From Candidatus Sumerlaea chitinivorans (GTDB lineage Bacteria > Sumerlaeota > Sumerlaeia > Sumerlaeales > Sumerlaeaceae), in NCBI GenBank assembly GCA_003290465.1, contig CP030759.1, forward strand, positions 3,100,001-3,164,000: a stretch of DNA of 64,000 nt. Reading direction: 5' to 3'. This document shows positions 1 to 64,000 of this stretch, in pieces (positions within the stretch are counted from its first letter, which is position 1; every line of letters starts with the position of its first letter). The notes under the pieces are model-generated. The model saw only the letters and a program-made list of their open reading frames with translations. It was not told the origin of the DNA and ran no database searches. The position numbers and the translations under genes were made by a program.

Positions 1-324
1 GGGTATTTCCTTGCTTCCACCAATGCCGAATTCGCTTATCGACTAAAGCACCCGGACGTTCGGCCGACCGGCTGGCGGAGATGGCTTGAGCGTGTCGTTG
101 GAACCTCTCGCGCGCCGGGGCTCCTGCGGGACATCGACGACTCGATGCCAGATCCCAACATGCGGTGGTTTGTGCCGGAGACAGTTTATCGGATGGTATT
201 CCAGCCGAAACGTTATACCGTCCAGCTTTGCTCGCGCTATTTACGAGTGGTTGCCTATGTGCCGTGCGGCCTCGACGGTTTCCAAGACCTGATTGTTTGC
301 CAAAAGCCGAAAACTGGCGTCTGA
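1..324 (+). CDS. C-terminal fragment of an unidentified protein
   Basis: Frame 1 is open from the first base of the window to a TGA at 322-324 and gives 107 residues with ordinary coding composition; the gene starts before the window. The fragment has a basic, Trp/Arg-rich middle (GWRRWLERVVGTSRAPG, roughly residues 25-41), an acidic stretch (RDIDDSMPDPN) and a last segment ending DGFQDLIVCQKPKTGV. A terminal beta-strand followed by a short hydrophobic strand of the form DLIVCQKP would suit the end of a class I SAM-dependent methyltransferase, but this is only an impression from a short piece and no catalytic motif is in view. It lies 159 bases upstream of, and on the same strand as, the SGNH hydrolase gene. 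Confidence 0.6.
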   Translation, partial: GYFLASTNAEFAYRLKHPDVRPTGWRRWLERVVGTSRAPGLLRDIDDSMPDPNMRWFVPETVYRMVFQPKRYTVQLCSRYLRVVAYVPCGLDGFQDLIVCQKPKTGV

Positions 325-483
325 GGCACGCGCTGAGGGCTAGCGACCTTCGCAAGTTTTTCGACCGACAAAAAGCGCCAGCAAGTTAGATAGCGCTTGA
401 AATAATTCGAGCCCTCTAAGCCGGATGCACTCAACAAAGAATTCGTAGATCGAGAGAAATCTGTTGGGAGGAGAGAGAACTCC

Positions 484-1608
484 ATGGGTGTCCGAAAAGC
501 TCAGAAGGTTGCGGTTGGAGTCGCTGCAGTTCATTTGGCATGTCTGGGGCAACCCGCCATGGGAGGGAGTGTAACGCCCCTGCCGCTGTCCGCAGCGGAT
601 CGTCCCGCGACCTCATCGTTTGCGTGGTACGATGCGCGCCTGCTTACGGTGGAGGGGAAGGGCTACAATGACACGGAGCAATTCTGGCAACGTCTTCCCG
701 CGCGAGCCAAGGGTAAAGTGCCGCCCGCGGTGTGGGATCTCAGCAAGCACACAGCGGGCATCTGTGTACGGTTCGTTACCGATTCTACGACTATCGCCGC
801 GGAATGGGATGGAGTCACGGCCCTGAAAATGAACCACATGGCTTTCAGCGGAAGTGCTGGGCTGGATCTTTATCGGCGAACGGGGCGGGGTTGGCGATAC
901 GTGGCCACGGGTCGGCCTCAGGATCATCGTACCTCTCAGGTGCTCATCTCGAAAGCGCCTGCGGGCTTCTCGGAGTATCTCCTGCACCTACCGCCATACC
1001 ATCCCACCACGAGCTTGCGGATTGGCATTGATCCCGCTGCCAAACTGGCCCCCGCTGCCCCTCGTTCCCCAGAGCGAGCCAAGCCCATTGTGTTTTACGG
1101 CACGAGCATTACCCAAGGCGGGTGTGCCTCGCGTGCGGGCATGGGGCATGTGATGATTCTCGGCCGATGGCTCGATCGTCCAGTGATCAACTTAGGCTTT
1201 TCCGGTTCCGGCAAAGGCGAGCCGGAGGTATTGGACCTCGTCAATGAGCTCGACGCCGCGGTCTTTGTTCTCGAGCCTCTTCCAAATATGACAACCGAGC
1301 AGGTGCGCGAGCGTCTCCCGATGTGGGTCGAGAAGCTGCGGACCAACCATCCGCAAACGCCGATTCTGCTCGTTGAGAACCCCCTGAAATCGCGCCGGGA
1401 TGAGCAGAATCGTGCACTCCAAAAGGTGTTTGCTGACGCGCGTAAGAAAGGAATCGCGCGTCTTTATTTGCTTCCAGCGGACAAACAGCTCGCCGGCCGC
1501 GAAGAGGGCACAGTGGACGGCGTGCATCCCACGGACTTAGGGTTTGTCCGTATGGCGGAATGCTATGCGCCGGTACTTCGGCGCCTGCTGTCGCTGAGCG
1601 GCGAGTAA
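484..1608 (+). CDS. Secreted SGNH/GDSL-type esterase with N-terminal beta-sandwich domain
   Basis: A 374-residue protein starting at an ATG 8 bases after a GGGAGGAGAGAG ribosome site. A signal-peptide-like segment occupies about residues 1-28. A beta-sandwich follows (about 45-180) and carries SAGLDLYRR, the GxDLY motif of a domain that precedes many SGNH hydrolases. The catalytic domain begins with FYGTSITQGG, placing the nucleophile at Ser208. Block II is NLGFSGSGKGE, block III appears as LEPLPNMT, and the Asp-His pair is in DGVHPTDLG (Asp345, His348), so the triad is intact. The family removes acyl groups from glycans or other esters. Substrate cannot be read from sequence; an extracytoplasmic carbohydrate esterase is the likeliest role. 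It converges with the jag gene downstream and has no obvious operon partner except perhaps the truncated gene upstream. Confidence 0.9.
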   Translation: MGVRKAQKVAVGVAAVHLACLGQPAMGGSVTPLPLSAADRPATSSFAWYDARLLTVEGKGYNDTEQFWQRLPARAKGKVPPAVWDLSKHTAGICVRFVTDSTTIAAEWDGVTALKMNHMAFSGSAGLDLYRRTGRGWRYVATGRPQDHRTSQVLISKAPAGFSEYLLHLPPYHPTTSLRIGIDPAAKLAPAAPRSPERAKPIVFYGTSITQGGCASRAGMGHVMILGRWLDRPVINLGFSGSGKGEPEVLDLVNELDAAVFVLEPLPNMTTEQVRERLPMWVEKLRTNHPQTPILLVENPLKSRRDEQNRALQKVFADARKKGIARLYLLPADKQLAGREEGTVDGVHPTDLGFVRMAECYAPVLRRLLSLSGE

Positions 1609-1677
1609 GCCGTCCGCAAAACGATTGCAGGGAAGGCGCTTTCGATCCAGGATAAGGGTGCTCTTCGCGCTCCCTTA

Positions 1678-1691
1678 GCCCCGATCGGGGC
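1678..1691. repeat. 14-bp perfect palindrome between convergent genes
   Basis: GCCCCGATCGGGGC is a perfect palindrome lying between the stop of the SGNH hydrolase gene (1608) and the stop of jag (1763). It has no loop and no following T-run, so it is a poor intrinsic terminator. It may form a cruciform or be a protein site. Confidence 0.35.
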
Positions 1692-1762
1692 GATACTACA
1701 TTTAGGTGATCGCCGCGGAGTGTCTGCTGCGGCGCTCTATATTTATTGGCGAGTCCACCGGC

Positions 1763-2602
1763 TCACGAGTTGGGCTGTGAGGGAGAATCCGGCGAGGGGT
1801 TCTCACCCCCTGATTCAGAGTCCGCGGTTCCATTCCGCGCTGGTTGGCCCGAGGACTGCTGGAACTCTCGTCGCCCTTCGTGGGAGCCTCGCGAGCGCGG
1901 GTCATTGCGGCGCATCGGCCGCCGACCACGAATCACCCCCTTGGGTGGGGGAGCCCCTTGCTCGGGGGTGATTACGACCCGCCGGTTTCCCTCTTCACCC
2001 CGGCTAATGGTGTGCACACCGCGGAAGCCCCGTAGGGCCAGATGAATGATTTTGCGATCGCTGGGCGGCATGGGTTTGAGCGCGATTTCACGGCCCGTCC
2101 GCACCACCCGCTTTGCCGTCCGCCGGGCAAGTTCCTCCAGCTTTGTATAATGCCTTTCTCGGTAGTTTTCGGAGTCCACAATCAGGGGGACAATTTCCCG
2201 CCCCCCTTTCATAACAATGCGGTTGAGGACGTACTGTAAGGCATCGAGGTTCTGCCCATTTTTGCCGATAATGAGTGAGCCATCGCCTTTGGAGATGATA
2301 TTGAGGGTAAGGCCGCGGCGCTTGGTGAGCGCTTCCACGTGCGCCTCAATTCCCATGAGTTCAAGGATCCGCTCTAAGTGGCGCTTCGCGTGGTCGAGAA
2401 GAACGTCCATTTTGATGCGGAAACGCACCGTGACTCCCGGCAAAGGCTCTGCTCCCGGCAAGGTGTCGTCGTGGGCTTCCTCAAGTTGCTCGATTTCCAC
2501 GGCATCGGCTGGGACTCCCAACTGACGCATTCCTTCCGCAACTGCTTCTTCGTAAGTGTTTGCTGAAATCGTTAGGTCTGGAATCTTGAGTTCGTCGTTC
2601 AT
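1763..2602 (-). CDS. jag: Jag/KhpB-type RNA-binding protein (Jag-N, KH, R3H)
   Basis: A 279-residue cytoplasmic protein. Residues 1-55 resemble the Jag N-terminal domain (YEEAVAEGMRQLGVPADAV). About 75-150 form a KH domain with the GxxG loop in SLIIGKNGQNLDALQYVLN. About 155-215 form an R3H domain with the core SDRKIIHLAL followed by GVHTISRGEEGNRRVVI. The last 65 residues are a disordered Arg/Ser/Pro-rich tail not found in short family members. In other bacteria Jag binds RNA, is tied to cell-division and wall-synthesis control, and is often encoded beside yidC/rnpA; that neighbourhood is absent here, so the gene stands alone. The ribosome site ahead of the ATG is weak. Confidence 0.93.
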   Translation of the reverse strand: MNDELKIPDLTISANTYEEAVAEGMRQLGVPADAVEIEQLEEAHDDTLPGAEPLPGVTVRFRIKMDVLLDHAKRHLERILELMGIEAHVEALTKRRGLTLNIISKGDGSLIIGKNGQNLDALQYVLNRIVMKGGREIVPLIVDSENYRERHYTKLEELARRTAKRVVRTGREIALKPMPPSDRKIIHLALRGFRGVHTISRGEEGNRRVVITPEQGAPPPKGVIRGRRPMRRNDPRSRGSHEGRREFQQSSGQPARNGTADSESGGENPSPDSPSQPNS

Positions 2603-2949
2603 GCCTGACTCTCTGACTTCATTCTTAGTGTTCGAGTTTCATCGTTTCACAGTTTGTGTGACGCTTCCTATACGAAACTTTGCCACAAAGTCACATTTTC
2701 GTGTTACGAATACCCCGTCTATCCTTTTCAATCTTCAGAAATAAAATGTCCGAACTTGGTTCCCGAAAGAGCGAAAATTCTGAATCGGGATTCGGAAAGA
2801 CCCAAGTTGATTGCTTCAGATATCTTGTGCTTTCTTATTTTAACGACCATTGAGTCACGATCCATGCCTTCCTGACGGTCCTTCGGTATCTTTGGAAACA
2901 CCCTTGGGAATGCCGGTTTTCGCGGAATAAATAGGCATGCAACTTTCGG
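2603..2949. other. Intergenic region, 347 bp, no gene seen
   Basis: An AT-richer gap upstream of jag and downstream of the ACT-domain gene, both on the minus strand. It should hold the jag promoter. AACTTGG (about 2754-2760) and CCAAGTT (about 2802-2808) are inverted copies of each other. I find no convincing open frame, tRNA or terminator. Confidence 0.5.
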
Positions 2950-3513
2950 TTAGCTCCCGCCTGCGGCAAGTTCAATATCGATATTTTCGCGTAACCCCAA
3001 TTCACCAAGTTCTGCGCGCAACGCCGGGATGTTCACCTCTGCCGGCACATCCACCACCATCTCGACATGAAAGATAGGCGCGCCGCTAAATGGTGCGTGG
3101 CCTGTATGCGTGACAAGCGAGACAATGTTTGCGCGCTTCCGGCAGAGGGTTTTCGAAATGGAATAAACAATGCCCGGGTGATCGAGACTTGTGGCCTTCA
3201 GCACATAACGCAGCATGGCGGGCGCTACTGCTGCGGGAGCCTCCCGAGTCGGTTTTAGGTAGACACATTGACCGGTACGGGCTTCGAAGGCGTCACGCGT
3301 CGCTTCCAAATCGGACAGAAGGCTGGGAGGGCCGGCAACAAGGATCAAGCCAGCAAAGTCGCCGCCAAGCTGTGCCATTCGGCTCTCCACTATGTTTCCC
3401 CCATGGTTCAAAAACCATTCTGCTAATTCCTCAACCAAACCCGGGCGGTCCTCGCCGACGCTCGTGACAAGAACGTAGGCTTGTGAGGCGCTCTTATCTA
3501 CCGCTTTGTTCAT
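2950..3513 (-). CDS. Double ACT-domain regulatory protein (GcvR-like)
   Basis: A 187-residue protein taken from the ATG at 3513, which starts MNKAVDKSASQAYVL; an upstream in-frame start would add 21 residues that do not fit the fold. Two ACT domains follow each other. The first is about 12-85 (VTSVGEDRPGLVEELAEWF, a typical ligand-binding GxxDRPGL turn) and the second about 98-180 (KATSLDHPGIVYSISKTL). This layout matches GcvR and related small-molecule-sensing regulators that have no DNA-binding domain of their own. Such proteins usually bind amino acids and act through a partner, and the partner is not encoded here. The gene diverges from the large hydrolase gene at 3813. Confidence 0.85.
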   Translation of the reverse strand: MNKAVDKSASQAYVLVTSVGEDRPGLVEELAEWFLNHGGNIVESRMAQLGGDFAGLILVAGPPSLLSDLEATRDAFEARTGQCVYLKPTREAPAAVAPAMLRYVLKATSLDHPGIVYSISKTLCRKRANIVSLVTHTGHAPFSGAPIFHVEMVVDVPAEVNIPALRAELGELGLRENIDIELAAGGS

Positions 3514-3812
3514 CGCTATCCTGGCTTTCGTGTGTACTCTACTCTTTTGGTAGTAAGTTTGGCGGATCCCCCACAAGGATTTTTTGTCCCGAAGATTGCT
3601 GCCCGATGGGAGTGAGCGTTCGACAACCCAATTTGGCAGAAAGAACGAGGACGCGATTGGGCAAGTGGCCGAGAATTCGATGTGCCTTAGAACTGGCTGG
3701 GGGCCAAATTTCCCATTCCTCCCAACGGGCCTTACGGTTGCTCTTGCTTTTTGAAACTATGTGCCGATTTAGGTTGGCGAGGGTAAGCAAACTCTGTGTG
3801 GGAGAAGTTGGG
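3514..3812. other. Divergent intergenic region, 299 bp
   Basis: Separates the ACT-domain gene (minus) from the large exported hydrolase gene (plus), so it should contain both promoters. The only clear signal is the ribosome site GGAG at 3801-3804, eight bases before the ATG at 3813. The plus frame stays open through this region from 3483, but the extra 110 residues look non-coding and precede a clean signal peptide. Confidence 0.5.
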
Positions 3813-6800
3813 ATGGGTTGCCGCTTCTTGAGTCAACGTTTCTTGGGCATCGTCGCCGCATTTCTCTTTGCGATCGGGGCAAGCTGGGCACGGTCCCCCG
3901 AATATCGCGTCATGTGGGTGTCGCGCTTTGAGTGGCCGAACGCTGACGAGGCCACGGCCAAAGCCAACATTGATAACATTATGCAACAGCTTGCCGACAA
4001 CGGGTTCAATGCGGTGTTGTTTCAGGTGCGCGGGCAGTGCGACGTGCATTACCCCTCCCCATACGAACCGTGGGCCAGTACTTACGGTTGGACAAATCCC
4101 GGGTGGGACCCGTTGGCCTATGCGATCCAAGCTGCCCATGCGCGAGGCTTAGAATTCCACGCTTATATCAACACGCACACACTCGCGCAGCAAATCCCCC
4201 CTGCAAACACGACTCCCCAACACCCCTACAATCTCCACGGGCCGAACGTCCCTCTGGAGCAGAGCTGGTTAATTCGCGACACTTCAGGCGCGACGCTTGT
4301 CACCGACAATTACTACTGGATCAGTCCTGGGATTCCCGAGGCGAGCTGGTGGGTGCGCCGCGCCATCATGCATGTCGTGGAAAACTACGATGTGGATGGC
4401 GTGCACTTTGACCGCATCCGCACGCCGGGCCCGGGTTTTAGCTACGATCCGATAACGGTCGCGCGTTTCAATGGCGAGGGCAACCCCGATAACTTGGCGT
4501 GGGCGGACTTTATGCGCAGTCAGATAACTCGCGATTTGCGCAACATCTATGGGGAGATCCAGTGGAAGAAGAAAAAAGTCAAAGTCTCAGCGGCACCCTT
4601 TGGCATCGTTTATAAGGATGCGACCACCAGCTACCAAGGTACGGGAACCCAGAGCTACCATCAGTGGTATCAGGACAGTTGGGGATGGTTGGCCGCGCAT
4701 GTTATGGATTTTATTGTTCCCCAAATCTATTGGGAAGTGGGGAGTTCTCATCCGTTCGAAGCCCTGCTCAACGACTGGCAGCAGCATCGAGCTGGAAGAT
4801 TCATTGTCGCGGGAAGCACCACAAATGGCGGCACAAAGGCGGCTTCTTCGCTGTTAGCAGAGTATCAGCAGACGGTTCTCCAAAATGCCGCGGGGCACTG
4901 CATATTCTCGGTCAGCTCCATGGGACCCTACTGGAGCACGTTTGCCACAGGGCCGTACGCGCAGCCAGCGGCCATCCCCGATATGCCGTGGAAGAGTGCG
5001 CCGACGACAGGCAACATCGTCGGGTACGTTCGGGACAAGTTTGGCTATCCCGTTCTCGATGCGCGTGTGAAGCGAAGCGGTGATTCTTACACTTATCTCT
5101 CCGCGTTCGATGGATTTTTTGCAATTCTGGAAGTTCCAACGAGCGTGCCCATAACGCTCACCGCCACAAAAGCTGGCAAGGGCAGTGCGGTGCTTAACGG
5201 TATTCAGGTACAAGCCGGCGAGACGACCGTCGTCACGCTCACTCTGAGTTTTCGTACTGCTTCTCTGAGGTTTGATAAATCGCAATACACCTTCCAGGAA
5301 CTGGTTCGCGTCACGTTGGTGGATGATGACCTCTCCGGTGCTGGATCGGTCCCGATTGTTGTGCGCAGTACGAGCGAACCTACGGGCGAAACGGTAATGC
5401 TTGAAGAGGCGACCACTGCGGGAGTTTTCCAAGGCAGTGTTCTCTTGCGGTCGGTCGGGGCGCCTGTCCGGAATGGCGTTCTCCGTGTAGCCGCTGGTGA
5501 CACGATTTCGGCGGAGTACTTCGATCCGGACGATGGCTCCGGAAATCCAACGACTGCAACCGCAACGGCCACAGTGGTAGCCCCTCAAGACATTATTCTC
5601 GAAAGCCGGCGGGCAGATGGAACACTCACCCCATCGCCAGCCTACCAAGAAGTGCCCACGTCTACGAGCGCTTGGGCCAACACCACGGCGAAGAGTCTGG
5701 CGCCCGGGCTTGTCGCGCCGGGCAGCCGATTTGTTGGCACTGGATCCCTGGGGGCGTACGCGGTTTGGCGTCCCAATCTCCCGGTTGACGGCTATTACAA
5801 CGTTTACATCACGCTCGCAAATGCTTCGCGCGGCCCGAACAACTACTCGCCGGGCGCAAGTTTCGAAATGACGCAAGAGGGAGATGCTCCCGTTACAGGG
5901 ACCTTCGACCTCTCCAAGACCAATACTGAGCTCACGGATAAGTGGTACTTGCTTGCCTCAGAGGTGAGCCTTGGTCGAGGCAATTTGAATTCGTTGACCA
6001 TAAGGAATAACAACCCGAACTCCGCTTCTAACCAACGCTTCTGCATGGACGCGGTGAAGTTTGTGTTTGTGCGTGAGCGAGAAGCGAATCTTGGCACCGT
6101 GAGGTTCGACGCGCCCGTTTACCGCGGTGACGCACGGCCACGCATCACGCTCGTGGACGATGGTCTTGCGGGCCAAGGCAATGTGGCTGTAAGCGTCGCG
6201 AGCACCACTGAGCAGACCAGCGAAACCATCCTGTTACCTGAAACGGCCCTCGCAGGAGTTTTTGAAGGTTGGGTGCAGTTAGCGGTGGGTGACCCAAATC
6301 CCGGCGATGGTGTGCTTCAGGTGCACGATGGGGACCAGATCACAGTTGCGTATCTGGATGCGGACAACGGATCTGGTTCTTCGCAACTCATCACCGCCAC
6401 GGCGATGGTGGATGCGCGTCCTCCCCACATTTCAGAGGTTACTGTGGAAATGCTCGACCCCATAACGGCGCGTGTCACCTTCCTCGCGGATGAGCTTAGC
6501 TCAGCGGTAGTGGAGTATGGAACAGCCTGCGGCGAGTTTAGCGGATCGGTCTCAAGCGGGGCATCTGCCTATTCGCACAATGTGCTCTTATCGCCGTTAC
6601 TACCGACTACCACGTACTACTTCCGCATCATCGCGAGCGACGAAGTGCAAAACGTGAGTGTGAGTGACAACGGCGGCGCCTGTTACTCGTTTCACACGCC
6701 CGAACTACCGTTCGGATTAGATGAGCACTTTGATAGTGACCCCGTTGCATGGAACGCCACAGGCCTGTGGCATTTGGTTGGAGTCGGCAATCCGTGTGCG

Positions 6801-9569
6801 ACACCTGCGACGCCGCCCAGAGCATATTACTATGGGCGTGACGACACCTGTACCTATAACACGGGTTCCGTGAATATGGGAACTTTGAGTTCTCCGCCGT
6901 TCGTGGTTCCGCCCCTTGGGGAACTCTCATTTTCCTCGATCGAGAAGACTGAAGGCAACAGCGCGTGGGACACCCGGAAAGTGTTTCTGAATTCGATCTC
7001 AACGGGAGAGCGTGTCTTAGTGCATCAATCCGGCGCGCAGGCCCCGTCATGGACGACGATAGGTCCCATCTCCTTGGAGGATTATGCCGGACAAGTCGTT
7101 TTCCTCGAGTTCGAATTCAATACCGTGGACAGCCTCTTCAACGACTATTTGGGATGGGCTATTGACGACGTGGTTGTCACCAGCGCGGACAAACTGCGGG
7201 TTGAGCCCAGCGAGGATTTCCTCTCTTGGGGCAACGAGGGCGGCCCATTTCATCCTCCAGCCAAAACCTATTGGCTTGCGAACGAGGGCGATGTTGCCGT
7301 GAGCTGGACAACTACCGCGACCGCCAATTGGCTCGCGTTTTCACCCGCAGAAGGGGTTTTGGATCCCGGAGCTTCGACGACGGTGACGGTTCTGCTCGCC
7401 CCCCCTGCAACCGCATTGCCAACAGGGCTCCATGAGGCCACTTTCGCATTTACGAATGTGGCCTCGAATTGGCCACGAGAGCGCTGCGCTGTGCTCCTCA
7501 TTGCGAATCCGCCCGCGGCGCCGTCGGAGCTTACGGTGACCGATCGCACCCGAACCAGCATCTCACTTGCTTGGCTCGACCAAGCCGACGACGAAACGAC
7601 CTACATCGTTGAGCGGGACACCGGCGAGGGTTTTGAGTTGCTGGCTGAACTTCCAGCAAACGCAACGACGTTTACCGACGCAGGATTGTCTCCCGCGACC
7701 TGCGTCCGTTACCGCGTGGCGGCCCAAAATCCCTATGGCAGCTCACCTTATTCAAACGAAGTGGACGCCTGCACTCTACCAGCGATTCCGCAGACACCGA
7801 CAGGTCTGGCTGCGGTAAGTGTCACGCAAACCCAAGTTGTGCTGACTTGGGAGGACAACTCGGACAACGAGACAGGATTCCGAATCCAGCGGGACAGCGG
7901 AAGCGGATTCTCAACCATCGGAGAAGTTTCAGCGGATACGACAAGCTTCACGGATGATGGGCTGGAGCCAGACTCGCTTGTGCGCTACCGTGTGTGTGCC
8001 TTCAACGAAAGTGGAGAATCGCCATACTCGGAGGAGTTGGAGGTTCGGACGTTGCCAAATCCGCCCGCAGCTCCCACCAATTTCAGCGCTCAGGCTCAGC
8101 CCGGCGGTACGGTGCACCTGACCTGGACGGATCAAGCGACAAACGAATCGAATTTCGAACTCGAGTATCGGAACGGCGAGAATTCATTTATGCCGCTTGC
8201 CACGCTGGCAGCCGATTCAACCTCGTGGCACCACGTGGGTGCACCGGGCTCGGCGCGCCTTTGCTACCGCATACGTGCGGTCAATGCTGGAGGTGCCTCG
8301 GATTGGTCGGAAGTTTCATGTGTCGTAACCCCGCAACTCAGTGATTTCGAGACTGGGGCGGAGGGATGGTCACTTGTCGGTGTGCCCGATGCGAACGTTT
8401 GGGGGGATCACGATCCCGCTACGGGTGCATTGCGTCTCACGGCGCGGGCTGCAAACTCTCCGCGCATTCTTGGGTGGCAATCACCGCGGCTTCCGATCTC
8501 CGAAGATCCGGCGACGATCTATCGGTTCAAAGCATTCGTGTATCGAACTGGTCAGACGGATTCGAACGACCAACGCCAAGTTCCCAACCTCCGCCTGCGC
8601 TGTGCTGTGCGCTATTCGATCAATAGTATGCTTGAGCTCTTCTTCCACAACGCGGCTGATCCGGCTTCCGATCCAGATATGCTCGCAAATCTGCCCTCCA
8701 CGGATCCTGCCAATCCGAGCATTTATCGCGTGGATTTGGACTTGGTAGACGTGCCGTACCTGCATCCAAGCATTCATCCTGAAGAAGGTGTTCAGGCGAT
8801 GTTCGAAATGTACGCGCTTGAACCTCAGGAGAATGGCTCCGTTGCACTCACCGAAGCCGTGCTGCTTACGATGCCCGCTCCTTCGGAAGCTGAGCTTCGG
8901 CCTCTCAAAACCTACAAGACCACTTCACGCGACGCGGGAGATTTCAAGAACCCCACCATCCTGCGTTCTACGCTTTACGGCTCAAATCCGTTGCCATTGG
9001 TTTATGCTCGGACGCCTTTGGGCCTTGTTCTGGACACCACGCGGTGTTCCCACCAAGACATAGGCATCGCCGTGGCGGAAATCAGCGCGGGCAACGACCT
9101 GACGAAACGTGTGCGCGTCGAACCGGGAAAAACGTATCGCTTGCGCTGGCATGTCACGAGCCCGCGTGCCACAAACCTGCAAGCTCAGTTGCGCTTGCGG
9201 GCAAGAACTTTGCGTTTTGCCTGGTCCCAGAAATTCGAGTTGGGAGGGGCCTGGCCAACACCGACCTTGCCGGCGCAGACGATTGCGCAGCAAGCTTTGC
9301 CCGGCGTCGGTACCCTAAATCCCGACAAGCGTGGTGATGAGATTCCATCCCTGCGCGATGGTGGATGGTACACCATGTATTTCCATGCGCCGAATGTGGT
9401 GCCCGCGACGCAACCTCCGCCGGGATCGGCATCTTCTTCTCGGCGCGATCTGAAATGCGGTATTGACGTGATTGACACGATCAGTTGCGGCCCCGGAGCT
9501 GCACTCGAAGGTGGCCTCTATATCCTCGATGCTATCGAGATCGCCGACTTTGACATGCTGCCGGATTGA
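3813..9569 (+). CDS. Exported family-10-like glycoside hydrolase (GHL10) with multiple beta-sandwich and FN3 domains
   Basis: A 1918-residue protein. The ATG at 3813 is chosen because GGAG lies 8 bases upstream and a signal peptide follows (FLGIVAAFLFAIGASWA). Residues about 30-395 match the GHL10/YngK-type TIM barrel: YRVMWVSRFEW, FNAVLFQVRGQCDVHYPS, LEFHAYINTHTLA, VDGVHFDRIRTPG. Then come a carboxypeptidase-regulatory-like fold (about 398-470), two related beta-sandwiches (about 486-585 and 763-860, sharing RxTLVDD and ETxxLxEtxxAGVFxG), a Golvesin-like domain between them (about 592-755), an FN3-like segment (about 870-960), a MAM/jelly-roll-like segment (about 968-1125), a BACON-like segment (about 1127-1230) and three FN3 repeats (about 1231-1507). 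The last 400 residues are unassigned. The likely role is binding and cutting an extracellular or wall polysaccharide. Barrel catalytic acids were not assigned. No sorting signal is seen at the end. Confidence 0.88.
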   Translation: MGCRFLSQRFLGIVAAFLFAIGASWARSPEYRVMWVSRFEWPNADEATAKANIDNIMQQLADNGFNAVLFQVRGQCDVHYPSPYEPWASTYGWTNPGWDPLAYAIQAAHARGLEFHAYINTHTLAQQIPPANTTPQHPYNLHGPNVPLEQSWLIRDTSGATLVTDNYYWISPGIPEASWWVRRAIMHVVENYDVDGVHFDRIRTPGPGFSYDPITVARFNGEGNPDNLAWADFMRSQITRDLRNIYGEIQWKKKKVKVSAAPFGIVYKDATTSYQGTGTQSYHQWYQDSWGWLAAHVMDFIVPQIYWEVGSSHPFEALLNDWQQHRAGRFIVAGSTTNGGTKAASSLLAEYQQTVLQNAAGHCIFSVSSMGPYWSTFATGPYAQPAAIPDMPWKSAPTTGNIVGYVRDKFGYPVLDARVKRSGDSYTYLSAFDGFFAILEVPTSVPITLTATKAGKGSAVLNGIQVQAGETTVVTLTLSFRTASLRFDKSQYTFQELVRVTLVDDDLSGAGSVPIVVRSTSEPTGETVMLEEATTAGVFQGSVLLRSVGAPVRNGVLRVAAGDTISAEYFDPDDGSGNPTTATATATVVAPQDIILESRRADGTLTPSPAYQEVPTSTSAWANTTAKSLAPGLVAPGSRFVGTGSLGAYAVWRPNLPVDGYYNVYITLANASRGPNNYSPGASFEMTQEGDAPVTGTFDLSKTNTELTDKWYLLASEVSLGRGNLNSLTIRNNNPNSASNQRFCMDAVKFVFVREREANLGTVRFDAPVYRGDARPRITLVDDGLAGQGNVAVSVASTTEQTSETILLPETALAGVFEGWVQLAVGDPNPGDGVLQVHDGDQITVAYLDADNGSGSSQLITATAMVDARPPHISEVTVEMLDPITARVTFLADELSSAVVEYGTACGEFSGSVSSGASAYSHNVLLSPLLPTTTYYFRIIASDEVQNVSVSDNGGACYSFHTPELPFGLDEHFDSDPVAWNATGLWHLVGVGNPCATPATPPRAYYYGRDDTCTYNTGSVNMGTLSSPPFVVPPLGELSFSSIEKTEGNSAWDTRKVFLNSISTGERVLVHQSGAQAPSWTTIGPISLEDYAGQVVFLEFEFNTVDSLFNDYLGWAIDDVVVTSADKLRVEPSEDFLSWGNEGGPFHPPAKTYWLANEGDVAVSWTTTATANWLAFSPAEGVLDPGASTTVTVLLAPPATALPTGLHEATFAFTNVASNWPRERCAVLLIANPPAAPSELTVTDRTRTSISLAWLDQADDETTYIVERDTGEGFELLAELPANATTFTDAGLSPATCVRYRVAAQNPYGSSPYSNEVDACTLPAIPQTPTGLAAVSVTQTQVVLTWEDNSDNETGFRIQRDSGSGFSTIGEVSADTTSFTDDGLEPDSLVRYRVCAFNESGESPYSEELEVRTLPNPPAAPTNFSAQAQPGGTVHLTWTDQATNESNFELEYRNGENSFMPLATLAADSTSWHHVGAPGSARLCYRIRAVNAGGASDWSEVSCVVTPQLSDFETGAEGWSLVGVPDANVWGDHDPATGALRLTARAANSPRILGWQSPRLPISEDPATIYRFKAFVYRTGQTDSNDQRQVPNLRLRCAVRYSINSMLELFFHNAADPASDPDMLANLPSTDPANPSIYRVDLDLVDVPYLHPSIHPEEGVQAMFEMYALEPQENGSVALTEAVLLTMPAPSEAELRPLKTYKTTSRDAGDFKNPTILRSTLYGSNPLPLVYARTPLGLVLDTTRCSHQDIGIAVAEISAGNDLTKRVRVEPGKTYRLRWHVTSPRATNLQAQLRLRARTLRFAWSQKFELGGAWPTPTLPAQTIAQQALPGVGTLNPDKRGDEIPSLRDGGWYTMYFHAPNVVPATQPPPGSASSSRRDLKCGIDVIDTISCGPGAALEGGLYILDAIEIADFDMLPD

Positions 9570-9827
9570 GAAAGACGGGACTTAATCTTCTATGCCCGCA
9601 CGAGCGCAACGTGAACTCTGGACTTGCGGATCGCGCTGGTGACAGGAGAGTGCCGCTCTCGGGCGAGACAAGACCATAAACACTTTGGATCGCGTCGTGC
9701 GTATCCTTCACCACAAGTTGGCACAGCTTCGTCCCTGTGATGCCTTAGCTGGGGCCAGTGGACTTTCAAGCTTGCGACTATGGCGTGATCCAAACCACTG
9801 TAGGCCTCGAAAACGAGGAAAGGGAGC

Positions 9828-10424
9828 ATGATGAACGCAGACCATGTCGAGCATGTTCGCGCGGTTCTTCGCGAAAGTGCCCAAGTCAAGCTTCGCGCTG
9901 CTGAGCTTTGCGCCGAGGAAATCGCGCGCGGGGCCGAGCTGCTTGCTCAAGCCTACGCCGCAAAGAAAAAGGCCATCGTTTTCGGAAACGGAGGAAGTGC
10001 GGCGGATGCCCAACATTTTGTGGCAGAACTTGTCGGCCGCTTCGTCCACAACCGTGCTGCGTTGCCAGCACTTTCCCTAACTGCAAACCCCTCGACGGTG
10101 ACATGTATTGCAAACGATTTTGGTTACGACGAGCTGTTCGCGCGGCAGTTGGATGCGTATGCGGAACCCGGCGACGTCGCGTTGGGCATCTCGACATCGG
10201 GCAAGAGTGAATCCGTTCTGCGAGCGCTCGCGCGAGCTCGTGAACTCGGCTGCGTGACGATTGGACTCACGGGACGCGACGGTGGGGGCATGCCCGCCTT
10301 GTGCGACGTGTGCGTGGTTGTGCCCAGTGATGCGACCGCACGAATTCAAGAAACGCACATCACAATCCTGCATTTGTGGTGCGAGGCAATTGAAGCACGT
10401 TTGTTCGGGCTGATTTCGCGCTAA
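9828..10424 (+). CDS. gmhA: Phosphoheptose isomerase (sedoheptulose-7-phosphate isomerase)
   Basis: A 198-residue SIS-domain enzyme that converts sedoheptulose 7-phosphate to D-glycero-D-manno-heptose 7-phosphate, the first step of ADP-heptose synthesis for lipopolysaccharide or other heptose glycans. The family signature GNGGSAADAQHFVAELVGRF is complete. It is followed by ISTSGKSESVLRAL (phosphate-binding serines), GLTGRDGGGMPALC and RIQETHITILHLWCE near the C-terminus, which carries the Glu and the metal-binding His/Gln positions of GmhA. Length is normal. Two adjacent ATG codons (9828 and 9831) follow an AGGGAG ribosome site, so either could start. No other heptose genes (hldE, gmhB, hldD) are nearby. 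Confidence 0.94.
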   Translation: MMNADHVEHVRAVLRESAQVKLRAAELCAEEIARGAELLAQAYAAKKKAIVFGNGGSAADAQHFVAELVGRFVHNRAALPALSLTANPSTVTCIANDFGYDELFARQLDAYAEPGDVALGISTSGKSESVLRALARARELGCVTIGLTGRDGGGMPALCDVCVVVPSDATARIQETHITILHLWCEAIEARLFGLISR

Positions 10425-10470
10425 TATCCTCACAGCTTCTCAGCGACACGGGATTCAAAGTTCCCACTCT

Positions 10471-10502
10471 AGCGGAAGCTCTTGGCTTTAGGGCTTTCCG
10501 CT
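10471..10502. terminator. Hairpin between convergent gmhA and peptidoglycan-binding gene
   Basis: AGCGGAAG (10471-10478) can pair with CTTTCCGCT-type sequence ending at 10502. The hairpin abuts the stop codon of the minus-strand gene and lies 47 bases after gmhA. There is no strong T-run on either strand. Confidence 0.35.
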
Positions 10503-12721
10503 CAGCGTTTCGCGGTCGTTTTTGAGCGGTTCCCATTTGTTTTGGAAGGGGAGCTCTTGGAGCTGTTCTTTGTCGAGGTGTTTTTATCCGAATCGGGGGA
10601 ACCGCTTTGTGCGAGAGGACCAATTTTCGCCCGTAATGCCTCAGCCGCATCGATGAATTTCTCTTGGCGAGCAAGATCGTTAGGATTGCGTTTTGAGTAC
10701 TCGCATAAGTCTTCCAGTACTTTGATTTCCGATTTGGAGAGTTTCTTGCGCGCCGACTCGTTTCCAAGTACGGACTCGACATATGCTTGCGCGGAGACAA
10801 TCTCGATGCCACGCCGGAAGCCGTCGCCCAGTTTGATGATTCTCTCGTAGCGACCTTTTTCGAAATCCTCTTTCATTGCTTTGAAGCCGGCCTCAACGCG
10901 GGCCACTTGCATTGCGGCAAGCCCTGTTTTGCGCGCGCCCACATTACGTTTGAGCTGCTGATAGGCTTGCTCCACCGCTTCGACTTTCTGCTTCGCCTCT
11001 TCGCGTGGTGTCGGCAGTTGGTTGCTCTTGAGCTCTTGCGCGAGGTCTTTAAGTTTGTCTTCGGGGCTGGGGGTGGGTGTGTTGGTTGTTTGTTCGCGTT
11101 GCAGTTTCTCGGCAAGTAACTGAGCCGCATTGGTATCCTTACCCACACTCTCGATTTGAACTTGAGCTGTCGGCGAAGCAACAGTTACAGGCGCAGATGC
11201 ATAGGTGGAGCCGGCAGCCCCATTTTGCGGCGCGGTTTCGGGGAGGAGCGAGAGCTTGGGAGTCATCTGCTCGTGTGGATTTGGCATTGCCGTGGGGTTG
11301 GCGCTTGCCACTTCGGCTGATACAGGTGCTGGCGTAGCAAGGGGGGCGCCGTCGCTCGCTGCCGAATCTGGGTTTAGCTTAACGACAACCTCTTGAGCAG
11401 ACTCCGGCTGTGCCGGCTGCTCGGCTTTGGCAAGCGTTTGCCCCTTGTCATCGCGCCCAGCAGATGCCACATTCAGTGAGTCAGGCTCTTTCACGGATGG
11501 CGTTTGCCCCTCGGCGGTGTGGGACGCAACCTCCGCGGTCTGAGTGGGTTGGCTCTGCGGTGCGCTTTGGTTGGCCACGTTCGTCGCGTCTGTACCCATT
11601 GCCGGGGTAGCCACCGGAGCGGGGGAGTTCTCTGTCACCGGAGGGGAAACCGCACCCGCCGACGTTTTTGCGGTTCCTGTCGGACTTACTGCTGCAACTG
11701 TTTTTTGCTCTGTCGCGCGTGGCGCGGTGGGTTTCTGCGTCTGCGCTGCAATGGCGGATGGCGGCGTCGGCCCAGTCGCAGGCGACGGCGTGTACCATGC
11801 GAGTGTTCCCTTGAGAGGTGCTTTTTTCAAAACTTTTGACACAGGCGCAACTACGATCAGGTCTTCTTGCGGTGGCGGCGCATTCTTCTTGGAGATCTCG
11901 AAAAGCTTTTCCCACGTAGGCACATCCAGTTTTCCAGTTGGCGAGAGCTTGTGCTTTTTCTGGAAGTTCTTAATTGCCTCAAGCGTTTGTTTGCCGAACT
12001 TGCCGTCGATCTCCCCGTCGTAGACACCGGCAGTGGCGAGGGTTTTTTGCAGGTTCCGAACGGTATCCCGATTGTCAAGCTTTGGCGGCGGACCCGCCTG
12101 CGTACGTGGTTTTCTGCCACGGAGAACGATGAGCTGAGGTTCAGCCAGTGGCGTGGGTTGTGCATTGGTTGCTACGCTCACGGCTGCCACTTTTTCGGCG
12201 GGCTCAGTAGTCGTTGGCCGGGTAGCGGCAAGCTGTTTCTCTCGGACCGCCTCTTCAAGCTTTTGCAAAGTGGTGGCGTCCACCTGTCCTGTGCGGCGCA
12301 GTCCCATTTGCTTTTGGAACTGCTCCAACGCCAGTTCGGTGCGCTGACCGAGCTTTCCGTCCACAGGACCAACCTTGAAGCCAAGTTCGGCAAGTAGTTT
12401 CTGCGCCTGCTCCACCTCTTGCCGATAAGGAATCTCCGGCTTTGGTGTCGGAGTTGGAGTGGGCGTTGGGGTGGGTGCCGCTGGGGTTAAATTGGCTGCC
12501 ACACTGCCCGGAATGGGTAAATTTGCGACCGGACGAGGAAAAGGAACGGTAGCGGGCGTTTTCGCAGGACTTTCCACCTCTTCTCTCGCCGACGCCACGG
12601 GCTGGGATGCCGGCTTGGGATCAGGAGAAATTGGTGTCGTCGCCAACTTAACCAGCGTGACGCTGATGAATCCTACCGCAGCCAAGACACCAACAACCAA
12701 CAACCACCGAATCAGCTTCAT
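10502..12721 (-). CDS. Membrane-anchored protein with two PG_binding_1 domains and long low-complexity linkers
   Basis: A 739-residue protein. Residues 3-27 form one N-terminal transmembrane or signal-anchor segment (LIRWLLVVGVLAAVGFISV). A Pro/Thr-rich spacer leads to two PG_binding_1 modules. The first (about 98-160) has the core ELGFKVGPVDGKLGQRTELA, and the second (about 218-278) has AGVYDGEIDGKFGKQTLEAI; both keep the Asp-Gly-x-x-Gly turn. Residues 290-530 are Ala/Pro/Thr-rich, 530-700 are helical and charged, and the tail is Ser/Lys-rich. The arrangement suggests an anchored periplasmic scaffold that touches peptidoglycan; no enzyme domain is visible. It converges with gmhA. Confidence 0.82.
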   Translation of the reverse strand: MKLIRWLLVVGVLAAVGFISVTLVKLATTPISPDPKPASQPVASAREEVESPAKTPATVPFPRPVANLPIPGSVAANLTPAAPTPTPTPTPTPKPEIPYRQEVEQAQKLLAELGFKVGPVDGKLGQRTELALEQFQKQMGLRRTGQVDATTLQKLEEAVREKQLAATRPTTTEPAEKVAAVSVATNAQPTPLAEPQLIVLRGRKPRTQAGPPPKLDNRDTVRNLQKTLATAGVYDGEIDGKFGKQTLEAIKNFQKKHKLSPTGKLDVPTWEKLFEISKKNAPPPQEDLIVVAPVSKVLKKAPLKGTLAWYTPSPATGPTPPSAIAAQTQKPTAPRATEQKTVAAVSPTGTAKTSAGAVSPPVTENSPAPVATPAMGTDATNVANQSAPQSQPTQTAEVASHTAEGQTPSVKEPDSLNVASAGRDDKGQTLAKAEQPAQPESAQEVVVKLNPDSAASDGAPLATPAPVSAEVASANPTAMPNPHEQMTPKLSLLPETAPQNGAAGSTYASAPVTVASPTAQVQIESVGKDTNAAQLLAEKLQREQTTNTPTPSPEDKLKDLAQELKSNQLPTPREEAKQKVEAVEQAYQQLKRNVGARKTGLAAMQVARVEAGFKAMKEDFEKGRYERIIKLGDGFRRGIEIVSAQAYVESVLGNESARKKLSKSEIKVLEDLCEYSKRNPNDLARQEKFIDAAEALRAKIGPLAQSGSPDSDKNTSTKNSSKSSPSKTNGNRSKTTAKR

Positions 12722-12993
12722 TCCGCCACTTCCTTCGCCAAAAGAGTCCGACTCTGACTCCTATCAACACGAAATTGTCGAATAAATGAGAACATTTTTC
12801 CGCGCAAGAACTTTCGCGGGAAATTTTTCCGCATGAGCAAAGAGTGCATCGTTTACCTAAGGTGAAGAGCTCTGGTTTTGGAAAACAGCGGTCACAACAT
12901 CTGCGCACAAAGGGTGGCCGCTGCTCAAGAGCACACACCTGCTTTCCACTTTGAGCCCATGCCCACTTTCGCAGTATGCCGTGAGCGCAATAG

Positions 12994-14256
12994 TTATTCT
13001 TCTCTGCAGAACGGCAGGAGAACGGTAAACGTAGTTCCAACGCCAACCTCGGATTGAACCAAGATTTTTCCGCCGTGTTCGCGTATGACTTTGCGCGCAG
13101 CCGGTAGCCCGATTCCAGTGCCCTTTGTCCCCTTTGTACTGAAAAACAATTCCCACATCACCTTCTGTTGCTCTTCGGGAATGCCGGGGCCGTTGTCCGC
13201 AATTTCAAGCACCAACCATTCAGAGGCTTTGGCTGCATCCGGCGGCGCAAGAGGCAGTTGTTTTGCTGGTTGGCGAGCCGCTCGGAAACTCACTCGGGGT
13301 TGCTCACCGCTCGGATAGGGCTTGGTCGCACAAGCTTCGATCGCATTGAGAGCGAGATTCAGCATGGCCCGAGAAAGCTGATCCTTATCGCCCCAGAATT
13401 CGAGGTCGCTGGGTGCCTCAAGGATAAGCTCAATTCCTTGCTCTCGGGCGCGATGGCTGAGGATGTCCCCAAGATACGAGGCGAGTTCCGAAACCAGAAA
13501 CATTTGCCGAAGGGGCTGGCGCTCTTTCGCGCAGTCGAGCAGATCCAACACAAGATTCGACATAAGCATCACGTTGCGACGCAGCAGCTCAAAGTGCTGG
13601 CGGGCTTGCGCGATGTCATCCTGTTCCAAAGCAATTCTTAGAATTCCCAATCCCCCGTGAACTGCGGTCAGGACATTTTTCATGCAATGAGCGATGGAGG
13701 TCATCACCTGACCAATGGTCGCGAGGCGCTCCTGCTGAGCAATCTGCTCCTGCAACTGATGATTAGAAATCACCATTGCTGCCTGTGCAGCCAGCATGCG
13801 AGCTGTCGCAAGATGGCGCTCGTCAAAGGGCTGACGATCAGGACGCGTGCGGTTGAGATTCAAGGTGCCAATTGCTTTGCCTTGCACGACCAAAGGAGCA
13901 CAGAGCGCCGACAGGATACGGCGCGGACGCAGCGGTGTGGGCAACTCGTCGCGCTGGGGATGCTCCCCGTTCACGATGACTGCGGCCATTTCGCGCATGA
14001 CGCGCTCACTCAACGAACCTTTCCATGGTACATAGCCACGCGCGCGGATTTCTTCGGGAAGGCCACGGCTCGCCAGCATTTTGAGTGTCGGATCCTCCTC
14101 CCCAATGCGCAAGAGCAACGAGCCTTCGTCCGCGTCCAGCTCGCGCAGCGCCACCGCAAGGATGCAGTCAAGCATCTCCTCAAATCGCAGCGCACACGTC
14201 AAGCTGTGGAATATATCTTGGAAGGAAAACTTGGTGGCCCGTAAATCCCCACTCAC
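12994..14256 (-). CDS. GAF-domain sensor histidine kinase, cytoplasmic, orphan
   Basis: A 420-residue protein starting at a GTG with GGGAGG seven bases upstream. There is no transmembrane segment, so sensing is cytoplasmic. A GAF domain covers about 20-165 (LCAPLVVQGKAIGTLNLNR). The dimerization helix carries the phospho-acceptor His190 in TSIAHCMKNVLTAVHGG. The ATPase domain has the N box NLALNAIEA (Asn304), the G1 box DNGPGIPEE (Asp354), the F box ELFFSTK and the G2 box GTGIGLPAARKVI (about 379-390). All catalytic boxes are present. No response regulator lies beside it, so the partner must be elsewhere. Its leader can fold over the ribosome site (see 14267-14283). Confidence 0.93.
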   Translation of the reverse strand: MSGDLRATKFSFQDIFHSLTCALRFEEMLDCILAVALRELDADEGSLLLRIGEEDPTLKMLASRGLPEEIRARGYVPWKGSLSERVMREMAAVIVNGEHPQRDELPTPLRPRRILSALCAPLVVQGKAIGTLNLNRTRPDRQPFDERHLATARMLAAQAAMVISNHQLQEQIAQQERLATIGQVMTSIAHCMKNVLTAVHGGLGILRIALEQDDIAQARQHFELLRRNVMLMSNLVLDLLDCAKERQPLRQMFLVSELASYLGDILSHRAREQGIELILEAPSDLEFWGDKDQLSRAMLNLALNAIEACATKPYPSGEQPRVSFRAARQPAKQLPLAPPDAAKASEWLVLEIADNGPGIPEEQQKVMWELFFSTKGTKGTGIGLPAARKVIREHGGKILVQSEVGVGTTFTVLLPFCREE

Positions 14257-14266
14257 ATTCTCACCT

Positions 14267-14283
14267 CCCGACGAACGGTCGGG
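14267..14283 (-). promoter_or_regulatory. Leader hairpin overlapping the Shine-Dalgarno of the histidine kinase gene
   Basis: In the minus-strand transcript CCCGAC, a five-base loop and GTCGGG form a six-base-pair stem whose 3' arm supplies the first Gs of the GGGAGG ribosome site. Folding would partly hide the site. The stem is short, so chance is possible. Confidence 0.35.
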
Positions 14284-15359
14284 GTCGCTTACATAAAATG
14301 ACTGGCTAATGAACGATTAAAGCTCACACCCAACCTACACGACACCGACGCCCATTGCTCTGCAGGCATATTTCTATATCAGGGTGGCCACACAACTGCC
14401 CGATAACGCAAGAAATGTTTGTCGCGATTCGTCACGCTGGACACGATGGCGAAGGCAGAATGTGGAGAGCTTTATCCTTGCGAGTTCTCGGCGCGAAGGA
14501 GCGGACGGTTCCCCGCTATTGGTGCCGTTGCGCAAACCCAAGAAAAGATGTCCCATGGTCAGCTACGGTGCATGTGAAGTATGAAGGGATCATTAGGGAA
14601 GAATTGGGAGCGATTCGAGAGGAGCATCATACTCAACGCCATTGCCCCTTCATTGAAGTGGTCACTGCGGTTCTCGAGGGATGCGGTGTTTGGAAAGCCA
14701 CAGCAGAGTGGGCAACCACTTGTCGCCGGTTTGGGGCGCCATGCTTGACTCCTCGTCGCACCTCCCGCGCTGTGCCCCCCTTCCCTGGCTTTTAAAATTG
14801 CCCCACTTGCCGTTGTTATTGCGAATTTACGTAAGCTTTCTCTTTGGGGGGCGAACACTAATGGAGAAATCGGGCTTCCTGAATTGGTAGCCTATGCGAT
14901 GATCATTCTCCCATGAGGCCATGCTTCCAACCACTTGGGTGCTGTCCGAGCATATGAAACGAGTCGAAAGAAAGAACCCCAAACCACGCCGGAGAGTTTG
15001 CTCGCACGTCCTGACGTGAGGAATGCGGTTCCCACAGGAGGTCGAACTAATTTTCTTCTGGGAGAATGAGATGCATTTTCATCTTGACACAAAATGCCCC
15101 CTCGATTAACAACGATATTAAATTTATATGATGTTGAAGAAGTGTATTAATGGGTATTTGAGTTGGTCTGAGCACATAAGCGTTCTTTCTCCACCGATGC
15201 TCTTGAAAGGGGGTGGTGACGAGCGGTTTGAGGTTTCGCCAACCCGTTCGCTCAACGACATCGAGCAAACAACGCCAAATTCCGATTCGGGTGCGGGGAA
15301 GTGTGATCTCAGGTTACATCGCCTCGCGATCCAGCATACCTCAAAAGGGAGGCAGAACT
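14284..15359. other. Long intergenic region, about 1.1 kb, no convincing gene
   Basis: Open frames here (for example 14355-14795 plus and 14559-14858 minus) are rich in Cys, Trp, His and Arg, lack ribosome sites and match no family I know, so I treat them as chance. CACGTC and GACGTG at 15005-15018 form a small inverted repeat. TTGACA at 15084-15089 with a weak -10 (TAACAA, 17-base spacing) could be the promoter for the repeat protein at 15360, leaving a leader of about 240 bases. GGGAGG precedes the ATG at 15360. I see no RNA gene. Confidence 0.45.
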
Positions 15360-17432
15360 ATGTTGCGTAAGAGTCTACTTATCACAGTACTCTGCGCGCT
15401 AAACTACGCAACTTTTGCTGGCGGCTTTAGCTACGAAAAGTCCATTGACGTCTCGGCCGTGGTGCCCTCCGGTGCTCAGCTGAAGGCAATAGCGGCCGAT
15501 AGCTTGGGCAACGTGTATTTCACAACTTTCCAGTCATCCAGCAACTATATTTACAAAATTACAGACCCGGCTGGCTCCGCGTCAGTTGCTGTGTTCAACC
15601 AGGATGGGGCCTTTTTCAACACCGATGCCGCATGCCTTGCGGTTGATACCTCCGGAAATGTCTACTTGTCCGGGTACAGCGCTACGGATGGTAGCGATGC
15701 GTTCATTCGCAAGTACCGCAGCGATGGAACGCTTGATCCGACCTTCGGCAATAATGGGGTGGTTTCGCCCGTAGTGATCGGAGGGGCGAACGTCCGTCCG
15801 CGCGCGCTTGCGTACGTGCCGAGCGCCAATGTCTTGCTCGTGAGCATCTTTGGCTCGCCTTACACGCTTGGGACAATTGACTGCGCAACGGGTGCTGGCA
15901 GCGCTACCACGATCCAAACCAAAGGTGACCAAGATGACAAGGCATCCACAGCATTTGGAAACGACATCTTCATGGGAGTTGCGTATGACCCAGTAGCGCA
16001 GGCCATTTACGGAAACGCGCAATGTGACCTCATGAAGGTCACCGCCAGCGGAACGCCAGACCTTGGCAATCTGTCGAGTTTTGACACCTTCCAAGCGCTC
16101 ACGCTTCACGGCCGACAGAACTACTCAACCCATGGTTTGGCGTTCGATCCGACGACGCGGTTGGTCGCATACACGGCAATGCGGTGCTCCGACACCAGCT
16201 CCGGTCAAATGTTAGGTGTGTACGATCTGAATACCGCCACCGAGATTTTGGTTGGAGCTGCGCCCGGCAAGCCCGGATTTATCAACGGTGGTGGAGCTCC
16301 CGCATTTGTGCGCTCGGGCTCGACGCTCTATCTCGCGGCGCTCTCCGCTCTCGACCGGAAGGTGCACCTCTACCGCTATTCGCCGCCCATGCCAGCTCCG
16401 AAGTGGGAATGGGTTACGACGGTGGATGTGAGCAGCGCCATTCCGACTGGTGGTAAGATCAAATCGCTAGCGGCAGATGCCAATGGCAATCTCTACTTTA
16501 CGACTTTCTACGGAACTGGAAACATCCATTATATCAAGAAAGTGGCAAACCCGCTTGGAACGCCGGTGATTACCCAGTTCAATTCTGACGAGGCCTACGC
16601 GTCCAACAGCGGTGCTGACGTCACGGTGGATAATGACGGCAACGTGTATCTCTGCTATCAGGGAGCCGATGGTGCTTCCAGTTGGATCAAGAAGTACGAC
16701 TCAAGCGGGAACCTTGTGACGTCGTTTGGCACGAACGGAAAACTCCAACCGGTTGTCATTGGCGGTGTTCAGGTTCGGCCCCGGACCATTTCCTACACGC
16801 CAGCCGAAGGGGGACGCTTGATTGTCACCGCTTTCAGCGCGGCCCCGTATTACATGGGGACAATCCTTGCCTCCACCGGTGCGGATGGCGGACCGATGCG
16901 CACGATGCTTGGCGATAGCAACGATGACGGTGTCGTCGCCGAAAATGAACTCTGGATGGGAACCGCCTACGTCGCTTCGCAGAACGCGATCTACGGAAAC
17001 GCTATGGGCGACCTTCTGAAGTTCACGGGCACGGCGGCAACGCTGTCCAACATGACCACGTTTGATACACTTGTGGCCGTCTCGTTGCATCGGCGACTCT
17101 TCACGGATAACATCAACCTCAAAGCGGATCCGCTCGGCCGCTGGCTTGCCTACACTGCCATTCGCGATAGCTACCTCAGTGCAGGCAGCGCCGACGATCG
17201 CATGCTCATCGGTGTTTATGATCTCGCAACGGGTGAAGAGGAGCTGGTCGGAAGTTATGCGAACGCACTGACCAGCCCACCCTACCTTGGCTACATCAAA
17301 TACGGCGGAAACCCGGCGTTCTTCCAGTCGGGTGGGCAGGACTACTTAGCAGTGACAAGCCATTACACCAACGCCATCGAGATTTTCCGTTACAATCCGC
17401 AAGCTGGCGTGGATGCTTGGTCACTCTACTAA
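15360..17432 (+). CDS. Exported two-fold repeat protein, probably beta-propeller
   Basis: A 690-residue protein. The start at 15360 is chosen for its GGGAGGC ribosome site and the signal peptide that follows (MLRKSLLITVLCALNYATFA). The mature protein is an internal duplication. About 22-340 and 345-690 align along their length: IAADSLGNVYFTTF matches LAADANGNLYFTTF, FGNNGVVSPVVIGG matches FGTNGKLQPVVIGG, YTLGTI matches YMGTI, and NAQCDLMK matches NAMGDLLK. Short GNVY/GNLY strands point to NHL- or SBBP-like propeller blades. No catalytic motif or membrane anchor is visible. A secreted binding or structural role is plausible, but the function is unknown. The gene is followed by a strong terminator and forms a single-gene unit. 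Confidence 0.85.
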   Translation: MLRKSLLITVLCALNYATFAGGFSYEKSIDVSAVVPSGAQLKAIAADSLGNVYFTTFQSSSNYIYKITDPAGSASVAVFNQDGAFFNTDAACLAVDTSGNVYLSGYSATDGSDAFIRKYRSDGTLDPTFGNNGVVSPVVIGGANVRPRALAYVPSANVLLVSIFGSPYTLGTIDCATGAGSATTIQTKGDQDDKASTAFGNDIFMGVAYDPVAQAIYGNAQCDLMKVTASGTPDLGNLSSFDTFQALTLHGRQNYSTHGLAFDPTTRLVAYTAMRCSDTSSGQMLGVYDLNTATEILVGAAPGKPGFINGGGAPAFVRSGSTLYLAALSALDRKVHLYRYSPPMPAPKWEWVTTVDVSSAIPTGGKIKSLAADANGNLYFTTFYGTGNIHYIKKVANPLGTPVITQFNSDEAYASNSGADVTVDNDGNVYLCYQGADGASSWIKKYDSSGNLVTSFGTNGKLQPVVIGGVQVRPRTISYTPAEGGRLIVTAFSAAPYYMGTILASTGADGGPMRTMLGDSNDDGVVAENELWMGTAYVASQNAIYGNAMGDLLKFTGTAATLSNMTTFDTLVAVSLHRRLFTDNINLKADPLGRWLAYTAIRDSYLSAGSADDRMLIGVYDLATGEEELVGSYANALTSPPYLGYIKYGGNPAFFQSGGQDYLAVTSHYTNAIEIFRYNPQAGVDAWSLY

Positions 17433-17491
17433 CCCCAACCGGCGGGGAATCTGCGGATCCTGAAGATCGAGAACCCCACTGCGGATGAAGA

Positions 17492-17527
17492 GCGGCGGGA
17501 AGCTGATCCCGGCTTCCCGCCGCATTT
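17492..17527 (+). terminator. Intrinsic terminator after the repeat-protein gene
   Basis: GCGGCGGGAAGC (17492-17503) pairs perfectly with GCTTCCCGCCGC (17512-17523) around an eight-base loop, a 12-bp GC-rich stem, followed by ATTTC. The T-run is short but the stem is strong. It lies 60 bases after the stop at 17432. Confidence 0.75.
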
Positions 17528-17700
17528 CTATACTTACGAGATTTCGCGTCACCGCCAAGGCGATTTGCTGGCTCACAACACGCACCGAAGCGTGCCCTAG
17601 GATGGGAGAGGAGCGACGCGTCTGCACTTTGCCACTCAAAACAGGGGGAAGCACGACAATTTCTCGCGGGGACTTTTGGAGACGCACAGAAACGCCGCCG

Positions 17701-17737
17701 AAAAAATGCCCCCGGGGACTTGAAGGTACCCCGGGGG
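17701..17737 (-). terminator. Intrinsic terminator of the first pseudopilin gene
   Basis: Read on the minus strand, CCCCCGGGG (17737-17729) and CCCCGGGGG (17717-17709) form a nine-base-pair stem followed by CA and six Ts (17706-17701). It lies 33 bases past the pseudopilin stop, a textbook Rho-independent terminator. Confidence 0.9.
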
Positions 17738-17769
17738 TGTGTGGGAGGGGTAATGGAGCCGTCCAACTC

Positions 17770-18363
17770 TTATGAACGAGGATTCCCGCCCGGTCCAAGT
17801 CTCGCAATATCTCCGGTGCTCACTGTCCCATTGGTCGGATCGTACGGGATGGGCCACTGCGCGGTTTGATCGGGCCCAAGCGAGGTTAGGATCCAAGCGG
17901 TCGGCGCATCGTACCACGGGCATGTTCCCGGGTAGGAGCTATCGCGGTTGGGGTTCAGCATTCGCCCATAGCGTTCGAGCCAGTTGTAGTACCAGTATAG
18001 GCCGGGGGCCCACTGGGGTTTGGATTTAAATGGATCGAGAGGAATCGTCGAGATGTAAGACACTGGTGTTGTCAGGTGGGCCTCGGCCATCATCACGCGT
18101 ACTGACTCATTGTAAGGAACGGGGGCTAACGGTGGGTAGAGGTGCTCGGGCGGATACTTGTTGTTGTTATCCACCGCATAGGCCTCCAACGCCGACGCAA
18201 GGGATCGCATATCCGATTTCACCCGAGCCACTTTGCTGCGTGTTTGGGCCTCCAAAAAGTTTGGGACAGCGATAGCGGCCAAGATTGCAATGATTGCAAC
18301 CACGATGAGTAACTCGATCAGGGTAAAGCCACGGGACATTTTCGTCGTTCGCGGGTACTGCAT
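17770..18363 (-). CDS. Solitary type II/IV pseudopilin (GspG-like N-terminus)
   Basis: A 197-residue protein with a prepilin leader cleaved after Gly12 (MQYPRTTKMSRG), then FTLIELLIVVAIIAILAAIA with the conserved Glu at +5 (residue 17). The stretch NFLEAQTRSKVARVKSDMRS is the helix of major-pseudopilin-like proteins. The C-terminal part is Tyr/Trp/Pro-rich and ends PYDPTNGTVSTGDI. AAGGAGG lies 13 bases before the ATG at 18363; a second ATG nine codons in (18339) has no such site. No secretion ATPase, secretin or prepilin peptidase is adjacent, so it depends on machinery elsewhere. The second pseudopilin at 31123-31857 shares both its N-terminus and the YDPTNGTVS motif. Confidence 0.93.
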   Translation of the reverse strand: MQYPRTTKMSRGFTLIELLIVVAIIAILAAIAVPNFLEAQTRSKVARVKSDMRSLASALEAYAVDNNNKYPPEHLYPPLAPVPYNESVRVMMAEAHLTTPVSYISTIPLDPFKSKPQWAPGLYWYYNWLERYGRMLNPNRDSSYPGTCPWYDAPTAWILTSLGPDQTAQWPIPYDPTNGTVSTGDIARLGPGGNPRS

Positions 18364-18981
18364 TTGTACGTTTCCACCTCCTTTCTCTTACGTCTCTTCA
18401 GCACCTCTTTTCCTGCGTGCAGTGAAATCACTGGTCCCACTTGCGCCCCAATTTCGCCGAATTCTTCAGTGGGTACCCCTAAGAATAGTTTTCGACGAAT
18501 TGCAGAACGTTAGAGATCCACATCTGTTTTGAGAGAAAATCAGCTAATAACCAACTCTAAAATCAAGAGTAAAATTTATCGATGTATTAACGCTTGGCTT
18601 TTTGGGGCTGTTTGGTAACGGGAGACTTCTGCGTTATCACATTTTCCGTTCATCGATGAGATTTTTATCGCGTCGCGGAGGCTCGAATTGAGTTGAGGAG
18701 TGCGCCAAGCTTTAGAGAAATGCCAGGCAAAGGGATCTGCCCACGAGCACTTTCGTGGGGGACAAATCAAATTCGTCTTACTAAAAACAATCGCGAATTG
18801 TCTGTCATTTTGAAAAATCGATAGGCTTCTCTTGGGTCCCCAGTAAAATCTGTTGACGGAGGAGTTTATGGCTTCAGCGCGGTGACATTCGCTCTGAGCA
18901 AATAGGCGAGGTCAAATTCTTAAATCACGGGGCGTTATTGCGGCAGGGTAACGTGTTGTTCTGCCAGCAGCCACATAGAAG
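18364..18981. other. Intergenic region, about 0.6 kb, upstream of the pseudopilin
   Basis: AT-rich and without a gene-sized open frame. It must hold the pseudopilin promoter on the minus strand, but I cannot place one with confidence. On the plus strand GGAGGAG (18858-18864) precedes ATGGCTTCAGCGCGGTGA (18868-18885), a five-codon frame that is probably chance or a decayed gene start. Confidence 0.45.
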
Positions 18982-19013
18982 AAAATCCCCCTCCGTCTCG
19001 GTTACGGAGGGGG
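18982..19013 (-). terminator. Intrinsic terminator of the GH4 gene
   Basis: CCCCCTCCGT (18987-18996) and ACGGAGGGGG (19004-19013) form a perfect 10-bp stem with a seven-base loop. On the minus strand it is followed by ATTTTC and lies about 75 bases after the GH4 stop. Confidence 0.85.
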
Positions 19014-19088
19014 CACTCTTTGAGAGAAGTTGTGCTCGTTCAGGAGGCTCTTGTGTGTTGTTTGTCAGTCTCCCGTTCCAACGCCCTT

Positions 19089-20444
19089 CTACGCTTTTGT
19101 CTTCTGGGTTTTTCGGCGATCCTTTTTTCGGCTTGTTTGGGGTAAGCGCAGGGCAGGGGGGAGCCATTCGTCATGTGCTTCAAGCAGCGCATCCACCATC
19201 GCCCAGATTTCGTCGAGCGTCAATTCGGCTGCGGTGTGCGGATCCAGCATCGCCGCGTGGTAAACGTGATCTCGGTTCCCAGTGAGCGCTGCTTCTACGG
19301 TCAGCTCCTGCACATTCACGTTGGTGCGGATGATCGCCGCGAGTTGTGGCGGCAAGTCCCCGATCACAGTTGGTTGCAGACCATTTTTGTCCACCAAAAT
19401 CGGGACTTCAACGCAGCAGCGGTCGGGGAGATTCGTGATGAGGCCGGTGTTGAGCACGTTGCCGTAGATTACGCGCGGAATGCCTGTGACGACACTGTGG
19501 ATGATGTACGTCCCGTACTCTTCGCTACGATGGAGCTCGAGTTGTGCATTGGGATCCTCAAGTTGGCGCCGGAGATCGTGCCATGTGCTAATGAGCCACT
19601 CGCAGCGCCGCGGGTATTCATCGAGGGGAATATTGAACCGCTCGATGAGGTCCGGACGATCGCGGCGAATGAAGTGTGGGCAGTATTCGGCAAAATGTTC
19701 ACTGGATTCGGTGACGAAGTAGCCCAAGCGCATCATCATCTCGTAACGTAGGAGATTGTCCTTAGGAGCGCGTCCCTCCAAATAAACCCTGCGGAGATCG
19801 GGGTAAAGGTCGCGGCCTTGATGCTCAAACCTTAGGAAAAACGCCATGTGATTGATGCCTGCGCACAGATAGTTGATTTCTTCGAACGGGATGCCGAGAT
19901 CGCGCGCGAGTTGACGGGCCGTTCCGAAAACGCTGTGGCAGAGGCCGACGGTGCGAATCTTGGTCGCTTTGAGCACGGCCATAGTGTTCATAGCCATAGG
20001 GTTCGTGTAGTTAAGGAACAGCACATTCGGGCAAACCTGCTCCATAATCCGGCAGTACTCGAGTAACACGGGGATGGTGCGCAGGGCGCGCATGATGCCG
20101 CCGATGCCGACCGTGTCGCCGATGGTTTGTCGTAAGCCAAACCGCTTTGGGATTTCGAAATCAGTCACGGTGCAGGGTCGGTACCCGCCGACTTGGATCA
20201 TGTTGATGGCAAAGTCTGCCCCCTCGAGAGCGCGGCGTGGGTCCCGTGTCGCTGTAATTTTGGGTTTCACACCAACCTGTGCCGCAAGCTTGTGTGCTAC
20301 GACCTCCGAGGTTCGAAGGCGCTCCGCATCAATATCGAATAGCGCAAGGTGGGAGTCGCGGAGTTCTGGAAAGGACAGAAGGTCATACATGAGCTGCTTT
20401 GCGAAAGCTGTACTGCCGGCGCCAATAAATGCCACTTTGATCAT
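19089..20444 (-). CDS. Glycoside hydrolase family 4, alpha-galactosidase (MelA)-like
   Basis: A 451-residue cytoplasmic enzyme of normal length. GH4 enzymes use NAD and a divalent metal (usually Mn) to cleave glycosides by a redox-elimination path. The Rossmann motif is FIGAGSTAFAKQLMYDLL from residue 6, and Asp37 in LFDID follows the second strand. The metal-site motif is GLCHSVFG (Cys169, His170), and GINHMAF supplies a second His (199). The CHSV form of this motif is the one linked with alpha-galactosidases rather than alpha-glucosidases (CHGx) or 6-phospho-glycosidases, so MelA-type activity is the best guess. The Lys/Arg-rich tail (RKKDRRKTQKTK) is unusual. No sugar transporter lies beside it. 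It diverges from the PHP-type gene at 20810. Confidence 0.92.
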   Translation of the reverse strand: MIKVAFIGAGSTAFAKQLMYDLLSFPELRDSHLALFDIDAERLRTSEVVAHKLAAQVGVKPKITATRDPRRALEGADFAINMIQVGGYRPCTVTDFEIPKRFGLRQTIGDTVGIGGIMRALRTIPVLLEYCRIMEQVCPNVLFLNYTNPMAMNTMAVLKATKIRTVGLCHSVFGTARQLARDLGIPFEEINYLCAGINHMAFFLRFEHQGRDLYPDLRRVYLEGRAPKDNLLRYEMMMRLGYFVTESSEHFAEYCPHFIRRDRPDLIERFNIPLDEYPRRCEWLISTWHDLRRQLEDPNAQLELHRSEEYGTYIIHSVVTGIPRVIYGNVLNTGLITNLPDRCCVEVPILVDKNGLQPTVIGDLPPQLAAIIRTNVNVQELTVEAALTGNRDHVYHAAMLDPHTAAELTLDEIWAMVDALLEAHDEWLPPALRLPQTSRKKDRRKTQKTKA

Positions 20445-20809
20445 AGGTTTCTCCCCGTAGCACTAATTTTTTTCTGAGCGATCCAGCATTGTTGCGACCA
20501 CTGCAAGTACTGTGTTGACGCTTTCGAGAGCTTCGGATGAGATTGCTACGCGTGATGAATCCAGTGTCTACGCAACCCCCAAAGCTATTTCAACACTAAA
20601 CTAATTGTCAAAGTCCACTGTGAATTCTGAATGACAAGAGAAAATTTCACAAAAATTCGCTGTCGCGGTACTTGGCGCTGTTCTCGCCTTAAGGCAGGCG
20701 GACCAGGGCTCAGGGGCGTTTTTCTCTCGCATTTTCTCTTGAGGAATGTCGGAGTCGCAAGAGCCGGATTGGCCCAGTGATCGGTATTCCTACTTTAGGA
20801 GAATGTGCG
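20445..20809. other. Divergent intergenic region, 365 bp
   Basis: Lies between the GH4 gene (minus) and the exported metallohydrolase gene (plus). On the minus strand TTGACA at 20611-20606 could be a -35 for the GH4 gene, but the -10 at normal spacing is poor. AGGAG just before 20810 is the ribosome site for the plus gene. No small gene is seen. Confidence 0.4.
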
Positions 20810-23167
20810 ATGGGGCGTGTGACACGACGACGGGTTCTGCAGACCTCAGCAACCCTCTTGGCGGGTTGGTGTGCCCACCGCTTGGTGGGGCCTTTCTATG
20901 CGATTGCAGGCCCTCCACCTTGGGAGATTCCGCCGGCACTTTTGGCGGGAGAGGATGGCAAACTCCGCTTAGGACCCATGCTCCAAATTGGCGGCTCACG
21001 GAGCTATCTACCTCGGATCGCTGCCGCTTCTCAAGGTGGAGCGTGGTTGAGTTGGGTGGAACACCCTGCCGAACAAGAATTGCTTCGCATAGCGTTTTTT
21101 GATGGTGCAAAGATAGGTGTGCCGATCGACGTGGCGCCGATGCACCGCCGCGTGGGAAAGCCTGCGCTTGGCCTACTGAAAGGTGAACCGCTTCTGCTCT
21201 GGTGTGGGGTCGAGCGTGACGAGCCGCCCACCCTTTGGCTGGCCCGATGTCGCAGTGACGGTGCGGTGTTTGCCTCGCAAGTGGAGAGAGTTGAGCCGGG
21301 GGTGGCTGCCCCAGCGATGAGTATGTCGCCTGACGGCCAGGTTTGGCTGGCGTGGGAGCAGCGACCTACCGATACCTCACCGATTCAAGTGTGGGTGGCG
21401 CAACTAAACGGTACGAAACTTGAGCATGCGCGTCCGGTGACTCCGAAGCCCGGTGGCGACCAACGGCGACCAGCCATTCTCGCCTTGCCCCAGGGTCGGG
21501 TTTGGGTGGCTTGGGATGAAGCGACCAAAGAAGGAAGTGTAGAGATCCGCGCCGCACTGCTGCGCGCAGCTGCAGCCACTCCGCAAGTCTTTACGCTCAC
21601 CCGTGGTGGGCTCAATCTGGCCGCCTCCCTTGCGGGACGCGCGAATGGACCCGTGTGGCTGGCGTGGTACACGAACGTGTGGCCGGACGGTACTGTGGAT
21701 GTGCCTCGACGTGTCGAGGTGGCCGCATATTCCGAAGGGCGCTGGTGGCGTCCGACGGCAGGTGCGCCGCAAATTGAGAGAGACAGCCGAGGCGAAGTAC
21801 AGGGATTCGAGTTCCCACATTTGATGGTCGCCACGGGCGGCAGGCTTTGGCTTACGGGACGTGCCTCGCAGAATTTTTACGTCGTGACGCTCGAAGGCGA
21901 CCGGTGGAGTCCCATCTATCGCGTGCCGAAAGACGGATGGGGTGGACGAGGACAACATTTTTTATCGGCCGAGCTTGCCTCGGGCGATCTCATCACGGCG
22001 CGACGCGACCTGAGTCAGACAGTCGTGCAAACGTTCGCTCATTCTGAGAGTACTCCCCGGCGCATCTCCCTGAGTCCTCAACGTAGCCAACCGTCGGTCT
22101 CGATGAAGCTCGCCTCGCGCATCGATTTTGCACCCTATCGCGATTTTCATTTCTACTTTGGCGACATTCATGGGCATACCTCACTGAGCGACGGCACAGG
22201 CGACGTGGACGAGTACTACCGGATGCGCCGCGACGCCTACGAGCTCGACTTTGCCTCTCTCACTGATCATGACAATTTTGTGGGCAAGAAACTCTCACCC
22301 AGTGAGTGGGAAGAGATCAAAGAGATCACCGATCGCTTCAATCGATCTGGTGAATTTATTACGCTCTTTGGTCAGGAGTGGACGAGTCTGCGCGTGCCGC
22401 GAGGCGGGGGGCACATGAACGTGTATTCGACTCGGCGCGACATCCCACTTTTCGATCATACGGAAACCGCTTACGCGACAACGGCCCAACTGGTGGAGGC
22501 GGCTCGTTCATGGCAGGCGATTGCCATTCCCCACCACATTGGCTGGACGGGGACGGTTTGGGATGCGATGGCGCCCGACGTGACACCGTTGGTTGAAATC
22601 ATCTCGGTGCATGGAGCCCATGAGTTTATGGGCAACACTCCCATACCGCATCGCGGCGGGATGCGCGGCTATTTCGCGCAAGATGGTCTCGCGCGTGGGC
22701 TACGATTTGGCTTCATTGGCGGCACGGATTGTCACGGCCTTGCGTGGCAGCACGGCGAGTGCTGGAAACGCGATCCGTATCGAGGGGGGTGGGCAGGCGT
22801 ACTTGCGCGAGAGCTCACGCGTGACGCGATTTTCGAGGCATTGCGAAAACGGCGCTGCTTTGCCACCAGTGGCATCCGGATGCGCCTCGTATTCGAAATC
22901 AACGACCACCTCATGGGTGAGGAATTTACTTCGCAGGAGCCGGTGCGCGCCTTCGTGGACGTCAACAGCGAATCGCTGATTCGCTGGATTGAGATTGTGA
23001 AGAACAACGAAACCGTCTACCGCTTCGGAGGTGAAGGCCACCACTCCACCTTCCGCTGGGAGGATCCAAATCCCACTGCCGGCACATCGTGGTATTATCT
23101 TCGTGTCATTTGTCGCGACGATAACATGGCATGGTCGAGTCCGATCTGGGTGACGCGCCCCACGTAG
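20810..23167 (+). CDS. TAT-exported PHP-type metallohydrolase (CehA/McbA-like) with N-terminal WLAW repeats
   Basis: A 785-residue protein from the ATG at 20810, which has AGGAG eight bases ahead and opens with the twin-arginine signal VTRRRVLQTSATLLAG. Residues about 40-435 hold spaced repeats of a Val-Trp-(Leu/Val)-Ala-Trp strand (VWLAWEQ, VWVAWDE, VWLAWYT), like sialidase or propeller blades. About 445-785 form a PHP-like metal-dependent hydrolase: FGDIHGHTSLSDGTGDVDEY (His454, His456), LTDHDNF, HMNVYSTR, IPHHIGW, ISVHGAHE, FIGGTDCHG. The His/Asp set for a polynuclear metal site appears complete. CehA/McbA relatives hydrolyse carbamate or phosphate esters; the real substrate is unknown. 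The gene is monocistronic, or perhaps co-transcribed with ymdB 275 bases downstream. Confidence 0.88.
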   Translation: MGRVTRRRVLQTSATLLAGWCAHRLVGPFYAIAGPPPWEIPPALLAGEDGKLRLGPMLQIGGSRSYLPRIAAASQGGAWLSWVEHPAEQELLRIAFFDGAKIGVPIDVAPMHRRVGKPALGLLKGEPLLLWCGVERDEPPTLWLARCRSDGAVFASQVERVEPGVAAPAMSMSPDGQVWLAWEQRPTDTSPIQVWVAQLNGTKLEHARPVTPKPGGDQRRPAILALPQGRVWVAWDEATKEGSVEIRAALLRAAAATPQVFTLTRGGLNLAASLAGRANGPVWLAWYTNVWPDGTVDVPRRVEVAAYSEGRWWRPTAGAPQIERDSRGEVQGFEFPHLMVATGGRLWLTGRASQNFYVVTLEGDRWSPIYRVPKDGWGGRGQHFLSAELASGDLITARRDLSQTVVQTFAHSESTPRRISLSPQRSQPSVSMKLASRIDFAPYRDFHFYFGDIHGHTSLSDGTGDVDEYYRMRRDAYELDFASLTDHDNFVGKKLSPSEWEEIKEITDRFNRSGEFITLFGQEWTSLRVPRGGGHMNVYSTRRDIPLFDHTETAYATTAQLVEAARSWQAIAIPHHIGWTGTVWDAMAPDVTPLVEIISVHGAHEFMGNTPIPHRGGMRGYFAQDGLARGLRFGFIGGTDCHGLAWQHGECWKRDPYRGGWAGVLARELTRDAIFEALRKRRCFATSGIRMRLVFEINDHLMGEEFTSQEPVRAFVDVNSESLIRWIEIVKNNETVYRFGGEGHHSTFRWEDPNPTAGTSWYYLRVICRDDNMAWSSPIWVTRPT

Positions 23168-23442
23168 CTGCGCTGAGAGGATCCGCAAGGTTCTTGCTGC
23201 CGGAGGCTTTTAGGCTATTCGTAATCCATTGTGAGCGCGGCTAAGGGCTTTCCCGATACATAGCTGCAAACTTGTGGCTGTCGCAGATGTTTTTCAGGCT
23301 TGCCACGGGGTCACGTTGCTCCCCACGCTCAACGTCTTATGCGAGAAAGACTCAAACAACATTGCAAGAAAACGGCCAAGAAAGCCTTGCCCCGTTCCAC
23401 TGACGCACCAGCGGATTCTCACGTCTGGCAAGGAGTTCCCCG

Positions 23443-24237
23443 ATGTTTGTGAGAGTGCTGGTGATTGGCGACGTCATGGGCAAACCGGGCCGTGAGGCAG
23501 TGAAGCGCGTGGTCCCGCGTTGGCGCGCTGAGCAACGCGCCGATTTTATCATTGTGAATGGCGAGAACTGCGCCGGCGGCAAAGGCGTAAGCACCGACAC
23601 CATCCGCGAGATTCTGGACGCCGGCGTGGACGTGGTGACCACTGGCAATCATGTCTGGGACAACCGCGATGTTTTCAACTTCATCGACGACGAACCCAGA
23701 ATGATCCGCCCTGCAAATTACCCGTCCTACGAGCCAATTCCAGGAAAAGGCTACCTGATTGCGGACTGCCCGACGCTGGCATTGCGGGTGGGCGTGGTGA
23801 ACCTTCTCGGTCGAGTGTTCATGGAACCGGTCGAGTGTCCGTTCCATACGGCCGACCGTCTTCTGGAAGAAATCCGACGCGAGACACCGATTATCTTCGT
23901 TGATTTCCACGCCGAAGCAACGAGCGAAAAAATGGCCTTTGGGTGGCATCTCGACGGCCGCGTGAGCTGTGTGTACGGAACGCACACCCACGTGCCCACG
24001 GCGGACGAACGGATACTTCCCGGCGGCACGGCCTACATTACCGACATCGGAATGACGGGCGCACTGGATAGCGTCATTGGGGTCAAACCCGAACAAGTCA
24101 TCCAGCGTTTCCGCACCAACATGCCGATTCGCTGGGAGGTGGCAGAAAAGAACGTAGCTGTCTGCGGAATCCTTGTTACCGTGGACGCCGAGACGGGCAA
24201 AGCAGTTGCCATCGAGCGCATTCGCGAGAAACCGTGA
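23443..24237 (+). CDS. ymdB: YmdB/TIGR00282-family metallophosphoesterase
   Basis: A 264-residue cytoplasmic protein of standard length with AAGGAG seven bases before the ATG. It carries the YmdB motif series: IGDVMGKPGREA, IVNGENCAGGKG, TTGNHVWDNRD, IFVDFHAEATSEK, YGTHTHVPTADE, DIGMTG. The Asp/Glu/Asn/His ligands of the di-metal site are present. Characterised relatives hydrolyse 2',3'-cyclic nucleotides and affect biofilm or sporulation decisions; they are often encoded near rny, which is not seen here. It converges on the amidase gene across a 133-base gap containing a long hairpin. Confidence 0.95.
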   Translation: MFVRVLVIGDVMGKPGREAVKRVVPRWRAEQRADFIIVNGENCAGGKGVSTDTIREILDAGVDVVTTGNHVWDNRDVFNFIDDEPRMIRPANYPSYEPIPGKGYLIADCPTLALRVGVVNLLGRVFMEPVECPFHTADRLLEEIRRETPIIFVDFHAEATSEKMAFGWHLDGRVSCVYGTHTHVPTADERILPGGTAYITDIGMTGALDSVIGVKPEQVIQRFRTNMPIRWEVAEKNVAVCGILVTVDAETGKAVAIERIREKP

Positions 24238-24254
24238 GTTCCATGCACAGAATT

Positions 24255-24297
24255 AAGGACCGATGGTGCCGTTCCGGACTCGACACCACCGGTCCTT
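24255..24297. terminator. Long hairpin between convergent ymdB and amidase genes
   Basis: AAGGACCGATGGTG (24255-24268) pairs with CACCACCGGTCCTT (24284-24297), 13 of 14 positions Watson-Crick plus one mismatch or wobble, with a 15-base loop. There is no long T-run, but the position suggests a bidirectional terminator. Confidence 0.5.
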
Positions 24298-24369
24298 CAT
24301 CGTGCACGTTGCAAGCGCGTTTTGTCGGACGCGGTGGCGTAGCCGGGTTGAGTCAGCTACGCCCGTCCG

Positions 24370-27300
24370 TTACTCCGTCAAAAATTCGGACAGTCCAACC
24401 GGTAGCGGCGTGTCGAAGAAAGTCAGTGCCGCGCTCATCACACTGTTGCGCGCAGTTGGCGACGTGATGGCCTCGAATGGGAATGCCAAGTAGATGAGCT
24501 TAGGTCCATTTGTTCCGCCATCGTACGCCACCGCCGCAACCGAGGAACTTCCCGAAGTGGAGTAAGTGATCTCGTCGAAGTAGAGATTCCCAGAAGCGGG
24601 CGAAGAGGCGCCTTTCTTCAGGTGGATGCTGTCGAACTTCACGTTAGGTCCCGTCACAAGGCCATCGCCCGTGCCTGCCCATTTCGTGGTGGGATCCACC
24701 CCAATTTGCCAACTGAGCTTTTGCCAGCCCGTGAAGTTAATCGTGAAATAGTCGCTGACAAACAGCTCACCGGTGCCTTCGCTGTCGCGAATGCAGAAAC
24801 GGACCTGATTGCTCGAGTTATCCCCATAGACCCACATTGAGACGGTAGCATTCGCAGGGAAAACCGGCTGGTTGGCATTGTACTCGCGGATGAACTGCCC
24901 CGTACCCCAGACATAGTAGAGTCGGCCAGAACCCGTGCCTTGGCGCACCGGCGAGCTGGCAAGAGTAAAGGACGAAGCCGGGTCCACGCCGGGATCCGTC
25001 GAGCCGCTCGCATTGGGGTCCCACCAGCCACTCACACTGTCGAGAGCATCGAGCAGCACAGTATTCACATTCGCGTAGCGGAGCACCGCCGTCGAGCCAT
25101 TGAGCGGCGAAATCACGTCGGGGCTTGGCACATCGTAAATTGAGGAGCCATTGTCGAACGAGAAGGAGAGGCCATGGAAGATGCTCCCTGTTACGCCCTC
25201 CACGTCGTACGTCCCGGCAGAATCTTGCACGTAGTCGGCCCTCAGGACGGAGTTGAAGAAGCTCGGTGCCACACTCAACCCGTCGAGTTCGTAACCGACC
25301 TCTGAGCCTGAGACGAGCAAGCGCCCGCCGCTGTTGAGATAATTCTGCACCGCTGTCCGCTCGTTTGCATCAAAGGTCTTATCTGCGCTCGACTCGCGGC
25401 CGAGGAGCCAAATCACTGTGTGGTAGTTCGAAAGGTTGATCTGACCATCGCGCACGGCCTCGTTGGAGCACGAATCGAAATCGCGCCCAAAGGCTTTGAT
25501 TGCCTGCGCATGCGCGATGACGTAGTCGTAGGTGTTCATACGCCACAAATATTGGCGCGCAAGAATGCCGGTGCTGTATGGGTCGGCCTCACTAACGTTC
25601 ATCGCGGCATCGCAGCGGTCGAACCCGTTGACGATCAAAATTGGGTTCGCACCATTTGCGTAACAGCTTACGGCCAGCGTTTCGGTCGGGAAGCTTTCGC
25701 CTCCGGCGTTTGTCGCGGTGACCCGGAAGTAATAGATCTGCCCGGGTGTCAAGCCGCTTATGACCGTTGAGGTCCCTGATACTGGGGTACCGTTGTCGAA
25801 GCCTTTACCGTTGGTGGACTTGTACACACGGTATCCCGTGGCAGCGTCCCCTAACAAGTTGTTTCCCGTGTTGTAGGGGGGTGCGTTCCAAGAGAGTGTG
25901 ACGCTGTTGGGGCCTGAACGCACCGCGCGGAAATTCGTCGGTGGCTCGGGCAAAAGTGTGGCCGACGGGAACGCCGAGGGATTGTACCAGTTAAAGAACT
26001 TCACAATGCCCTGATAGACGGCACGGGCACAGATCCGTCGGAACTCCGGATCCCGTAGCTTTGCGGCATCGGCGGGCGTGTCGTGGAACGCAATTTCAGT
26101 AAGGGCCGCGGGCATCTTGTTGTTGTAGGAAGGATTGAGCTCGCCGTACCAGTTTGTATGTTTGCCACGGTTGACCCAGCCCGAATCGTAGCCCGCACGG
26201 ATGTCGTTGATGAGTTCATCGTGGATGTAATTCCGCAGCTCGAGTCCACCCGCAACGCCGTCGAATGGCTGATCGTACCCGCCGCTTGCGTAGGCGTAGG
26301 TCTCGGTGCCTGTCCCGGGGTTAGGCGCGTTCGTGTGCCACGAGACGTAGATGCTGCGGTTCGATTCCCATGATTCGCATTCCCAGGATGCATAGCTTGG
26401 CATCGCGGTCACGGTATTGTAACTTGCCCAATCGCTTTTGCCCATGAAAGCAGCGTAGTAGCGTCCGGATTCTTCCCAACGTGGCTTCCCGCTTGTGGTC
26501 CCGCTGACGTTGTCGGCGATATCGCCCATGCCACCGCCGAATCGGACAGCATCCGCGATCACCCGATTTCCTGCTGTTGAGCTGAGGTTACTGATCACGA
26601 CCGACCCTGTGGCCGGGTTACTGCCTGCCTCGAAGTAATAGGTGCCAATGTATTTCCACGTGTAGCCGTCCTTGGTTTGGTCCTGCGTCCAGACCGTCGA
26701 ACCGCCGGCGTGGTTGACCGTAATTCTTGCGTCTGCAGTAGTCGTGCCAGCGCCAGACGGTCGGTACCACACGTAAACCGCATAGTATCCGGCGGCAGGG
26801 ATGTTTGGTGTGTAGGTGGCGGTGGCAGTGGGGGAGCCAGTCACGGTCGTTGCATATCTGTGATTTCCACCGTATGCGGATGAGATAGTCTCCAAAGTCC
26901 ACGTGCCGGTAAAGGTTGCTGCAGTGTTATCCACAATGACCATGTTGGTGTTCATGTCGCGCTCGCGGACGGTGTACACGCGCGCTCCCGCGTTCCACAA
27001 ATAGCGTACGAGGTACTGCAGCACCGCTTCGCCATTGCTATGGTCCTCGATCAGTCCGTTGGTATAGGATCGCTGCGTCGCCCACCGCCCCAAGGAAGAG
27101 TTGTAATACCAACCGTGTCCCGGGCTAAGGAAAACGGACGCTCCAGTTAGGGCGCCGGTGGGCTGGGGCTGCCCTTGCGCTGGGGGTTGACCGGCCTTAG
27201 GTGTGGTGTCCTTGGTTGCCGTGGTTTCTGATTTCACTTCAGGCTTCTCTGCAGGTTTTGGAGCCGGTTTTGCCAGTTGTGTGAGTGGGCGATAGGGCTC

Positions 27301-27774
27301 GCTGTCGCTCAGTCGGCCTACAAAAGTCATCGAGCGGATTTCTGGCAACTGGACGGCTAAACCAGCCATGAGTTCGGCATAAAGCTCGAGCTCCTCGTCG
27401 GTGAAACCCTCGCCAAAACTCTCCGGGGAGATGCTCAAGGAGATGGTGCAAGCGCCGTCGGCCACTTCCACGTTGTCCAGTGTCACCACTTTGGAAGAAA
27501 TGCTGCGGTAGCCGCGGGCAGCCTCTTCCTCTGTTGGCCCCGCAAATTGGGCCTGAAGGATGGTTTTTAGTTTTGCGGCTAAGGCCTGATCAGGTGACAA
27601 AGGTGCCCGTGTTGTGAGATTCGCGGCTGGCACCTCTCGTTCGATCCATACGGGGCCACCGTCTCGCATCACACAGACCTTTACTGTTTCGGCGAATGCT
27701 GTGCCACTCTGGAGCAGCAAAAGTATGAGCCCTAAGCGGCCAAAAACATGGCGGTAAACATGCAAACCCATCAT
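24370..27774 (-). CDS. Exported N-acetylmuramoyl-L-alanine amidase with catalytic domain split by a Golvesin-like insertion
   Basis: An 1134-residue protein with a signal peptide (residues 1-28, ending SGTAFA). About 30-160 resemble a GerMN-type spore/sporulation domain (ISLSISPESFGEGFTDEELE). After a Pro/Lys linker, Amidase_3 starts at about 216 with FLSPGHGWYY (metal His) and IEDHSNGEAV (metal Glu). The fold is then interrupted at about 280-425 by a Golvesin-like domain (YTPNIPAAGYYAVYVWYRP). It resumes with IYVSWHTNAPN (third ligand His) and ALTEIAFHDTPADA (catalytic Glu). An FN3 domain (about 635-730), a class I amidotransferase-like Rossmann segment (about 735-900) and a carbohydrate-binding-like jelly roll (about 920-1090) complete it. 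It should cut the sugar-peptide bond of peptidoglycan. It lies downstream of dacB on the same strand. Confidence 0.9.
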   Translation of the reverse strand: MMGLHVYRHVFGRLGLILLLLQSGTAFAETVKVCVMRDGGPVWIEREVPAANLTTRAPLSPDQALAAKLKTILQAQFAGPTEEEAARGYRSISSKVVTLDNVEVADGACTISLSISPESFGEGFTDEELELYAELMAGLAVQLPEIRSMTFVGRLSDSEPYRPLTQLAKPAPKPAEKPEVKSETTATKDTTPKAGQPPAQGQPQPTGALTGASVFLSPGHGWYYNSSLGRWATQRSYTNGLIEDHSNGEAVLQYLVRYLWNAGARVYTVRERDMNTNMVIVDNTAATFTGTWTLETISSAYGGNHRYATTVTGSPTATATYTPNIPAAGYYAVYVWYRPSGAGTTTADARITVNHAGGSTVWTQDQTKDGYTWKYIGTYYFEAGSNPATGSVVISNLSSTAGNRVIADAVRFGGGMGDIADNVSGTTSGKPRWEESGRYYAAFMGKSDWASYNTVTAMPSYASWECESWESNRSIYVSWHTNAPNPGTGTETYAYASGGYDQPFDGVAGGLELRNYIHDELINDIRAGYDSGWVNRGKHTNWYGELNPSYNNKMPAALTEIAFHDTPADAAKLRDPEFRRICARAVYQGIVKFFNWYNPSAFPSATLLPEPPTNFRAVRSGPNSVTLSWNAPPYNTGNNLLGDAATGYRVYKSTNGKGFDNGTPVSGTSTVISGLTPGQIYYFRVTATNAGGESFPTETLAVSCYANGANPILIVNGFDRCDAAMNVSEADPYSTGILARQYLWRMNTYDYVIAHAQAIKAFGRDFDSCSNEAVRDGQINLSNYHTVIWLLGRESSADKTFDANERTAVQNYLNSGGRLLVSGSEVGYELDGLSVAPSFFNSVLRADYVQDSAGTYDVEGVTGSIFHGLSFSFDNGSSIYDVPSPDVISPLNGSTAVLRYANVNTVLLDALDSVSGWWDPNASGSTDPGVDPASSFTLASSPVRQGTGSGRLYYVWGTGQFIREYNANQPVFPANATVSMWVYGDNSSNQVRFCIRDSEGTGELFVSDYFTINFTGWQKLSWQIGVDPTTKWAGTGDGLVTGPNVKFDSIHLKKGASSPASGNLYFDEITYSTSGSSSVAAVAYDGGTNGPKLIYLAFPFEAITSPTARNSVMSAALTFFDTPLPVGLSEFLTE

Positions 27775-27899
27775 TGCTGTGTCCTACCCTCTCCACAATT
27801 GGGTCCCAGCGCAGTCTGACTGGTCTGGGATTCCCGACTTCCTTTGGAGTTTTTATAGGTCAAGGGGCGGTTCAAGGAAAACCGAACAAATTTTCGATG

Positions 27900-27945
27900 A
27901 AAAACGAAAGCAGCCTCCCCTGAGCCTCCATGCTGCTAAGGGAGG
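27900..27945 (-). terminator. Probable terminator of dacB
   Basis: CCTCCCCT (27914-27921) pairs with AAGGGAGG (27938-27945). On the minus strand the stem is followed by CTGCTTTCGTTTTTC. The loop is long (16 bases), so strength is moderate. Confidence 0.5.
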
Positions 27946-27980
27946 GTGACAGAGTGGGGGACGCAGGTGGGTTTGGCCAC

Positions 27981-29495
27981 TTAATCCCGCGTGAGGGCCA
28001 CAGCGATCCGATCGATGAGCTGAATGACGCGTTGTCCATCGCGGCGGAAACCGTTCACGATGATGCTGTAGTAGCGCTCGCGTCCGCTGTCCGTTCGCAC
28101 GATTCCGGAGAGGGAGCGCACCTCATCAATGAGTCCGGTTTTTCCCATGATGAAGCGGGCACGCGTTCGCGTTTCCGTCGTTTCTTGGAAGCGACTCTTC
28201 AGCGAGCCGCGTTCGCCGCCTATGGGCAAACTCTCGCGCCAGTAAGTGCGATACGGGCCTTGATCCATAAAGCGAATCACTTCTACAAGTTGCCGGGGGG
28301 TCACGCGGTTGCGGTCCGCGAGGCCGGAGCCATCCACCATGCGATGGCCTTCGTGGTACAGTTGCTGCTTTCGGCAGAAGTCCATGACCACTCGGCAACC
28401 AGCGTCAAAACTTCCTTCCCCAAGCTTTGTGCGCCCCAGGTACTTGAGCAGGCAGTCTGCGTAAAAATTCTGACTGACAAGGTTAATGACCTTCACGATT
28501 TCTCGCAACGGAGGCGATTCGCGTTCGGCAATCAACACGCGTTTATAGCGGCGCTGCTCTGCGGGTGTTGGGCGAACGTGCTTGGGCTTGCCTTCCACCG
28601 TGATTCCTGCACTCGTGAGAACTTCATGAAATACCGTGGCAAAGTAAAGTGCTCCATCGTTGACGCTCGCACTGTCCTCTTTCGTGGTTCCCACGGTCAG
28701 CGTCCCTGTGGCTACGATGTCATTTGAACCAGCTTTCCGGAGATACCACCGCTCAGCGGAGCGGCCTTTCGCGACGACACGCACATGGTTGTGGAGCCGC
28801 ACGTACCGAGTGGGCGGGTTGAGGGTGACGTCGGCCAGATCGCCGGGCATCCGCTTCTCGGCCGACCAAAGCAGGTCCACGCAGTTATCGTTGAAAGCCA
28901 GCGCGGAGATCTCTGCCTCGTACCACTCTCCACGCTCGCCCGGATACCAAGTCGGATGGAAGTACTGGTCATCAAAAAGAGTGTCGTCTGCAAGAATCCG
29001 GCCGCGGATGCGGGTGATCCCCAGTGAGGTAAGTGTGTCTGCCCATCGGCGCAACGGAGCGGTCACGTCGCGTTTGTTCGGCTCAAAGCGCCCGGAGATT
29101 GTCGGATCGCCGCCGCCAACCACGTAAAGATTGCCCGGAAGTGTGGGAGTCGTGAGTGGCCCGTCTGTGTAAAGCTTGGTGACAAATCGGTGCTCGGGGC
29201 CAAGCAGGCTCAACCCTGCGGCAGTGGTTAAAAGCTTATTGTTCGATGCGGGTATCATCGGCTTTTCGCCATGGCGATTGACCAAGACCTCGCTCGTTTG
29301 GGCGTCCACCACATAAACGGCGACCGTGGCTTTGGGGTCAATTCCGCTTTGGGCAATAAGGGTTTCGATGTCGGAGGTAAGATCCGAGGCGAGTGCTCGG
29401 GCGCCACTGAGGGACAGTATCAACAGTAATACGATCACAATCAGTTCAGAAAGGCTCCGGGAAACCTCCCACTTACAGAATCTACGCTGACTCAT
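27981..29495 (-). CDS. dacB: D-alanyl-D-alanine carboxypeptidase/endopeptidase, PBP4 type
   Basis: A 504-residue exported enzyme. The start at 29495 is chosen for its GGAGGAG site five bases upstream; a further five in-frame codons precede it without support. The N-terminal hydrophobic segment (ELIVIVLLLILSLSGARALA) is a signal peptide or anchor. All three penicillin-binding motifs are present: SxxK as SNNK (Ser84, Lys87), SxN as SQN in INLVSQNFYADCL, and KTG in MGKTGLIDE near residue 452. The roughly 200-residue insert between the first two motifs is the mark of class C PBP4. It trims or cleaves D-Ala-containing peptide cross-links in the periplasm. It lies 98 bases after the M15 peptidase gene on the same strand, probably in one operon. 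Confidence 0.95.
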   Translation of the reverse strand: MSQRRFCKWEVSRSLSELIVIVLLLILSLSGARALASDLTSDIETLIAQSGIDPKATVAVYVVDAQTSEVLVNRHGEKPMIPASNNKLLTTAAGLSLLGPEHRFVTKLYTDGPLTTPTLPGNLYVVGGGDPTISGRFEPNKRDVTAPLRRWADTLTSLGITRIRGRILADDTLFDDQYFHPTWYPGERGEWYEAEISALAFNDNCVDLLWSAEKRMPGDLADVTLNPPTRYVRLHNHVRVVAKGRSAERWYLRKAGSNDIVATGTLTVGTTKEDSASVNDGALYFATVFHEVLTSAGITVEGKPKHVRPTPAEQRRYKRVLIAERESPPLREIVKVINLVSQNFYADCLLKYLGRTKLGEGSFDAGCRVVMDFCRKQQLYHEGHRMVDGSGLADRNRVTPRQLVEVIRFMDQGPYRTYWRESLPIGGERGSLKSRFQETTETRTRARFIMGKTGLIDEVRSLSGIVRTDSGRERYYSIIVNGFRRDGQRVIQLIDRIAVALTRD

Positions 29496-29593
29496 TGTCT
29501 CCTCCCACAAATTCGAAAGCGGCGTTCATGAAATGCAGGGCGTGCCCCCGCGGGACCACCGAGGTCGAAGCCGCAGAATTCCCACAACTCAGC

Positions 29594-30757
29594 TTACTTG
29601 CCACGAATTTTGTCAAGCACCGTGCGCAGCGGGTTTGTCGCTTTTGTTTCCGCTACATTCTGCGTTGGGGGAGAGCCTGCGCCAGCGCAACCAAAATAGC
29701 GGATGTGCCACGGCTCCACGACTCGTTTCCGTGCACCCGAGCCGCTGACCACCGTAAACCGCCAACCGTAACGCTCGGCATTTTTGGCGAGCCACCGCCC
29801 CTCCGGGGTGTTCGCGAAAGCTGGATTGGTGACGTAGCGTTCGGTGGAGGTGACATCGGCAGTTGTGCCGAGCTGGTGCTCGCTCTTACCCGGCCGAGCC
29901 GCGGTTCTGGAAGCGCGCCCCCGGCGTCCCACCGTCTGGGAGTAGATCCGCTGCTGGTGCCGTATGTCGCGGTATCCGCTGAAGATCCGCAAGGTAAGCC
30001 CCTCGCGTGCCGCGTCACGAAACATGCGCACAAGGGACTCTGCCGCCTCGCGTCTCAAGTACACCGGCTGATTGGCATAGCACCACTCTACGGGAACGAG
30101 CACGAGATCCGTCGGCATGAAATCGGGAGGAAGCTGATCGCGGTACGCATCCTCACCACCAATCGGCAGATCGCGTCCATTGAGTCCGCGCCCGCGCAGC
30201 TCGAGCGGGATCGGTGCTCCGGCTGGGCGCGTCCGGTAATCGGTATTGAAGCTGCGCGCAGCTGGAATTAGCGAAGCTACCACTGCACGGGTACGCTCGT
30301 AGGTGAGCGAAGAGAACTGAGAGACCGCGTCCGTCGGTAGAGACGCAAGCTTGCGATCCGCGGAATCCGATACGCCGGCTTTTGGGGTAGGTAGGGCGAT
30401 GGGAGAGGGGGCTTCCGCCGGACGGCTGCCTTTCTGAGCGCGAACCGCCGAAGCGTTGCGGGCCTGCTCCACTTGGTTTGCCGTGTCAGCCTCGGCGTAG
30501 AAATTCGGCGAGACGTTTTGGGCAGGCGGCGCTGGAGAAGGGGGCGGCAGAGTTCGCTTCGCCGTATCGTGAGCCGTTTGTCGGCCTTTTTTAGTAGGGG
30601 CTGCCGCCGGTGTTGGGGGGGCTCCGGTTTTTGCTGGGCGAACAATTCGAATGGTCGGACGCGGCGTTGTGAGCTGGTTGGGACTCACCGGCGCCGCGAG
30701 GCAGCACGCAACCATCGTCACGAGCACTCCGAAGCATGCAACCCTACGCCCAAACAT
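29594..30757 (-). CDS. Exported M15 (VanY-like) D-Ala-D-Ala carboxypeptidase
   Basis: A 387-residue protein from the ATG at 30757; a TTG at 30793 would add 12 residues, and neither has a strong ribosome site. A signal peptide (GVLVTMVACCLAAPVS) is followed by about 150 residues of Pro/Ala-rich linker. The C-terminal 200 residues are the M15B catalytic domain: IFSGYRDIRHQQRIY, SEHQLGTTADVTS (zinc ligands His and Asp) and VEPWHIRYFG (catalytic Glu, ligand His). It should remove terminal D-Ala from muropeptides or precursors. Being ahead of dacB, and near the amidase, it is part of a wall-remodelling block. No vanHAX-type resistance genes are present, so housekeeping is likelier than antibiotic resistance. 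Confidence 0.9.
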   Translation of the reverse strand: MFGRRVACFGVLVTMVACCLAAPVSPNQLTTPRPTIRIVRPAKTGAPPTPAAAPTKKGRQTAHDTAKRTLPPPSPAPPAQNVSPNFYAEADTANQVEQARNASAVRAQKGSRPAEAPSPIALPTPKAGVSDSADRKLASLPTDAVSQFSSLTYERTRAVVASLIPAARSFNTDYRTRPAGAPIPLELRGRGLNGRDLPIGGEDAYRDQLPPDFMPTDLVLVPVEWCYANQPVYLRREAAESLVRMFRDAAREGLTLRIFSGYRDIRHQQRIYSQTVGRRGRASRTAARPGKSEHQLGTTADVTSTERYVTNPAFANTPEGRWLAKNAERYGWRFTVVSGSGARKRVVEPWHIRYFGCAGAGSPPTQNVAETKATNPLRTVLDKIRGK

Positions 30758-31051
30758 GCATGTTTGATAGGGCGCAAGTTCTTTCCCACGCAAGGAAAAC
30801 GAAGCGGTTGCCTTCCCTTTTGGTTGACCACCAAGACAACCGGAGCGGGGGGATTAGGATGGGGCGTGAAGGTGCCCCCAAATGATCTTCGTAGTGCCAG
30901 CGTGTGATTGGTGGAGGACGAGTTGCCTTGTGCGGGATAAACTGAGTTTCAAACCGAGAAAGACGCGACCTGAAACTTAGCGTTCTCCGGAAAAGAGACC
31001 AGCGGGAACGTGAGCCGCTTCTCACGGCAGGACCAAGAGAATTCCTCTGGC
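30758..31051. other. Intergenic region between VanY-like gene and second pseudopilin
   Basis: About 300 bases upstream of the M15 peptidase gene. It should contain that operon's promoter on the minus strand. I could not identify a convincing -35/-10 pair or a small gene. Confidence 0.4.
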
Positions 31052-31094
31052 AAAGAAATTGGCGACTGGGATTTCCGAAAATCCCAGTCGCCAA
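31052..31094 (-). terminator. Strong intrinsic terminator of the second pseudopilin gene
   Basis: TTGGCGACTGGGATTT (31059-31074) and AAATCCCAGTCGCCAA (31079-31094) form a perfect 16-bp stem with loop CCGA. On the minus strand the stem is followed by TTTCTTTG. It lies 29 bases after the pseudopilin stop. Confidence 0.92.
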
Positions 31095-31122
31095 CCGAAA
31101 CGGATTTCACCAAGACAACGAA

Positions 31123-31857
31123 TTACCGCTGGAAGTCGATGGCTTTCACTAAGCCCGAGCCCGCAGCGTAGCCGCTTCCGCTCACCTTGCCGTACGAAGC
31201 GCCACCTGCACGGAAGATGCTACCACGCGATACCGTGCCGTTGGTCGGGTCGTAGAGCAAGCTGACGCAGTCGCCGACTTTGTCCACACCGTCGTTGGCG
31301 AGAACGCCGCCGAGGTTATAGTAGCAACCATCTGGACCCGTCGAGTGCAACAGCCACGCACGCGCCCGCATGTCCAACGCTGGGTTGGTGAAGGAGTCCG
31401 CGGGCACAACCGGGCGCTGATCGCTGTTCCACGACTGATAGATCAACAGGTTCAGCTTTGCAGCGACATCCGAGCCCGTCAGGGCCGTGGGAGCTGTCAG
31501 AGCGTTGATCGCTGCAGCCGTAGCAGCGCTATAGCGGCCCTTGTAGTTGAACGGATCCTTGAAGCTCACCGACGATACATACGCTACTGGCGTCGAGAGA
31601 CGCTCGAGGTATTTGTCGGTGGTGAAGCTGTCGCTTGGGTCGCCGAGTGCTGTTCCACGGTTATTGCACGGCGGGTATGCGTTATTGTCCACATAGTACG
31701 ACTCCAGTGCCGTGGCCATGGACCGCATGTCGGCTTTGACGCGACTCACCTTCGATCGGGTTTGGGCCTCAAGGAAGTTCGGAACCGCGATTGCGGCAAG
31801 AATAGCAATAATGGCCACCACGATCAGCAACTCGATAAGCGTAAATCCCTTCTTCAT
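31123..31857 (-). CDS. Second solitary pseudopilin
   Basis: A 244-residue protein. The ATG at 31857 gives a four-residue leader MKKG, cut before FTLIELLIVVAIIAILAAIA with Glu at +5; GAGGTG lies nine bases upstream. The N-terminal 50 residues are almost identical to those of the pseudopilin at 17770-18363 (NFLEAQTRSKVSRVKADMRS), while the middle is unrelated and longer. The end again contains LLYDPTNGTVSRGSIF, a motif shared by both. The globular part is rich in Tyr, Asn and Ala with two Cys pairs possible. No pilus or secretion genes are adjacent. It ends in a very strong terminator, which suits a highly expressed single gene. Confidence 0.93.
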   Translation of the reverse strand: MKKGFTLIELLIVVAIIAILAAIAVPNFLEAQTRSKVSRVKADMRSMATALESYYVDNNAYPPCNNRGTALGDPSDSFTTDKYLERLSTPVAYVSSVSFKDPFNYKGRYSAATAAAINALTAPTALTGSDVAAKLNLLIYQSWNSDQRPVVPADSFTNPALDMRARAWLLHSTGPDGCYYNLGGVLANDGVDKVGDCVSLLYDPTNGTVSRGSIFRAGGASYGKVSGSGYAAGSGLVKAIDFQR

Positions 31858-32020
31858 ACATTTCACCTCTCTTCCCTTCAATTCGTCCTGCTACTGCAGG
31901 AACACAACCCTGTAAAAAATCTCTGTGCCGTATTTCAATGAAAAAATGCAAGCATTCGTTGACAAAATCGTGAACCCTTTGCTCAAAAGCTCTGTCTTGA
32001 TCGTGGAAGAGAGGCCAACG

Positions 32021-32911
32021 ATGTTTGTGCAACCCAAAACCATCGAGGAAGCCCTGACGCTCAAAGCAAAGTATGGGGCTCAGGGGGCGTTTATCGCCGG
32101 CGGAACGGATCTCATCGTGCTCATGAATCACGGGCGCACGCCAGCGAACGTATTCATTGATCTGAGCCATGTGGAGGGGCTCGACTTTCTCGAGCGTGTG
32201 CAGCTTCCCTCCCGCGATCCGCTGCTTGCGAACCTGCAAGACAAGGAAGCGTATGTGTGTGGCCCAGCGGTAACTTTTGCGCGGTTGGCGGACTTACCGG
32301 TTCGCTGCTTGGCCGAGGCGGCCCGGAGTGTGGGCGGGCCGCAAATCCGCAATCGTGGAACAATTGCGGGCAATCTTGCCACCGCCTCGCCTGCCGGAGA
32401 CGGCTCTACAGCCTTACTCTCCCTCGACGCATGGGTGGAACTGCGCAGCCGATCCCAAACACGTGTCATGCCGTTGCGAGACTTTTTCGTGGGATATCGC
32501 AAGACCGCGCTTGGGCCTGACGAGCTGATCTCACGCATTGCGTTTCCTGCCACTTGGCGCACGGGGTGGCGCAAGCTCGGTAAACGCGGAGCGATGAACA
32601 TCTCCCTGGTCTGTTGCTCGGTGGGCGTTGGCCCCGATTGGACCTTTCATGTCGCGTTTGGGAGCGTAGGCCCTTACCCGCTTGTGGCGCCGCAAACGGC
32701 GGAGTTCTTGACGGACGCTGCCCGCACGAAAGGCGAAGTCCCCGTGGATGCGGCAACGCTTGAAGAAGCAGCACGGTTGGCCGCGCAGGAGGTACGCCCC
32801 ATCGACGATTTCCGTGGCAGCGCCGACTATCGCCGCGCCATGGCCGGCACACTCCTCAAGAAAGTCTTGCGCTCGTTGGCCGGCCTCGAGCCAGCCGTGG
32901 CAATCCATTAG
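32021..32911 (+). CDS. FAD-binding subunit of a xanthine-dehydrogenase-family molybdoenzyme (CoxM-like), orphan
   Basis: A 296-residue protein from the ATG at 32021 (MFVQPKTIEEAL), with GGAAGAGAGG upstream. The FAD-binding fold has the two flavin loops FIAGGTDLIVLM and RNRGTIAGNLATASPAGD. The C-terminal CO-dehydrogenase flavoprotein-like domain (about 180-290) ends with DFRGSADYRRAMAG, typical of the family. In known enzymes this medium subunit passes electrons from the 2Fe-2S small subunit to FAD and NAD. The large molybdopterin and small Fe-S subunits are absent here, so the gene is either separated from its partners or used alone. It stands 114 bases before tRNA-Pro. Confidence 0.92.
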   Translation: MFVQPKTIEEALTLKAKYGAQGAFIAGGTDLIVLMNHGRTPANVFIDLSHVEGLDFLERVQLPSRDPLLANLQDKEAYVCGPAVTFARLADLPVRCLAEAARSVGGPQIRNRGTIAGNLATASPAGDGSTALLSLDAWVELRSRSQTRVMPLRDFFVGYRKTALGPDELISRIAFPATWRTGWRKLGKRGAMNISLVCCSVGVGPDWTFHVAFGSVGPYPLVAPQTAEFLTDAARTKGEVPVDAATLEEAARLAAQEVRPIDDFRGSADYRRAMAGTLLKKVLRSLAGLEPAVAIH

Positions 32912-33025
32912 ACCCCAAGCGTTGGGGGGACACTCAAACGTGTAGCGCTTCAGCGCAGCGTTTGCATCGCAGTCGCGCCTGTGAATAAGAGCACTCGCGA
33001 AACACTAAAAAATCGGTGAAAAGGT

Positions 33026-33102
33026 CGGGGCGTAGCGCAGCCTGGTAGCGTACCTGAATGGGGTTCAGGTGGTCGCTGGTTCAAATCCAGTCGCCCCGAC
33101 CA
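33026..33102 (+). tRNA. tRNA-Pro (anticodon GGG)
   Basis: A complete cloverleaf of 77 bases with encoded CCA. The acceptor stem is CGGGGCG (33026-33032) with CGCCCCG (33092-33098), discriminator A at 33099 and CCA at 33100-33102. The D stem is GCGC/GCGT, and the anticodon stem CCTGA/TCAGG encloses loop ATGGGGT with anticodon GGG at 33060-33062. The T stem GCTGG/CCAGT carries loop TTCAAAT. Confidence 0.97.
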
Positions 33103-33376
33103 TTTCCCTTTTCGAGACGGGTTAGCGCTGTTTCTGTCCGATTCTCTCACCTATCGCGCATCTCGGGTTCCACAACCTTGCGCACTCCAGAAACTGTGGT
33201 GTACCATGAGTTGTTAAACCCTCGGAAATGCCTTGGCGCGAGATTACTTTTGCCATGACTTGCGCTTGCCGAAATCCTCCTGTAAGCGACATGAATCAAA
33301 TGCGTTGCAGAACTTTTTTGTCATGAGGCAGGGTTTCGTGCTTGTGGCTTCACAGTGACTTGGAATCAGGGTAGGT

Positions 33377-34528
33377 ATGGGCTTAGCGAATATAGATATT
33401 CGTTGGATTGAGGAATCCGCACGTAAGGCTGCAAAGCATCAGCTTGAAGTGCTCTCGACTCTTCAGTGTGACGTAAGCCACCTTGAAGTTATCCAGCTTC
33501 CGCGCACAGCGAGGCAGGTCCCAGCGTGTGGGGTTGTAGCCTCGGATGCCGGTTTGGTTTCGATCGCACTCTCGCCTTTTCACCTCGAACTATTGCATGT
33601 GGCAGATGACCTTGGACGCGTTCACGTCTGCGAGTTTTTTCCGCTCACTACGCTCGCGAATGATTTGGAGGAGATTTTCAGATCCAACAAAGTTTTGAGC
33701 GAGTTCGTGCAGCGGCTTGAGTGCCAGTGGCATGAGCTATCGGAATTATGGCAAACGTCGAAGCGCCATCAGCCGCCAATGCCGCGTGATGTCCGGCTCG
33801 TAGCGGACACGTTGCGTGAGATTGCTGAGTGGGCGGTTCTCATGGAATTGGCCTGTGAAACCCACGATGGTGAGCACGTGACTGGCATAGAGGTTGGTGG
33901 GGCGCAATTGCGCAAAGTCGTGATGCACGATGGCATGCTCCGGTCAGTTGCTCTTCGCAACGATGTCGTTCAGGAACGGCTTCCACGGTGGTGGCGGGAG
34001 GTTGGGTGGAGAGAGCACGGCTCGATTATTGTGGGCGTTGGCAAATCGTCGGTTCTGTGGCACCGATTAGCTCTTTCGTTGAGCCTCGACAGTCGAGTGC
34101 GAGGCACGGACTACTGCTTCATCCCGATACCGGCCGAGGTTGAAGCCCAGCTCACCCGCAATCCGTCCGGCCGACGTCTTGGGTTTGGGCAATTGGTTCT
34201 CCTGAAGACCCGCCCTGAGGAACTGGGGATGCTGCTTCCGATCGACCTGCCAGAATGGGTGTTCGCGGACCCCGAGCTTGTCAAAACAGTGCTCAGTGAA
34301 GTGTTGGCGACGTGCCAGACAACATTCCCAACGCCGGGATATCCGGCTCCGTTAGGTGCGGCTCACGAGGCGTCGCGGCTTTCGGACTTCGACGCAACTA
34401 TTGTGCGCGATTTGCTCATTCAAGCTCTCAGCAAGGAACTGTCTACAGTAGAATTTGAACGCATGCTTCGATTTTGGGCTTTCCAACGTGACAAATGGCC
34501 GAAAACCGGTCGGTTGGGGCGCGATTAG
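33377..34528 (+). CDS. nurA: NurA-family 5'-3' nuclease
   Basis: A 383-residue protein preceded by AGGGTAGGT. It fits the NurA fold, an RNase-H-like Mn-dependent nuclease that works with the HerA translocase in DNA end resection. An Asp in the first strand is in GVVASDAGLVSI (Asp57), a second is in MHDGMLRS (Asp185), followed by IIVGVGKSSVLWH (the conserved strand with Lys). The C-terminal signature FPTPGYPAPLGAAHEASRLS supplies the family's conserved His. The expected catalytic acids are therefore present, though I cannot align every position by eye. Its stop is 29 bases before the herA start, on the same strand, so the two are surely co-transcribed. No Mre11/Rad50 genes are in the window. 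The unit starts 274 bases after tRNA-Pro. Confidence 0.85.
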   Translation: MGLANIDIRWIEESARKAAKHQLEVLSTLQCDVSHLEVIQLPRTARQVPACGVVASDAGLVSIALSPFHLELLHVADDLGRVHVCEFFPLTTLANDLEEIFRSNKVLSEFVQRLECQWHELSELWQTSKRHQPPMPRDVRLVADTLREIAEWAVLMELACETHDGEHVTGIEVGGAQLRKVVMHDGMLRSVALRNDVVQERLPRWWREVGWREHGSIIVGVGKSSVLWHRLALSLSLDSRVRGTDYCFIPIPAEVEAQLTRNPSGRRLGFGQLVLLKTRPEELGMLLPIDLPEWVFADPELVKTVLSEVLATCQTTFPTPGYPAPLGAAHEASRLSDFDATIVRDLLIQALSKELSTVEFERMLRFWAFQRDKWPKTGRLGRD

Positions 34529-34557
34529 CTTTCACAAGGGTAGGAGGATGCATTGAA

Positions 34558-36819
34558 ATGGATGACCTGATGCGTGAGCGCCTCGGAGTTTTCCGGGGCT
34601 TCGGAGAATCCCGCTACGAAGTCGTGAGTGATGTTCTCATTCCCTATCGTGAGCGTCGCCATGTTCCGCTTCAAGGTGGTTACCTTGTCGTAAGCGTGGA
34701 GGATTTCGATGGAAAACGCTGCGGAGTGCTCGGCCGAGTCATCCGTGCCTATCCGATTGGAGACCTTCTGGGGAGCGCGGGAGAGGATTATTTGGTCGAT
34801 CTCATGCGCCTCGATCAGGAAGTTCCGGAAGCCGTTCGTGTTTCTCGGCTGCGATACCGTGTGAGTTTGCGCCTGCTGGGTCAGGTTACAGTAGAGGCGG
34901 ACGGCTGTGTGCGCTTCACGCCGTCTCTTCGCATGACGCCGCATGTGGGGGCACCTGTGGGATTACCGTCGGATAAAGTTCTGCGCATCCTTGCTTCGGG
35001 CGTTGCGCAAGAGGGCGAGCCCATCGGAGCGCACATTGGTTACTTGGCCATTGGTGATCTGGCTTTCGATGGTTCTCGGCGAGTCAATGGGCGTTGTTTT
35101 CCAGTCCATTTGCGTATGAATTCGCTGGTTGGAAGGCGCTCCGCCGTGTTTGCGCGGGCAGGGATGGGAAAATCCAATTTTGTAAAAGTCCTCTTGTCGC
35201 GCCTGTATCAGGACCCATCGCAATCGGTTGGCACGATTGTGATTGATCCAGAGGGGGAGTACGCCATGAGCAATGCGTCCGAGCCCGGACTTCTCGATCT
35301 GCCATCGCTCGCCGGACGCGTGCTCTTGTTTACGGACCGCAAGGACATTGCCCCCAAATATCGCGAATCCATTGGCGGACGTTGTCGAATCAATTTCAAA
35401 GATCTTTCGCCTCAGGAAGTTGTTGCGAATGCGATACCAGAGGAAAAACAGGATGCGGTCTTTGCCAATACTCTTCGCGGTCTCGACCGCAGCGCATGGA
35501 CATGCTTGGTGGATTTGCTGGCGAAGGATCGTTTTCGGACCAACCCGAATGATGTGGCTTCAATCATTCAGCGGCGAATCAAAGGGGCCGACGGCGAGGA
35601 CGTGATTTGCGGGGCGATCATCAACAATGTGGTTCCCGTGCTCCAGCGATTGCACGACAGCGAGTCCACCCTCTTCGAGCACACGTTTGAACACCTGCGG
35701 CGGGGAGGCATCGTCATCCTCGATGTCTCCATGCTCTCAAGTACGGACGCCCAGCGGCTGAGCGGGTGGCTTTTGCACAAAGTTTTTGCGAACAACCAGC
35801 TTCATTACACCACCGCGCGCGAGGATCAAAACCTCCAGCGGCCTTTACTCATTCCCACACTTGCCGTTCTCGAAGAGGCTCAATACTACTTAGGTAGTCG
35901 CGAAGCTCGTGAGGATTCCCCATTCGTGCGATGGTTCAAAGAGGGACGAAAGTACCAACTGGGGAGCGTCATCGTGACTCAGCAACCCGGCGCAGTACCG
36001 GTTGAGCTCATTTCGCAATGCGACAACTTCTTTGTCTTTCACTTGCTCAGTGGGGTGGATCTCGACGCTCTGGGACGCGCAAATTTTCACTACAGCTCGG
36101 ACATTCTCAACATGATCGCCAGTGAGCCGATCCCGGGTAACTGCTACTTGTGGTCAAGTCGTGGATTGAGTGTGGTCACGTGCGCCCGGATTCTCTCTTT
36201 CTCTCAACTCGTAGCAGAAGACCAGAACAAAGCCCGCGAGGGCATGCCGAGTGAGCAAGTTGCGCAGGACGTGGCGCCGAACGCCGTTTCTGCGATGCCT
36301 GTTCCGTCTTCCACGGCTCATGCTAATCAAGCCCGGGATGCGATCGAAATTCTTGCCCAAGTCGTCGAAGAGGTACTCCACTTCGGGAGCGGTTTAGCAA
36401 TTCGGCCCGTGCGAAGCCGCAAGCTGCTCAAGGCAGGTGCCTCAGATGCGGACTATCCACCCGCTGAAAAGTTGGTTGTGATCAATGCTTACAATCTTCG
36501 CTTTCAGGTGGCGGACGAAATCGAAAAGAGGTATCCGGAGTCCGAAGAGAACGTGGGGCTGCGGGAACAATTACTTGAAGGCTTTGCCGAACGGCGAATC
36601 GTCAAGGAGCCAAAGTTGCAGCGTGTGCTGTGCGAGCGTGGATACTCACCACCTGCACTCATTGCACGGGCCAAGAACCCGGCCAAGAATAAAGACGAGG
36701 ACTTCTTTGTGCTTCTGCGCGATCGCTTGAAATCATCCGCGCGCATCAGAAAAGAAGACGGCTTGGATGTCTCGATTATGCCGATGGGGGGCCAGACTTC
36801 CGAAAGTGATCGCAAGTAA
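34558..36819 (+). CDS. herA: HerA-family hexameric DNA translocase/ATPase
   Basis: A 753-residue protein. The ATG at 34558 has GGAGG ten bases upstream; an ATG at 34495 would overlap nurA by 34 bases and lacks a site. An N-terminal HAS-barrel-like region includes GVLGRVIRAYP. The Walker A is ARAGMGKSNFVK (about 199-210), followed by VIDPEGEYAMS. The Walker B strand is GGIVILDVSML (about 382), and later motifs are LAVLEEAQYYLG and SVIVTQQPGAVP. This is the FtsK/HerA P-loop set. HerA pumps DNA to the NurA nuclease. The C-terminal 170 residues beyond the ATPase are unusual (helical, charged, ending in a basic region) and may bind DNA or a partner. Bacterial HerA proteins with nuclease partners occur both in repair and in phage defence. 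Confidence 0.9.
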   Translation: MDDLMRERLGVFRGFGESRYEVVSDVLIPYRERRHVPLQGGYLVVSVEDFDGKRCGVLGRVIRAYPIGDLLGSAGEDYLVDLMRLDQEVPEAVRVSRLRYRVSLRLLGQVTVEADGCVRFTPSLRMTPHVGAPVGLPSDKVLRILASGVAQEGEPIGAHIGYLAIGDLAFDGSRRVNGRCFPVHLRMNSLVGRRSAVFARAGMGKSNFVKVLLSRLYQDPSQSVGTIVIDPEGEYAMSNASEPGLLDLPSLAGRVLLFTDRKDIAPKYRESIGGRCRINFKDLSPQEVVANAIPEEKQDAVFANTLRGLDRSAWTCLVDLLAKDRFRTNPNDVASIIQRRIKGADGEDVICGAIINNVVPVLQRLHDSESTLFEHTFEHLRRGGIVILDVSMLSSTDAQRLSGWLLHKVFANNQLHYTTAREDQNLQRPLLIPTLAVLEEAQYYLGSREAREDSPFVRWFKEGRKYQLGSVIVTQQPGAVPVELISQCDNFFVFHLLSGVDLDALGRANFHYSSDILNMIASEPIPGNCYLWSSRGLSVVTCARILSFSQLVAEDQNKAREGMPSEQVAQDVAPNAVSAMPVPSSTAHANQARDAIEILAQVVEEVLHFGSGLAIRPVRSRKLLKAGASDADYPPAEKLVVINAYNLRFQVADEIEKRYPESEENVGLREQLLEGFAERRIVKEPKLQRVLCERGYSPPALIARAKNPAKNKDEDFFVLLRDRLKSSARIRKEDGLDVSIMPMGGQTSESDRK

Positions 36820-37234
36820 GCGGTAGGGGAACTCAGAGAAGGCGGCTCTGACCAACTTAGGGAGGGATAGAAAATGCCGCGTGCGGCCGCGCCAAGAGCA
36901 GTTCCAACGGCCGGCATTCGAAAACCAGATGCCGCGGGTCGCCACAATTTGCCATCTCGCTTGCCCTGCTGCGTTCGGGCACAACGTTACGAGGTATGCG
37001 CCAAACCGCCGTCTTGGCAAAATGAACTTCAGGTTGCAAAATCATTGGGCACTCTTCAAAGAAAGCTAATAACGTACACATGTCGGTTGAGGAACTTGTC
37101 CTGAACGAGAAATCAGGGGGAACCGAAGTGTTGTGGATGGTGTCTCCTCATGACCGACGACTGGCCGGGTTGGAGGCGAAAAGTCATGGCCGAGTCCGGC
37201 GTAACACTTAGACAGGCGGGAGGGCAGGTGCTTG
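36820..37234. other. Intergenic region after herA, 415 bp
   Basis: Contains one small frame with a good ribosome site: GGGAGGG seven bases before ATG at 36874, open to 37104 (76 residues, basic, Cys- and Pro-rich, no family recognised). Composition looks random, so I do not call it a gene. GGGAGGG at about 37218-37224 is the ribosome site of the next gene. No terminator is evident after herA. Confidence 0.35.
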
Positions 37235-37787
37235 ATGTTAACTTGTACGCATTGCGGCGCGAGTTGTGAGGGCGACTTTCGTTTTTTCCCCATCGTGTGG
37301 CAAGCCCTTAACCCTGCCCAGCTTACGGCGGGCGGCCGCTCAAACGCCTCCCCATCCTATGGCCCAGTTAGCAACGCGATGCTCTGCGCAGGAAATCGAG
37401 GAATACCTCGAAAACCAGCTGAGGGAGGAGTACAAGAGTGAGGAAGAGAGTAAACGGTTGACGAATGGATGCACGGCTGGGTCCATCGGTCTCCTCCTTA
37501 TGGTCCTTTTACCCGTTGGTTGGCCAATCTTTATTTTGATCTTTACGTGTCTGGGGATTTATTGGATTGGGCGCTCGCTGTTTGGGTTTTATTTCTACAA
37601 GTTGCGGCCCGATGTGCAGGCAAAGCTGAAGGCCATGCGCTATCGTTGGCGGTCAGCCGGAAAAACCCGTTGTCCGATCTGCGAAAACGAGTTTTATTTT
37701 ACGCCTTTTGAGTCGGAGGACACTCTCACTTGCCCATCTTGCGACTCGGATCTGCGTCATGAGGGCAACTACGTCTGGCCTTTATAG
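37235..37787 (+). pseudogene. Zinc-ribbon membrane protein gene interrupted by a +1-base frameshift
   Basis: The frame from ATG 37235 starts MLTCTHCGASCEGDFRFF, a zinc-ribbon opening, then runs out of sense. The next frame (to 37787) picks up SPSCGKPL, the other half of the ribbon. Removing one T from the six-T run at 37282-37287 joins them into a 183-residue protein: N-terminal ribbon (CTHC and SPSC, the first Cys of the second pair being Ser), a charged helix, two transmembrane segments (LLLMVLLPVGWPIFILIF and following), and a second ribbon CPIC/CPSC at the C-terminus. The break may be a true mutation or a homopolymer sequencing error. The downstream half is well preserved, which favours a recent event or an error. 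Function unknown. Confidence 0.7.
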
Positions 37788-38086
37788 AGAGCGCTTGTGG
37801 TTGGGGCTCGGTCGTCGGCGTATGCGAAACCACAGCTGAGCTGGCACCGGTACGGTAGTCCACAGAGAGGTTCTGATGTTTTCGTGGTTTTCTCCCCAAG
37901 TTTGAATCACGGTGATTCGATTCTTGGCGCTCTGTTCCGCTTAGTAGTAGACGATTGTTCAGGGTATGAGGCAGGAGTGGCGGGTGTCTCACACTGTGCT
38001 TCTCCGACGCGTAAAGAAAAAATGCCCGCACATCGTGACGATGCTCCCGCCGTCGATACGGTACTCGACTAAGGCGGCGATGCACG
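37788..38086. other. Intergenic region between convergent genes, 299 bp
   Basis: Lies between the zinc-ribbon gene (plus) and the GT-C-like gene (minus). No open frame with coding character and no clear terminator hairpin could be found. Confidence 0.4.
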
Positions 38087-39634
38087 CTATTGGCCAGTTC
38101 TTAGCACAGTAGGAGGGGGGGCGGCGTGGAGAAGGCGGGCGCGGGGCGAGTGCGATTGGGGGGCGGTGGTTTCTTTAACGCGCACAATTCTTCGTGGCTC
38201 GATGGCGAGTGCGTCGGCGACCCCCGGCTCCCACCCCATGAACAGCCAAAGCCGATCGTCGCCACACTCAATCACAACACGGTCCGTTGGAGGCAAACGT
38301 CGGAATTGTTCGCGCAGGCTTGCACGTGTTTCAGCCGCTTGCCGAGCAGTTGCGAGTGTGGCAGGGTAAGGCGCGGTGTGCTCGACCCACGTCATGACAG
38401 CCGCCGCCGCAATCGCAAGTGTCGCCGGTACTGCGAGTACGCGCAAGGGAGCAACGCCGCCCGCCAGCGCCGCAAGCACCGCATACGGCAAGAGCGCAGG
38501 GAGGACGTAGTAGGCATAGCACTGACGTGCAAGAGGCACGTAGGGGGCCAGAGCCACCAGCGTGAAGCAAGCCCAAGCGAGAAGCGCTCGTTGGGGATCC
38601 ACGAGCTTGAGCCGATACCGGCGCGCAACACCCGCCAATGCGCCGATGGTTCCTGCCTGCATGAGGATGCATCCCGCAATCGCGGCCACACCTTCTGCCG
38701 CGGAACCCGGTGTTTGAAGAAGCCGCACCCCCTCGCGTGGGAGACCGACGGCAAAAGCGAGGAGCCCTACAAAATTCCGCACCATGTTCCAACCCACCTT
38801 AAGTGCGTACGGAGATTCTGGTGCGGCTGGAACGACCAGTTGAGAGCGGATCACAGCCCAAGCCAAAGCCACAGAAACCACCCCGACGACTGCCGCAGTC
38901 GCAGGTAGCGAGCTTGTGAGCCGCTGCGGCCTCTGGCTCGGCGGAATGGCAGACCATACGATGGCGCCCAGCAATGGCAGGGTTAACGCTGCCTCCGTAG
39001 ATCCGAACGCGCCCACGGCAGCGCAAATGCAAACGCCGAGCGTCCCCCAAATTCTGAACTTCTGCTGAGGACGGGGCCCCGAGGTTCGGATGAGTGCAAG
39101 CCAAGCCGTGAGGGCGACAGCTTCAAAGAAAACGAGGAGAGTCTGCTGACGGCAGGATGCCCAGTGCGTTGGTAAGAAATGGGCCGTGTGCGCTCCGTAA
39201 AAGAATGCGCCGGCCGCGGCTGCGCGCATTCTGGAAGAGTCCGCACCCCTAAGCACATGCGCAAGCCGTGCGCCAAAGAGCCCCACCGCAGTGAAAGCCA
39301 AAAAATGGATGCCCAGCCCGAAGGCGTGAAGAGCGGCGGGGTGGCCATGCGTGAGGGCTACAGCAAGCCGCCAGTAGATCCCCACGCTCAGCGGACGCCA
39401 AAAAAGCCCACCTCCGCCGAGAAGCGTGTTGCCGACTCCCGGCCACCGAATTCCCTGTCGCGCCTGAGCAAGCCATACATAATCTTCCTGCCACAGCGGC
39501 GAACTCAGAGCAGGGTACCACAGTGCGACAGCCACGGCCGCACCGAGGGTCGCTCCCACCAAATCTGGCGGAATTCTGGCAATAACCTGTTTCAACTTAT
39601 CGAAATACCCGTGGCGCTTGAGTCGGACTGGCAC
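38087..39634 (-). CDS. Polytopic membrane protein, GT-C glycosyltransferase-like
   Basis: A 515-residue protein starting at a GTG (39634) without a clear ribosome site. It has about ten hydrophobic segments spread over residues 25-430. The first periplasmic loop contains LWQEDYVWLAQAR, a position where GT-C enzymes carry an acidic pair; a second loop holds HFLPTHWASCRQQ. A soluble C-terminal portion (about 430-515) follows. The pattern matches the dolichyl-phosphate-mannose-type (PMT/GT-C) membrane glycosyltransferases that use lipid-linked sugars, but identity is low enough that a generic membrane protein cannot be excluded. No polyprenyl-phosphate sugar synthase is next to it. Confidence 0.75.
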   Translation of the reverse strand: MPVRLKRHGYFDKLKQVIARIPPDLVGATLGAAVAVALWYPALSSPLWQEDYVWLAQARQGIRWPGVGNTLLGGGGLFWRPLSVGIYWRLAVALTHGHPAALHAFGLGIHFLAFTAVGLFGARLAHVLRGADSSRMRAAAAGAFFYGAHTAHFLPTHWASCRQQTLLVFFEAVALTAWLALIRTSGPRPQQKFRIWGTLGVCICAAVGAFGSTEAALTLPLLGAIVWSAIPPSQRPQRLTSSLPATAAVVGVVSVALAWAVIRSQLVVPAAPESPYALKVGWNMVRNFVGLLAFAVGLPREGVRLLQTPGSAAEGVAAIAGCILMQAGTIGALAGVARRYRLKLVDPQRALLAWACFTLVALAPYVPLARQCYAYYVLPALLPYAVLAALAGGVAPLRVLAVPATLAIAAAAVMTWVEHTAPYPATLATARQAAETRASLREQFRRLPPTDRVVIECGDDRLWLFMGWEPGVADALAIEPRRIVRVKETTAPQSHSPRARLLHAAPPPTVLRTGQ

Positions 39635-39989
39635 TCATAATGCATTGAATCGCCCACACCAAAGCAGACGATACGCACTGCCCGATTCCTTCCAAGATGT
39701 AACGAGTGTCTGGGCCCCTGTCACTGAGAAAGGGTGTCCCAGCAGCTTCCGCGGAGCTGCGAGTGCCTCAGGCGGAATTCATAACCGTGGGCGAATCCGA
39801 CGTCCTAAATCGACCGATCGATAGCACACCGCGGTTAGCTTTACCTGAAAGAAGCCCCCAGCCGTGGGGAGTGCCCGTGCGAACGACACGCTGGATTGCC
39901 GCGTGTTGCCTGTGCCACCAGCCGTGGCGTCTTGGGCAATCACCTCACGTTCAGGGCTACCGCAATCCGTTCACCTGTTACGTCCGCGA
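39635..39989. other. Intergenic region, 355 bp, no gene seen
   Basis: Lies between the aldo-keto reductase stop and the GT-C-like start, both on the minus strand. It should hold the promoter of the latter. No obvious terminator or small gene is visible. Confidence 0.4.
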
Positions 39990-41246
39990 TCACGCCAACC
40001 TACTGAATGCTTCGGCAACGACACGGCTGATCGGCAGTCCTTGTGGGCAAAGTGCCTCGGCGCGGCTCAGATTGGCTTTGCGCAGTTGCTCTCGAACGTC
40101 GAGAGGAAGCTCAGCAAACTTATCGCGTGCGAGCGCGTAGTCGCCGTAGCTGACGCCGTACATCATATAGCGGAGTACATCGGCCACGGGTGCGGGACAT
40201 CCTGCTTGCTCCTCACAGATGTGTCGGCAGCCTGCGCAGTAGCTCGAGGCTGTTGCGACAGCATACTCGCGCAAGGCCTCATAGTCGGCGGTGGTGAGTT
40301 TTGTCCCGTCGAGTGCGGCAGCCACGTTCTCTTTTAAGATTGTCAAGTTCGGCATCTGGGAGCAAATCGCGCTAATGATCGGATTTTCCCAAACCGCTTT
40401 GAGCTTGGCTTGGGCGGGCGTGAGTCCTTTTTGCAGAAAATGGCCGGCAAGCTTGAGTTCCGCCTCAGTATCCGTGCGCACAGGCCCTCCGCCCTGCGTT
40501 TTCATTGCGGTGAGACCGATCCCGGCTTTTGCACACGCTTCGATGGCGGCTTTCATGCGGTCTTTGTGCATCAGTCGGTAGTCGTATTTGACCATGATGC
40601 CGTCAATCCACCCGAGTGTCGCCGCATACTCGAGAAGGTCTTCCATATTGGAGTGGGTGCTGAAGCCAAAGAAGCGGATTTTCTTTTCCGCCTTCGCTTT
40701 TTCAGCCCATTTGCGGGTTTCGTCGTTGATTTCGTCGCGCTTGCTTACGCCGTGCACGAAATAGAGGTCGATGTAATCGGTTTTCATGCGCTCGAGCGAG
40801 CGATTCAACAGCTCGGTCATTCCTTCGGGGTCGCGCCGGTCACTTTTCGTGACGAGGAACACTTGCTTGCGGGCTTCGGGCATTTTTTCGAAGAACATCC
40901 CGATGCCGATTTCGCTGTTGCCGTTGCCGTAGCAATCGGCCGTGTCCCAATACGTGACTCCCCAATCGAGCGCTTTTTTCAGCATGAGCTGATTGTTCGG
41001 GATATCAAACATCCCACCAAGGGACAGGATGGAGACCTCCACACCCGTGCGGCCGAATTTACGCTTTGGGACTTTCGCATCTGCCGGCACCTGCACCGAT
41101 TTTTCCGAGGTGGTCGCCGGCGCTGTGGTGCTCGAGGGCTCTTCGATGGCACCGAACACTTTAGGAGCTGCCGCAAGCACGCTGACCCCAAGGGCGCTTG
41201 CCCCCACGAGGAACTCGCGGCGATTGATCTGTTGCTTGCCTTTCAT
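39990..41246 (-). CDS. TAT-exported aldo-keto reductase with C-terminal cysteine cluster
   Basis: A 418-residue protein. A twin-arginine signal INRREFLVGASALG heads the sequence and is followed by a Thr/Ser/Pro-rich linker to residue 60. The AKR barrel keeps the full catalytic tetrad: Asp101 and Tyr106 in YWDTADCYGNGN, Lys134 in LVTKSD and His165 in YFVHG. The C-terminal extension holds YCAGCRHICEEQAGC (Cys337, 340, 344, 349) and a later Cys in EALCPQG, a likely 4Fe-4S site. AKRs normally use NADPH, which is absent outside the cytoplasm, so the cluster may deliver electrons instead, or the protein may fold with its cofactor before Tat export. Its ATG overlaps the stop of the polyferredoxin gene by four bases (ATGA), implying coupled translation. 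Confidence 0.9.
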   Translation of the reverse strand: MKGKQQINRREFLVGASALGVSVLAAAPKVFGAIEEPSSTTAPATTSEKSVQVPADAKVPKRKFGRTGVEVSILSLGGMFDIPNNQLMLKKALDWGVTYWDTADCYGNGNSEIGIGMFFEKMPEARKQVFLVTKSDRRDPEGMTELLNRSLERMKTDYIDLYFVHGVSKRDEINDETRKWAEKAKAEKKIRFFGFSTHSNMEDLLEYAATLGWIDGIMVKYDYRLMHKDRMKAAIEACAKAGIGLTAMKTQGGGPVRTDTEAELKLAGHFLQKGLTPAQAKLKAVWENPIISAICSQMPNLTILKENVAAALDGTKLTTADYEALREYAVATASSYCAGCRHICEEQAGCPAPVADVLRYMMYGVSYGDYALARDKFAELPLDVREQLRKANLSRAEALCPQGLPISRVVAEAFSRLA

Positions 41247-43012
41247 AGTTTCAGACTCCTTTCTGCCAAGCGCAGTGCGCTGGCGGGATTCCGGGATTCA
41301 TTTTCTGCCGTCACGCGGATTGCGCGCAATCCGCTCACCGGACAATCGTGCTCACAAATGCCACAGCCGATGCACAGATTGGGCTCCACGTGTGGCCTTT
41401 GCAAGCGCACCAAAATCGCGACTCGCTGAGCCTCGCCCCACTGGGCGGGCTCGCCTGCGAGGATGAGACTGTTCGTTGTTTGATTGGTGATTTGTAGCCG
41501 CGCCTCACGCTGGTCCAGTGGCGCGAGGAAGTAGTCACCCGTAGCATAACGCCCCACCGGCAATTTGGCATTCTTGAGGATGACTTCGCGGCCGCGAATT
41601 GTTTCGACGTGGAACACCCCCTCACGTATGATCTGATACTCCTCACGCACAAAAATCGCTTTTGGCGTAACTGGGCACACTTCCTCGCACACGATGCAAG
41701 GAGTATCGAGTGCCCACGGCAGGCAGCGGCTGCGGTCCACAAACGCAGTCCCAATGCGGATGGGCCCTTGTTCCGCATACTGCCCCACACCGCGTTTTTC
41801 CTCGACGGTGAGGGGGCGAATCGCAGCTGTAGGACAGACGTGCCCACACGCAACGCAGTTGGGCATGCATCCGCTCGTCCCGATGCGGAAATTCAATACC
41901 GGTGTCCAGAGTGCCTCAAATCCGCGATCCAGCCCAGCCGGCATAAGCACGTTTGTGGGACAAACGCGCATGCACTCCCCGCACTTGATGCAGCGTTGCA
42001 GGAATTCCGGCTCGGGTAGGCTGCCGGGGGGACGTACCAATAGCGGATTTGTATTCGTGTGGACACTGCCGTTGAGACGCATCATCGGCACAGCGAGGAG
42101 ACTTGCACCCAGCGAAGCGAGCACTCCGCGCCGCCTCAGGTCCGGAGGCAACTTCACCTCACCACCGTCGGATTCCCGGATCCGGTACTCGAGGAACTTT
42201 TTTGTGCACGCATCATCCAAGCAATTGAAGCACATCAGGCACTCGCTGATGCGGATGGAGCCAGCCGGATCGCAAGCTCCTTCGCATGCCGGCTCGCACA
42301 GCGTGCAATCTGTGCATTTGCGTGCATTCTTCGCGATTCGAAAAAGCGAAATCCGCGCGAAGAGCCCAAGCAACGCACCCAAGGGGCAAAGAAAGCGGCA
42401 GTAAAAGCGCGGGATATAGAAATTTGCAAAAATGGTCGCAAAGAAGAGGGCACCGAGCACCCATCCGCCCTCGTATTGCCGTGGTGCCGTGGAAAGCGAT
42501 TTGCCAAGCAACATTTCCACGGCGGGCAGTACGGCCATGTTCACGGATCGGTGGATGAATGGAATCGGGTCCAATAACCCGGATTGCAAGATGCGGTCTC
42601 GCCCCCACGGCCACAACATCATGCCCAAGAACACAAGCAGGATGTAGTACTTGATGACCTGTGCCCGCCGGAAACGATTCGCCTCGATTTTCTGTTTATG
42701 GTTGCGTGGCAATTGCCCCAGCCAGCCAAAGAACTGGTGGAGCGTCCCAAAAGGGCATACCCACCCGCAGAAGATTCGGCCAAAAATGATCGTGACAATA
42801 ATGGTGACCAACGCCCACGCCAATCCTGCGTAAAGCGTGTGGGTGGTTAGGAGTGTTCCAATCGCAACCAACGGGTCCAGTTGGAGGATCAGATTGATTG
42901 GCCAGCCACGAAGCTGCCACCACTCCGTACCGAAATTTGCAACGATGCAAAACCACACTAAGAGGGCCAAGAAGAAGACTTGGCTTATCCGCCGGACGAT
43001 GACGATTCTCAT
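41243..43012 (-). CDS. Membrane polyferredoxin (NapH-like fused to NapG-like Fe-S domains)
   Basis: A 589-residue protein. About five transmembrane segments lie in the first 230 residues, with the paired NapH/NosR-type motifs RIFCGWVCPFGTLHQ and YCRFLCPLGALLGL on the membrane faces. A ferredoxin pair follows (CTDCTLCEPACEGAC and CLMCFNCLDDAC). After another hydrophobic stretch (GVLASLGASLLAVPM), a soluble NapG-like half adds CIKCGECMRVCP, CVACGHVCP, CIVCEEVCP and CIGCGICEHDCP, enough for at least four to six 4Fe-4S clusters. This is a quinol-to-periplasm (or reverse) electron conduit, and the fusion of the NapH and NapG types is notable. It sits between the DUF362 and aldo-keto reductase genes, spaced four bases from the first and overlapping the second. 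Confidence 0.92.
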   Translation of the reverse strand: MRIVIVRRISQVFFLALLVWFCIVANFGTEWWQLRGWPINLILQLDPLVAIGTLLTTHTLYAGLAWALVTIIVTIIFGRIFCGWVCPFGTLHQFFGWLGQLPRNHKQKIEANRFRRAQVIKYYILLVFLGMMLWPWGRDRILQSGLLDPIPFIHRSVNMAVLPAVEMLLGKSLSTAPRQYEGGWVLGALFFATIFANFYIPRFYCRFLCPLGALLGLFARISLFRIAKNARKCTDCTLCEPACEGACDPAGSIRISECLMCFNCLDDACTKKFLEYRIRESDGGEVKLPPDLRRRGVLASLGASLLAVPMMRLNGSVHTNTNPLLVRPPGSLPEPEFLQRCIKCGECMRVCPTNVLMPAGLDRGFEALWTPVLNFRIGTSGCMPNCVACGHVCPTAAIRPLTVEEKRGVGQYAEQGPIRIGTAFVDRSRCLPWALDTPCIVCEEVCPVTPKAIFVREEYQIIREGVFHVETIRGREVILKNAKLPVGRYATGDYFLAPLDQREARLQITNQTTNSLILAGEPAQWGEAQRVAILVRLQRPHVEPNLCIGCGICEHDCPVSGLRAIRVTAENESRNPASALRLAERSLKL

Positions 43013-43016
43013 GATG

Positions 43017-44018
43017 TTAAACCTCCACGCGGATGGGGTTCAGAGAATTGAAGTTTGTGGTGCCGCAGCCAGCCGCCTCCGCTCGCGCCAGATAGGGCAA
43101 ATCACTCACCGTACGCCCGAGTAGCGTGGCTCCGAAGGCGTCCGCAGCTACCTGATCCGTACTTACCACAAGGGTGTTTGCCTCGCGCAGGTCTGCCGTC
43201 GAGCCGCCCGTGGGGCCGTTGCTGACCATGACCGTGGTGCCGTCCAGCACGACAAACGTCGGGCGCATGAGCATTGCAAGTTCGGTGATGATCGTGTGGA
43301 TATCCTGATGGAACGTGTTGCGGCGGCCTCCCAGTAAGCCGTACCAATTCTTCATCGTCATGGAGGCGCCAGCGCGATTGTGATCTTTGACGGGGGTCAC
43401 GCCGATGACCTTTGTCGCGCCCTCCAGCGCCGCCGTCATCACCGGCCAATTGCGGATAAGTTGTCCGTTCTCGAGGGTGAGCTGGCGGAAAGCGTTGGGG
43501 CGTGGCAAAATAAGGCGTGCGCCAGCTTCTTCCGCTGCGGCTCCGACTCCGCTGAGACGAAAGCAACTTTCTGGGTCGTTGATGGGGTTGTCGGCCACCC
43601 GCACCTCGCGGGCCCCCGCTTTGCGGCACAACGTGACGATTGCGCGCACCAGATCGGGATGGGTCGTAGCACCCAGCATCGCTGGCGAGGCAAAGGCTGC
43701 ATTGACCTTGATGAGCACAACGTCGCCACGGCTCACAAAACGGCTGATTCCACCCAAAGACTCCAGCGCGGCCTCGAGAGACTTTTCGCGTTTGCTCCCC
43801 TGCGCGATGGCCATTTTGCCTCGCAGGTCCGCGATACTAAAATCCGGTAGCTGAGTCAGGGGGGGCGCGGACATTTGACCTGTGGGCCCGACAGGGTCGT
43901 AGAAGTAGTAGGTGGCGAGCGATGCCGCTCCAATCGCGGCGCCAGCTTGAGCCAATTGCATGAGGAAACGCCGCCGACTGATTCGTTCCGCGTCCCTCGG
44001 ATGTTCTGGTTTCGTCAT
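43017..44018 (-). CDS. TAT-signal DUF362 protein
   Basis: A 333-residue protein from the ATG at 44018. That ATG overlaps the upstream stop in ATGA, and a twin-arginine signal follows (ISRRRFLMQLAQAGAAIGAA). The DUF362 domain covers about 75-330: DVVLIKVNAAFASPA, REVRVADNPINDPESCF, VIGVTPVKDHNRAG, FVVLDGTTVMVSNGPTGG. DUF362 proteins are common beside ferredoxin-type and NapH-type genes and are thought to be redox or Fe-S related, but no reaction is established. There is no 4Fe-4S motif in this copy. Location downstream of the DUF6599-like gene and four bases ahead of the polyferredoxin gene implies a joint complex at the outer face of the cytoplasmic membrane. Confidence 0.9.
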   Translation of the reverse strand: MTKPEHPRDAERISRRRFLMQLAQAGAAIGAASLATYYFYDPVGPTGQMSAPPLTQLPDFSIADLRGKMAIAQGSKREKSLEAALESLGGISRFVSRGDVVLIKVNAAFASPAMLGATTHPDLVRAIVTLCRKAGAREVRVADNPINDPESCFRLSGVGAAAEEAGARLILPRPNAFRQLTLENGQLIRNWPVMTAALEGATKVIGVTPVKDHNRAGASMTMKNWYGLLGGRRNTFHQDIHTIITELAMLMRPTFVVLDGTTVMVSNGPTGGSTADLREANTLVVSTDQVAADAFGATLLGRTVSDLPYLARAEAAGCGTTNFNSLNPIRVEV

Positions 44019-45046
44019 GGTTGTGTAGACTCCGTTGTTTTCAAAAACGCTTCGAGGACACGGCATGCTGCCTCGAATGAGGGCGAGGCATGGACTCCAT
44101 ATAGTATAGGACCGTGGCTGCCGACAAGTTCAAATTGCCCGAGCGCGCTCACCCCCAACACGCCACTTGGCAGACGGCTCGCCTGCTCCGCCGTCAGTGC
44201 GTCTGCCCCCATTTCCTCTTTCAGGAACTGGTAGTAAGCCTGAGCCAACTGCGTACTTTCGTCCGCACTCGCGCGTTTGCTTACAAATAGGGTCACTGTT
44301 GTCCCCTCAACGGAGTAATCCGCCGTAATCACGCGATCGAGCTTGTCGTAGCCAAACGCATCCTTCAAAATAAGCTTAATCGTTTCGGGCCTGAGACCTT
44401 CCTTCGGCAGGTAGTTGACCGCCTCAAGATCTCCTTTTTCGGTGGGGAGTCTGCGGGCGAAACTGATGGCAAGCGCTCGCATCGCGCTTTGCAACCTCTC
44501 GGCGTCCGTCGCCCCGATCACCTCCACATAGTACTTCCCAGAGACAAAAAAGACCGCGTTGCCGGTTGCATACGCGAGCGGCCCGATCTCTGGAACCGCT
44601 GCTCCTGCGCGTCGTTGGGCGCTATATACTGCAAAAGCGTTTGTGGGGTTACCCATGTCGTAGGCAAACACTTCGAACCATTGGTCCGTAGCATTTGCGA
44701 CAGCGAATCGCTGGCAGAAAAGCTTTACGAAGCCGAGGTCGAGATAGAGCTCGGCGCGCCCATCAATCTTGTCCGACAGGTTCTCGCGCCCAAATTCTTC
44801 GCGCGAACTCAGAGGCGCCGTGTTCGTGGTGATCAAGTCTGCAAGCGGGATGGCGCATAGATCCTGATCGATGGGCTGCGAACGTTCCTTGTGCTCGGCG
44901 GTCTGCGATGAAAAATCGATGTGAAAGATGGATTCGTTATAATGAAACTGTTTTTGCCAGACCGCAATTGCCACCAGGCCTAGGCACACCATTAAGGCAA
45001 GACTTACGGTCGTTTCGACAGGGCCAGGTCTTTTGCGGCGTTTCAT
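44015..45046 (-). CDS. Membrane-anchored DUF6599-like protein
   Basis: A 343-residue protein. The ATG at 45046 (MKRRKRPGPVETTVSLAL) is preferred because a single N-terminal transmembrane segment follows at once (VSLALMVCLGLVAIAVW); a GTG at 45100 would add 18 residues, and neither has a clear ribosome site. The periplasmic part contains two similar alpha/beta halves (FEVFAYDMGNPTNAFAVYS and TLFVSKRASADESTQLAQAY). This matches a family recorded as DUF6599, which I recognise only by style. It is the first gene of the four-gene redox operon, and its stop overlaps the DUF362 start by four bases. The function is unknown; a scaffold or sensor for the complex is possible. Confidence 0.75.
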   Translation of the reverse strand: MKRRKRPGPVETTVSLALMVCLGLVAIAVWQKQFHYNESIFHIDFSSQTAEHKERSQPIDQDLCAIPLADLITTNTAPLSSREEFGRENLSDKIDGRAELYLDLGFVKLFCQRFAVANATDQWFEVFAYDMGNPTNAFAVYSAQRRAGAAVPEIGPLAYATGNAVFFVSGKYYVEVIGATDAERLQSAMRALAISFARRLPTEKGDLEAVNYLPKEGLRPETIKLILKDAFGYDKLDRVITADYSVEGTTVTLFVSKRASADESTQLAQAYYQFLKEEMGADALTAEQASRLPSGVLGVSALGQFELVGSHGPILYGVHASPSFEAACRVLEAFLKTTESTQP

Positions 45047-45468
45047 GATGGCCACGCCATGTTCGCGTCCTAACGGTGAGTAAACGTCTTTCTCCGGCAC
45101 TCAGTTAGATTTTCTAATTTCTCCCAGGGTCCGCCGGCCTTTTCAAGGTTAAACGTGCTCTTGCCGTATGGGTTAGTTCTTAGTGGTATTGGGAAGCATT
45201 ATGGAGCGCATGTTTCGGAGCAGTGTTGTTCCGCATTTAGAGCGGTTGGAGGTCAGCCGTACCCCATGCTTATACTTACCACCAGCGTATCAAAGCGGGG
45301 GAGCAGTCGTACAAGCTTCCAATTCAGCCGGGTTACAACAGGTGGAAGACCTGAGACATGGCAATAAAATCTTCTCTCTTTGTCGCTTTCGGACGGTGCA
45401 CTTACCTTCGGACACTGCGGTTTCGTGCCTTATTGAGTGGCTTGGCGGATGGAACCCATTCAACAGTT
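45047..45468. other. Intergenic region upstream of the redox operon, 422 bp
   Basis: Located between the HxlR stop and the start of the redox operon, all on the minus strand. It must contain the operon promoter unless transcription reads through from the HxlR gene. A plus-strand frame here (45183-45566) overlaps the HxlR gene in antisense and has no coding character. No terminator is obvious after the HxlR gene. Confidence 0.4.
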
Positions 45469-45861
45469 TTACGCCAAGTTGCTACCCGAGGGTTCAGATT
45501 CGCACGCGCAATCAGGAGCGCCGGCGAGCTCTCGTTCAAGAGCTTGGAGCGCGTCCAGAATGGTAGCGAATTTCTTTCCGAATTCTGACAGACGGTACTC
45601 GACCCTCAAAGGGGGCTTATCACCGTAAACCTGGCGCTCCACAAGACCGTAGTGCGTTAGTTTCTTTAGTCGTTCATTCATGACTTTTGCAGATAATCCC
45701 GCGCAATGCTTTTGGATCTTGCTTGGCCTGTGGGGCCCCATGGCGAGAAGGCTCAAGATTTGAAGGGACCACTTGCATCCCAAAACCTCTTCCAACACCG
45801 CCGCGACCCGAAATGGCACTGCTGCGTGGCTGTGGGCGGATTGCTTTGAAGACCTCACCAT
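45469..45861 (-). CDS. HxlR-family transcriptional regulator
   Basis: A 130-residue winged-helix protein. The family core is complete: VLGCKWSLQILSLLAMGP, then RPSKIQKHCAGLSAKVMNER with the recognition helix LKKLTHYGLVERQVY and the wing RVEYRLSEFGKKF. HxlR proteins bind inverted repeats as dimers and several (YodB, HypR types) sense quinones or disulfide stress by cysteines. Here Cys29 sits at the start of the first core helix and CAC lies near the C-terminus, so redox sensing is plausible but not shown. The gene diverges from the thioredoxin-like gene, and a palindrome overlaps its own leader. The four-gene redox operon lies downstream in the same direction. Confidence 0.94.
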   Translation of the reverse strand: MVRSSKQSAHSHAAVPFRVAAVLEEVLGCKWSLQILSLLAMGPHRPSKIQKHCAGLSAKVMNERLKKLTHYGLVERQVYGDKPPLRVEYRLSEFGKKFATILDALQALERELAGAPDCACESEPSGSNLA

Positions 45862-45863
45862 TG

Positions 45864-45878
45864 GGTAACTTGCTTACC
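45864..45878. promoter_or_regulatory. Operator-like palindrome upstream of the HxlR gene
   Basis: GGTAA (45864-45868) and TTACC (45874-45878) flank a five-base spacer; adding neighbours gives an imperfect longer arm (TTGGGTAA against TTACCAA). It lies just ahead of the HxlR start codon and 14 bases from the -35 of the divergent promoter, a good place for autoregulation. Confidence 0.5.
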
Positions 45879-45891
45879 AAAATGTGCTATC

Positions 45892-45920
45892 TTGACTCCC
45901 TCGCAATCATCTTTTAGAAT
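45892..45920 (+). promoter_or_regulatory. Sigma-70-type promoter of the thioredoxin-like gene
   Basis: TTGACT (45892-45897), a 17-base spacer and TAGAAT (45915-45920) match the consensus at five of six positions each. The ATG of the gene is at 45978, giving a leader of about 50 bases that ends in AAAGGAGACGG. Confidence 0.75.
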
Positions 45921-45977
45921 ATCAAAAACTGGCAGTGGCCCACAAGCAGAATCACAACAAAGAAAGGAGACGGCATC

Positions 45978-46214
45978 ATGAAAAAGCGAGCGATCTTCTA
46001 TCATGCGGGTTGCCCGGTCTGTGTAAGTGCGGAGCAAGGTCTGGCGCGTGCTCTCGACAGCGAACGCTACGAAGTCGAGGTTGTCCATCTGGGGCAAGCT
46101 CGGGACCGCATCGCGGAGGCGGAACAGAGTGGTGTTCGTTCTGTCCCCGCGTTAGTGATAGATGGAGAAGTGTTTCACATTAACTTTGGCGCTGCACTCA
46201 GCGATTTGAAGTAA
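45978..46214 (+). CDS. Small thioredoxin/glutaredoxin-like protein with CPVC motif
   Basis: A 78-residue protein with AAAGGAG nine bases before the ATG. It has the start of a thioredoxin fold, KRAIFYHAGCPVCVSAEQGL, with the redox pair Cys12 and Cys15, and the cis-Pro loop SVPALVIDGEVFHINFG near the end. No signal peptide is seen, so it acts in the cytoplasm. Such short thioredoxin-like proteins are often found next to HxlR-type genes. With its own promoter and terminator it forms a compact transcription unit divergent from its likely regulator. Confidence 0.9.
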   Translation: MKKRAIFYHAGCPVCVSAEQGLARALDSERYEVEVVHLGQARDRIAEAEQSGVRSVPALVIDGEVFHINFGAALSDLK

Positions 46215-46245
46215 CTATTCCAATTCTTGGGAGTCCAACTTGGCC

Positions 46246-46278
46246 CGTGGAGAGCATCCGCTCTCCGCGCATTTTTTT
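46246..46278 (+). terminator. Intrinsic terminator of the thioredoxin-like gene
   Basis: CGTGGAGAGC (46246-46255), loop ATCC and GCTCTCCGCG (46260-46269) form a ten-pair stem with one wobble, followed by CA and seven Ts (46272-46278). It lies 32 bases after the stop. Confidence 0.93.
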
Positions 46279-46613
46279 GTCCTCTGCTGTTAGATATGGC
46301 CAGTTTATCGAGATCACGAATTAGCGCCTCTGACGAATTGGCCGATCCGGAGCGGCCAAACTTGGGTCGACACCCCATCAGAGGTAGGCGTGGCACGCAT
46401 CTTCTATGCGGGTTTCTCTGAGGGGTGGGCAGAGCCGAGCGTTCCTGATCTACCTTGGTGGAGAGTCACAGAGCTGCGCTTCTTACGGAGCTGGGGTGGA
46501 AATTGGGCCGGCACTCAACCAATGTTAGTGTTTCCCCTCCCCAGTAGGGTGCATCTTGCCCTACGTCCGATCACGGGGTAGCCGATCCCCCTAACGAGCT
46601 CCACACAATGAGC
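46279..46613. other. Intergenic region, about 335 bp, no gene seen
   Basis: Lies between the thioredoxin terminator and the stop of the 1711-residue gene. The small open frames have no ribosome site. No obvious terminator for the minus-strand gene is visible. Confidence 0.4.
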
Positions 46614-49600
46614 CTATTCTAAACGAGGCGAGGCCCCAATCTCTGAAGTTTGGTGAATCCTCACTGTGCCAATCATTGCCTGGTGAATGTTGTAGCGCGG
46701 GCCCCAGTTTTCGTCGCCCGGATAGTCACCCAAGTAGACAGGTTTTCCCGAAAGTGCCGTCGGAACCTCGACAAGTTTTTCTAGCTTGCCGTCCAAGTAG
46801 AGCGAGCAAGTGCCGCGGTCGAACATAGCAACGATGCGTGCAGGCGTGCCCCATTGGAGCTTGCGGGTGGACGTGACAACGTGCCAGCCGTTCGCGATCT
46901 TCACGCTGCTTTGGGCCTTAGGATCGTAAATCTGGAAATAGACTCGCCCATCTGGCCCGACCGCGAGGGAGAACGAGCCGCGTGGCGCCGCGTTGATTCC
47001 TATCGTGTCGAGAATTGTTCCGGGTTTTAGGCAAGTGACCTCGAGATCCGCGATGAACCGATTGCGAGGAGATTCAGCAAGAAGCAGCCAACTGTCTGTC
47101 TTTTGCGACAAGCGGAATGTGGATACCGGCTTTCCTTGATCCTGAATGGAACGGGTCGGCGGGGCATCAGCCTTCGACGAAGTCACACTCGTAGGGCGGG
47201 GCGGGCTCGTCACTGCTGGAGGCGCCGCCGATGCACCTGAAGAAGGCGGAAGCCCCTGCTTCGGGGGCGAGACCTGAGTTGTGGGGCCTTGGCGGCCTTC
47301 CTCGGGCGAGAGCTCCTCGTTGGCCAGTGGTTGCGTGGGTTTGAAGGCGAGGACTTCGCGTCCAGCCCCGCAGACGACGTAAAGCTCGTGGGTGGTTGGC
47401 GAAATGCCGAGGGCCGTGGGGGCATTCAGCCCCATGATCAAGGGTGTCATTGTCTTATCGCGTAGTCGAATTTGCCACACGACCCCAAGGGCGTTGTCCG
47501 CGACGTAGAGTGCGTCGCCGAAAGCTCCGGTGCCACCGTAAGCCAGAGCCGCCCACCTTTGGTTTGGGCCTTGTTTCGCAAGAAGGAGGGGCGTGCCGCC
47601 GGCGCGGGGCAATTCGTAGACTCCCGCAATGCCGCCGCCGGGCGCCTCGCTCGTGTTCAACGCGTAAAACACCCGCCGCCGTGGCTCGTAAGCGAGCTGG
47701 AGAATGCCGGGCAGACGAGGATTCATTTGAACGGGCTCAAGCTTTGGAGACTCCGGATTCGCCAGATACCAAATCCCGTCTTGTTCAAAGTCCGAGACCC
47801 AAACACCACCTTCTGGGCACGGCACAAGGTCTGTCAGGCCTCCCAGCGCTGGCTCGAGAGGAACCCGCACGCAGGGGCCGCCGGGCTGCCACCAGAAAAG
47901 TCCACCGTGGCGGTTTCCACATTCGTAGCACAGGTCCACTGTAAACCATACCCCAGCATCGGGGTGGAATAGACCTGCTTTAAGGTTTCGACCGGCGAGT
48001 GTATCCGTCGTAAGCAAATGCTTGGTAACACCCGTTGGGGAAAGTTTCATTAAAAAGCCATCTCCCCTCTCGGGAGCAGAGAATAAGAACGCGCTGCCAT
48101 CGGGGCCAAAAAACATACGTCCTAACGGCGCAGCAGCTCGCCAGTACCGGCTTTTCCCAGCGGCAAGAATGCTCACGCTGCTGGGCAGATCTATCTCGGT
48201 CAGAAAGTCACACACGAGAGATCTCGGGGTAGCGACATCTTCCTCACGTGGATCGCCCACGGAAACGATCTCAAAATCCGCCTCGAGGGGGGCGGGAACA
48301 CGTGCTTCAGTTTTGTTAGAAATGAGGAACTGGAGGGTCACGGGCCCGGTGAGTATGCCGTCAAACGCCTCAGCCACTGGTACCCATTCGCATTGTTCCC
48401 AGTGCCACGCGCTGAATCGTGAGTTTTCACGACGAATCCGAAGCCAGCCATCGTCGCGTTGAATCTTATGGGCACGGCGACCCGTCCAGCGGCCACGATC
48501 TCGCAAGTCGGTCGAGACGCTTCGCTGGAGGCCATAGCGTTCTTCGATTGCCACGTAGCCCATGTTTTGATCGGTGAGATCAGAAACAAAAACGCTGGCC
48601 GAGCGGCTCTGGCCTGCCTCGTGTTGCCAATTGCGCAGGGTGTAGCGCACCACAATGTCAAAATCACCGAGTAGGGGCTCTGGTCGCCGCATCCGAACCG
48701 CGCCGAGCCGATCCTCCGCTAAGGTCAGAGTGACCGAGGTGGGGGTGAAGGACGCACTTCCGTCGTAGGCGATGCAATCCCAGCCGTCAGGAAAGAGCTC
48801 GTAAAGAGGAGCTGTCTGCAAGCGGACTTCGGACAAAAACCCAAACGCGGGCGTCTCACGCAAACCGTCGCTCGCTACTCTCTTCCAAAGAAAGCCTATC
48901 CATAACGTCTCGGGCAGAGAGAGTTGTTTCTCTGCTCCCAGCCACCAGGTGTGCCCGTCGAGACTCCAATTGTAGCGCCAGACATTACCATGGCGCGCAA
49001 CCCGGATCATGAGGGGTTGCGTGGTTTCCAGGGACTGCCACTTCTCTGGCGGCTCGGCAACTGGCGCCCGTTTCGTGCCCTCCCAGATTTGGAGAAGGGA
49101 CGTGAGTAACTGGTAGTGTGCCCCAATGCCGTCGCGGGCCATCTGCGAAGCAAGGTGTCCGCTGTAGCTCGCGGGTGAATAAGCAACAAAGTCCAAAATC
49201 GCGAAGTGTTTTGCGGCAGTGACTAAATCAACGGTGGCCTCAAGGACAAAGTCCCCTGTGACCTTTCGTAGCAGGCGGGGACTACTCGTGCGATGACCCC
49301 AGAACTCGTTGCCGTCAGGGACCTCGACAAGGATTGTCTGTTCATCGGCGATCGTTGTGCTGCAATCATTGTCAGGATCTTGGAAAGTCCACGTGCGCAA
49401 GAGGTCTTCACCGGAAAAGCTGAGGGTCGAATACGTGGTGGCTGCATCGTTGAGAGCCACCTCGTCGGGCTCTAAGCCGCTGATTTGCCATTTGGTTGCA
49501 AGCTTGGGATCAATCGACGAGAACTTCCATTGGGGGAGGGTCAGCTGTTGGCCTTGCGTCACCGTTGCTGCCGGGCTTTGTGTGCCTGTCGTCACTTCTA

Positions 49601-51749
49601 CCTTGCCGGCAAGAACTGCAATGTGCGTCGTCTGACCATCGCCACTCACCACGTAGTCGGTCTCAAAAGGCCGCACCAGATGGTTGCCGCACCATACGGC
49701 AATCCGCTGTGTGGAGGGTTCTGGCTCCTTCACACGTATGCCCCCTTTATCTCCCTTGCTGGAAAGAAGCGTCAGAGTGAGGTTCTCGGGAGACTCGGAC
49801 TGGATCACGGCGCGCGTTTCCGAGCCGATCGTCGCGGTAGCTCCCCCGGGCGTTTGGAGCAAGACTTGGCCATCGCGTTCGGTCTGGATCTCGTCCCCAA
49901 CTTCCAAGGTCTCCCCCGCCAGCGCGGGCTCGAAGGCAAACAGTTCAACCACATTCACTTCAGCAGTAAAGCTCTGCCCGAAGCATTGTCCGGTCAGGGG
50001 GCCACTGCCGCGCGGTGCACCAGCAATCGCGCGAAGAACGCCGGCCCCGTACCACGACGCTTCGCCACGCAGATCGTTGTCCTTGGTTTGGCCCGACAGC
50101 GACAAAAGCGTTTCGGGTTCCCCCAAGCCATAGCCCAACTCCGGCAGGAACTGGACGATCAGACTACTATTCGTATTATACAGGCTCCACTTGGGTGGGA
50201 CAGGTGGTGTTCCCAAGATGTGAGCACGAAATTTCCCGCCTGAGGGGACACGCACTTCACCAACCACAATCGGTGGCTCGCATGGCTGATCGACACCCTT
50301 TTCAGGAAACGAACCACCGCCGCGGATGGCTAACCCGGTTGTGGTGATTTGGGCAATGGCACTTTTGCGGTGACGAGATCCTTTCGTTGAGACGATGCGG
50401 GGCTTCTCTTTAGCACGTTGTTTCTCACACTCCCGCATCGCCTCGTAAAGGCGCGAATCGACCGCTTGGAGGCCAGCGTAGCTCCGAAGCCACGCATGCT
50501 GAGCTGCATCGCGTGCTTTCTGCAGTTTTTGCTGCTGATCGCGCAGTGCCGCAATCTCCTTGTTAAAAGGCTCCCACTCGTCGGCTAACTCCCGATATCG
50601 TTGCTCCCGCAGTCGCTTGGTGTCCGATAAGATTTGCTGAAAAATCTCCCGGCGCCGAATAAGGATATCCACCTTGGCAAGCGGATCCAGCTCGGCGAGG
50701 ATCGAGTTGGCGTCCCCACTCAACATCACGTAGGGATCCCCGCCCATAATGAATTCGGCTGCGGATGCGTCGGCACGCCGTCGCTCTTCTTCCCTTAAAA
50801 TCTGTTCGAGTTGCGCCTGCGAAAGCTCAGCAGCCTTTTTTACAAGTTCTGGATCTGAGGCATCCTTTTGCAGATCTTTGAGCTCGCCATACTGCCCGAT
50901 ATACTCCATGACGCTGTCAGAGGAGGACTCGTGAGCGAGGACGTTAAGATGATGAAGCGCCTTTTGGTTTTTTGCATCCAGTTGCTCCCACAGGGCGCAA
51001 TTGGCTTCTAATTGCTTCAGTGTATCTTTGTGTTTGGTAAGCAGTGGGTCCAGTTCGGAACGCTGGTTCTTGAGTTTTCCCTCAAGATTCTTAGCTTTCC
51101 GGCTGAGTGCGTTGCGGCGGGTTGCCCAGTCTTTCTGTTTTCCAGGTGTTGGAGGTTGAGGCCCCAGTGCTTTGAGTCTGTCCCGGGTTTCAGCTAAACT
51201 TTGCTCCAGTCCTGAGAGTTGGTTTTCGATGTTTGTAATTTTTTGCTTGGTTGCTTGGATGCTTCGCTTGAGACGGGGAATCTTCTCTCGAGCGACATTG
51301 GCGAGTCGTGTGCGAGCGACGCGTTGTTGCTCGATCCAATGCTCTTTTGGCTTGGGAGGGTGAACAAACATATGGCCGAAACGTCGCATGAACGAGTTCC
51401 ATCCAGCCACCGAGAGAAGGTTAATCATTTCCGTCAGTTCTCTTGTCGCCCCTTGCCACTTCTGGATTTCCTGATCATAATCGGGTAGGAGTTCGCGTTC
51501 TCGCTCGCGTCGCCTACCCTCCACTTCCTGCATCTGTTTCTCGATTTCCGCGAGCTCGCTTTCTATCGCTCGACGTTTCTCCACCGCCTCTCGCACCCGC
51601 TGACGAAGTTCATCCGATGCACGCGAAATCATTTCGGCCCGCTTGCAGGCTGGTTGCGGTGTGGCGGGGACGCCGAGCACTGCAAAGACGCAAACGAGTA
51701 TGAAGGTCGTGAGGGAAGAGACACTTTGGGTGGGTAGACAGATTTTCAT
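46614..51749 (-). CDS. Giant exported coiled-coil/FecR/laminin-G/beta-propeller protein
   Basis: A 1711-residue protein from the ATG at 51749, behind GGGGGAG and with a signal peptide (SLTTFILVCVFAVLGVPATP). About 35-430 are a long coiled coil (RREIESELAEIEKQMQ-like heptads with Ala, Glu and Arg). About 600-720 contain a FecR-like domain with the strand pair LEVGDEIQTERDGQVLLQTP and VLAGKVEVTTG. Two concanavalin/DUF1349-like segments follow (about 780-960 and 978-1180). A beta-propeller-like region (about 1184-1460) has repeated GGVWVSDFE- and ALYVADNALG-type blades. A Pro/Ser-rich linker and a terminal laminin-G-like jelly roll (about 1540-1711, FRLSQKTDSWLLLAE) complete it. No enzyme motif is seen. 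It is probably a surface or periplasmic assembly protein. Four fused modules rarely seen together make it notable. Confidence 0.82.
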   Translation of the reverse strand: MKICLPTQSVSSLTTFILVCVFAVLGVPATPQPACKRAEMISRASDELRQRVREAVEKRRAIESELAEIEKQMQEVEGRRRERERELLPDYDQEIQKWQGATRELTEMINLLSVAGWNSFMRRFGHMFVHPPKPKEHWIEQQRVARTRLANVAREKIPRLKRSIQATKQKITNIENQLSGLEQSLAETRDRLKALGPQPPTPGKQKDWATRRNALSRKAKNLEGKLKNQRSELDPLLTKHKDTLKQLEANCALWEQLDAKNQKALHHLNVLAHESSSDSVMEYIGQYGELKDLQKDASDPELVKKAAELSQAQLEQILREEERRRADASAAEFIMGGDPYVMLSGDANSILAELDPLAKVDILIRRREIFQQILSDTKRLREQRYRELADEWEPFNKEIAALRDQQQKLQKARDAAQHAWLRSYAGLQAVDSRLYEAMRECEKQRAKEKPRIVSTKGSRHRKSAIAQITTTGLAIRGGGSFPEKGVDQPCEPPIVVGEVRVPSGGKFRAHILGTPPVPPKWSLYNTNSSLIVQFLPELGYGLGEPETLLSLSGQTKDNDLRGEASWYGAGVLRAIAGAPRGSGPLTGQCFGQSFTAEVNVVELFAFEPALAGETLEVGDEIQTERDGQVLLQTPGGATATIGSETRAVIQSESPENLTLTLLSSKGDKGGIRVKEPEPSTQRIAVWCGNHLVRPFETDYVVSGDGQTTHIAVLAGKVEVTTGTQSPAATVTQGQQLTLPQWKFSSIDPKLATKWQISGLEPDEVALNDAATTYSTLSFSGEDLLRTWTFQDPDNDCSTTIADEQTILVEVPDGNEFWGHRTSSPRLLRKVTGDFVLEATVDLVTAAKHFAILDFVAYSPASYSGHLASQMARDGIGAHYQLLTSLLQIWEGTKRAPVAEPPEKWQSLETTQPLMIRVARHGNVWRYNWSLDGHTWWLGAEKQLSLPETLWIGFLWKRVASDGLRETPAFGFLSEVRLQTAPLYELFPDGWDCIAYDGSASFTPTSVTLTLAEDRLGAVRMRRPEPLLGDFDIVVRYTLRNWQHEAGQSRSASVFVSDLTDQNMGYVAIEERYGLQRSVSTDLRDRGRWTGRRAHKIQRDDGWLRIRRENSRFSAWHWEQCEWVPVAEAFDGILTGPVTLQFLISNKTEARVPAPLEADFEIVSVGDPREEDVATPRSLVCDFLTEIDLPSSVSILAAGKSRYWRAAAPLGRMFFGPDGSAFLFSAPERGDGFLMKLSPTGVTKHLLTTDTLAGRNLKAGLFHPDAGVWFTVDLCYECGNRHGGLFWWQPGGPCVRVPLEPALGGLTDLVPCPEGGVWVSDFEQDGIWYLANPESPKLEPVQMNPRLPGILQLAYEPRRRVFYALNTSEAPGGGIAGVYELPRAGGTPLLLAKQGPNQRWAALAYGGTGAFGDALYVADNALGVVWQIRLRDKTMTPLIMGLNAPTALGISPTTHELYVVCGAGREVLAFKPTQPLANEELSPEEGRQGPTTQVSPPKQGLPPSSGASAAPPAVTSPPRPTSVTSSKADAPPTRSIQDQGKPVSTFRLSQKTDSWLLLAESPRNRFIADLEVTCLKPGTILDTIGINAAPRGSFSLAVGPDGRVYFQIYDPKAQSSVKIANGWHVVTSTRKLQWGTPARIVAMFDRGTCSLYLDGKLEKLVEVPTALSGKPVYLGDYPGDENWGPRYNIHQAMIGTVRIHQTSEIGASPRLE

Positions 51750-51957
51750 GAGGTGGCTCCCCCATGGTATTGTAGTGGCGCTTCCCACATATGGCGAAAG
51801 CGAAGACTGAACAGCAATGAAAAACGGCCTATTGGTGAAAGAAGGCACACCTTGGGCCTCTCAATGCCGGCGATGCGCCAAACGCCTTGGGCAGACCGCT
51901 TCCTGAATTTCGTGAATATGGGCAACCTTGAATGGTTGCGCTTACCATAAGAGACCC

Positions 51958-53298
51958 ATGACTAAGCACACAAAACAACCGCCGGACGACATACCCGTCT
52001 TTCCGCTCGAAACCCCGGCTGTTCGCGCCTTGGAGTTTATCCCGAGCGAATACGAAGGCCAGCAAGTCCTGTTGGTGCGCGACCCGATGGGGGTTCTTGA
52101 GGGAACAGCGGTCCTGTCCGCTCATCCGCTACTGCTCATTTTTCTCCAACTCGCAAATGGGCGGACCACATGCGCAGAAATGGCACAGATGGTGACGCGA
52201 GCTACGGGGCAGCTGATTCAGCCCAGTGTTTTCGAGAAAATGGCGCGTCAGCTCGACGAAGCACTGCTCCTGCAAAGCCCCAGGTTTGCAGAAGCCCTTG
52301 CTCGCAAGCGTGAAGAATTTGCAAAGCTTGAAGTGCGGCCTCCGGTGGTTTACCGTGCCGAAGGCGCAGACCGCCTCGCATTGATTAAAGATTTAGCGGA
52401 AGAGTTGCGGCGTCATGCTCGAGCTTCGCAAGGGCCACCGGCCCAGCTGGACCTTCCACCACGGTCTGTGCGCGCGATTATGGCTCCTCATATTGACTAT
52501 CAACGCGGCGGGCCTGCCTACGCATGGGCTTATCGCGCATTGAAAGAGCACGGCATCCAAGCCCGCACGTGGATCGTCCTTGGCACGTGCCATCGCCCGC
52601 TCAGCCATCGGTTTGTCGCAACCCGCAAGGATTTTGAGACGCCGTTGGGAACGGTCGCGACGGATCGGGATCTGCTTGAGGAGATAGCGGCAGAGTTCTC
52701 GGGCGAGCTCTTCCGCGATGAGTACGCCCACGCTACCGAGCACACCATCGAGCTCCAAGCGATCTACTTGCGGCATATCTTTGGCGAGAGTGCATGCCCG
52801 AAAATCGTCCCGATTCTTGTCGGGAGTTTTGAGGAGTTTCTCCTCGATGGACAGCGCCCCTCGGACGATGAAGAGATTGCGGCGTTTTGTGGTGCTTTGC
52901 GGAGGATCCTTGAGCGCCACGGCGATAACGTCGGACTTATTGCCGGCGTGGATCTGTCGCACTGTGGCCCGCAATTTGGCCACCCGCAACTAAACGACGA
53001 GCAGCGAGAGCATGAGATTGAGAGTGGCGACCGCGCGGTGCTGAGCGCCATCGAATTGGGGGATCCGGATCGCTTCTTCGACGTCTTCCGCCCTCACCAG
53101 AATGCTCAGCAAGTTTGTAGCATTGCTCCGATTTATTGTACCCTTTCGATTCTACAGGGTAAGGCTACCCCCCGTGTGCTGACATACCAACAAGCCAACA
53201 GCGAAGACCGCACGTGCTTGGTGAGCTTTGCCAGCATAGCATTCCTCAAGCCCGAGGCTCTTGCCACCACGCCCCGCATCTTGATTGTTCCCGGATGA
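51958..53298 (+). CDS. amrB: AmmeMemoRadiSam system protein B (Memo family) with N-terminal extension
   Basis: A 446-residue protein from the ATG at 51958; a TTG at 51928 is less likely. The Memo domain covers about 160-440 with IMAPHIDYQRGGPAYAWAY, VLGTCHRPLSH, YAHATEHTIELQAIYLRHIF and IAGVDLSHCGPQFGHP, giving the His ligands of the family's metal site. The first 130 residues are an added domain (VRALEFIPSEYEGQQVLLV, LLLIFLQLANGRTTCAEMAQ) that resembles a PqqD-like winged helix. In other genomes AmrB sits with AmrA and a radical SAM protein, and neither is here. The biochemical role is not settled; a link to radical-SAM or redox chemistry is inferred from gene neighbourhoods. Confidence 0.9.
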   Translation: MTKHTKQPPDDIPVFPLETPAVRALEFIPSEYEGQQVLLVRDPMGVLEGTAVLSAHPLLLIFLQLANGRTTCAEMAQMVTRATGQLIQPSVFEKMARQLDEALLLQSPRFAEALARKREEFAKLEVRPPVVYRAEGADRLALIKDLAEELRRHARASQGPPAQLDLPPRSVRAIMAPHIDYQRGGPAYAWAYRALKEHGIQARTWIVLGTCHRPLSHRFVATRKDFETPLGTVATDRDLLEEIAAEFSGELFRDEYAHATEHTIELQAIYLRHIFGESACPKIVPILVGSFEEFLLDGQRPSDDEEIAAFCGALRRILERHGDNVGLIAGVDLSHCGPQFGHPQLNDEQREHEIESGDRAVLSAIELGDPDRFFDVFRPHQNAQQVCSIAPIYCTLSILQGKATPRVLTYQQANSEDRTCLVSFASIAFLKPEALATTPRILIVPG

Positions 53299-53415
53299 GT
53301 AAAGGATTGGGGAACTCGCTAAGCCATCGAATAATTAGGTTTTAGAAGTGTCTTATGCTTTGGATGGTGAGGTAGTCGCGAGACCCGTATCACCTTGATT
53401 GGAAAGGCAAGTCCG

Positions 53416-54624
53416 GTGCTTTCTAAAGCGCTCATACGGTGGTGGGGATGGTTAGGTATGATGGTTGTTGCAGCCTGTTGGCTGACTGGCTGCGGTGGCA
53501 ACGGGGCTCGCGCTCAACTTGGGGCAGAAAAGCCTGAGCCGGAGCCCATCTCCGTGGCGACGGTACGGGTGGAAGAGACCTCGAAGACAGCCTCGATTCA
53601 AGTCACGGGCAACCTAGCGGCGGACGAAGACTCGGATGTGGCCAGCAAACGGGAGGGAATTGTTCAAGAGACGTTTGTGGAGCGGGGGACCCAAGTGGAG
53701 CAGGGGGCTCCTCTGGTCAAGCTGGATGCCACAGATGAACTGCTGAATCTGGCGGCGGGCGAGGCTGCACTTTTTGAGATCAAAAGTCGCCTTGGTCTCA
53801 CCACGGAAACAGAGTCTTTCGATGTTGAAGAGCAGCCCGAGGTACGCTCCGCGCGGGCGGACTACGAGTTGGCGCAAGCGAATTATGCTCGAAGTGAAAA
53901 GCTGTTTCGAGAAGGCACAATCAACAAGGCAGAGTACGACCAGACGGCGACCCAGCTCGAGGCCACACGCCAACGCTACTTTCAGGCTCGCCATGTGGCC
54001 CAGCAACTCTACGCTTCCTTGAAAACGCAAAAAGTGCGCCTGCGCACCCTTCAGCAGGCAGTTGCCGACACCACCGTGACAGCTCCCTTCCGCGGGATTG
54101 TGTCGGAGCGCTACGTCTCGCCGGGCGAGTTCCTGATGCGAGGGGCGAAAGTGGCGCGCCTCGTGCGCATTGATCCGATTCGACTTGTGCTTACGATCCC
54201 TGAACGATACGCCGCGGAAGTCCGCGCGGGCCAGAAAGTCGAGTTTACAGTGAACGCTTACCCAGCGGATATTTTCCGAGGAGAGATTGTTCACATCGCC
54301 CCAGCACTCAGCACCGACTCCCGCGCTCTTGCAGTGGAAGCACTAGTACCCAATCCTGAGGGAAAGCTGCTCCCCGGGTTCTTTGCAACCGCCCGTCTGG
54401 AAATGAGTGGTGCTTCCCGAGTTCTTCTGGTGCCGCTGAGTGCCGTGCGACGCGACCGCGAGGTGGGACGAGTGTTTGTCGTGCGGGATGGTGTTGCGCG
54501 AGAGCGAGTTGTGAAACTGGGAGAGCAGGTGGGCGACAAAATCGAAATTACCGGGGACCTGTCCTCCGACGACGTTGTGGTCGTGGATGCAGCGAAAGTT
54601 TCCGATGGCATTCGTGTGAGGTGA
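53416..54624 (+). CDS. RND efflux periplasmic adaptor, lipoprotein
   Basis: A 402-residue membrane-fusion protein. A GTG at 53416 with GGAAAGG eight bases upstream is the best start; a TTG at 53395 would add seven residues. The signal peptide ends in the lipobox LTGC with Cys26, so the protein is anchored by lipid. The order is lipoyl half-site (SVATVRVEETSKTASIQVTG), a coiled-coil hairpin (YELAQANYARSEKLFREGTI with the typical KAEYDQT), the second lipoyl half (VTAPFRGIVSERYVSPGEFL) and a beta-barrel (RLVRIDPIRLVLTIPERY). It is followed directly by the pump gene. The outer-membrane channel gene (TolC-like) is not adjacent. Confidence 0.93.
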   Translation: MLSKALIRWWGWLGMMVVAACWLTGCGGNGARAQLGAEKPEPEPISVATVRVEETSKTASIQVTGNLAADEDSDVASKREGIVQETFVERGTQVEQGAPLVKLDATDELLNLAAGEAALFEIKSRLGLTTETESFDVEEQPEVRSARADYELAQANYARSEKLFREGTINKAEYDQTATQLEATRQRYFQARHVAQQLYASLKTQKVRLRTLQQAVADTTVTAPFRGIVSERYVSPGEFLMRGAKVARLVRIDPIRLVLTIPERYAAEVRAGQKVEFTVNAYPADIFRGEIVHIAPALSTDSRALAVEALVPNPEGKLLPGFFATARLEMSGASRVLLVPLSAVRRDREVGRVFVVRDGVARERVVKLGEQVGDKIEITGDLSSDDVVVVDAAKVSDGIRVR

Positions 54625-54628
54625 AGCC

Positions 54629-57600
54629 ATTCAGAAGCTTGCGGAAATATGCATTCGGCGTCCGGTTTTCGCCTCGGTCCTCGTACTCATGTTTGTGACC
54701 GTAGGCTTCTTCGGTTATTTGCGCCTTGGTTCGGATCTCTTCCCCAATATCGATTTCCCGATCGTTACGATCGTGACCGTTCTACCCGGCGCAGCTCCGG
54801 AGGAGGTCGAGACCGAGGTCACCGAGCGCATCGAGGAAGCTGTCAATACGATTAGCGGAATCGAAGAACTGCGCTCGATCTCTTCGGATAGTCGCTCGGT
54901 GGTGATTATCCAGTTTGCCCTCGAGAAGGATCCCGATGTTGCCGCTGAGGAAGTGCGGGACCGAATCAACCGAATCCAGCGCGACTTGCCGCGCGACATT
55001 GATCCACCAGTCGTGCAAAAAGTTGATCCGGGAGCAATCCCCATCGCCATTGTTGCGGTCTCTGCGCCACGACCCACCCGTGAGATCTCCGAGTACGCGG
55101 ACAAAGTACTTCGTCGCCGCTTAGAGAACGTCTCGGGGGTCGGGCAAGTCTCCCTTATTGGGGCGCGGCCGCGTGAGATTCACGTCTACGTAGATCCGTT
55201 TAAGTTACGAGCCCACGGCCTATCGGTGCTCGATGTGGAGCGCGCCCTCGCGACCGAAAACCTGCAGGCGCCGGGGGGAGCATTGAAGCTCGGAGCCAAT
55301 GAATTTACGCTTCGGACCCTCGGCCGTGTGACCCGTGTCGAGGATTTGGCAGAAATCCCTGTCGCCCGCCGTGCCGACCACACGATCCGCCTCCGAGACG
55401 TTGCAGACGTCGAGGATGGTGCCAAGGAAGCTGAGAGTGCAGCCTTCCTCGACGATGAGCCCACGGTGCTGCTTCAGATTCTGAAACAATCGGGAAGCAA
55501 CACGGTGGAGGTCACCGACCGCGTCTTCGAGCGCCTTGAGGAGTTGCGTCAGGAGTTGCCGGCGGGCTATCGGCTCGAGGTCGCACGTGATAGTTCCATC
55601 TTCATTCGAGCCTCCACGAAAGCACTCAAGGAACACCTCCTCATCGGTGCACTTCTTGCCGCAATCGTTGTCTACTTCTTCTTGGCAAATACGCGGACGA
55701 CACTCATTTCGGCCTTGGCGATTCCTACCTCCATTGTCGCGACGTTCGGTCTCATGTGGGCGGCGGGTTACACACTCAACATGATTACGCTCCTGGCCCT
55801 CACGCTCTCTGTGGGCATTGTGGTGGACGATGCGATTGTCGTGATCGAGAATATCTATCGCCACATGGAGGAACTGGGGGAATCTCCCTTTGAGGCCGCG
55901 CGCAACGCAACGCGCGAAATTGCTCTGGCTGTCCTCTCGATCACTGTCTCGCTTATTGCGGTGTTTCTTCCGATCGCCTTCATGACGGGTATCGTCGGAC
56001 GTTTCATGAGCTCGTTTGGCGTGACGATGAGCTACGCCATTTTGGTGAGTCTGCTGGTGAGCTTTAGCATGACCCCTGCCCTCGCAGCTCGGCTCCTTAA
56101 ACCACCTGCAAGAGTGCTTCCGCCGGGAGCAGGCGCGTATATGGCAGAGGACGGACCCGTGCCGGTTGTGATCGAGCCGAAATCGAAAGTCCGGGGCCTC
56201 TACCACTGGATTGAAACGGGATATTTGTGGCTCTTGGCCAAGAGCTTGCGCCACCGCTGGGTCGTTGTTCTGTTGGGTGTCGCAACCTTACTCAGTCTTG
56301 TCCCGCTCCTCCGAGTCGTGAACAAGAACTTTCTACCGAACAACGATCAGTCCGAGTTTACAGTCAACATTCGTGCCCCCGAGGGGACATCGCTCGAGGC
56401 GACGCAGATAATCACCCAGCGGATTGCACGCGACATTCGTAGGCAAGAAGGCGTGCGTTATACGCTCAGCACGGTGGGTTCCAGCGAAGGTTCTCCAAAC
56501 GTCGCGCAAATCTACGTCCGACTCGTGGACATTCACGAGCGCAAGTTTGGTCAGTTCGAGTTCATGGATTACGTCCGAACGAAAATCCTTCCCAACTATG
56601 CGAACGAAAACCTGCGTGTAAGTGTGGCTCAGGTGGAGGGCTTCCAGATTGGGGATCGAAATGCAGACGTTATGTTCATGATCGGTGGGCCCGATCTCGA
56701 CAAGTTGGCTCAGTATGCCGACGAATTCCTGAAGGTTCTTAAGAACGCTCCGGGAGCCGTGGACGTGGATAGCTCGCTCGTGCTTGGGAAACCCGAATTC
56801 CAAGTGGAAATTGACCGCGCCAAAGCGAGCGAACTTGGGGTCTCGACTGCGGACCTTGCGCGGGTGCTACGCCTGCTGGTGGCCGGCGACCGCGTTTCCT
56901 ACTACAACGAAGGCGGCGAGCAATATGAAATTCGGCTTCGTGCTTTACCTGAGCTCCGAAATCAGTTGGAGAATCTGTCGCTGATCACGGTGCCGTCCAC
57001 GCGCTTTGGCAGTATCCCCATCACCGACGTCGTGAAGTTTAAGAAAGCGTCCGGCCCCGCTGATATTCGTCGCCTCAACCGCCAGCGCGCGGTGACGCTC
57101 TATGCGGATGTCGTTCCCGGCATGTCCCAGCAGGTCGTGCTCGATCTGCTCACTGCGAAGGCGAAAGAACTCAATATGGAGCCGGGGTATCGCACGGGGT
57201 TTGTTGGGCGGTCAAAGGAACTGAATAAGGCTTTCGGCGCGTTCCTCATCACATTCTTGATGGCGATCGCTTTCATGTATCTGGTGCTCGCGGCGCTTTT
57301 CGAGTCGTGGCTCCAGCCATTCATTATTTTGCTGTCGCTTCCGTTGAGCCTGCCGTTTGGCATAGTGTCCTTGTGGTTCTTCCGCGACTCGCTCAATGTT
57401 TTCTCAATGTTGGGGGTGTTGGTGCTCTTTGCGATCGTGAAGAAGAACTCGATCTTGCAGATCGACCACACGAATCAACTGCGCGCGGAAGGGATGGAGC
57501 GTTTTGCTGCAATCATGCAAGCGAACCGCGACCGACTCCGTCCGATTCTTATGACAACGATGGCATTTGTGGCCGGCATGATTCCGCTATTCGTGACCAA

Positions 57601-57811
57601 AGGGGTGGGGGCCGGAACAAACCGCACGATCAGCACGGTGGTGATTGGCGGACAAACCCTCTCGCTTCTGCTCACTTTGATTATTACGCCCGTTGTCTAT
57701 TCGCTTCTCGATGATTTGCGCCAATCAGCATTTGTGCGTCGTCTCGTGTGGCCACTCCGTCAATTGCTGCGCTTGACCGATCGCGTAGACCGAGCCCGCA
57801 AGGGACAGTAA
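54629..57811 (+). CDS. RND-family efflux transporter permease, start codon probably ATT
   Basis: A 1060-residue inner-membrane pump. TM1 and the RND N-terminal signature IRRPVFASVLVLMF are encoded upstream of the first ATG (54689), which would cut into TM1. The reading frame opens after a TGA at 54617 and contains no ATG, GTG or TTG before the signature. ATT at 54629 (then QKLAEICIRRP) is the natural position of the Met and lies four bases after GAGGTGA. Motifs: FPNIDFPIVTIVTVLPGAAP, the TM4 dyad LALTLSVGIVVDDAIVVIEN (Asp pair for proton relay), EIALAVLSITVSLIAVFLPI and GVLVLFAIVKKNSILQIDH. The adaptor stop overlaps the leader, so translation is likely coupled. Substrate is unknown. Confidence 0.93.
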   Translation: MQKLAEICIRRPVFASVLVLMFVTVGFFGYLRLGSDLFPNIDFPIVTIVTVLPGAAPEEVETEVTERIEEAVNTISGIEELRSISSDSRSVVIIQFALEKDPDVAAEEVRDRINRIQRDLPRDIDPPVVQKVDPGAIPIAIVAVSAPRPTREISEYADKVLRRRLENVSGVGQVSLIGARPREIHVYVDPFKLRAHGLSVLDVERALATENLQAPGGALKLGANEFTLRTLGRVTRVEDLAEIPVARRADHTIRLRDVADVEDGAKEAESAAFLDDEPTVLLQILKQSGSNTVEVTDRVFERLEELRQELPAGYRLEVARDSSIFIRASTKALKEHLLIGALLAAIVVYFFLANTRTTLISALAIPTSIVATFGLMWAAGYTLNMITLLALTLSVGIVVDDAIVVIENIYRHMEELGESPFEAARNATREIALAVLSITVSLIAVFLPIAFMTGIVGRFMSSFGVTMSYAILVSLLVSFSMTPALAARLLKPPARVLPPGAGAYMAEDGPVPVVIEPKSKVRGLYHWIETGYLWLLAKSLRHRWVVVLLGVATLLSLVPLLRVVNKNFLPNNDQSEFTVNIRAPEGTSLEATQIITQRIARDIRRQEGVRYTLSTVGSSEGSPNVAQIYVRLVDIHERKFGQFEFMDYVRTKILPNYANENLRVSVAQVEGFQIGDRNADVMFMIGGPDLDKLAQYADEFLKVLKNAPGAVDVDSSLVLGKPEFQVEIDRAKASELGVSTADLARVLRLLVAGDRVSYYNEGGEQYEIRLRALPELRNQLENLSLITVPSTRFGSIPITDVVKFKKASGPADIRRLNRQRAVTLYADVVPGMSQQVVLDLLTAKAKELNMEPGYRTGFVGRSKELNKAFGAFLITFLMAIAFMYLVLAALFESWLQPFIILLSLPLSLPFGIVSLWFFRDSLNVFSMLGVLVLFAIVKKNSILQIDHTNQLRAEGMERFAAIMQANRDRLRPILMTTMAFVAGMIPLFVTKGVGAGTNRTISTVVIGGQTLSLLLTLIITPVVYSLLDDLRQSAFVRRLVWPLRQLLRLTDRVDRARKGQ

Positions 57812-57949
57812 CCCTTCAGACGAAATTTCCAGATTGGCACCAGAACCTGTCGCTCCGTTGTGCCTTTTTCTTGCCTCGCGGCATGGAATCCACCAGAAGG
57901 GAACTATCCGACCAGAATAGCGATTTCTGGGCTAGGAAAGGGGCCAGCC

Positions 57950-60900
57950 ATGTTGGGTAATGTACGATTCGTCGGCTTTCGATTTGCGTGCTTTCCACCA
58001 CTGGACCGCCGCATTCTCAAGGGCCAGTCGGCAGAGGTGCGAAACAGGCATGTTTCTGGGGTAGAACGCTCGAGTGCTCCATGCTCGTCACGCGGGAACA
58101 GCACGGGGGGAGCCCTCATTTTATCCCGAGCGCTGATCCCGTTATTGATCCTTCTCGTTGCTTGCTGCAGCCCTATCGCCAACGCCGCGCCTCCAAAAAC
58201 CGGAGAAAAGCGTGGGGGCGATGGTTTTCGTGTGGTGGCGTTTGAGCCCACCGGCATGCTACCTATCACCGACAGCGCAGTGACGAAGACGATCCGAGTG
58301 AGGTTTTCCTCAGATATTGCCAAGTCGCTTCGCACAGCTTCCTCTCAGACCACCCAGCCTGTTCTCCTTTTTTCTCCGTCGCTTGCGGGGCGCGGGCGCT
58401 GGGCCACGCCGCGCGAATACATCTTCACTCCTCTGGAAAGTCTTCGCCCTGCTACTGAATACGTCATCCGAGTGAATCCCTTGCTGCGCGACGAGCAGGG
58501 GCGGACTCTCTCTGGGGCGACGGAATTTCGCTTCTCCACACCCGCACTCTCTTTGCTGGGCGCACACCAACTCTCGTTCGATCCTCAGCGCGGCGTGGTG
58601 CTGGAGCTTCGTTTCTCCGATCTGGTTGCTCCCGAAGAACTCGAAAAATACCTGAGCGTGGAGACGTGGCGGGGGCAGGCAAACTGGCGATTCACGGCGG
58701 CGGAGGCCACGCCGCGGACTTCGCAAGCAGCGGAAGCCTTAGTGGTCCGTGGGAAAGCGACGCGAACCCCCCGGATCATTGTTTCCGATGTTCTCACTAC
58801 AAACTCGCTCCTCATCCGAATTGAACGGGGCCTGCGAGGCGCGAGTGGTCCCATGCCACTCCCTGAGACTATCGTACGGGAAATCCCGCTGTACGTTGAG
58901 TTTGCCCCGCTTTCCATCGCCGCTGACTGGGAAAAAGAGAAGGCGCGGATGCTGATCCGTTTATCGGCTGTGCCGGTAGGCGAGGGAATCGCCAAATTTG
59001 TGACTGTTGATCCCCCGCTGCCGTTTACCGCGGCAGTCGGTGGCCGAACCGTGATTTTGCGTGGGGATTTCCAGCCGAATACGCGATACACCGTAACCCT
59101 TCACGCGGGGCTGCGCAGCGTTTCGGGACAAAGGTTGAAGAGTCCTGCCAAACTCTCCGTGTGGGTGCCACCCGTGCGCCCCTTTGTGGCGTTCGATCGA
59201 GTAGGCGGGCATTTGTCCCCTCGCGGAACGATGAATCTGCGTGTGCGGAGTGCCGCTATCTCCGAGGTTCATCTCACCGCTTGGCGCCTTTTCGAAAACA
59301 ACCTTGTGTACGCGACGAATCAATACGGCATGGACCGACTCATCCAAGAACTGGGTGAGCCGGTGGGCAAGAAAACGCTCACTCCTGAAGTGACGCAGAA
59401 CGCCGTGACCACCGTGGTAAGCCTGAGAGAACTTCTTCAGGAGTCGCAAACAACCTGCGGGGTTTTCCTTGTTGAGGTTGAAGCAGCCACAAGGCCTGAG
59501 GCACAGGAAGACGAGTATTTCGACGAAGAGGGCTGCTATTTAGGTTGGTACGGAGACCGCTACTCCGATCGCGCCGTGCTCTGCGTTTCGAACCTTGGAC
59601 TTATTGCCAAGCGCGGACCCGCTCACATTTGGGTGTGGGCGGGCGAGCTCGACTCCGCACGTCCCATTGAGAATGCCTCGGTACAAGTGTGGAGCGACAA
59701 GAATCAGTTGCTCGCCGAGGGACGAACGGACGCAAATGGGCTTTTTGTGGAGCCTCTCCATGTTTCAGATTCAAGTCGGCAGGATCCCGCCATTGTTGTG
59801 GTGCGCAAGGCAACAGACCTCACCTACGTGGACTTGCGAACCCCATTGCCGTTGCCGGAAGGGTTGCCAAATAGCGACCATGCATTTTTCTCACGCGGAT
59901 TCGAAGCGTTCTTGACACCGGACCGGGGAGTCTATCGCCCAAACGAAACCGTTCACTTTGCCGGGATTTTGCGTGCTGTCGGACTTCAGCCGCTAGCACA
60001 GCCCTTCCCTCTGGAGCTTGTCCTGCGGCGTCCGGATGGCCGAATGCTCCCTCCGCAGATTGTGACGCCCACCCCGTCCGGGACGTTTGAAGCACAGTGG
60101 AAAATCCAATCGAATTTCCCCACCGGCTACTATCGCGCGACGTTGAGGCTTCCGGGACCCTTAGAGCCGCGGGAAGGTTCACGTGACCGACGTGGGATGA
60201 GCTCAGACAGTCAACTCACCAAAGTGGGCGAAACCGGGTTCTACGTCGAAGAATTTATGCCCAGCCGCATGGAACTTGCAACGTCGGCCCCTGAGCGACG
60301 CTTCGCAGCAAAGAGTCGCATCCCCGTTTTTGTCCGGGCGTCTGAGCTATTTGGCCAGCCGGCGGCAGGACGCCCGCTTTCGGTGAGCGTCCTCTACCGT
60401 CCTGTGCCGTTTGAAGCTCCTGCCTTCGTAGGGTTCCAGTTTGGTGATCCGGACATCAAGTTGGACCGAACGGAAGATACCCTCGAAGAGCTCATGGTGG
60501 GCGAGGACGGGACGGCGAAGATTGAGGTTCCGGTGCCAGCAATGCGTGCCCCTGCCGCGATCTCCGCGGAGATCCAGATCACAGTTCGCGACCACAGCGG
60601 TCGGACGCTAACCCAGCGCCTCAGCCGAACCTTGGATCCGGTGCCCTACTACATTGGGGTACGCCCGTCGCGTGAGAACATCGTGCCGGTGGGGGAACCC
60701 CTGCGCTTTGATATTGTGACGGTCCGACCCGAAGGGACGCTCGCTGAGGTACCTTCGCTGGAGGCAACTGTGGCGCGCGTCCGCTGGAATTCGATCGTGC
60801 GGATGGAGGGAGATCGCTACAACTTCACAACGACTCGCGAGTTGGATCCGGTAGCGACTGCGACGATTCGCCTCACGAACGGACGCGGGCTTTTCGAATG

Positions 60901-63727
60901 GACCCCCGCCGACGGCGGTGAGTACTTGCTCACTGTCCGCTCCGCCGATGGTCCTCAGACGGCGGTCCGTTTCTTTGCCTCCTCCGGAAGCTGGGAGTTC
61001 CAGCCATGGTCGATGGAGAAGCCAGAAGCGGTGGAGCTGGTGCTGGACCGCAACGAGTATGGGGTCGGGGATGTAGCCCATCTTCTGGTCAAATCTCCCT
61101 TTGCGGGGACGGTCATTCTCACGCTCGAACAGGACCGGGTGCTTTCCACCACCGTCACCCAAACGCCGCAGAACACAGCCGAGTTTTTCCTGCCCATCAC
61201 GGAGGAATTGCGGCCGAACGCTTACGTGACTGTGAGCGTTCTGCGTCCGGTAAAACCTGCTGAAAAATGGCTTCCTCACCGGGCATTTGGGGTAGCGAAT
61301 CTGCGTATTTCTGCGCGCGACCGTGAGCTTGCGGTAGTTTGGCGGGCGCCGTCGGAGATCCGTCCCAACTCTCCGCTGACTGCTGAAGTGCAAGTCGTAG
61401 ATGCTCACACAAGCAAGCCAGTCGCCGCCGATCTTGCTCTCTGGGCGGTGGATGAAGGCGTGCTCGGAGTGACCGCTTTTTCGACCCCCAATCCACTGGA
61501 TTACTTCTATGGCGTGCGTCGGTGGGGTGTCGAGACAGCCGATTTCTACTCTGAGCTTATGCCGGATCTGGTCCAGCCCGCGAAGGCATCGAGCGCGCCC
61601 GGCGGCGACGAAGGAGGGATGGAGCGCCGGCTGTCGCCAGTTGCTGCGGAGCGTGTCAAGCCCGTAGCGCTGTGGCTTGGCTGGCTGACGGCCGATGCAA
61701 ACGGCCGAGGTCGCGGCGTGTTCCAGGTGCCCCAATATACGGGCAAATTGCGCCTCATGGCGATGGCTGCGTCGCAAAACCGTTTTGGCGCGGCGGAAAC
61801 TCCGGTCTATGTGCGACAGCCATTGATGCTCGAAGAACGCCTGCCGCGGTTTTTAGCGCCCTCTGACCGAGCCACAGTTCCGCTTGTGGTCTTCAATAAT
61901 TCTGATGATACGACCCATGTCCGCGTCCGTGTTGAAGTCGCTGGGCCAATAGCTGTGGCCGAAGAAACGGCCTCTGGCTCCTCCCAAGAGATTCGCGAGA
62001 AAATCCTCTTTGAGGGCGAGATACCAGCGCGCGGGAGTCGGAGCCTCCCGTTGACGCTTCAGGCCGCCGCGGCGACGGTAGGGGTAGCCCACATTCGCAT
62101 CACGGCGCAAAGTGACGGGGAATCCTGCGAGACCCGTGTAGAGTTGCCAGTCCGCCCAGCAGCGGCGTGGTCTCGCTTCACTGGGACGGAAAAGATTTCG
62201 GCGGGGGAACGAGTGACGCTGCGACTGCCCACGGAATTTCTTGCCGGCACCACCACTGCGACACTTGTAGTAAGCGGACGGCCTTCTGCCCAACTGCTGG
62301 CGGCGGCACGGTTCAATACTCATTATCCGTATGGGTGCCTTGAGCAAGTGGTTTCGGCAGCCTTTCCGCTGCTCTATCTCAACGAGATTCAGCAAGCCTC
62401 GCTGAGCCATGCGGAAACGACCCGTGGCATGGCGCTCAAAGTTCAAGCAGTGATGGAACAACTTGCTGCGATGCAGACCCCTGCAGGTGGTTTGGCGATG
62501 TGGCCGGGCGGGCGCAAACCATGGACATGGGGCAGCATTTATGCGGCGCACTTTCTGGTGGAAGCCCAGCGAGCGGGGTTCGATGTGTGGCCCGAGCAAC
62601 TTGAGCTGCTCCTCGATTGGATTAGCAAACGGGTGCTGCTCTTCGCGCAAATGGATAAACTTAGCGATAGCCAGCTTACGGAACGTGCGTACGCAACGCT
62701 TGTGATGGCAAGAGCAGGTCGCAACGTGCGCGACCATATGGAACTGCTCTACGACGTGCGCAACCGTTTGAGTTCATCAGCGCGGGCGCTTTTGGCGAGC
62801 GCGTATCTCTCTATGGGGAGCGTAAGCGAGGCGGACACGTTGTTGGGCATGGCCGAAATCGGGAGCGAGCGGCGCGACCGCGGGCTTCTGCTTTCCTCCC
62901 CTGTTCGCGAAACGGCAATCCTGCTTGCTGCCTCCACTGAGCGAGATCCCGCCTCACCCCAAGGCGTGGCGCTTGCGAATCGACTTCTTGGAATGCGACG
63001 GCCTGACTTGGGACATTGGGGAACGACGCAGGATAACGCCTTTGCGCTGTGGGCCTTGGGAAAGTATTTCGGCTCTGCAAAACAGGCAGATGCTGATGCT
63101 CACGGAGCAGTTGAGTGGGGCGAGGGTAATCGGGTGCAATTTACCACGACCAACCCTGCAGTCCTGACACTTCAGTCGCCAGATCAGCCCATCACCATTC
63201 AGAACACCGGTCGCGGAGTGGCCTACGCGTCGTGGGTTGTGGAAGGTGTCCCAGCCAAACCTGACCTTCAAGCCAAGAGCCGCGGTCTCCAACTCACGCG
63301 CAAGTTGCTCTCGAGAAGCGGTAAGCCCCTCGAGACGGCGAATCTTACGCAAGGGCAGCTGATTATTGTAGAATTGGCTCTAAAAGGCGGATCCGTCCCC
63401 TTGCCGAATGTCGTGATCGAAGATCTTTTGCCAGCGTGTTTGGAGATCGAAAACCCGAATCTTGCGTCAACGGAACAGGCGGGTGAGACGGACTCTTTCG
63501 AAGGCGCCAAACTGCCCGTAACGCGATGGGACGCGCGCGACGACCGCATGATTGTTTTCGCCGATCTGCCCGGCGGGGAGGAAGGCAAAGAATACGTGTT
63601 CCGCTATGCGTGTCGGGTGGTGAGTGCGGGCGAATTCGTTCAGCCCCCTGCGTATGCCACCTGCATGTACGACGCCGATGTGTCAGCCCAGACGGAGGCG
63701 GGCAGCCTGACAGTAAGGCCACGGTAG
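57950..63727 (+). CDS. Bacterial alpha-2-macroglobulin with thioester motif
   Basis: A 1925-residue exported protein. The ATG at 57950 follows AGGAAAGGGG. The signal segment is unusually far in (residues about 62-82, SRALIPLLILLVACCSPIANA), preceded by about 60 basic residues, so a later start is possible. The thioester motif GCLEQ is intact (Cys1463, Glu1465, Gln1466), embedded in YPYGCLEQVVSAAFPLLY, within the alpha/alpha toroid (AMWPGGRKPWTWGSIYAAHF). The MG domains run before it, with PDRGVYRPNETVHFAGILRA and the ALWAVDEGVLGVTAF block typical of bacterial A2Ms. It traps proteases in the periplasm. The PbpC gene that often accompanies it is absent; it lies 138 bases after the RND pump, possibly in the same transcript. 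Confidence 0.93.
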   Translation: MLGNVRFVGFRFACFPPLDRRILKGQSAEVRNRHVSGVERSSAPCSSRGNSTGGALILSRALIPLLILLVACCSPIANAAPPKTGEKRGGDGFRVVAFEPTGMLPITDSAVTKTIRVRFSSDIAKSLRTASSQTTQPVLLFSPSLAGRGRWATPREYIFTPLESLRPATEYVIRVNPLLRDEQGRTLSGATEFRFSTPALSLLGAHQLSFDPQRGVVLELRFSDLVAPEELEKYLSVETWRGQANWRFTAAEATPRTSQAAEALVVRGKATRTPRIIVSDVLTTNSLLIRIERGLRGASGPMPLPETIVREIPLYVEFAPLSIAADWEKEKARMLIRLSAVPVGEGIAKFVTVDPPLPFTAAVGGRTVILRGDFQPNTRYTVTLHAGLRSVSGQRLKSPAKLSVWVPPVRPFVAFDRVGGHLSPRGTMNLRVRSAAISEVHLTAWRLFENNLVYATNQYGMDRLIQELGEPVGKKTLTPEVTQNAVTTVVSLRELLQESQTTCGVFLVEVEAATRPEAQEDEYFDEEGCYLGWYGDRYSDRAVLCVSNLGLIAKRGPAHIWVWAGELDSARPIENASVQVWSDKNQLLAEGRTDANGLFVEPLHVSDSSRQDPAIVVVRKATDLTYVDLRTPLPLPEGLPNSDHAFFSRGFEAFLTPDRGVYRPNETVHFAGILRAVGLQPLAQPFPLELVLRRPDGRMLPPQIVTPTPSGTFEAQWKIQSNFPTGYYRATLRLPGPLEPREGSRDRRGMSSDSQLTKVGETGFYVEEFMPSRMELATSAPERRFAAKSRIPVFVRASELFGQPAAGRPLSVSVLYRPVPFEAPAFVGFQFGDPDIKLDRTEDTLEELMVGEDGTAKIEVPVPAMRAPAAISAEIQITVRDHSGRTLTQRLSRTLDPVPYYIGVRPSRENIVPVGEPLRFDIVTVRPEGTLAEVPSLEATVARVRWNSIVRMEGDRYNFTTTRELDPVATATIRLTNGRGLFEWTPADGGEYLLTVRSADGPQTAVRFFASSGSWEFQPWSMEKPEAVELVLDRNEYGVGDVAHLLVKSPFAGTVILTLEQDRVLSTTVTQTPQNTAEFFLPITEELRPNAYVTVSVLRPVKPAEKWLPHRAFGVANLRISARDRELAVVWRAPSEIRPNSPLTAEVQVVDAHTSKPVAADLALWAVDEGVLGVTAFSTPNPLDYFYGVRRWGVETADFYSELMPDLVQPAKASSAPGGDEGGMERRLSPVAAERVKPVALWLGWLTADANGRGRGVFQVPQYTGKLRLMAMAASQNRFGAAETPVYVRQPLMLEERLPRFLAPSDRATVPLVVFNNSDDTTHVRVRVEVAGPIAVAEETASGSSQEIREKILFEGEIPARGSRSLPLTLQAAAATVGVAHIRITAQSDGESCETRVELPVRPAAAWSRFTGTEKISAGERVTLRLPTEFLAGTTTATLVVSGRPSAQLLAAARFNTHYPYGCLEQVVSAAFPLLYLNEIQQASLSHAETTRGMALKVQAVMEQLAAMQTPAGGLAMWPGGRKPWTWGSIYAAHFLVEAQRAGFDVWPEQLELLLDWISKRVLLFAQMDKLSDSQLTERAYATLVMARAGRNVRDHMELLYDVRNRLSSSARALLASAYLSMGSVSEADTLLGMAEIGSERRDRGLLLSSPVRETAILLAASTERDPASPQGVALANRLLGMRRPDLGHWGTTQDNAFALWALGKYFGSAKQADADAHGAVEWGEGNRVQFTTTNPAVLTLQSPDQPITIQNTGRGVAYASWVVEGVPAKPDLQAKSRGLQLTRKLLSRSGKPLETANLTQGQLIIVELALKGGSVPLPNVVIEDLLPACLEIENPNLASTEQAGETDSFEGAKLPVTRWDARDDRMIVFADLPGGEEGKEYVFRYACRVVSAGEFVQPPAYATCMYDADVSAQTEAGSLTVRPR

Positions 63728-63760
63728 TGCGCGCGTAGCTTTCTATTGGCTGCGTGAAAA

Positions 63761-63787
63761 GGCTCTGTCATCGCGAGAGCCACTTTT
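63761..63787 (+). terminator. Possible terminator of the alpha-2-macroglobulin gene
   Basis: GGCTCT (63761-63766) pairs with AGAGCC (63776-63781) around a nine-base loop, followed by AC and four Ts. The stem is short (6 bp), so the call is moderate. It lies 34 bases after the stop. Confidence 0.5.
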
Positions 63788-63891
63788 GTCTTCGCGAGGC
63801 ACTGCACTTCGAAGCTGTGTGCGAGAGGGTCCTATCATGCCTTGCGAGTACTCCTGATGCTCCTCAGGTGGTAGCCCAGCGCTGGTAGGCT

Positions 63892-63999
63892 TTAAGCAAC
63901 AAAATTCGTTCGGGTGCAAGCAAAGGCTGACTTGCATGTGAGGCCCGCACTCGCGCGTTTGAGGTCGGCAAGGGCAAATGGACGCCGGCATTTCTCGCA
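63892..63999 (-). CDS. Possible C-terminal end of a gene running in from beyond the window
   Basis: On the minus strand one frame is open from the window edge to a TAA at 63892-63894, giving 35 residues with Cys at positions 1, 4, 22 and 28 (CEKCRRPFALADLKR). The paired cysteines suggest a zinc-binding end, but the piece is too short to judge, and a neighbouring frame is also open. It is kept only as a candidate. Confidence 0.25.
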   Translation of the reverse strand, partial: CEKCRRPFALADLKRASAGLTCKSAFACTRTNFVA

Positions 64000-64000
64000 C

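Follow-up and report, generated by a model that had tools for sequence, protein, structure and literature searches.

A recurrent four-gene cassette associating a NapH-NapG-type polyferredoxin with a Tat-signal aldo-keto reductase in Sumerlaeota, Desulfobacterales, and other lineages

The operon and its described relatives

Each single domain discussed here is already known, as is the layout of a fused NapH-NapG polyferredoxin (PMC5449189). The closest described protein of this kind, Q1NSB0 from the delta proteobacterium MLMS-1, has a transmembrane part that is both Sec- and Tat-dependent; the report on it gives no partner genes or function and makes no mention of keto or DUF362 (PMC5449189). 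NapGH is a quinol dehydrogenase (PMC5449189), and DUF362 shares a Pfam clan, CL0471, with LarA (PMC11770544). In the open-access literature (most subscription journals lie outside this scope) we found no description of the cassette reported below, no paper on DUF6599, none on DUF362 that concerns this operon, and none treating NapH, aldo keto reductase, and Desulfo together. Compared with that literature, the cassette, its taxonomic spread, a putative one-cluster aldo-keto reductase (AKR) with altered nucleotide contacts, and an exported partner predicted to be LarA-like are apparently new.

The window, the whole 64,000-nucleotide stretch of DNA analyzed here (G000:C1:3100001-3164000), lies within a 3.29-Mb single-contig genome of Sumerlaeota. 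It contains four consecutive genes, all on the minus strand. The first encodes a DUF6599 protein of 343 aa (44015..45046; PF20244, 168.6 bits against a gathering cutoff of 27 bits) and the second a DUF362 protein of 333 aa with the Tat signal SRRRFL (43017..44018; PF04015, 144.8 bits against a gathering cutoff of 24 bits). These are followed by a NapH-NapG fusion (NapHG) of 589 aa that matches Fer4 Pfam families (41243..43012), and by an AKR of 418 aa with the Tat signal NRREFL (39990..41246; PF00248, 100.8 bits against a cutoff of 24 bits). The initial annotation had linked the genes by two ATGA overlaps and a four-base gap, and all three are exact: the overlaps lie at 44018-44015 (DUF6599/DUF362) and 41246-41243 (NapHG/AKR), and the gap between DUF362 and NapHG at 43016-43013. 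Short overlaps taken alone are weak evidence of linkage; the weight rests on the retention of the gene set in several phyla and on the co-occurrence test described below. A gene for an HxlR-type protein (45469..45861; PF01638 HxlR, 69.1 bits), likewise on the minus strand, lies about 420 bases upstream of the operon and is a possible regulator of it; HxlR-family members often sense electrophiles. No HxlR gene was seen beside the cassette in the other loci compared, and one promoter/terminator scan gave a result at chance level.

The fusion agrees with its initial description as a membrane-anchored polyferredoxin. Its NapH-like membrane half carries two CX3CP motifs and two Cys motifs, and its NapG-like half four 4-Cys motifs; the window copy has thirty Cys residues, and the motif Cys are all but invariant in the alignment. 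An internal twin-arginine (R294-R295) separates the two halves, and is RR in 21 and KR in three of 24 homologues, in all of which a weakly hydrophobic segment follows. Two N-terminal twin-arginine signals had been recognized at this operon, those of DUF362 and the AKR, and both stand; this third, internal motif had been missed, and its presence makes Tat export of the NapG half probable as well. The MLMS-1 protein has the same arrangement, with a NapH-like membrane half, an internal twin-arginine that precedes the last transmembrane segment, and a NapG-like half with four cluster motifs, and the Cys count of the window fusion also fits approximately seven clusters, as in that protein (PMC5449189). 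By description, the twin-arginine falls near residue 333-337 in MLMS-1 and at 282-355 in the cassette fusions. On these sequence features the fusion matches the Sec-Tat dual-inserted architecture, the dependence on Sec and Tat being known for the MLMS-1 protein only.

The fusion also resembles NapG and NapH of the periplasmic nitrate reductase in its CX3CP and ferredoxin motifs, in its division into membrane and Tat halves, and in the quinol-to-periplasm flow expected of it. Unlike NapG and NapH, however, it is a single polypeptide with an AKR as its partner, and it scores far under the curated cutoffs of the corresponding NCBIfam models (62.1 against 213.05 bits for NapH/MauN and 56.9 against 178.85 bits for MauM/NapG). 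The cassette is thus best described as akin to NapGH-type electron transfer between quinol and periplasm, as a variant of it. The genome encodes a second NapH-NapG fusion (G000:C1 ~2763900-2765600; L120:6372-8099), with an internal LTRRGIL motif and without DUF362 or AKR alongside. The next open reading frame appears by eye to be MqnA-like; MqnA belongs to the menaquinone pathway, and the adjacency is consistent with a menaquinone link.

Distribution and co-occurrence of the cassette

A search of genome contigs with the AKR gave 63 relatives, and the loci of these were then searched with all four window proteins. DUF362, NapHG, and AKR occur together in at least 26 loci, at least 24 of which also have DUF6599; the counts are lower bounds, since in some cases the contig stops partway through the region. 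Copies of the cassette are found in Sumerlaeota, Desulfobacterales, Verrucomicrobiota, and other lineages. Most full loci keep the same gene order, with DUF6599 first in most; the AKR is placed first in a few (L024 and L027), and three loci (L008, L019, and L047) have two or three AKR copies. At two of these, tandem AKRs end the cassette (three at L008:5737-10259 and two at L019:7995-10509). By its AKR, the closest public relative is a Sumerlaeota MAG (L005; 69% identity; L090 is the contig of L005), and the Sumerlaeota relatives L086-L089 share the gene order.

Among 366 drawn genomes, mostly from other phyla, 13 have the AKR at E ≤ 1e-90, and five of the 13 lie outside Sumerlaeota. Four of these five have all four genes (L115-L118), and the contig of the fifth stops at the AKR. 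L115 is the contig of L055, and L116, L117, and L118 come from genomes of unrelated families. Directly upstream of the cassette in L118 (1475-3035) are a metallo-beta-lactamase-fold protein and a Tat-bearing intradiol-dioxygenase-like protein.

The association was also tested within a single order. NapHG is present in 27 and absent from 69 of a sample of 96 Desulfobacterales genomes. The AKR occurs in 26 of the 27 positive genomes vs. two of 30 negative genomes (P = 8e-13, Fisher's test), the 30 having been picked by hand from the 69 before the AKR was looked up, with a bias toward larger genomes; all are drafts, and the E-value limits of the searches were unequal (1e-120 and 1e-90). Coordinates read by eye place the AKR next to NapHG in 20 of the 26 co-occurring genomes. 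The initial annotation proposed a dedicated unit of four genes, and the gene order kept across several phyla, together with this co-occurrence, bears the proposal out: the genes are not rarely found together.

Against a dedicated unit, some AKRs stand alone. Approximately 27 tree rows have an AKR without other cassette genes in view, partly because they come from short contigs. When 25 solo-AKR genomes, all drafts, were searched, NapHG was found elsewhere in 15, and 10 gave no match. The solo copies retain both the Cys set and the catalytic tetrad described below, and may share a conduit encoded elsewhere in the genome. A family of secreted proteins of ~203 aa (L033:445-1056, L039, L042, L046, L054, and L065) is found just upstream of solo AKRs and, in L054, just upstream of a full cassette. 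The two examined have no Pfam match.

The aldo-keto reductase and its cofactor

The AKR consists of a barrel (approximately residues 58-330) and a C-terminal helical domain that holds C337, C340, C344, and C400. In a fold comparison its predicted model (pLDDT 86.4) matched AKR chains at Z 27-30 over residues ~55-340. The closest folds include the soluble NADP(H) enzymes Tm1743, YghZ, and L-galactose dehydrogenases (Z ~28-30), with which it shares the catalytic tetrad: among 50 homologues, D101, K134, and H165 are kept in 50 and Y106 in 49. Unlike these soluble enzymes, the window AKR would be exported, has an additional Fe-S-type domain, and has its NADP(H) contacts replaced. No match in the PDB fold comparison spanned the C-terminal Cys domain, a comparison that barely probed this domain and supports no claim of a new fold. 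The initial annotation described an added Cys cluster and proposed the conservation of its cysteines in homologues as a test: C337, C340, C344, and C400 are invariant in 50 of 50, and the fifth Cys, C350, is not conserved. In the farthest cassette AKRs, judged by eye, the Cys pattern is still present, as is the AMKT-motif lysine, and C295 is lost.

More remote Tat-AKRs (L078-L082) share the Tat signal, the barrel, the C-terminal Cys domain, and replacement at the Gln190 position. They hold a pair of ferredoxin-type Cys motifs and are matched by Fer4 dicluster models, whereas the window AKR family has the ligands of one cluster only. Aligned to them, the family retains Cys one to three of motif 1 together with the final Cys of motif 2, which in two-cluster ferredoxins are the ligands of one cluster, and lacks the ligands of the other. 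Losses distributed in this way speak for the reality of the cluster that remains, a single putative [4Fe-4S] cluster in the C-terminal domain.

The same alignments bear on the nucleotide. Guided by NADP-bound Tm1743 and by AKRs of the same genome, we compared the positions that contact NADP(H), naming them by what we take to be the AKR1C9 numbering. Gln190 and Ser271 are Met in 50 of 50 homologues, Ser217 is Lys in 50 of 50, Lys270 is Gln or Glu in 46 of 50, and the Arg276 equivalent is mostly Ile or Leu. The canonical contact residues thus appear to be consistently lost in the cassette AKR, and the doubt already expressed about its use of NADPH is strengthened by these replacements. The loss is not complete, however: the S196 and N307 equivalents are retained, and the Asp/Tyr/Lys/His tetrad is kept, as a nicotinamide enzyme needs.

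These retained residues and the intact barrel are what would be expected if the AKR held a tight, non-exchanging nicotinamide loaded before Tat export, its Fe-S cluster being structural or used for docking. Tat exports folded, cofactor-loaded proteins, and the nicotinamide of glucose-fructose oxidoreductase is loaded in this way. We nevertheless regard a bound nicotinamide of this kind as unlikely, since other residues nearly always occupy the Gln190, Lys270, Ser271, and Arg276 positions, and since the co-occurrence with a polyferredoxin is left unexplained if no electrons enter or leave.

Partner proteins and the proposed electron path

An AlphaFold2 model of the DUF362 protein (pLDDT 90.7) matches LarA chains at Z 14.8-16.8 over ~205 residues, corresponding to the LarA N-domain, and the next family at Z 5.7. 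The model thus predicts a fold like the N-domain of LarA, the nickel-pincer racemase. In a 26-row alignment, C131 and C152 are invariant, as are the His, Gly, Ser, and Lys of H213-x2-(A/S)-G-x-S-x3-K223; when aligned by eye, LarA homologues of these genomes have the same His-x2-AG-x-Ser-x3-Lys spacing, and the motif residues presumably correspond to the catalytic and tether residues of LarA. Unlike LarA, the DUF362 protein carries a Tat signal and has no counterpart of the LarA C-terminal domain. A nickel-pincer (NPN) cofactor, although tempting from the fold, is unsupported since larC does not track the cassette: LarC is present in 23 of 27 cassette-positive and 26 of 30 cassette-negative Desulfobacterales, and was not found in three AKR-bearing Sumerlaeota relatives, two of which were read as full cassettes. 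Profile-profile comparison between DUF362 and LarA homologues found nothing, and a DUF362 profile gave only chance matches to PDB sequences. The Sumerlaeota relatives G019, G028, and G030 have a LarA N-domain protein and gave no LarC match. Two more remote DUF362 proteins are encoded elsewhere in the window's genome (G000:C1 ~2190977-2191744 and ~1763287-1763667).

The DUF6599 protein has a hydrophobic N-terminal segment, likely a signal anchor, and no cofactor motif was seen in its sequence. Its gene lies directly beside two-cluster Tat-AKRs at L091:5808-8104 and L092:6629-8843, without DUF362 or NapHG, which suggests that AKR and DUF6599 are an older pair.

The invariant Cys pair, the conserved His and Lys, and the LarA-like fold suggest that DUF362 may hold a cofactor that needs reduction. 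Polyferredoxin electrons might then serve to mature or reactivate an enzyme, with the AKR or DUF362 as client or chaperone; NapH/MauN relatives often serve maturation, MauM/N and NosR being the models. We consider such a role in assembly or repair very improbable: neighbor clustering revealed no additional client gene conserved beside the cassette, and the Cys set and tetrad kept by the solo AKR paralogues are a better fit to a family of enzymes.

We propose, with about even confidence, that the four genes specify an electron-transfer system of the cell envelope in which a quinol-linked NapHG conduit serves a one-cluster periplasmic AKR. The fusion would sit in the inner membrane, where its NapH half would accept electrons from the quinol pool (or from a cytoplasmic donor) and its Tat-exported NapG half would pass them, at the outer face, through approximately four [4Fe-4S] clusters. 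These electrons would be accepted by the Tat-exported AKR through its one [4Fe-4S] cluster (C337, C340, C344, and C400), and the enzyme would act on a small carbonyl, or on some other electrophile, with no free exchange of NADP(H). DUF362 and membrane-anchored DUF6599 would be partner subunits or assembly factors. The clusters, the membrane topology, the electron path, and the formation of a complex are all inferred. The initial annotation reached a similar interpretation, which is partly supported here; it had overlooked the resemblance of the predicted DUF362 fold to LarA and the precedent for the fusion in MLMS-1 (PMC5449189).

The reductive direction, from quinol to periplasm, is assumed by analogy with NapGH, NosR, and MauMN. 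Nothing in the sequence fixes it, and the periplasmic AKR could instead oxidize an alcohol or hemiacetal, with the polyferredoxin delivering the electrons to the menaquinone pool, in the manner of periplasmic quinone-linked dehydrogenases. The L-galactose dehydrogenases among the closest folds of the AKR would suit such a role, and the Desulfobacterales that bear the cassette are often complete oxidizers. We nevertheless find this reversal rather unlikely, since outward transfer of quinol electrons is what has been described for the NapH/NapG, NosR, and MauM/N relatives.

The gap in this electron-transfer model lies in the chemistry at the AKR. A lone [4Fe-4S] cluster cannot accept or donate hydride, so two-electron carbonyl chemistry needs an extra step or cofactor; the candidates are a radical step, a second cofactor, and a nicotinamide that has been retained. 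A more specific reading, in which a nicotinamide-independent AKR is fed single electrons from quinol through the polyferredoxin to its one [4Fe-4S] cluster, alongside an exported LarA-fold protein with a cofactor other than NPN, is possible but doubtful. If true, this novel reading would mean new carbonyl chemistry together with a periplasmic respiratory branch.

The cassette would supply a set of candidate partners for a published Sec-Tat polyferredoxin architecture that had no assigned function, and DUF362, DUF6599, and the Tat-AKR, three families with no function assigned in this setting, would gain a shared context. A cultured carrier of the AKR exists, the Desulfosarcina cetonica assembly being among the members found, so the system is open to testing. 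If the proposal is true, an uncharacterized branch of respiratory electron transfer would be common to sulfate reducers, Sumerlaeota, Verrucomicrobiota, and others. The AKR would then break with NADP(H), the cofactor that defines its superfamily.
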